IMG/VR virus record: IMGVR_UViG_3300032048_000024
Span: 1 to 20,634 of that record
DNA from: a virus
DNA: 20,634 bases
Reading direction: 5' to 3' (one strand)
Shown: positions 1 through 20,634 of the stretch, one piece after another
Layout: each line of letters starts with the position of its first letter
Position numbering within the stretch: the stretch's first letter is position 1
Position numbers and translations under genes: made by a program
The notes under the pieces: model-generated
The model's input: the letters and a program-made list of their open reading frames with translations, nothing else
What the model was told of the DNA's origin: nothing
Database searches by the model: none

Positions 1-157
1 GCAGTTTGAAGTTATCAAAGCGAAACTAAATCACATCGGTATGATGGGACAGTGGTATCAACGCTATGATATTTCTAAGTCTGCGCAAGATGTTAGAAAG
101 GTGATTGATAAACTTGAAGAAGATTTAAATGAATCATGTGGTATGAGTAGAAAATAA
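1..157 (+). CDS. 3' end of an unrecognised protein (partial)
   Basis: The C-terminal 51 codons of a gene that begins before the window. The frame starts at base 2 and ends with TAA at 155-157. The visible peptide is hydrophilic and probably helical, with a predicted amphipathic helix near SAQDVRKVIDKLEEDLNE, and it ends in SCGMSRK. I do not recognise the family. The stop codon overlaps an ATG at 157-159 (TAATG), so translation may be coupled to the next gene, and the two probably share a transcript. Nothing here points to a function. Confidence 0.6.
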   Translation, partial: QFEVIKAKLNHIGMMGQWYQRYDISKSAQDVRKVIDKLEEDLNESCGMSRK

Positions 158-158
158 T

Positions 159-163
159 GGAGG
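159..163 (+). promoter_or_regulatory. Shine-Dalgarno GGAGG that selects the start at 169
   Basis: GGAGG lies five bases before the ATG at 169-171. The alternative ATG at 157-159 overlaps the previous stop codon but has only weak purine-rich sequence ahead of it. The ribosome site therefore favours 169, although reinitiation at 157 cannot be excluded. Confidence 0.6.
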
Positions 164-168
164 TAACT

Positions 169-477
169 ATGGCGTTGCTTGAAGATATAGTTGATTTTTG
201 TAAAAAGGAATTGAGCATCCCGTCAGATATTTTGGTGTCTGTTGAGCGGGATGATTTATCAGAAGATAATGTTAAAGGTTGGACTACTGATTCTGCTGAA
301 GATGATGAGTACGATATTGAAATAGATGCACGTCTTAGTTTCAAAGAAACTATCTTAACGGTGTGCCATGAGATGGTACACGTTCTCCAATTACACGAAA
401 ACCGTGAGCTTGATGAAAATGAAGCTTACGAAAAAGAAGAGTTCCTATATAAAAATTATATAAATAACTCTCAGTAG
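169..477 (+). CDS. Small HExxH zinc-metallopeptidase-like protein
   Basis: A 102-residue protein, or 106 if the ATG at 157 is used. Residues 67-71 read HEMVH within TVCHEMVHVLQLHE, a classic zincin HExxH helix in which the two His bind zinc and the Glu is catalytic. A Glu-rich stretch follows, and NEAYEKE at 84-90 could supply the third zinc ligand, as in other minimal ExxH..E peptidases. The first 60 residues are acidic and precede the active-site helix. There is no signal peptide or membrane span, so it should act in the cytoplasm. The substrate is unknown. It lies directly downstream of an unrecognised gene, and its last codons contain the late promoter for the next gene. The zinc-binding role is inferred from the motif alone; loss of protease activity is possible. 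Confidence 0.7.
   Translation: MALLEDIVDFCKKELSIPSDILVSVERDDLSEDNVKGWTTDSAEDDEYDIEIDARLSFKETILTVCHEMVHVLQLHENRELDENEAYEKEEFLYKNYINNSQ
459..466 (+). promoter_or_regulatory. T4-type late promoter octamer TATAAATA
   Basis: Exact match to the T4 late -10 element, inside the last codons of the metallopeptidase-like gene and 63 bp ahead of the ATG at 530. T4 late promoters have no -35 element and are read by the gp55 sigma factor with gp33 and the sliding clamp. Initiation would be expected near 472, giving a leader of about 58 nt that includes the AAAAGGAAAAG ribosome site. Confidence 0.55.
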
Positions 478-529
478 TTAATCCCTACTATAAAAAGGAT
501 ATTTTTTAAAAAATAAAAAGGAAAAGCAT

Positions 530-1282
530 ATGTTTAAAAAACTTTTAGTCGCGACGGCGGCCATGCTATTATCTGTAACTTCTGTTGCTGGTATAAGCTT
601 ATCAGGGTTATATGAGGGCACACTCGATTCACACGGTGCATACACTCAAGATATAACTACTACAATGAAAGGTACATCTGGAAGTTCCACAGTTACTGTG
701 GTTTTAGATGGCGCTTTTGATATAGATGATATGTATGTGGAAACAACTACTGGTCCTCTAACATTTACGTTAGGTGATAAATCTGGGGATGACCCTGATT
801 CAGTATCTATTGGTGTTGTTGCAACATCAGGTGGATTCACAGTAGGAATAAATCAAGTCTCAGGTGGTTCAGCAACTCTCGATGTTGGTGGCGCACTTGC
901 AGGTATTACATTTAATGTGACAGATGTTACTAACACTGAAAGAGAGACAACAGCTACTTATGAAGTGGCAGGTCTAAAAGCTACAGTTGTACATAATAAA
1001 GTTACCGCAGGTAACAATATTGATACAACAATTGCAACAACTCTTGCAGGTTTGACATTAAGTGCTAATCATGATTCAAATGCAGACGGTACCTCAGAAA
1101 ACGGTGGTTCAGTATCTAAAGCTTTAGAAGGTTTAGGTACAGTTAAAGCTGAAATGTCTAAGACCGGAGCTGGTGTTACAACTAAAACATTTAGTTTGAC
1201 ACGTGGTATCTGGACAGGCGAGTGGGAAAAAGTAGGAAGCGCAGATGGCGTTACCTCTCTTAAGGCTAGTCTAGCATTTTAA
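530..1282 (+). CDS. Exported beta-rich, porin-like outer-membrane protein
   Basis: A 250-residue protein with a clear Sec signal peptide: Lys-Lys at 3-4, a hydrophobic core up to about residue 18, and a likely signal peptidase I site after SVA (about residue 20). The mature part is rich in Thr, Gly, Ser and Val, alternates short beta strands with turns, has no cysteine, and ends in Phe after SLKASLA, like the C-terminal beta signal of outer-membrane barrels. It resembles bacterial porins in composition and end signal, but I cannot name a family. It sits between structural features that make it a single transcription unit: a late promoter at 459 and a strong terminator at 1309. A role in altering the host surface late in infection (superinfection exclusion or permeability) is inference. 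A host-acquired virion or adhesin protein is the alternative. Confidence 0.65.
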   Translation: MFKKLLVATAAMLLSVTSVAGISLSGLYEGTLDSHGAYTQDITTTMKGTSGSSTVTVVLDGAFDIDDMYVETTTGPLTFTLGDKSGDDPDSVSIGVVATSGGFTVGINQVSGGSATLDVGGALAGITFNVTDVTNTERETTATYEVAGLKATVVHNKVTAGNNIDTTIATTLAGLTLSANHDSNADGTSENGGSVSKALEGLGTVKAEMSKTGAGVTTKTFSLTRGIWTGEWEKVGSADGVTSLKASLAF

Positions 1283-1308
1283 AGGAACTTAACTATTAAG
1301 TAACTTCT

Positions 1309-1342
1309 AGGGGATTTGGTAACTATATCAAATCCCCTTTTT
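1309..1342 (+). terminator. Rho-independent terminator after the porin-like gene
   Basis: GGGGATTTG at 1310-1318 pairs with CAAATCCCC at 1329-1337. The stem can be extended inward with one G-U pair to leave a four-base loop, and outward by one A-T pair, and it is followed by TTTTT at 1338-1342. It should stop transcription from the late promoter at 459. Confidence 0.85.
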
Positions 1343-1358
1343 AATTTATGGAGATATT

Positions 1359-1589
1359 ATGAATAACACAAAACTCATTAGTGAGTATTACCACCCAGAT
1401 GGTGGTGTAGCAAAAATTTATAGAGTGATGACGGCTATGGACGGAGACCACTCATTTTTTTCAATAACATATAAAGATACAAATGGTGTTCGCATTGGAA
1501 CTGAAGACTTTCCATATAAGTCTTTAAGGTATGTTGAAGATGCAGCAGAAAACTGGACACTAGGAATTAAACAATTATTAACGGAGTAA
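1359..1589 (+). CDS. Small conserved-looking phage protein of unknown function
   Basis: A 76-residue soluble protein beginning MNNTKLISEYYHPDGG, with a GGAG ribosome site 8 nt before the ATG. It has a likely antiparallel beta core (AKIYRVMTA, HSFFSITYKD, VRIGTEDFP) followed by a helix, VEDAAENWTLGIKQLL, an alpha/beta layout seen in many small phage proteins. There is no signal peptide, membrane span or catalytic motif. It follows the terminator at 1309 directly, so its transcript either starts in the short gap or depends on read-through. Its stop is four bases from the next start, so the two are probably co-translated. I cannot assign a function. Confidence 0.6.
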   Translation: MNNTKLISEYYHPDGGVAKIYRVMTAMDGDHSFFSITYKDTNGVRIGTEDFPYKSLRYVEDAAENWTLGIKQLLTE

Positions 1590-1592
1590 GAA

Positions 1593-1838
1593 ATGGCAGA
1601 TTTCGATTTTGGCTTTACACTTGTAGATGAAGCAGAGCTAGATGTTGCAAAAGAAGTAGCATCATCATCAGCAACTGCAACTAACACACAAACAAAGCTA
1701 GACAATTTATATAATGCTATTACGCCTCTACTTAATAATCTTAAGGCTAATCCTGAAAAAGAATATATTAAATGGCCTAATAGGGTAGACAAGGTAGAAG
1801 CATTTGAAGGTCAAATATTAAAAATATATAAAGGATAA
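1593..1838 (+). CDS. Small acidic protein of unknown function
   Basis: An 81-residue protein with GGAG 6 nt ahead of its ATG, three bases after the stop of the upstream gene. The N-terminal half is acidic and Ala/Ser/Thr-rich (LVDEAELDVAKEVASSSA). The C-terminal half has the pattern LYNAITPLLNNLKANPEKEY, then a basic WPNRVDKVEAFEGQILKIYKG tail, probably two helices. No recognised domain, membrane span or metal site is present. The two-gene unit 1359-1838 ends just before a sigma70-like promoter. The small helical layout would suit an adaptor or a minor virion component, but this is only speculation. Confidence 0.6.
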   Translation: MADFDFGFTLVDEAELDVAKEVASSSATATNTQTKLDNLYNAITPLLNNLKANPEKEYIKWPNRVDKVEAFEGQILKIYKG

Positions 1839-1841
1839 GTA

Positions 1842-1870
1842 TGTACATTCCGATTCAACTGTGATATAAT
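1842..1870 (+). promoter_or_regulatory. Sigma70-like promoter for the 33-59-32 cluster
   Basis: A perfect TATAAT -10 at 1865-1870 stands 17 bp after TGTACA (1842-1847), which matches the -35 consensus at four of six positions. The ATG of the next gene is at 1904. This is the only consensus-like host-type promoter I see in the window, and it heads the replication/transcription block, which in T4 is expressed before the late genes. Confidence 0.55.
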
Positions 1871-1885
1871 ATACTTAATATCACA
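1860..1885 (+). promoter_or_regulatory. Inverted repeat over the -10 element (candidate operator)
   Basis: TGTGATAT at 1860-1867 is the inverted copy of ATATCACA at 1878-1885, with ten bases between. The left arm overlaps the -10 hexamer and the right arm covers the expected start-site region. Such a perfect 8-bp dyad could bind a dimeric repressor or form a hairpin at the 5' end of the mRNA. Confidence 0.4.
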
Positions 1886-1903
1886 ACTTGAAGGAATTAG
1901 ATT

Positions 1904-2293
1904 ATGCCTAAACGTAAAATGACAGAAGCACAACGAGCGGCTGCATCAAAAAATTTAGCTAAAGCGAGAGCGGCTAAAAAGCCAGCTAAATATAAAACTG
2001 TTGCAGAAAGTGTTCAAGCACTTGATGATGACCATGGATTATCTATGGTAAATGTCAAGAAATATATTAAAGCTACTACAGAAAAAATGGCAACATTACG
2101 ACGTGGTATTCAAACTGGTGAGAGAGGAGCACTTGCTAAGTATGAAGCAGCAAGAGTTTATAGAACTCATTGTCAAACATACTTACGTGAAGGTGTGTGG
2201 TCATTAGACTTTTATGGTGAGAATGAAGAGAAGCCAGTCTATTGGTCAACACTTGTTCCAGCTTATGATAAAGATGGATATCAGAAAGTATAA
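1904..2293 (+). CDS. Basic small protein upstream of gp33, conserved-looking, unknown function
   Basis: A 129-residue protein whose first 30 residues are very basic and Ala/Lys-rich (MPKRKMTEAQRAAASKNLAK), similar to the flexible tails of nucleic-acid-binding proteins. The middle (about 50-75) looks helical. The C-terminal part is aromatic-rich (LREGVWSLDFYGENEEKPVYW). Proteins of this type lie beside gene 33 in marine T4-like phages, and in T4 the neighbouring slot holds dsbA, a double-strand DNA-binding protein; I do not see clear homology to DsbA. The AAGGAATTAG ribosome site precedes the ATG, and the stop overlaps the gp33 start (TAATG). A DNA- or RNA-binding role in late transcription or replication is inferred from composition and position only. 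Confidence 0.65.
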   Translation: MPKRKMTEAQRAAASKNLAKARAAKKPAKYKTVAESVQALDDDHGLSMVNVKKYIKATTEKMATLRRGIQTGERGALAKYEAARVYRTHCQTYLREGVWSLDFYGENEEKPVYWSTLVPAYDKDGYQKV

Positions 2294-2523
2294 TGGAGGA
2301 CATCAATAAGAAAGCATTCTCAAATTTAGTTGAGAATTATGTTCGTACACATAGAGGTTGTCCATACATTGATGCAGTAATTCAAGTGTGTGAGGACAAT
2401 GAAATTGACCTTAGAGATAGTAAGAAACTTATCTCAAAAGAGATTATACAACACGTAGAGTTCGAAGCAAAAGAACTCAACTTATTACAAGGTGGTAATC
2501 CTACATATGTATTACCTATATGA
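2293..2523 (+). CDS. 33: gp33-like late-transcription co-activator
   Basis: A 76-residue protein. In T4, gp33 bridges the RNA polymerase beta flap and the sliding clamp gp45, and so enables clamp-dependent activation of late promoters. Here the block YIDAVIQVCEDNEIDLRDSK, followed by a helical segment, matches the small helical gp33 core found in marine T4-like phages. It is shorter than T4 gp33 (112 residues). The hydrophobic C-terminus, NPTYVLPI, is where a clamp-contacting tail would be expected. The gene lies immediately before gene 59, as in T4. Its ATG overlaps the previous stop, and GGAGG lies just after the start codon, which suggests coupled reinitiation. The stop also overlaps the gp59 start. 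Identification rests on motif and gene order. Confidence 0.75.
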   Translation: MEDINKKAFSNLVENYVRTHRGCPYIDAVIQVCEDNEIDLRDSKKLISKEIIQHVEFEAKELNLLQGGNPTYVLPI

Positions 2524-3092
2524 CCGGATATGAAGCATTTATAATACACCATGCAATCAATCTCCATTTTAATGGAACATATGATTGCTTTAAGTATAAT
2601 TTTAAAACAAATATAACTGAAAGAACTTATTGGAAAAGACCAGATAAATTTCAGTTAACTAAAATCGGTAAACGATTTAAGAAAAGAGATGACCTCATCT
2701 TATATTTTGCAGCTCATCAAGTAGCAGGTAATAAGTATAGTGGTGATATGATTAGAGACGAAGAGACTTATACTAAGTTTTTAAAACGTATAGATAGTAT
2801 TAGTTATTTGTTTAAGAACGAATTAGAAGAAATTTCAGATGTAAAGTTTGATACTCTTTTGGAAATAGAAGAAACATATCCAAGAATAGTACAGCTTCAT
2901 TTGGAAGGCACGGTGTCTTTAGAGACATTGTGTATAGTGAATAGGCTTACAAGTTTTATTGAAAAAGCTAATTCACATATAAGTGAGACCATCTTATGGC
3001 CGGACTTATATAAAAAGATAACTAAGTATCAATCCTTTTTAAAGTTTGATGACCTTAAAATGAGAACGATTATATTAGATGTCTTTAAATAA
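2520..3092 (+). CDS. 59: gp59-like loader of the replicative helicase
   Basis: A 190-residue protein (T4 gp59 has 217). T4 gp59 is an all-helical protein that binds fork DNA and gp32 and loads the gp41 helicase. Shared features are the N-terminal HFNGTYDCFKYNF block (T4 has the equivalent MNGKYDVIKYNW), the basic RPDKFQLTKIGKRFKKRDDL segment, a helix with FAAHQVAGNKYSGDM, and a C-terminal domain with the ETLCIVNRLTSFIEK and LYKKITKYQSFLKF helices. It overlaps gp33 by four bases (ATGA) and precedes gene 32, the T4 order, which fits its physical partnership with gp32. Confidence 0.85.
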   Translation: MTGYEAFIIHHAINLHFNGTYDCFKYNFKTNITERTYWKRPDKFQLTKIGKRFKKRDDLILYFAAHQVAGNKYSGDMIRDEETYTKFLKRIDSISYLFKNELEEISDVKFDTLLEIEETYPRIVQLHLEGTVSLETLCIVNRLTSFIEKANSHISETILWPDLYKKITKYQSFLKFDDLKMRTIILDVFK

Positions 3093-3097
3093 TGATA

Positions 3098-3129
3098 CAA
3101 AGAAATATAAATTAATATAAATTTTTAAA
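3098..3129 (+). promoter_or_regulatory. Unstructured A/U leader of gene 32 (candidate autoregulatory operator)
   Basis: The stretch before the AAAGGAGATG ribosome site is almost wholly A and T and contains a near repeat of ATATAAATT (3105-3113 and 3115-3123). T4 gp32 represses its own translation by binding cooperatively to an unstructured A/U-rich leader. The composition here is suited to the same control. It also holds two 7/8 matches to the late octamer (TATAAATT). Confidence 0.35.
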
Positions 3130-3140
3130 GGAGATGTACA

Positions 3141-4025
3141 ATGAGTTTCGCAGACTTAAAGGCTAAGGCTAATGACATGAGCGCATTAGTTGGTGCGGCC
3201 CAAAGCACCACAGAAAAGAAAACATTCGGCGACGACCGTATGTGGAAACCCACGGTAGACAAAGCAGGTAACGGTTATGCCGTTATTCGTTTCTTACCGA
3301 CTGTCGAAGGTGATGATTTGCCTTGGGCAAAATACTGGGACCATTTCTTTCAGGGACCAACTGGTCAATGGTATGTTGAGAAATCACTTACTACAATTCA
3401 GAAGGATGACCCTGTTTCAGAAATGAATTCAAAACTTTGGAATACAGGTATTGAAGCAGACAAAGATACTGCACGTAGACGTAAGCGTAGGCTTCACTAT
3501 GTGTCAAATATCTATGTTGTTTCTGACCCTGAAAGTCCAGAAAACAATGGTAAAACATTCTTATATACTTATGGTGCTAAAATCTTTGAGAAAATCATGG
3601 ATAGTATGCAACCTAAGTATGAGGATGAACAACCAATCAATCCATTTGATCTATGGGGTGGTGCTAACTTCAAAATGAAGATTGCTCAAGTAGCGGGATT
3701 CCGCAACTATGACCGGTCTGAGTTTGGTACACCAGAGGCTTTGAATGCTGATGATAATATATTAGAAGCTATTTTCAATAAGCAGTATTCTCTTAAGGAG
3801 TTTACTGACCCTTCAACATTTAAATCTTATAGTGAGCTTAATCTTAAGTTGACTAGAGTGTTAGGTGAGGAAGTAAAGACGCCGTCTGAAATTGACTACG
3901 TTGATGAAGATATATCTAATGAAACACGTCAAGACCCAGTTGCGGTTGCTGCAGATCCAGTTCAACGAGCTGAAGCTGAAGATGACACAATGAGTTATTT
4001 CGCTAAATTAGCGGCTGAAGCTTAA
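3141..4025 (+). CDS. 32: gp32 single-stranded DNA-binding protein
   Basis: A 294-residue protein (T4 gp32 has 301). It coats ssDNA at phage forks and organises gp59/gp41 and recombination proteins. The OB-fold core is evident from MWKPTVDKAGNGYAVIRFLP (34-53), FFQGPTGQWYVEKS (69-82), VSNIYVVSDPESPENNGKTF (121-140) and the GGANFKMKIAQVAGF region, which lines up with T4 EGANFVLKVKQVSGF. A basic patch, ARRRKRRLHY (111-120), precedes the second half of the core. The protein has no cysteine at all. The T4 zinc ligands C77, C87 and C90 fall where this protein has KDDPVSEMNSK, so it is a zinc-free version, a pattern I associate with marine relatives. The acidic tail (EDDTMSYF) is weaker than in T4. 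Confidence 0.95.
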   Translation: MSFADLKAKANDMSALVGAAQSTTEKKTFGDDRMWKPTVDKAGNGYAVIRFLPTVEGDDLPWAKYWDHFFQGPTGQWYVEKSLTTIQKDDPVSEMNSKLWNTGIEADKDTARRRKRRLHYVSNIYVVSDPESPENNGKTFLYTYGAKIFEKIMDSMQPKYEDEQPINPFDLWGGANFKMKIAQVAGFRNYDRSEFGTPEALNADDNILEAIFNKQYSLKEFTDPSTFKSYSELNLKLTRVLGEEVKTPSEIDYVDEDISNETRQDPVAVAADPVQRAEAEDDTMSYFAKLAAEA

Positions 4026-4030
4026 TCACT

Positions 4031-4054
4031 AAGCCCTCTTCGGAGGGCTTTTTT
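4031..4054 (+). terminator. Rho-independent terminator after gene 32 with a UUCG loop
   Basis: AAGCCCTC (4031-4038) pairs perfectly with GAGGGCTT (4043-4050) around a TTCG tetraloop, followed by a T run to 4054. It ends the + strand 33-59-32 transcript. On the opposite strand no U-run follows the hairpin, so it should act mainly in one direction, although it sits exactly between two converging genes. Confidence 0.92.
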
Positions 4055-5942
4055 ATTCACGAATGTGCATGTAAGTGTCACCATAACCACCTGCTTCATA
4101 ATTAACAACAGTTGTATTAATATGTGTTTGACCGGATTCAGCCTGAATTGCTCTATTTAATGCTTTCTGATCTTGAGTTCTTATATAAGCTGCTTGCATT
4201 TCTTCACTCTCTCTAAACTTTTTGACTTGCGAACCAACCCAAGCATTTTTACCAAATTGTGCATAATGAGTTGTAGAGCCAGGTTTACTAGGGTCTAAAC
4301 CCCAACGAACACCAGTATCAGGATTTATTAAGTTGTTTGATAATTTAGTAATCTCTCTTAATCCTGCAGCATAATGATGGGTAAGTGCACTTTCACTTAA
4401 ACCTCCAACAGCACCTGTTTCACCAATCTCAATTCCAAATATCTTTCTAGCCCAGTCAGGTATCATACCTTTAACCCAATTTGCTATTCTACCTGGTATA
4501 GCAGTAATCCATTCCCATACGCCAGTACGGTAGTCTGCACTTGTAAATAAACCTCGTATAAATTCTATGGCACCAGATATTAAATGGAAAGGGGCGGCAA
4601 CCAATTTACGAATTAAATCCATGAAACTAAATTCTTGTATTGCTCTAAGAACATCACCTGTTGCACTTTGACCTTTAATAATAGTTCCATCCTTATTTGA
4701 TTTTAAACCGAAGGCTTTCTTAAGAAGCCATACCGCTACATTTTTAACTACATCTGCTAAACCACCAACTATATAACCTAAAAGACCACCAGTAGCTTCA
4801 CCTATTATAGTCATTAAAGTACTTCCTTCTTTTTCTGATTCTTTTTTACCAGATTTAAATCCTTCAAAAAGACCAAATAGTAATGTTACTGGCCATAAAA
4901 TTCTTCCTAGAAATTTTACAATACCAAGATTCTTAAAGACATCAAAGGTTGATTTCATACCTCTCCAGGTAGCTTTACCCATCCATTTAGATATACCAGC
5001 ACTAAAATTAGTAATAGGTTTAAATATTTTACCTATTCTTCGTGTTAATAAACCAGCATATCCAGCAGACATCCATGCTGCTCTAACAGGTAATGACCCA
5101 CGAGGTCCAGGTCTATTACCAAGTGGCTTACCATCAACACCTAAACCAATAGAATTAAATGCTTTCAGTCTTATATTAGACATTCTAGTCTTTATACCTT
5201 CAACAAGACCAGCCCATCCAAATGCTTTCCATTGACCATCTACTTTTCTATATATTGGTTTACCATTTTTATCATAGCCAGCCCATTTCATAACACTACC
5301 TACAAATTTATTCCAACCAGCAACAACAGCGGGTATTACACCCTTACTCCATACTTTAATGCCCGCTAAAACTTGAACAACTTCCTCATGCCATTTACGT
5401 ATTGCTAAATAAGCACCGCCTATAAGTAATACCGTAGCTATTAGAATTGGAATTTTAAATTTTTTCCAAGCATCTCTTAATATATCTAAGCCTTCTATTT
5501 TCTTTTCAGCTCTGAGTTTCAAACCTTCAGCCCAGCCCATGAAACTAAATTTTCTTTTTCCAGTTTCTAAATCTCTTTCACGTTGGTCTCTTCTATCTTG
5601 TAGTCGCCAAATTCTATCTCTATTAGCTTGCTTATTAGTTAGATTCATCGTGGCAGTTTCAGCACTCAACATCATTTTTTGAACTTTACCTTTAGTAGTA
5701 TCTTTATGCAATGCATCAGTAAAGGTTTTTGCTTGACCAGCTAAATAACGACGTTTAAAGTCAGTAGCATCATCAATAATTAAACTCTGATTCTCTTCAT
5801 TAACTTTCTGAGATGACTGTATCATCTCCTGACGCTTAGCTTCTTCAGACTCTCTCAGTCTATCGCGCGTACTAAGTTGATTCTGCTTTCGCAGAAGTTG
5901 GACTACTTGTTGCAGTAATGTTTCTTGAGTTTTTTTAGCCAT
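4053..5942 (-). CDS. Tail tape measure protein (gp29-like position)
   Basis: A 629-residue protein encoded straight after the frameshifting tail chaperone, the standard place for a tape measure. The first 130 residues are charged and helical (coiled-coil-like, with LLQQVVQLLRKQNQL and runs of Glu/Arg/Lys). Residues 164-182 form a strong membrane span (IPILIATVLLIGGAYLAI), and further hydrophobic, Gly-rich segments lie at about 343-360 and 376-396, as in tape measures that insert into the host inner membrane. The length is near that of T4 gp29 (590). At about 0.15 nm per residue it predicts a tail of roughly 94 nm. The start ATG shares one base with the stop of the chaperone extension. I see no lytic or peptidase motif. 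Sequence identity to gp29 is not evident, so the call rests on context, length and composition. Confidence 0.7.
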   Translation of the reverse strand: MAKKTQETLLQQVVQLLRKQNQLSTRDRLRESEEAKRQEMIQSSQKVNEENQSLIIDDATDFKRRYLAGQAKTFTDALHKDTTKGKVQKMMLSAETATMNLTNKQANRDRIWRLQDRRDQRERDLETGKRKFSFMGWAEGLKLRAEKKIEGLDILRDAWKKFKIPILIATVLLIGGAYLAIRKWHEEVVQVLAGIKVWSKGVIPAVVAGWNKFVGSVMKWAGYDKNGKPIYRKVDGQWKAFGWAGLVEGIKTRMSNIRLKAFNSIGLGVDGKPLGNRPGPRGSLPVRAAWMSAGYAGLLTRRIGKIFKPITNFSAGISKWMGKATWRGMKSTFDVFKNLGIVKFLGRILWPVTLLFGLFEGFKSGKKESEKEGSTLMTIIGEATGGLLGYIVGGLADVVKNVAVWLLKKAFGLKSNKDGTIIKGQSATGDVLRAIQEFSFMDLIRKLVAAPFHLISGAIEFIRGLFTSADYRTGVWEWITAIPGRIANWVKGMIPDWARKIFGIEIGETGAVGGLSESALTHHYAAGLREITKLSNNLINPDTGVRWGLDPSKPGSTTHYAQFGKNAWVGSQVKKFRESEEMQAAYIRTQDQKALNRAIQAESGQTHINTTVVNYEAGGYGDTYMHIRE

Positions 5943-6855
5943 TACATTTTCATTCCTTTGTTAGCTTTTTCATTTCTTTTATTTTCTTCCTCTATGTGTT
6001 CCTGTAGAAGAGCTGTATATATTTCCCTCTCCCATGGCATCATATTATTAATATCTTCTAAACTAAAATCATGATGAATCATCATCGAGAAATTTACTTT
6101 TAAATGATTACTTATACTATCATGAGAAAGGGCTATATAAAAAAATCAGATAACCCTTTTAACTCCCTATCATGTTCATGCCCACATTTTGCACACTTAT
6201 ATTTTAAATCATGAGTTAATGCAGGTGTACTATCCATAAATTCCAGTACTTTAGCAAACTGATCTGTATTTAAACTTTCAACAAATTCTACAAGTTCATT
6301 CTGAGTAGCATCTTTAGCAGCATGAATATCTTCTCCACTATAAATTGTTTCAATACTCTTAGCAACTGTATTAATAACAGTATCAGTTTGGGTTTTGCGC
6401 ATTGACGCAGGCAATCTATCACTTGCCTTAAGCCATCTCAAATCCATACTAATATCATCATTAAGTTCAATGTGTTTACTATTTTTTATTTCTTCTTCAC
6501 TTTCTAAATTAGAAACAAAAATTTCATCTAAATCAATTTTTACATCAGTTTGTCCATCACATTCTTCAACTTCACAATCTACAAGTAATTTAATACCTTC
6601 ACCTACAGACTTACTTCGTAGGGTTATAAATATATACTCAATATCAAATGTTGTTAAATCATTTATTTTAAGTGGTGATTCTATACATGCTTTAATAATA
6701 TCTACTACTGATTTTTCAATCAGTATTTCATCATTACTTTCTAAAGCAATTAATAAAATCTTCTCTTCTTTGACCACGTATGGTCTGTATGTTACAGTTT
6801 GGCCGGTTGATGGCACAATCATATCATACTTTGGGGTTGCAATTATTGGCAACAT
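5942..6855 (-). CDS. Predicted -1 frameshift fusion: tail-assembly chaperone, long form
   Basis: Reading 6855 to 6139 in the zero frame, slipping back one base on the T7 run, and continuing from 6139 to the TAA at 5944-5942 gives a protein of about 304 residues. The 65-residue extension begins YIALSHDSISNHLKVNFSMM and continues through SLEDINNMMPWEREIYTALL and a charged helix to NKGMKM. The -1 frame has no stop from the slip site to its end, although the zero frame stops two codons after the slip. The extension ends one base into the tape measure start. This is the layout of lambda G/GT-type chaperones, where a minority long form contacts the tape measure. Without a frameshift, the extension could be read only as a 47-residue ORF from the ATG at 6085, which has no ribosome site. 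Not experimentally shown here. Confidence 0.7.
6127..6159 (-). other. Hairpin enclosing the frameshift site
   Basis: On the - strand, AAAGGGTTAT (6159-6150) can pair with ATAGCCCTTT (6136-6127): ten pairs including one G-U, with a 13-base loop that contains the whole T7 slip run and spans the zero-frame stop on its 3' arm. It could affect the efficiency of slipping. Unlike the usual design, the structure surrounds the slip site and is not placed downstream of it. Confidence 0.45.
6133..6855 (-). CDS. 26: gp26/gp51-type baseplate-hub or tail-assembly chaperone, short form
   Basis: A 240-residue protein. Its opening (PKYDMIVPSTGQTVTYRPYVVKEEKILL), central FDIEYIFITLRSKSVGE and C-terminal LNTDQFAKVLEFMDSTP segments match the family annotated as T4 baseplate hub assembly protein gp26 in cyanophages. 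T4 gp26 and gp51 are needed for hub assembly but are not virion components, consistent with a chaperone. Cys94/Cys99 (CEVEEC) and Cys221/Cys224 (CAKCGHEHD) could together form a zinc site. The ribosome site GGAGAGAG precedes the ATG. The last codons, TTT TTT ATA TAG, contain the slip sequence for the long form. The tape measure gene follows. Naming it gp26 instead of gp51 is uncertain. Confidence 0.75.
   Translation of the reverse strand: MLPIIATPKYDMIVPSTGQTVTYRPYVVKEEKILLIALESNDEILIEKSVVDIIKACIESPLKINDLTTFDIEYIFITLRSKSVGEGIKLLVDCEVEECDGQTDVKIDLDEIFVSNLESEEEIKNSKHIELNDDISMDLRWLKASDRLPASMRKTQTDTVINTVAKSIETIYSGEDIHAAKDATQNELVEFVESLNTDQFAKVLEFMDSTPALTHDLKYKCAKCGHEHDRELKGLSDFFI
6139..6145 (-). 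promoter_or_regulatory. Programmed -1 ribosomal frameshift site TTTTTTT
   Basis: Zero-frame codons are GAT TTT TTT ATA TAG. The T7 run satisfies the X XXY YYZ rule, so both P- and A-site tRNAs re-pair perfectly after a one-base slip. The -1 frame then reads TAT ATA GCC and stays open for 65 codons up to the tape measure gene. Confidence 0.7.
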
Positions 6856-6880
6856 ATCAATCTCTCTCCATTATTATAAA

Positions 6881-7576
6881 TTAAACTAATCTCTTAAACG
6901 TATCTAACGTGTCCTTTCCTATCGATAACATGTGTCCTACCACATCTCCGAATCCTTCTATTAATCCAACACTTCTAAAATTATCATATTCCCAAGTAAT
7001 AGTTAATTCCATTAAATCTTCTGACCCAGAACTTAATTCAATTGCACCAACTTGAATAGGATATGCATTTTCTAATTTGATTGTATAGCCTGGAATAACA
7101 TTATTACCTTGAGATAATTGTTGAATAGTTATATCACTAGTATACTCATCTTTATAAAATGCTTTATAGTGTCTACGTGATGTATCGATAATCATCTCTT
7201 GCCACATATCAAAATATTTTTTTATGTAATAGTCATTCGTTAATAGAAATGTCATAGATACTTCATCAGTCATTGCTGAATATGGTTTCTTTGCTAAGTG
7301 ATGATTATGTGAAGCTTCAGTTGTTGTTATACGTTTGCCTGGAAGTGAAACAGACCGACATAACAAAAACAAATCTCTTGGGTCTTGTATAAAATCTCCA
7401 AGATTTATACCATCACCTGATATTAAATTACTTAATAAAGTAGCTGGATTAAATTTTAATAAACTATTCATACCTTTTGAAGGATGAGATACATATACAG
7501 CATATCTATTACCACGTGCTATACCACCACGACGATTAATCGTTGACTTAATTGAATCTATACTAGTTGGTAACAT
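6881..7576 (-). CDS. 54: gp54-like tail-tube initiator (tail-tube fold)
   Basis: A 231-residue protein with the organisation of myovirus tube-fold proteins: an N-terminal NRYAVYVSHPSKG strand, CRSVSLPGKRITTTEASHNH (the 'primarily beta, SLPG' turn common to gp19/gp54 types), the long beta strands of DEVSMTFLLTNDYYIKKYFD, and a closing AYPIQVGAIELSSGS plus DLMELTITWEYDNF sheet. T4 gp54 has 320 residues and polymerises on gp48 to start the tube. A compact gp54 fits this gene, and gp48 is the first gene of the divergent operon. A tail-tube paralogue is the alternative. The start ATG shares one base with the previous stop, and the chaperone gene follows. Confidence 0.6.
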   Translation of the reverse strand: MLPTSIDSIKSTINRRGGIARGNRYAVYVSHPSKGMNSLLKFNPATLLSNLISGDGINLGDFIQDPRDLFLLCRSVSLPGKRITTTEASHNHHLAKKPYSAMTDEVSMTFLLTNDYYIKKYFDMWQEMIIDTSRRHYKAFYKDEYTSDITIQQLSQGNNVIPGYTIKLENAYPIQVGAIELSSGSEDLMELTITWEYDNFRSVGLIEGFGDVVGHMLSIGKDTLDTFKRLV

Positions 7577-8160
7577 TATCTATATTGTCTCCTTGAGTCT
7601 GCCCAAACAGCTCTTTCTCCTCGTTTCTTAAATGCAGCTGTTTTTAAAAATATTGCTATGTTCCATTCAGAAGCTTCAACCTTCATTATTTTTGAAGTCA
7701 TGTGCTTTCCTAAATAGTGTTTAAAGCATGGTCTAAAGTATTTATAGTTCGCAGTAGCTTTTAACATATTATATGTAATTCTAAATCTAGTTGTTGCATT
7801 ATATTTTTGATTAGTTACAGCAGCACTTAAATTATCTAAAAATAAAGCACGAATTTTAGGTGGTAAGTAATGTAAGTTAATACCAAAAAAACCACCTGGT
7901 GCAGGCCCAACAACAATCACTAATGGGAATGTATCATAGTATGGCAAAATTGCTTTAGTCTTTGGATTATAGGTATACATTACCATATCACCAATAAAAG
8001 GTCTGGCCTTTGGTTTTAATCTATCATCTTTAAGTATGCCTTTACCTAATGGTCCAAGCTCTCTGGCTTTCTTTTGAAACCATATTGCTGCTTCTTTTGA
8101 ACGAGCTTGTATTCCTTTACGGAATGCTTCTGATTCTAACTTGTCAAATAGACTAGCCAC
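7576..8160 (-). CDS. 2: gp2-like protein (putative DNA end protector / head completion)
   Basis: A 194-residue soluble protein beginning MASLFDKLESEAFRKGIQAR, basic and helical up to about residue 50, followed by a compact core with MVMYTYNPKTKAILPYYDTF and VVGPAPGGFFGINLHYLPP. The second half is rich in Lys/Arg and aromatics (TRFRITYNMLK, YFRPCFKHYLGKHM). Marine T4-like phages carry this protein beside gene 4 and it is commonly annotated as gp2, the virion protein that in T4 protects packaged DNA ends from RecBCD. T4 gene order 2-4-53 supports the placement. I am not certain of the name, because I cannot align it to T4 gp2 from memory. It overlaps the membrane protein gene by 8 bp and the next gene by one base. 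Confidence 0.5.
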   Translation of the reverse strand: MASLFDKLESEAFRKGIQARSKEAAIWFQKKARELGPLGKGILKDDRLKPKARPFIGDMVMYTYNPKTKAILPYYDTFPLVIVVGPAPGGFFGINLHYLPPKIRALFLDNLSAAVTNQKYNATTRFRITYNMLKATANYKYFRPCFKHYLGKHMTSKIMKVEASEWNIAIFLKTAAFKKRGERAVWADSRRQYR

Positions 8161-8344
8161 TAAACGTCTCCATTAATTGAGGACCAAAGGTAACCATTAT
8201 ATATGCTATGATGCCGATGCCTAATAAACCTATTAACATCCATTTCATTTTAAAATCATTTACTAACATTTGAAAACCTATTATCTCGTTACCCAATATG
8301 CGTACTGATAGTTCAAGCTTACCTTCGTCTTCCTTGTTATCCAT
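8153..8344 (-). CDS. Small single-span membrane protein
   Basis: A 63-residue protein: an acidic, cytoplasmic-looking N-terminus (MDNKEDEGKLELSVRILGNE), an amphipathic middle, then one strong membrane span at about residues 36-53 (MLIGLLGIGIIAYIMVTF) preceded by Lys residues, and a short tail. There is no cleavage site, so it is probably a membrane-anchored protein. It lies between head-completion and tail genes and overlaps the next gene by eight bases, so it belongs to the structural operon. Its ATG follows a TATAAATA octamer by five bases, and there is almost no ribosome site (only AGG). Function is unknown; roles in membrane-associated assembly, or as an antiholin-like protein, are guesses. 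Confidence 0.65.
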   Translation of the reverse strand: MDNKEDEGKLELSVRILGNEIIGFQMLVNDFKMKWMLIGLLGIGIIAYIMVTFGPQLMETFSG

Positions 8345-8349
8345 ACCTA

Positions 8350-8357
8350 TATTTATA
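8350..8357 (-). promoter_or_regulatory. Late promoter octamer TATAAATA just before the membrane-protein gene
   Basis: Exact late -10 octamer on the - strand, overlapping the gp4 stop codon (its TAA is part of the octamer). Only five bases (TAGGT) separate it from the ATG at 8344. T4 late start sites lie about six bases after the octamer, so the mRNA would begin at or beside the start codon. Confidence 0.5.
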
Positions 8358-8850
8358 CTCTTTTACCAAGAGTTTTCCATATTCTTCTGCCTGTTTTTGT
8401 TTTGGATGCTTTGAACCCCATAGTCATTGTACGTATACCCATAGCTTCAAGTTCTTTCTCAGTCCATATTTGAAATTCATAACCACGTTTATCACAATAT
8501 TTCTTAGCATACTCCCACTTAGAAATATTCTTCATATAGGTCAATGCTTCTTTTAATTGTTTTCTTTTAGGTGGTACAGTTTGAGATGATGGTTTTATTT
8601 CAACAAGGAGGGTACGACCTGTGTCTGTTCGTATAGTAAGGTCAACAAAATAGCGATGCATCTTACGGTCGGTTGCACATATATATGGTATAACAGTCTC
8701 TTCAGACTGCCACCACTTAACCCATGATGCTTTATCTAAATATCTAAATGCATTTCTTTCCCATAAAGACCTATAATGTATCATATCTAGGTTACCTTTG
8801 TATTTTTCAGGATGTTTTGGCCTCCAAGAGCCAGAATAATTCTTTTTCAT
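8353..8850 (-). CDS. 4: gp4-like head completion protein
   Basis: A 165-residue protein from the ATG at 8850. A longer reading from 8895 adds a hydrophobic MFVYYLFIRFF stretch that crosses the promoter region and is unlikely. The start MKKNYSGSWRPKHPEKYKG and the YRSLWERNAFRYLD block are typical of T4 gp4, which acts after DNA packaging so that tails can join. HRYFVDLTIRTDTGRTLLVEIKP carries the D...E-x-K pattern of a TnsA/PD-(D/E)xK-type nuclease core (D in VDLTI, then VEIK), with a downstream helix of Lys residues. T4 gp4 has about 150 residues. It is the first gene of the - strand operon and is divergent from gp48, close to gp53 as in T4. Confidence 0.85.
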   Translation of the reverse strand: MKKNYSGSWRPKHPEKYKGNLDMIHYRSLWERNAFRYLDKASWVKWWQSEETVIPYICATDRKMHRYFVDLTIRTDTGRTLLVEIKPSSQTVPPKRKQLKEALTYMKNISKWEYAKKYCDKRGYEFQIWTEKELEAMGIRTMTMGFKASKTKTGRRIWKTLGKRV

Positions 8851-8855
8851 GTGTA

Positions 8856-8863
8856 TATTTATA
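8856..8863 (-). promoter_or_regulatory. Late promoter octamer TATAAATA before gene 4
   Basis: Exact octamer on the - strand with five bases (TACAC) between it and the gp4 ATG at 8850. No Shine-Dalgarno sequence lies between. It is head-to-head with the octamer at 8872-8879. Confidence 0.55.
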
Positions 8864-8871
8864 AAGAAACG

Positions 8872-8879
8872 TATAAATA
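8872..8879 (+). promoter_or_regulatory. Late promoter octamer TATAAATA for the + strand baseplate operon
   Basis: Exact octamer on the + strand, 26 bases before the gp48 ATG. A full AAAGGAG ribosome site at 8894-8900 fits between the expected start site (about 8885) and the gene. It should drive the long 48-53-27-5-25-6-7-8 operon. Confidence 0.7.
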
Positions 8880-8905
8880 AGTAATATACAAACAAAGGAG
8901 CATGT

Positions 8906-10039
8906 ATGCCATTACAAGATTTTGGTCATAGGACCAGATTAAATTTCGAAGGTGATAGATTCGAACATTGGAAATATCCAGATACTGTAGGTAATGACGC
9001 TTGGCAGGATGATATTAATTTCAATAGTAATCAGTCTAGTGAATACGCTAAAAGGCGTATGAATAATATATCTGAAACAACAAATGAGCCATATGTTTTC
9101 TTTGAATTTATGAAGATAGATGAAGACTTACAAAAAGTTAGAAAAAGATATGTTGACTCTTTACAATCAGGTTTTGAAACAGCTAAAGATAAATTAAAAG
9201 CAGTAAAGGCTACGACAGCCGCAGCATCAAAACGGTCATTTGAAGAAAATGTGGTAGCTGGACATCATGCGACTCAAAGAGTAGCTGGCGATATTGTGTC
9301 AGACCTTAACTCGGCTAAAGCTGGTATAGGACCTTGGGCTAAATCTTTAATTCTAGAATATACAACACCCGCTGCAAGAAAATATACAGGTTCAATTGCA
9401 TTATATATGCCAACCGCAATTGCAGTAAGTGACCAAATGTTATATAATGAAGATACACGAAAATTTGCTGCAGGTTTAAATGAACTATTAACTACTGGTG
9501 CAGATGCTTTTCAAAATAAAGCTGTTGCAGGTGGAAAGGCTGTAATATCGGCAATTGCTGGTGGTTTAGGTCATGTTGGTGGTAAAGGTATAATGGGTAT
9601 GTTAGCTGGTTATGGTGCAGGTGATATTATTGCAGCTGAGGTACAAAGGTCAAAAGGTTCTCTTTTAAATCCTAATGAATATATAGCATACTCATCAACT
9701 CAATTAAGAAGCTTTACATTTAATTGGATATTTCTACCAGATTCAGAATCAGAATCAGACCAAGCAACAGGTATTATTAAATTTTTTAGAAAATCTGCAC
9801 ATGCTAAAAAGAATGACCAAATTACAATAACAGTTCCTGACCATTGTGTTATATCATTCCATGGAGCAAAAGATATGATTCAATTACCTCCATGTGTTGT
9901 TGAGAATGTAAGTGTAACATATAATCCAAATGTATCTTCATTCTTTCGACATAATAATTCACCGGTTGAAATTGGATTAGCTGTAACACTTAAAGAAATG
10001 ATTCCACTTTATGTAGATGATGTGGAGGCAGGATACTAA
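8906..10039 (+). CDS. 48: gp48-like baseplate tail-tube cap
   Basis: A 377-residue protein (T4 gp48 has 364). In T4, gp48 sits on the hub dome and, with gp54, primes tail-tube growth. The C-terminal third has the tube-like beta fold: YSSTQLRSFTFNWIFLPDSE, GIIKFFRKSAH, then PPCVVENVSVTYNPN and the closing EIGLAVTLKEMIPLYVDDV strand. The T4 counterpart has the same RxFxFxFxFLPRSxxE pattern. The middle (about 85-235) is Ala/Gly-rich and helical, with AGGLGHVGGKGIMGMLAGYG as a flexible hydrophobic stretch. It starts after a strong AAAGGAG site, and its stop shares a base with the gp53 ATG. Confidence 0.75.
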   Translation: MPLQDFGHRTRLNFEGDRFEHWKYPDTVGNDAWQDDINFNSNQSSEYAKRRMNNISETTNEPYVFFEFMKIDEDLQKVRKRYVDSLQSGFETAKDKLKAVKATTAAASKRSFEENVVAGHHATQRVAGDIVSDLNSAKAGIGPWAKSLILEYTTPAARKYTGSIALYMPTAIAVSDQMLYNEDTRKFAAGLNELLTTGADAFQNKAVAGGKAVISAIAGGLGHVGGKGIMGMLAGYGAGDIIAAEVQRSKGSLLNPNEYIAYSSTQLRSFTFNWIFLPDSESESDQATGIIKFFRKSAHAKKNDQITITVPDHCVISFHGAKDMIQLPPCVVENVSVTYNPNVSSFFRHNNSPVEIGLAVTLKEMIPLYVDDVEAGY

Positions 10040-10755
10040 TGTACTTTAAAAATATACAGAGTGTGCTAATAGATGTAGATGGGTCTGGTAATGTAGATGT
10101 AATGAAAAATCTAACAGCAAAGGCTAAAGTTTCAGAGGAACTAATAGATAGTAGCGGTTATTATCAAACTGTAGAAGTTGTTGATGGCGAAAGACCTGAC
10201 CATTTAAGTAAACGATTATATGGTACTGAGAAATTCCATTGGACATTCTTATTACTTAATCCACAAATAAAAAATATATGGGATGATTGGCCTATGAAAT
10301 ATTCTCAACTAGTAGAGTATTGTATAAACAAATATCAATACCTTGCGGCTGATACTGATGATGATTTAAATGAAAAATTTATTTTAGGTGAAACAGTTAA
10401 AGGTTCTGTAACAGGTGCACTAGGTATTGTTAAAGAAATTCATGTCAATATGGGATATCTTGTTATAGAAAAAACATCAGGTACATTTACTGTGACTGGT
10501 GAAACTATTAGTGGACTTAATTCTTCAGATTCGGTATCATGTAAATTTATTAAATCACAAGCCTATGCACCTCATCATCATGTTAGTGATTCAACTGGTG
10601 ATTGGGTTCCGAGGCGTGCTGCTGGTACAACTCCATTCACTTACATCGATTATGAGTCCGCTGTAACTGAACAAAATAGAAATTTAAAGGTAATTAAAAC
10701 AGAACATATATTAACTGTATCAAATAAATTTATAGAAGTAATGAGCAATGCTTAA
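10039..10755 (+). CDS. 53: gp53-like baseplate wedge subunit with an inserted beta module
   Basis: A 238-residue protein (T4 gp53 has 196). T4 gp53 closes the wedge and links neighbouring wedges, and its core has a LysM-like fold. The diagnostic block here is DGERPDHLSKRLYGTEKFHWTFLLLN (50-74), matching T4 RPEELANAIYGNPQLYWVLLM. The later FTYIDYESAVTEQNRNLKVIK matches T4 DTYEAAVLENEKLRQIKI. Residues 113-160, GETVKGSVTGALG through GTFTVTGETI, are an extra small beta module that explains the greater length and resembles one in gp8 of this phage. The start overlaps the gp48 stop by one base, and the end overlaps the gp27 start by eight. Confidence 0.85.
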   Translation: MYFKNIQSVLIDVDGSGNVDVMKNLTAKAKVSEELIDSSGYYQTVEVVDGERPDHLSKRLYGTEKFHWTFLLLNPQIKNIWDDWPMKYSQLVEYCINKYQYLAADTDDDLNEKFILGETVKGSVTGALGIVKEIHVNMGYLVIEKTSGTFTVTGETISGLNSSDSVSCKFIKSQAYAPHHHVSDSTGDWVPRRAAGTTPFTYIDYESAVTEQNRNLKVIKTEHILTVSNKFIEVMSNA

Positions 10756-11884
10756 CTTAGATAGTATAAAGATTGAAGTTCGTCAAGTAGATATTAGTAA
10801 GATGATTACCGGTGTAACTATATATGAAAGTATATTTGGATTATTAAAAGGTGCAATTACAGTTAAAGATGGTATTAACTTTTTTGATAATTTTATAGGT
10901 ACTGACTTAGCACCTATTGATTTTACTTTTTCTTATTTAAATAAAGAATTTAGATGTGGATTTATGGTTGATGGCATTTCTAATATGCGCATCACAAAAC
11001 AAGTGAAAGATTATATTATTCATTTAGTATCTTTCCATACACCTGTTTTTGCTGAATCAATAAATGGTACATTTTCTGGTACATCAGATGAAATAATTTC
11101 AGATATATTTGCAGATATTAGTCATCATGATGCTAAATTAGAAATTGATTCTGTAGCAGATACTAGTGGTAGATATATTGCACCAAATATTCCTGCAAGA
11201 AGTTGTTTAGATAAGCTTGTAAAAAATGCTTATGATGTTCAACAAAGTGGTATGTTTTTATATCAGAGATTTGCTGATAATAATGCTATTAGATTAACAT
11301 CGCTTGGTGATATGTTAAAGAATTATTTTATTGATGAAGTAGGTGATGAAGTTAGTATTAAAGATGCTGTGCTAGATGGTCCAGCTGGTGCACCACTTAG
11401 TGGAATATCTACTTTAGGAACATCAGCCACTTTTATAATGAAAGAATATAATATGGACCTTGTTCAAAAATTAGAAGATGGTATATGGGGTGAACAAACA
11501 AATGTAATTAATTTAGATGAAACTAAACGTACTAAGAATGTTACAAAGGAAGCTACAGAAATTCCTAAGACTAAATTTAAACTTAGTGATAAATTATATG
11601 CTGATGATGTAAAAAGTATATTTGCAACTAGAGGTGATGTTGCTAATAGTGCAATATTTAATCATAAAGTTAGAACATTTAATTCGATTTTAGAAGTAAA
11701 AAATATGGTAGCACTTCCAACCTTAGGTGTAGGAATGTGTATCACTCTTGAAATGGGTGGAGGTAATCGGTCATATAGTAGACAAGATGGTCATTATTTA
11801 GTTAAACATATACAACATAACTTTACAATAGATGGTGGAAAGTATGAGTATTCACAAGATTTAGGATTAGCAAGAGAATCATGA
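10748..11884 (+). CDS. 27: gp27-like baseplate hub protein
   Basis: A 378-residue protein (T4 gp27 has 391). The gp27 trimer forms the hub cylinder that holds the gp5 spike below and the tube above. Support is the very similar length, position immediately before gene 5, an N-terminal sheet (IKIEVRQVDISKMITGVTIYE), the tube-type FTFSYLNKEFRCGFMVDGIS strands, a helical DEIISDIFADISHHDAKLEI segment followed by IPARSCLDKLVKNAYDV (T4 has IPWTSTFENYLSYVREVA), and a closing GHYLVKHIQHNF strand pair. The gene ends at ATGA overlapping gene 5, so the two partners of the hub-spike complex are translationally coupled. Confidence 0.8.
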   Translation: MLNLDSIKIEVRQVDISKMITGVTIYESIFGLLKGAITVKDGINFFDNFIGTDLAPIDFTFSYLNKEFRCGFMVDGISNMRITKQVKDYIIHLVSFHTPVFAESINGTFSGTSDEIISDIFADISHHDAKLEIDSVADTSGRYIAPNIPARSCLDKLVKNAYDVQQSGMFLYQRFADNNAIRLTSLGDMLKNYFIDEVGDEVSIKDAVLDGPAGAPLSGISTLGTSATFIMKEYNMDLVQKLEDGIWGEQTNVINLDETKRTKNVTKEATEIPKTKFKLSDKLYADDVKSIFATRGDVANSAIFNHKVRTFNSILEVKNMVALPTLGVGMCITLEMGGGNRSYSRQDGHYLVKHIQHNFTIDGGKYEYSQDLGLARES

Positions 11885-12741
11885 ATGAGATAAACTTCGG
11901 AACAGTAGTAGATATTATAGACCCAGAAAAACTTGGTAGAGTTAAAGTAAGTGTATATGGTGTTCATGATAATATAGAAACAAAAGATCTTCCATGGACT
12001 ATGGTTGTTATGCCGGGAAATACTCCAGCTAAAAGTGGTGTAGGGCATTCAACAAATTTATTGGTTGGTACATTGGTTTGTGGTATATTTTTAGATAAAG
12101 ATGATTACCGACAAGAATTTCTAATAATTGGTTCTCTTCCTACAAAGACCGATGGTACAAAAGATAATAATGCAAGAGTAAGAGGTGAAGCAGACCCTAA
12201 TGCAGCAGAACCTCTTGGTGAATATCAACCAGAAAGTACTTATGCACCAGAATATCCATATAATAATGTATATGAAACAGAGAGTGGTCACGTTAAAGAG
12301 TATGATGACACACCTGGATTAGAACGTATAACAGAGAGACATAAGAGTGGAACTAGATATGAGATAACTGCAAATGGTTCTAAGAATGAAACAATTGTAA
12401 GAGATAATTATCAATTAGTATTAGGACATAATACAGTTGAAGTCTATGGCAATGCACAAATTATTGTAAGTGGTCATTGTGACCTTGCGGTAGCTGGTAA
12501 TCTTTCAGCATCTATTACTGGTGATATTGAAGTTGACTCTGCAGGAAATATAACATTAAAAAATAATGACACTGCTAAAAGGATTATATTAGATGGTCAT
12601 GCAATAGTAAGGGGCAATTTAGTAGTTGATAAAACAACTACGACTAGTGCTGATACTGGAGATAGGTCTCCAATTGTACTTGATACTCACGTTCATGATG
12701 ATTATGATTCACCAACTGTTGAGACTGGTCCACCTAAATGA
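11881..12741 (+). CDS. 5: gp5-like tail spike without lysozyme domain
   Basis: A 286-residue protein; T4 gp5 has 575. An N-terminal OB domain (1-90: GTVVDIIDPEKLGRVKVSVYG, then DLPWTMVVMP and EFLIIGSLP) binds gp27. A linker of about 90-130 carries no lysozyme, whereas T4 has its 170-residue lysozyme domain after the OB fold. Residues 130-255 are a beta-helix needle with repeated V/G-rich short strands (NTVEVYGNAQIIVSGHCDLAV, GNLSASITGDIEV). The tip carries His270-Val-His272 in DTHVHDDYDSPTVETGPP, the HxH motif by which three chains of P2 gpV-type spikes hold an iron ion at the point. The spike therefore probably pierces mechanically, without peptidoglycan cleavage, and ends in its own metal-capped tip. 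Confidence 0.9.
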   Translation: MNEINFGTVVDIIDPEKLGRVKVSVYGVHDNIETKDLPWTMVVMPGNTPAKSGVGHSTNLLVGTLVCGIFLDKDDYRQEFLIIGSLPTKTDGTKDNNARVRGEADPNAAEPLGEYQPESTYAPEYPYNNVYETESGHVKEYDDTPGLERITERHKSGTRYEITANGSKNETIVRDNYQLVLGHNTVEVYGNAQIIVSGHCDLAVAGNLSASITGDIEVDSAGNITLKNNDTAKRIILDGHAIVRGNLVVDKTTTTSADTGDRSPIVLDTHVHDDYDSPTVETGPPK

Positions 12742-12749
12742 TATAAATA
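12742..12749 (+). promoter_or_regulatory. Late promoter octamer TATAAATA before gene 25
   Basis: Exact octamer starting at the base after the gp5 stop codon and only six bases (GAATAT) before the gp25 ATG. There is no Shine-Dalgarno sequence in this gap. It would give an internal late start within the baseplate operon, possibly leaderless. Confidence 0.5.
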
Positions 12750-12755
12750 GAATAT

Positions 12756-13154
12756 ATGGCAACAATAGCACGACAAGATACGTATAAAGATTTAGATTTT
12801 ACTTTTAAGCAAAATCCTAATACCAATGACGTTGGAATAAAGAGGAATAATGATTCAATAAAACAAAGTGTCTTAAATATATTAAGAACGAATCATGGAG
12901 AGAGACCATTTAATTTTGATTTTGGTGCCAATTTAAGAAGATATTTATTTGAAAATATGTCTAATATTACAGCAGCACAAATGTCTACTTCTATTAATAC
13001 TGCTTTAAGAAATTATGAACCAAGATTAGAAGTATTAAATACAAATATACAATCAAAACCACAAGATAATGAAGTGTATATAACAGTAACCGGTAGAGTT
13101 TTATCTAGTAATGAGGTATTAGATATAACAACCACAATAGAGAGATTACGATAA
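12756..13154 (+). CDS. 25: gp25 baseplate wedge subunit
   Basis: A 132-residue protein, the same size as T4 gp25. gp25 sits in the wedge core beside gp6 and contacts the first sheath ring; TssE of type VI secretion is its homologue. The signature is clear: TNHGERPFNFDFGANLRRYLFE (45-66) and the conserved EPR triad in LRNYEPRLEVL (residues 88-90). The protein starts MATIARQDTYKDLDFTF, typical of marine T4-like phages. Upstream is TATAAATA plus six bases and no ribosome site. Its stop overlaps the gp6 ATG (TAATG). Confidence 0.95.
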   Translation: MATIARQDTYKDLDFTFKQNPNTNDVGIKRNNDSIKQSVLNILRTNHGERPFNFDFGANLRRYLFENMSNITAAQMSTSINTALRNYEPRLEVLNTNIQSKPQDNEVYITVTGRVLSSNEVLDITTTIERLR

Positions 13155-15037
13155 TGGCAATAGAACGAAGAATTTCAGCAAGTGAATTAGACTTTGACCA
13201 AATAAAAGCAAACCTAGTTGCTTATATGAAAGCAACTGATACAACCTTCAATGACTATAACTACGAAGGCTCTGCGATGGCAACAATTATCGATGTACTA
13301 GCATATGTAACTCATGTCAATTCAATGAATGCAAACTTTGCACTTAATGAAACATTTCTTGATACAGCTCAGTTACGAAGTTCAGTAGTATCTCATGCTA
13401 AGCTATTAGGTTATACACCAAGGTCTATTGCTCCTTCAATTGCATTTATAAATTGTACAATGGCTACTGGGTCTGCTACTCCTTTATGGAACCATGATGC
13501 AGATAACAATCCACTTCCATTAACTATGACACGCGGTACTAAGTTTTCTACTACTATCGATGGTGTTAATTATCCAATGTTTAATTCAACGACCACTACC
13601 ATCAACTATGATTCAACTGATGGTTGGTTATTCTCAAACCTTGCAGTTGAACAGGGTACATTAGCAACTATAGAATATACATATCAAAATAATGTATATG
13701 AGCAATATTTAATTCCTGCAATTAATGTTAATACCGCAGCAATTAAAGTTACTGTAACAGATTCAGCTTCAACAGATGCATCAAAAGTTTATACTTTAAA
13801 TACTAATGTTGTTAATGTTGATGGTACAAGTGAAGTATATTTTTTAGAGGAAGGCAGAGATGGTTATTATGAAATAAAGTTTGGTGATAATATCATTGGT
13901 AAGAGACCAGGAAATGGAAACACAGTTAGTATTGAATATTCAACTATAGCTTCAGCTGCTAATGTTAATGGTGCTACTCTATTTACTATGACTGATTCAC
14001 TTCTTGGTAATGCAGATAATACTATCGCGCTTGTTACTAAGGCTACTGGTGGTGCAGCAAGAGAAACTAAAGAAGCAATTAAATTTAATGCTCCTCTTGC
14101 ACACACATCTCAAAATAGAGCTGTTACACCTGACGATTATAAAGCTATTGTTAAAAACGAATTTGCCGACATTGAAGCTGTCCAAGTATGGGGTGGAGAA
14201 GACCATGATGTACCAGATTACGGTAAGGTTTATATAAGTATTAAACCATTATCTGCTGAAACATTAACTGATGCTCAAAAAATAACCATAAAAACTAATA
14301 TCCTTAAACCAAAAAATGTTGTGTCTATTACTCCGGTCTTAGTTGACCCAGAATATACCTATATCGATTTAGAAGTTTACTTTAAATTTAATCCTAACCT
14401 TGCTACAGTTACAGCATCGGGTCTTGCAACTGCAATAAGGAATACACTTATCGCATATAATACAGATACGTTAAAGAGTTTTGGTGGAGTATATAGAGAC
14501 TCAAATGTTCTTAAGAAGATTGATGATACTAACATTGCGATTCTAAGTAACATTACTCGTATTAAGATGACTAAAAAGATTACACCAGCGCTTAGTACAC
14601 CAACCAAATATACACTTAAGTTTAATCAAGCTTTGACTGATTTAGATGCTTCTACTTCAGCTCTCGGTTCTTATGTAACTTCAACTAGATTCACTTATGC
14701 TGGTGTTGATGCAAAACTTAAAGACTATTATGATAGCTCAAGTGATACAAGAATTATTCAAATAGTTAATACAAACAATTTAGTATTAGCTACTAATGTT
14801 GGTGATGTAAATGAAGAAGATGGAACTATTACATTAAATAGTTTTGATCCAACAGGATTACCGGTTGGGTCAACTACAATTGATGTAACTGTTAAGCCAG
14901 CATCGTCTGACATATCACCTACAAGAAATGAATTACTAACAATTAATACCTCAACCGCAACGATAACAGGAGAGATAGATACTATGGCTACTGGTGGTAC
15001 AACTGCTGGTATTGACTATAATACGGTGGCTAACTAA
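13154..15037 (+). CDS. 6: gp6 baseplate wedge protein (J-like)
   Basis: A 627-residue protein (T4 gp6 has 660). Two gp6 chains per wedge form the continuous inner ring that triggers sheath contraction. The N-terminus holds the usual helical block, SELDFDQIKANLVAYMKAT, YEGSAMATIIDVLAYVTHVNSM and NETFLDTAQLRSSVVSHAK with LLGYTPRS. The middle has YEIKFGDNIIGKRPGNGNTV, the strongly conserved 'FGDG.iGk.p..G' loop of Baseplate_J proteins, and ENEF-type residues follow in NRAVTPDDYKAIVKNEFADI. The C-terminal part (about 480-627) is Thr-rich beta structure. It overlaps gp25 and gp7 by one base at each end. Confidence 0.92.
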   Translation: MAIERRISASELDFDQIKANLVAYMKATDTTFNDYNYEGSAMATIIDVLAYVTHVNSMNANFALNETFLDTAQLRSSVVSHAKLLGYTPRSIAPSIAFINCTMATGSATPLWNHDADNNPLPLTMTRGTKFSTTIDGVNYPMFNSTTTTINYDSTDGWLFSNLAVEQGTLATIEYTYQNNVYEQYLIPAINVNTAAIKVTVTDSASTDASKVYTLNTNVVNVDGTSEVYFLEEGRDGYYEIKFGDNIIGKRPGNGNTVSIEYSTIASAANVNGATLFTMTDSLLGNADNTIALVTKATGGAARETKEAIKFNAPLAHTSQNRAVTPDDYKAIVKNEFADIEAVQVWGGEDHDVPDYGKVYISIKPLSAETLTDAQKITIKTNILKPKNVVSITPVLVDPEYTYIDLEVYFKFNPNLATVTASGLATAIRNTLIAYNTDTLKSFGGVYRDSNVLKKIDDTNIAILSNITRIKMTKKITPALSTPTKYTLKFNQALTDLDASTSALGSYVTSTRFTYAGVDAKLKDYYDSSSDTRIIQIVNTNNLVLATNVGDVNEEDGTITLNSFDPTGLPVGSTTIDVTVKPASSDISPTRNELLTINTSTATITGEIDTMATGGTTAGIDYNTVAN

Positions 15038-16233
15038 TGGCTACTTTAGGTAAATATAATATATCATCATACATAGATGATTTAATACCTGACCACGTAG
15101 AGAGCTCATATCCTGATTTAGTTGCATTTCTTAAAGTATATGCTTTATATTTAGAACGTACTAATAAATCTGGGTTCTATCTTAATGCTCTTGATATCCA
15201 AAGAGATATCGACCATGTAGAAGAAACCCTTCTTACAGAACTACAAAATGAAATTGGTATTGCTGTACCAAGAGACTTTGCTACAGACCCAAGAATGTTT
15301 TATAAGAGGCTTGTTGAGTTCTATAGGAGTAGAGGTACACCAGAATCAATCACATCATTCTTTCGTGTTATATACGATGATGAAGTAGAAACATATTTTC
15401 CATTTGTAGATTTACTTAATCCATCAGATGGAGATTGGACAGATCAAACTACAGATATTATAGCAAATCAATCTAACTATACAGCTTGGAATGTGTTTAC
15501 AATATCTGGTACACCAACAGTAGTTAGCGGTAATAATGATGCAAGTAATCCTGCATTCTTTGATGATGATATAGTATTTGTTAATGATGTATATCAAACT
15601 CCAGATACAGATTATGTTGAGGAAGTATATTCAGATACAACAACTAAATATAGATTAACATTTACAAGTGCATTATCAGATGGCGATGTGGTTAAGACAT
15701 ATCCTAAGGGTTTATTTACAACTAATCAAGGATTCTTATCAGATAAAAAATATTTACAAGACTCTTATTACTATCAACAGTTCTCATATGTTATACGTAC
15801 TGGTAAGAACATAGCAGATTGGAAGAATGCATTTACAAGATTAATTCACCCAGCTGGATTTAAGTTCTTTGGTGAAATATCAATATTAATTAAGTTATTA
15901 ACTTCTGGTATGCCATCACAATTATATGGTTGGTTACCACCAGCTGGTAAAATTACTATTAACTTAGCTCAAGAACAAATTGGTCCAGTAGCTTTTTATA
16001 GAACTAATTATATAGAGAAAACTTATACACATATACCATTTACTACAACTGGAACTTATAATATTGGTTCGGGTGGCGGCAGAATAGGTATGTGGAATCA
16101 TTGGGAGAACATGAAGTTCAGATATTTAGGCCCAAATAGCGATTTCGCTCACTATACAGTGCAAGATAGTATAAATAACAATATAGGATTACAATTCGGA
16201 ATCCAACACCGAAATCAAATAGTGATTTCATAA
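15037..16233 (+). CDS. 7: Short gp7-like baseplate wedge protein
   Basis: A 398-residue protein between gp6 and gp8, the T4 position of gp7 (1032 residues). It corresponds only to the C-terminal part of T4 gp7. SSYPDLVAFLKVYALYLER (23-41), FYLNALDIQRDID, DPRMFYKRLVEFYRSRGTPESITSFFRVIYDDEVE (84-118) and later DWKNAFTRLIHPAGFKFFGEISILIKL line up with the T4 segments around SNFEAFCEAYIQYLS, RNIYLNADKRDAVARFFESR, FLFKVLYNEEVEIE and WKSDVIRFVHPVGFGFIAITLL. Between them lies a beta insert of about 130 residues (PDTDYVEEVYSD and neighbours). The T4 N-terminal domains, which reach toward the baseplate edge, are absent, so the wedge should be smaller than in T4. Confidence 0.8.
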   Translation: MATLGKYNISSYIDDLIPDHVESSYPDLVAFLKVYALYLERTNKSGFYLNALDIQRDIDHVEETLLTELQNEIGIAVPRDFATDPRMFYKRLVEFYRSRGTPESITSFFRVIYDDEVETYFPFVDLLNPSDGDWTDQTTDIIANQSNYTAWNVFTISGTPTVVSGNNDASNPAFFDDDIVFVNDVYQTPDTDYVEEVYSDTTTKYRLTFTSALSDGDVVKTYPKGLFTTNQGFLSDKKYLQDSYYYQQFSYVIRTGKNIADWKNAFTRLIHPAGFKFFGEISILIKLLTSGMPSQLYGWLPPAGKITINLAQEQIGPVAFYRTNYIEKTYTHIPFTTTGTYNIGSGGGRIGMWNHWENMKFRYLGPNSDFAHYTVQDSINNNIGLQFGIQHRNQIVIS

Positions 16234-16252
16234 ATAAAACAGAGGAAATAAA

Positions 16253-17743
16253 ATGGCAGCAATTATAACTAGCAAATTTAGATTAGATACAACTAATAAA
16301 TTCTTGGCTAGTCTTGGTGACAACACATTCTACATGGCCTTGGGACGGCCTAACGCGTGGACTGATGATACGGTTCCAACAACCCCATATGAAAATGACT
16401 ATACAAGTAATACTTTATGGGAAAACATGTTTGCCATGAAAAAGATTGCTAGTACAGACATTATTCATTGTTCACCAAGGAACCTTTGGGTTTCTGGTAC
16501 AACTTATGTAGAGTATGACGATCAAGACACTAACATAGAAAGCAAAGTATACTTTGTTATCTCAGATAACAATAACGTATACATTTGCTTAAAGGCAGGA
16601 ACAGGAGCAAGCACAACAAACCCAGACGTTTCACCGGGTGGTGTAGTAACAACAGGAGTTATTAACTTCTCAGCAACAGATGGTTACATATGGAAATATA
16701 TGTATACAGTCCCAACAACTGATGTGACAAAGTTTTTAACATCATCATTCATACCAACAAGACATATTAAAGTTACACCTCCAGGAGGTTCTGACACAGC
16801 ATTGGTTAATCAATATAGTGTGCAGACTAATGCAGTTGATGGTGCAATATATAATATGAAGATAACTACTGCGGGAACTGGATATGCTAATGGTGCTACC
16901 GAAGCTATCCTTACAATCGTAGGTGATGGCACAGGTGCTACAGCTACGGCCGTAGTAGCGGGTGGAGCTATTACAGGTATTACAATGACAGCCCCAGGTT
17001 CAGGATATACTCACGCTACTGTAACAGTAGCAGGTACAGGTACACTTGGTGCAGTAAGACCAGTGATTGGTCCTCCAGGTGGATTCGGTGCAGACTCAAC
17101 CAATGACTTACGTTCACATTACGTAACAATTAATACTACATTTACGGGTGATGAGTCAGGTAGTATTCCAGATTCAAATGACTTTAGACAATTGGCATTA
17201 ATTAAGAATCCAATTGAAGAAGCCAATGATGGAATAACCGCAGGGTCATTTGTAGCAAATAACTTTTATAAAATTTTAACAACTGGCTCTACTGATTATA
17301 CTTTAATTGGTGCAGCCGATAGTTATGTTGGTACAGTATTTAAAGCATCAGGGGTTGGTTCAGGCTCTGGTACTGCAGCTCAGATTGCAGAAGCTAATAC
17401 GTATAATACATGTAAAAGTTTAACAGTTGCTACAGGAGCAGCATTCCCAGCAGACCAAATAATCCAAGGTACTATAACAGGTGCTTTAGGTCAAGTAGTG
17501 GAATATGATTCAAGTAATGGTATTATATATTATACTCAAAATGAAGCTACAGGCTTTGTTACATTTACTGATTCAGATTATATTCGTGAGAATGGTACAG
17601 CAATTGCAGGACAAGATTGTACAGCAGTAGGAGTTCCTTTAATTAACCATCATTCAGGTGATGTAATGTTTGTAGAAAATAGAACAGCAACATCTAGAGG
17701 TGATGGTCAAGTAGAGACAGTAAGATTAGTAATCGCATTTTAA
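16253..17743 (+). CDS. 8: gp8 baseplate wedge protein with added beta modules
   Basis: A 496-residue protein (T4 gp8 has 334). T4 gp8 is a dimer in each wedge bound to gp7/gp10. The gp8 frame is clear: AAIITSKFRLDTTNKFLASL, FYMALGRPNAWTDD, LWENMFAMKKIASTDIIHCS, DGYIWKYMYTVPTTDVTKFL, DFRQLALIKNPIEEA and the closing HHSGDVMFVENRTA...VETVRLVIAF, each with a T4 counterpart. The extra length comes from insertions: a GTGYANG/GSGYTHA double repeat (about 195-270), a module with GSTDYTLIGAADSYVGTVFKASG (about 333-375), and a GTITGALGQVVEY module (about 398-445) like that in gp53. GAGG precedes the ATG. The gene follows gp7 after 19 bases. Confidence 0.9.
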   Translation: MAAIITSKFRLDTTNKFLASLGDNTFYMALGRPNAWTDDTVPTTPYENDYTSNTLWENMFAMKKIASTDIIHCSPRNLWVSGTTYVEYDDQDTNIESKVYFVISDNNNVYICLKAGTGASTTNPDVSPGGVVTTGVINFSATDGYIWKYMYTVPTTDVTKFLTSSFIPTRHIKVTPPGGSDTALVNQYSVQTNAVDGAIYNMKITTAGTGYANGATEAILTIVGDGTGATATAVVAGGAITGITMTAPGSGYTHATVTVAGTGTLGAVRPVIGPPGGFGADSTNDLRSHYVTINTTFTGDESGSIPDSNDFRQLALIKNPIEEANDGITAGSFVANNFYKILTTGSTDYTLIGAADSYVGTVFKASGVGSGSGTAAQIAEANTYNTCKSLTVATGAAFPADQIIQGTITGALGQVVEYDSSNGIIYYTQNEATGFVTFTDSDYIRENGTAIAGQDCTAVGVPLINHHSGDVMFVENRTATSRGDGQVETVRLVIAF

Positions 17744-17755
17744 TAGGAAAGAAAC

Positions 17756-20634
17756 ATGGCAATTTCATTTAACGTAGAACCATATTGGGACGACTTTGAT
17801 GCCGCGGGAGCGGATGGTTTAAGTCCTAAAGAAAAATATCAAAGGATATTATTTAGACCTGGTAAGGCTATACAAGCAAGAGAATTAACCCAGCTACAAA
17901 CAACATTACAAAACCAAATATCATCTACGGGTGACCATATATTTAAGGATGGTTCTGTTGTTGTCCCTGGTGCAGTTCACCTTCATAATAAAATTGACTA
18001 TGTAAAATTAGATTCAGCTAATGCATATTGTGATACTGTTGCAGAATTAGTTGGTACTGAATTTACTGATGGTACTAACACAGCAAAAGTTATTCATGCT
18101 GCTTTAGCTTCTGGCTCAGATCCAATTACACTATGGGTACAATATATATCTGGTGCTGTATTTGCAGATAACGCAACGATAACAGATGGAGCTGATAAAT
18201 CAGCAGAAGTAAAAGCATCTAGTGCCACAGGCTTTGGTTCAATAGTATCTATCGAAGATGGTATATACTATATTAAGAAACACTTTGTTGTAGCTAAAGC
18301 TAAGACAATTATATTATCTAAATATACATCAAGCGTATCATTTGATATTGGATTATTAGTTACTGAAGCTCTTATTAGTTCAGGTTCTGATGCAACATTA
18401 AATGATAATGCTACGGGTACTCCTAATGAGTCTGCCCCAGGCGCACATCGTTATTCTATCACAGCAGTATTAACTACTCAAGCAGTTAATGCTAATGATG
18501 GTAACTTTGTTCTTATAGCTCGATTAGAGTCTGGTGTTATTACAAAACATGCGAGGTCCGCTGACTATAACGAATTAGAATCTGTATTAGCTCGTAGAAC
18601 ATTTGACGAATCTGGTAACTATTATATTAATCCATTTAAAACCCTTGTCAAAACACATCAAGCCGATACTCCTGATGCTACTAAACTATCTCTTGCAGTT
18701 GAGCCTTCTAAAGCTTATGTAAGAGGTTATGAAATACAAACATTAGCAACTACTAATGTACACTTTGATAGAGCAAGAACTTCAGAAAGAGTTACAGATA
18801 AAGTTACAGAGATAACACATAATAATTATATTGAAGTTATAAACATGTATGGCACACCAGATATTACCACGTTTGGTTTAATATCTATTGAGAATTCAGG
18901 TGGTACAGAGATTGGTACATGCCGAGCTCGTTCAATAGAACGTGTTTCAGGCGATGGTGGAACAGGTGCGTCAAGATATAGAATACATATATTTGATTTT
19001 ACAGGTACAATGACAGCAGCAACTCAACTAGATGATAGTGAAGGCACCACACCAGGTGCTACATTTGCTGCAACAATAGCAGACGGTGGTGCAACCACAG
19101 CGTATAATATTGGTCCGGACTCTTTAGTATATCCATTACCATACGATAGAATTAAGACATGTAATAGTGAGACTGATGAAGCTCAGCCAGTTGATTTTAA
19201 CTATCGTTATGAAACTAATCGTATACTTACTCAGGCAACTGTATCTGTTGGTCTTACCGCAACATTTACTTTAGCCTCTGCTGGTGAACAATTTGGTACT
19301 TATAGTTCTAATCAAAATTGGATTATAATTCAAGATACAGATAATACAGAAGGTGGTGAAGAAGTTGTAGTAGGTGATATCACAGTTAATAATGGAGCAA
19401 ATCCTCCAAACTGTGTTATATCTAATTTACCGGCTGCTGGTAAGCTAGTAAGATTAATTGCTCCAGTTATTAAAACAGCAATTCATAAGACTAAAACATT
19501 AGTTACTAACACCGCTGTTGCATTTAATGCTCTTGATGACTTCACTGGTACAGGAATGGCTCTTGGCCATGCTGACATATATCGTATAGTATCTGTTGAG
19601 GAAACCTCAGGTTCTGTTGATGTTACTGAACACTTTGAATTAGATAATGGACAAACAGAGACTCACTATGGTATAGGAAGAGTTAAACTTAAGACCACAT
19701 CTAATTATACAGCAAGTTCTTCAAATTCTGTAGCGCTTACTGTTACATATGATTACTTCTCACATACTGCAGGTGACTTCTTTACAGTTGATAGTTATAC
19801 CGGAGAAGTTGACTATGCAGATATTCCTAAATTAGAAGATACAGAATTAAGAAGTGCCGTTGACTTTAGACCACGTGTGTCTAATGCAGGTGGTAACTAT
19901 ACTGGAACAGGTGCGTCAACAGGATTTGCTCCTACAAGATATACTCAATTTGAAACTGATATACAATTCTACTTACCAAGAATGGATAAGGTTTATATAA
20001 ATTCTGCTGGTGAGTTCGGTGTTTCACCGGGTGTTCCAGCACGTGAACCAGAAGCACCTGGCGTTCCTAAAGATGCAATGCATTTATATACGTTAAGTAT
20101 TACTCCATATACATTAGACCCAAGTGAAGTTGGTGTTGAATATATTGACCAAAGACGTTATACAATGCGTGATATTGGACATCTTGATACGCGAATAGGT
20201 CAAGTAGAATATTATGCTGCACTTAATTTCTTAGAAACTGAAGCACAAAACAAACAAATTTTAGATACATCATCCCCTTATAGTTTAAGATGGAAGTCTG
20301 GTTATTTAGTAGATGGATTTGCAAATACTAGAATGTCAAATTCTAGCTCACCAGAATATAGAGCTTCTGTTGATATACCTGAGCGTACATTAAGACCTTC
20401 ATTTTCTCAAGGTAATGCTGCGTTAGCATATCATGCAGCTGGTTCAGGTACAACAAAAACAGGTGATTTAATAACATTACCATATACTAGTTCTGCGATT
20501 ATATCACAAACACAATATTCTGGTACCATTAATGTTAACCCTTATGACGTATTCAACTGGACAGGTTCAGTAGCACTAGCTCCTTCAACCGATGAATGGA
20601 TGGATATTGATAGGAGACCAGAAGTTGTTATTAA
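17756..20634 (+). CDS. DUF4815-type virion structural protein (partial, 3' end outside window)
   Basis: An open frame of 959 codons from ATG 17756 (AGGAAAG ribosome site) that runs off the window. It starts MAISFNVEPYWDDFDAAGAD, followed by the conserved KYQRILFRPGKAIQARELTQ and LQNQISSTGDHIFKDGSVVV blocks typical of the DUF4815 proteins of T4-like cyanophages. The middle is long and beta-rich, with RRTFDESGNYYINPF, SKAYVRGYEIQTLA and YPLPYDRIKT. Toward the end come TLDPSEVGVEYIDQRRYTMRDI, a helical GQVEYYAALNFLETEAQNK and VNPYDVFNWTGSVALAPSTDEW, again family features. It occupies the position of T4 genes 9-10, so a peripheral baseplate or tail-fibre-attachment role is likely by context. That role is inferred; only family membership is supported by sequence. 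Confidence 0.8.
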   Translation, partial: MAISFNVEPYWDDFDAAGADGLSPKEKYQRILFRPGKAIQARELTQLQTTLQNQISSTGDHIFKDGSVVVPGAVHLHNKIDYVKLDSANAYCDTVAELVGTEFTDGTNTAKVIHAALASGSDPITLWVQYISGAVFADNATITDGADKSAEVKASSATGFGSIVSIEDGIYYIKKHFVVAKAKTIILSKYTSSVSFDIGLLVTEALISSGSDATLNDNATGTPNESAPGAHRYSITAVLTTQAVNANDGNFVLIARLESGVITKHARSADYNELESVLARRTFDESGNYYINPFKTLVKTHQADTPDATKLSLAVEPSKAYVRGYEIQTLATTNVHFDRARTSERVTDKVTEITHNNYIEVINMYGTPDITTFGLISIENSGGTEIGTCRARSIERVSGDGGTGASRYRIHIFDFTGTMTAATQLDDSEGTTPGATFAATIADGGATTAYNIGPDSLVYPLPYDRIKTCNSETDEAQPVDFNYRYETNRILTQATVSVGLTATFTLASAGEQFGTYSSNQNWIIIQDTDNTEGGEEVVVGDITVNNGANPPNCVISNLPAAGKLVRLIAPVIKTAIHKTKTLVTNTAVAFNALDDFTGTGMALGHADIYRIVSVEETSGSVDVTEHFELDNGQTETHYGIGRVKLKTTSNYTASSSNSVALTVTYDYFSHTAGDFFTVDSYTGEVDYADIPKLEDTELRSAVDFRPRVSNAGGNYTGTGASTGFAPTRYTQFETDIQFYLPRMDKVYINSAGEFGVSPGVPAREPEAPGVPKDAMHLYTLSITPYTLDPSEVGVEYIDQRRYTMRDIGHLDTRIGQVEYYAALNFLETEAQNKQILDTSSPYSLRWKSGYLVDGFANTRMSNSSSPEYRASVDIPERTLRPSFSQGNAALAYHAAGSGTTKTGDLITLPYTSSAIISQTQYSGTINVNPYDVFNWTGSVALAPSTDEWMDIDRRPEVVI

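Follow-up and report, generated by a model that had tools for sequence, protein, structure and literature searches.

A Conserved Slip Site Points to a gp26/gp51 Tail Assembly Chaperone Pair Made by −1 Frameshifting in T4-Like Phages

Proposed Chaperone Locus

The window, i.e., the whole 20,634-nucleotide stretch of a marine T4-like phage analyzed here (IMG/VR record IMGVR_UViG_3300032048_000024), contains a locus that, judged from its sequence, very probably encodes a pair of tail assembly chaperones, both made from one start codon by a programmed −1 frameshift. Most ribosomes would stop at the TAG of a gp26-type gene and release a short form of 240 aa (TAC-N). A minority would slip back by one base, with tRNA-Phe on T_TTT_TTT, and continue into a 304-aa fusion (TAC-NC), which would carry a helical gp51-type domain.

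The gp26-type gene is located at 6133..6855 on the minus strand. Its product matches PF12322 (T4_baseplate, 9e-54) as well as phrog_150 (5.5e-59), and the AlphaFold model of the short form has a pLDDT of 90. The best solved matches to the N-terminal domain of this model are 3fgx (Z 7.9), 2ob9 (Z 7.3) and 5ir0 (Z 5.3), the next one being unrelated (Z 2.7). Entry 2ob9 is the tail assembly chaperone gp13 of HK97, matched with moderate strength over 83 residues (rmsd 3.9, Foldseek probability 0.82). The PDB title of 3fgx calls that protein uncharacterised; we take it to be a phage TAC relative. A tail assembly chaperone fold of the short protein is thus supported by the predicted structure, at the moderate strength of the match. 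In the second domain, four cysteines (C94, C99, C221 and C224) are invariant or nearly so and lie at two predicted beta hairpins: they probably make up a zinc ribbon that immediately precedes the slip site. A comparable CPKC...CC pattern is visible in T4 gp51.

The Predicted Slip Site

Read on the minus strand, the gp26-type gene ends in the 0 frame with TCT GAT TTT TTT ATA TAG, the last five codons being those given in an earlier note on this DNA, which was made from the letters alone. The slippery heptamer T_TTT_TTT occupies positions 6139..6145 (minus strand; 0-frame GAT TTT TTT) and is assigned on the basis of six conserved Ts. Two sets of relatives were compared. The first comprises IMG/VR homologues of the short protein, 35–69% identical to it, plus a partial one at 99%. 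The second was collected independently, using the extension alone as the query, and holds 80 loci. In the first set, all 78 gp26 homologues that span the site have xxT TTT TT(T/C) near the 0-frame stop and then, in the −1 frame, an extension similar in length and motif. In the second, each of the 80 loci has a 0-frame gp26 ORF, and its extension opens with a T_TTT_TTN heptamer.

All 126 distinct relatives, the most remote of them at about 35% protein identity, have the six Ts unchanged in this position, a count given without a p-value since the loci share kinship and are not independent events. The seventh base is free (T in 63, C in 49, A in 13 and G in one), and the codon preceding the Ts encodes Asp, Asn, Ser or Ala depending on the locus, always ending in T. 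All 126 loci hence carry, near the end of the short ORF, a conserved heptamer of the form X_XXY_YYZ, namely T_TTT_TT(T/C/A/G); the slip site and the −1 extension are kept together in the same place, the comparison that the earlier note had proposed as a check.

Codon usage at the site was compared within 48 non-redundant loci. The first slip Phe codon is TTT in 48 of 48 and the second is TTT in 35 and TTC in 13, and, as an internal control, the other conserved Phe columns of the gp26-type gene have TTC in 27 of 186 cases. In 14 of the distinct loci, where the heptamer ends in A (13 loci) or G (one locus), the second slip codon is TTA or TTG and encodes Leu instead of Phe, which argues that the bases are kept and not the amino acid. 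Such a pattern is what an X_XXY_YYZ slippery site demands, unlike a constraint on the amino acids.

Possible Stimulatory Elements

A Shine-Dalgarno-like AAGGG is found at 6154..6158 (minus strand), ending 8 nt before the heptamer, and a second such element, AGGGAG, at 6163-6168 on the same strand. Among the 126 loci, 106 have an SD-like 4-mer that ends 6–12 nt (mostly 8–11) upstream of the heptamer. The predicted pairing with the anti-SD beats that of synonymous shuffles by 1.3–1.5 kcal/mol near the site, with an excess of about zero in control windows at least six codons further upstream. The slip is therefore probably stimulated by pairing of the 16S rRNA with the AAGGG element, as far as such predictions go. 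This signal could partly reflect conserved K-G-L residues, although the synonymous shuffles control for that.

No conserved stem-loop or pseudoknot was found in the 60 nt that follow the slip site: the mean z of the folds is −0.8 over 48 loci. In seven of these, among them S-PM2, S-CAM1 and Milchi, the z falls below −2. As the folds are not unusually stable across the set, downstream RNA structure was rejected as a conserved stimulator.

The run of seven Ts in the window could also suggest that the RNA polymerase slips, giving mixed mRNAs that are each read conventionally. This is highly improbable, for half of the distinct loci (63/126) have six Ts only, followed by C, A or G, and a run of six is short for efficient polymerase slippage. 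Moreover, the pattern of conservation fits X_XXY_YYZ, and the SD-like element stands at the distance known from ribosomal −1 sites. Slippage of the ribosome accordingly remains the preferred reading of the site.

The −1 Extension

The −1 frame extension (TAC-C, gp51-type) runs over 5942..6145 on the minus strand and is delimited by its match to phrog_634, its pN/pS ratios and its collinearity with T4 gp51. It counts 67 codons including the FF of the slip site, or 65 after these two Phe codons, plus a TAA stop, and reads TTT TTT TAT ATA GCC ... AAA ATG TAA, i.e., FFYIALSHDSISNHLKVNFSMMIHHDFSLEDINNMMPWEREIYTALLQEHIEEENKRNEKANKGMKM. Together with the part encoded upstream, it would give the 304 residues of the long form. 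In TAATG (5944-5940), one base belongs both to this stop and to the ATG of the gene that follows. The earlier note had described 65 open codons reaching to within one base of that ATG: the frame is indeed open, with an overlap of one base in place of the gap.

At 2e-23, the extension matches phrog_634, to which the T4 gp51 'baseplate hub assembly catalyst' belongs; a weaker match is to the end of the phrog_150 profile. Only chance-level matches were returned by a Pfam scan, and the extension was not found among plasmid records. AlphaFold predicts, with confidence (pLDDT 86), three helices, for which a fold search with the model gave no match. A profile search of solved-structure sequences returned HIV gp41 helices (E 0.016 or worse); these weak matches were rejected as helix similarity. 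In the alignment, N18, L29, M35, E39 and R40 are invariant, and L6, H8, F19, P37, W38 and Y43 nearly so.

The extension had earlier been judged to look like real protein, and the substitution pattern bears this out. In a pairwise comparison of extensions (374 pairs, uncorrected for multiple hits), the mean pN/pS is 0.40 in the −1 frame, compared to 1.07 for the 0 frame and 1.68 for the +1 frame. Each of the other two frames contains on average 6–7 stops per extension, the −1 frame none. By these measures, the extension is under purifying selection in the −1 frame only, the opposite of the neutral pattern that had been named as counting against the frameshift. An assembly or sequencing indel, or a fused gene in decay, was considered as another origin of the junction, homopolymer runs being error-prone. 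Such an origin is scarcely credible given that the same frame relation recurs across 126 distinct loci and across isolate genomes of several groups, under selection that is frame-specific. The junction is thus best read as a probable −1 slip site.

A Predicted Fusion Collinear with T4 gp51

Profile comparison with hhalign relates the two predicted products to two T4 proteins. T4-type gp51, represented by a profile of four diverse sequences, aligns with its columns 7–252 to residues 17–292 of the fusion, right through the junction (E 9e-24), and T4-type gp26 aligns only as far as residue 240, the end of the short form (E 7e-23), both E-values being those of a single comparison. In terms of homology, the short form is gp26 and the predicted long form is gp51; hence, T4 carries as two genes what the window phage would make from one. 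The proposal that the protein filed under 'gp26' is the G-type chaperone of this group gains support from this alignment across the junction, as well as from the N-terminal fold resembling HK97 gp13. T4 gene 26 reads AAA GAG TTC TTT GAG, so that the site is lost there, and the same loss is seen in three further phages examined whose long gp51 has its own gene. No separate gene for the long form, as in T4, was found in the window record, a 20.6-kb fragment with a single gp26-type match; the long form would need the frameshift.

The extension could instead be a small gene of its own (gp51), translated from its own start by internal initiation or by termination and reinitiation near the gp26 stop. 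A separate gp51 is annotated in many records, including those of S-PM2, phiM12, KVP40, Mosig and P-SSM5, and a Met at residues 21–22 of the window's extension might serve as its start. However, conservation begins right at the slip site, ahead of any start codon: the first possible ATG, GTG or TTG of the −1 frame in the window is at residue 21, after the conserved L6, H8, N18 and F19. In 42 of the 80 loci of the second set, no such codon precedes extension codon 15. Furthermore, 24 of the 48 non-redundant loci of the first set have a −1-frame stop directly before the slip site, so that the extension cannot be a separate gene starting upstream. A separate gene would also leave the six invariant Ts without explanation, and in T4 gp51 itself the gp26-type part belongs to the same chain. 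A gene of its own is therefore very unlikely for the extension. A separate gene, a missing slip site and a lack of selection were each looked for among the relatives, and the outcomes all favor a programmed −1 frameshift.

Neighboring Genes

The T4-like setting of the window is confirmed by family matches to gp32, gp2, gp4, gp19, gp48, gp53, gp5, gp25, gp6, gp8, gp59 and the late coactivator (gp33). Directly upstream of the gp26-type gene lies a gp19-like tail tube gene (6881..7576, minus strand; phrog_45 at 4.7e-33, Phage_TTP_2 at 2e-9). Downstream, a large gene of 629 aa (4053..5942, minus strand) starts on the extension stop. It is presumed, from its position and size only, to encode the tape measure; a profile comparison detected no similarity to T4 gp29. 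With a tail tube gene on one side and a gene of tape-measure position and size on the other, the locus is most naturally read after the lambda G/GT model. By analogy, coating of the tape measure would fall to the short form and recruitment of tail tube subunits to the long form, with neither expected in the finished tail.

In most relatives, the extension is likewise followed by a large gene, whose start falls at −5 to +13 nt relative to the first base of the extension stop, most often overlapping that stop. Through the overlap, the next gene could be coupled to the long form in translation. As termination at this stop would be confined to ribosomes that had shifted frame, such coupling, if true, could tie the synthesis of the tape measure to the amount of the long chaperone.

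Two further genes of the window lie on the plus strand. The first (530-1282) encodes a protein of 250 aa whose start resembles a signal peptide and whose composition is beta-rich and porin-like, and for which PHROGs and Pfam gave no match; beside T4-like replication genes, this is unusual cargo. The second (157-477) encodes a small protein with the metallopeptidase-like motif CHEMVHVLQ, which matches the metallo-protease family phrog_87 at E 0.006 and DUF6782 at E 0.001.

Distribution and Annotation

Homologues of gp26 were found in 811 public phage records (tblastn, E 1e-3). In nine of nine records with matches to both gp26 and the extension, the tblastn coordinates show the −1 relation. The same arrangement is present in isolated phages of several groups: Pelagibacter phage Mosig, the cyanophages S-CAM1, S-PM2, S-N03 and P-SSM5, the Vibrio phages KVP40 and VH7D, Aeromonas phage Aeh1, Sinorhizobium phage phiM12, Pseudomonas phage Milchi and Variovorax phage V45v66, as well as Rhizobium phage RHph_I34, where the heptamer is T_TTT_TTG.

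None of the 12 slip-site-bearing isolate records that were examined annotates a joined gene: eight have a separate downstream gp51-type ORF, three have nothing there and one is without any annotation. The statement of the earlier note that normal gene calling misses the T-type part therefore holds for some records, but many call it as a separate 'gp51 baseplate hub assembly catalyst'. In Aeh1, an unannotated −1 extension follows GAT TTT TTC at about 3205-3387 (FFRLTLVNDSVYDLFNVNYEMHKEGWTIEELETTTPFERAIYRTLF...). Sullivan et al. (2010, PMC3037559) described cyanophage gp51 as only ~20% of the usual length, its first ~200 residues being absent, and reported that Aeh1 has no gp51. A frameshift would account for both puzzles: the missing 200 residues are those of gp26, and Aeh1 has the extension in unannotated form. 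It would hence explain why the gp51 of ocean phages looked mostly missing, and annotating the fusion in place of a separate 'gp51' would correct the genome annotation of many abundant ocean phages.

In six loci from Ackermannviridae and Vibrio phage D506, a gp51-like extension also lies in the −1 frame and overlaps the gp26 stop. The gp26 ends of these six loci contain no T_TTT_TTN heptamer and read ATT TTC ATT TAA, GTT TTT CGC TAA or CTT TTC AAG TAA, some with TAATG. A different slip, or stop-start reinitiation, may operate in these phages as a third route to a long chaperone.

With moderate confidence, we regard frameshifting from the gp26 gene, helped by an internal SD as in dnaX, as the widespread and probably ancestral route to gp51 in T4-related phages, covering the Kyanoviridae, Schizotequatrovirus, Cinqassovirus, Emdodecavirus, Pootjesviridae and uncultured marine lineages. 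T4 would then be the exception, its slip replaced by a duplicated gene, and the 'truncated' gp51 of ocean phages would never have been a gene of its own.

Comparison with Known Systems

Chaperones of the lambda G/GT type, made by a programmed −1 frameshift, were reportedly described by Levin in 1993 and by Xu, Hendrix and Duda in 2004. The window locus resembles lambda G/GT in its short and frameshifted long protein, in the order of tail tube, chaperone and presumed tape measure genes, and in a slip near the end of the short gene. It differs in that its phage is T4-like, its slip site is T_TTT_TTN with a probable SD stimulator, and its short protein, much the longer of the two, has four conserved Cys in a second domain. 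The −1 site of E. coli dnaX has an SD-like stimulator ~10 nt upstream of the heptamer, plus a downstream stem-loop. The SD-like spacing is similar at the window-type loci, whereas no conserved counterpart of the dnaX stem-loop was found there.

Frameshifted tail assembly chaperones of the lambda type have been reviewed with T4 named as the exception (PMC5009743). Short and long forms homologous to those of the window do exist in T4, as gp26 and gp51, but they come from two separate, diverged and divergently oriented genes, gene 26 being without a slip site. The literature on the roles of T4 gp26 and gp51 in hub assembly is contradictory (PMC3004832), and the frameshift gives a specific and testable account of both proteins. 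The Vandenendeviridae, with Pseudomonas phage Adele (PMC12846349), likewise have, immediately ahead of the tape measure, a −1 frameshift at a poly-T that was deduced from conservation, although with a GTTTTT motif and in different phage families.

At least some of these findings have probably been published already. According to papers that cite it, the work of Vladimirov, Gautam and Davidson (2022) identified gp26 and gp51 as the tail assembly chaperones of T4-like phages, under a title that argues for a mechanism other than frameshifting. In the PRFect publication, 'some' T4-like phages are said to rely instead on a short gene together with a longer fused one. The phage Adele paper (PMC12846349) credits Vladimirov 2022 with poly-T slip signals in T4-like TAC-N genes. 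Judged from these citing sources, both the kind of system and the identity of gp26 and gp51 as T4-like chaperones are already known; what is added here is the free seventh base, the frame-specific selection, the SD element, the collinearity with gp51 and the case of Aeh1.

Follow-up and report, generated by a model that had tools for sequence, protein, structure and literature searches.

Late promoters and leaderless messages in related systems

Textbooks use phage T4 to explain late transcription and depict its messages with leaders and ribosome sites. Its late promoters, served by gp55, gp33 and gp45, carry the octamer TATAAATA in front of virion genes, and both characters are shared by the phage DNA described here, which also has a gp33 homolog. 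T4 differs in that most of its octamers are separated from the ATG by 14-35 nt that include a Shine-Dalgarno (SD) sequence, and none was found at 5-6 nt. The related cyanophages S-PM2, Syn9 and P-SSM2 share the motif NATAAATA, while their leaders are mostly 14-40 nt long and only 0-1 tight start (ATAAATA 5-6 nt before ATG) exists per genome. Start sites of Syn9 were reportedly studied by Doron et al. in 2016.

The cI gene of phage lambda is a single repressor gene with a sigma-70 promoter, not a late virion gene set. Its mRNA, likewise from a phage, has AUG at its very 5' end and lacks an SD, and it is named as the naturally leaderless standard in PMC4965119. The same source describes E. coli messages (rcnR, iscR, ptrB) in which a 5'-terminal AUG (5'-uAUG) is the start of a short uORF that precedes an SD-led gene; such 5'-uAUGs can bind 70S ribosomes, and some of them affect the downstream gene (PMC4965119). 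Late promoters have been described in cyanophages (PMC2984593, PMC3037559), and their detection in pelagimyophages was reported as unsuccessful (PMC7029224). A passing remark in PMC5312081 holds that phage transcripts are often leaderless, and in PMC9004378 the word "leaderless" occurs only within a reference title. The literature search gave no paper visibly linking leaderless mRNA with T4-type late promoters.

Gene content of the window

The window, which means the whole stretch of DNA analysed, is a 20.6-kb virus record, and T4 gene numbers were attached to its genes from PHROG descriptions and synteny. Families of gp59, gp32, gp33, gp26, gp51, gp2, gp4, tail tube, gp48, gp53, gp5, gp25 and gp6 were revealed by PHROGs, as in a T4-type myovirus. 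The features used below are as follows.

2293..2523, + strand: gp33 homolog, late promoter transcription co-activator (PHROG 254, E 6.9e-17)
7576..8160, - strand: gp2, DNA end protector, GTG start (PHROG 429)
8153..8344, - strand: 63-aa ORF with hydrophobic segment, predicted leaderless, overlapping gp2 start (no PHROG or Pfam match)
8345..8349, - strand: 63-aa ORF spacer TAGGT, 5 nt; predicted transcription start 8344
8350..8357, - strand: 63-aa ORF late octamer TATAAATA, overlapping gp4 stop (36/36 distinct junctions)
8353..8850, - strand: gp4, head closure/completion, predicted leaderless (PHROG 218, E 6.5e-47)
8851..8855, - strand: gp4 spacer TACAC, 5 nt; predicted transcription start 8850, the A of ATG
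8856..8863, - strand: gp4 late octamer TATAAATA, kept in 58/58 usable relatives
8872..8879, + strand: gp48 late octamer TATAAATA, normal spacing (contrast), 26 nt to ATG 8906
8894..8900, + strand: gp48 SD AAAGGAG (contrast); relatives have an AAGGA-like run in this position
8906..10039, + strand: gp48, baseplate tail tube cap, leadered (PHROG 230)
12742..12749, + strand: gp25 late octamer TATAAATA; spacer GAATAT, 6 nt; ATG 12756
12756..13154, + strand: gp25, baseplate wedge, predicted leaderless or with 1-nt leader (PHROG 261)

By PHROG assignment, octamers of the window precede the late (virion) genes gp4, gp25 and gp48. The gp55 late sigma factor had no match in the window or in its 51- and 59-kb relatives G001 and G002, all of which are fragments, and this counts against leaderless late messages; gp55 was present in the cultured Pelagibacter phage HTVC008M and in G010 and G011 by the same search. 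One scan of genome contigs for hosts of the window clade gave only two distant MAG contigs, from Rhodospirillales and Opitutia.

Some further features were observed. The 629-aa ORF at 4053-5942 (-) had no PHROG or accepted Pfam match, and sits where HTVC008M has an annotated tape measure. Another TATAAATA at 459-466 (+) lies 63 nt upstream of a 250-aa ORF (530-1282, +), which has an N-terminus that is signal-peptide-like by eye and no PHROG or Pfam match. At 16229-16253 (+), CATAAATA lies 16 nt upstream of the ATG of ORF 16253 and comes with a GAGGAA run, as a short-leadered variant promoter.

Placement of the octamer

A preliminary description of this DNA had placed TATAAATA five bases before the ATG of both gp4 and the 63-aa ORF, as a design repeated at gp25, next to a gp48 with normal spacing and a full ribosome site. 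All of this agreed with the window: the two 5-nt spacers are exact, gp25 has the octamer 6 nt before its ATG, and gp48 has a 26-nt gap containing AAAGGAG. The octamers of gp4 and gp48 lie back to back on opposite strands, 8 bp apart (8856-8879), one of the leaderless type and one with a normal leader.

That AT-rich DNA places TATAAATA near start codons by chance has a practically negligible probability. The number of octamers is indeed ordinary, with eight found, 5.1 expected and 15/100 shuffles reaching eight; their placement is not, since three window genes have an octamer 5-6 nt before the ATG, whereas the 55 other arrangements of the same letters average 0.02 such genes and never exceed one. 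The reversed pattern gave one match in the window and the true pattern two. This placement, together with conservation in relatives, ruled out chance.

A second explanation is that the octamers serve genes further down (gp2, tail tube, hub). In that case gp4, the 63-aa ORF and gp25 would be translated off longer messages that arise by read-through, with genome compaction as the cause of the tight spacing. It fits the octamers that overlap or touch a preceding stop codon: the gp4 TAA (8355-8353) is contained in the octamer 8357-8350 (-), and the gp25 octamer follows immediately on the TGA that ends the gene before it. No co-directional gene precedes gp4, however; gp4 heads an operon that runs leftward, away from the divergent gp48, which makes the octamer in front of it the natural gp4 promoter. 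On all the evidence, including that given below, this explanation seems unlikely.

Spacing in relatives

Sixty gp4 rows had at least 67% identity. Two of them were left out, L053 because its sequence has nothing before the ATG and L006 because it had been read from an incorrect ATG further upstream. NATAAATA-N5-ATG was found in 58/58 of the usable relatives, 55 with TATAAATA and three with GATAAATA, and the five spacer bases varied while their number was fixed. The 63-aa ORF likewise kept octamer-N5-ATG in 18/18 distinct upstreams, so the outcome that the preliminary description had named as a refutation, an ATG kept with the octamer lost, did not occur in the clade. These relatives are not independent, and the tight spacing of gp4 is lost at 53% identity or less (17/17 rows, L065-L081), both of which count against the leaderless reading; the contigs of these 17 rows carried gp2 with ATAAATA at 5-7 nt in 16 cases.

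For gp25, the spacing among 44 distinct upstreams was 6 nt in 33, 5 nt in seven and 4 nt in one. In the same phages gp48 keeps 26-33 nt, a point against the second explanation, and compaction does not account for a fixed 5-nt spacer of varying bases or for the pyrimidine before the ATG.

The distances from octamer to ATG, whose comparison across genes and relatives had been proposed as a check, were bimodal. In a set of 82 sequences (the window, phage C48C1 and 80 relatives), 45 + 20 of the distances from TATAAATA to the next ORF start were 5-6 nt and 40 were 25-27 nt; the gp4 locus is over-represented there because the set was fetched via gp4. Nine control octamers were mostly low, with shifted peaks where they overlapped the true octamer or its conserved flank. 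An alternative gp4 start at the upstream in-frame TTG (8895) was rejected, having no SD and an upstream frame that differs among relatives.

Predicted position of the transcription start

In T4 numbering the first octamer base is -13, and the octamer lies roughly one turn of the helix ahead of the start (PMC2988020). With the octamer at -13 to -6, +1 is the sixth base behind it, which at spacing 5 is the A of the ATG; for gp25, with spacing 6, the predicted +1 is one base before this A. In promoters with normal leaders, position 6 after the octamer was richer in purines than positions 5 and 7 (76% in T4 and RB49, n=46; 78% in cyanophage-type promoters, n=139), and C was nearly absent from it (2% and 1%, respectively).

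At tight starts the base before the ATG points the same way. With spacing 5 it was a pyrimidine in 54/54 distinct 14-mers, both T and C and no purine, and with spacing 6 the pyrimidine shifted along with the ATG in 18/19 distinct sequences, while gp2 starts without an adjacent octamer had A before the start codon in 32/34. Such counts are not independent events because the sequences are related. In HTVC008M alone the -1 pyrimidine was found at 6/7 tight starts and 26/55 others (p=0.10, not significant), a point against the leaderless reading. The three predicted 5' ends showed no notable folding (z 0.22, -0.77 and 0.39).

Transcription might instead begin a few bases upstream or downstream of the T4 position, giving very short leaders (1-4 nt) or loss of the first AUG. 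The gp25 spacing of 6 and some gp2 spacings of 7 would allow this, and the mapping of T4 start sites relied in part on primer extension, a method that does not tell initiation from processing (PMC2988020). Both the purine maximum that independent promoters show at position 6 and the shift of the pyrimidine together with the ATG argue against it, and such a displaced start is considered very unlikely. The pyrimidine before the ATG, and the purine maximum found equally far from the octamer in phages with normal leaders, support a start at the ATG, in line with the earlier suggestion that the message would begin at the start codon.

Ribosome sites and start codons

The best anti-SD duplex between -20 and -4 was +1.5 kcal/mol for gp4, -2.4 for the 63-aa ORF and +0.2 for gp25. 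These tight genes average -0.2, compared with -4.4 for the 15 window genes that lack an octamer and -7.0 for two long-leader genes. The earlier statement that gp4 and the 63-aa ORF have no proper SD is thus borne out. In the first 50 kb of HTVC008M (annotated starts, 62/63 used), seven tight starts had a mean of -1.2 kcal/mol and differed from the other 55 (p=0.012).

An SD-like run of -4 kcal/mol or below did occur at some tight genes (HTVC008M 2/8, G010 1/8, G013 1/5, G011 1/7, G002 1/2). These six runs in five genomes are located at the edge of the octamer or a little before it, so that the predicted message does not include them. They could serve read-through RNA, which favours the octamers acting for downstream genes and counts against leaderless initiation.

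It is known that AUG is strongly preferred as the start codon of leaderless mRNA. All starts at 4-7 nt were ATG, though ATG, GTG or TTG was allowed. Start-codon choice was uninformative in HTVC008M because all 62 annotated starts examined are ATG.

The slot behind gp4 and access to gp2

Among gp2 junctions from rows of at least 56% identity, 78/79 rows gave 35 distinct junctions; the ATG stands at 5 nt in 34 of these and at 6 nt in one, and the base preceding it is always T or C. The 79th row (L235), outside the first count solely through its longer ORF, has TATAAATA-AGTGT-ATG and encodes a different protein, making 36/36 distinct junctions with an ATG at 5-6 nt. This 108-aa ORF (L235:1564-1903) has a hydrophobic end, starts 5 nt after the octamer and is unrelated to the 63-aa ORF, which itself had no tblastn match in the phage collection.

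The 35 junctions were occupied by gp2 itself in three cases, by a mini-ORF of 6-14 codons in 13 and by an ORF of 62-65 aa in 19. Eight of the 13 mini-ORFs ended overlapping the gp2 start codon, four at +8 and one at +25, and the 62-65-aa ORFs ended at +8 of gp2 in 19/19. An AUG at 5-6 nt was found in 12/13 distinct long gp2 leaders vs 0/14 gp48 leaders. Directly behind the octamer the gp2 start is ATG, and elsewhere 13/34 gp2 starts are GTG.

Where the slot holds a mini-ORF, the distance from octamer to gp2 is 25-33 nt, in some cases with an SD-like run, as would suit an octamer acting for gp2; even where a mini-ORF alone follows, however, the 5'-end AUG is kept. The earlier suggestion that these octamers act mainly for genes further down is thus partly borne out as well: behind gp4 a 5'-terminal AUG is kept even as the start of a mini-ORF ending at gp2. 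An AUG kept while the peptide behind it changes fits a role in ribosome loading. The best reading of the junctions is that the slot conserves a 5'-terminal AUG, and gp2 is probably reached by coupling, i.e. termination and restart from the upstream ORF. The mini-ORFs resemble the uORFs of E. coli 5'-uAUG messages; unlike those, the phage uAUG is conserved across phages, and its changing uORFs stop overlapping or just inside the next gene.

Distribution among T4-type phages

With genes called by a crude script, tight starts numbered three in the window, three in G001, two in G002, eight in HTVC008M, eight in G010, five in G013 and seven in G011; one each was found in P-HM2, P-SSM2 and S-CRM01, and none in C48C1, Syn9, S-PM2, S-WAM1, T4, RB49, XG4 and Cr30, nor at 5-6 nt in P10VF. 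In the G011 permutation control 1/55 reached the exact-octamer count. Octamers of T4, RB49 and ten other isolates are mostly 14-40 nt upstream of the ATG. The eight tight genes of HTVC008M, all coinciding with GenBank starts, are listed below.

6280: 2OG oxygenase
7562: CsgF
16007: tape measure
18916: gp2
19456: gp48
31132: gp25
49760: baseplate initiator
142360: transcriptional regulator

The tight design is thus found in pelagimyophages and most marine T4-like contigs examined, as judged from sequence, and is absent from T4, RB49 and the examined cyanophages. HTVC008M and pelagimyophage contigs share it at gp2, gp25, gp48 and others, and differ in that gp4 is not tight and the set of tight genes is another one. 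Genes not obviously of the virion also occur 5 nt behind a late octamer (HTVC008M 6280 and 7562; G010 124525 and 141998), namely a 2OG oxygenase, CsgF, a CsgF-like protein and a small PHROG 17776 protein.

In the gp4 tree (11/53 rows dropped; three of the rows labelled "not", L057, L058 and L064, being contigs cut at gp4) the design label clustered, with five label changes needed, and a single clade was not rejected (p-AU 0.396).

Ribosomal protein bS21 was found in HTVC008M (91228-91431) and in three of four other pelagimyophage records searched (G010, G011 and G012), the fourth being a 52-kb fragment, and in 0/11 isolates without the design and 0/5 window-clade fragments searched, a pattern confounded by kinship. 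For the bS21 of HTVC008M, incorporation into 70S ribosomes of E. coli has been reported (PMC9723584). A translational switch late in infection, in which leaderless virion genes were selected and pelagimyophage bS21 would make modified ribosomes favouring 5'-terminal AUGs over SD-led host messages, is conceivable and decidedly improbable.

Proposed mechanism and its meaning

It is likely that T4-type late promoters of these phages start messages at or within 1-2 nt of the ATG, and that gp4, the slot of the 63-aa ORF and gp25 are translated leaderless, as the preliminary description had suggested for some late genes. Conserved tight spacing, no SD at normal distance, an initiator-like -1 base and the gp33 homolog are the observations behind this; transcript 5' ends, leaderless initiation and coupling to gp2 are what we infer from them. 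The octamers would be recognised by host RNA polymerase with phage gp55, gp33 and gp45, and the first transcribed base would be the A of the start codon or one no more than 1-2 nt away. Messages of gp4, of the 63-aa ORF or other slot occupant and of gp25 would be leaderless, with ribosomes recognising the 5'-terminal AUG and no SD needed; behind gp4, this AUG may also load ribosomes that terminate at, then restart on, the gp2 start.

Both the promoter and the kind of message are known, and their lineage-wide combination is new. A promoter fused with the start codon offers a simple possible reason for the unsuccessful late-promoter detection in pelagimyophages (PMC7029224). The leaderless design can be tested because HTVC008M and its host are grown in culture, and the tight spacing suggests a usable rule for annotating start codons in uncultured marine phages. 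If true, this would be a natural, repeated case of leaderless translation of phage structural proteins, with promoter and start codon fused.
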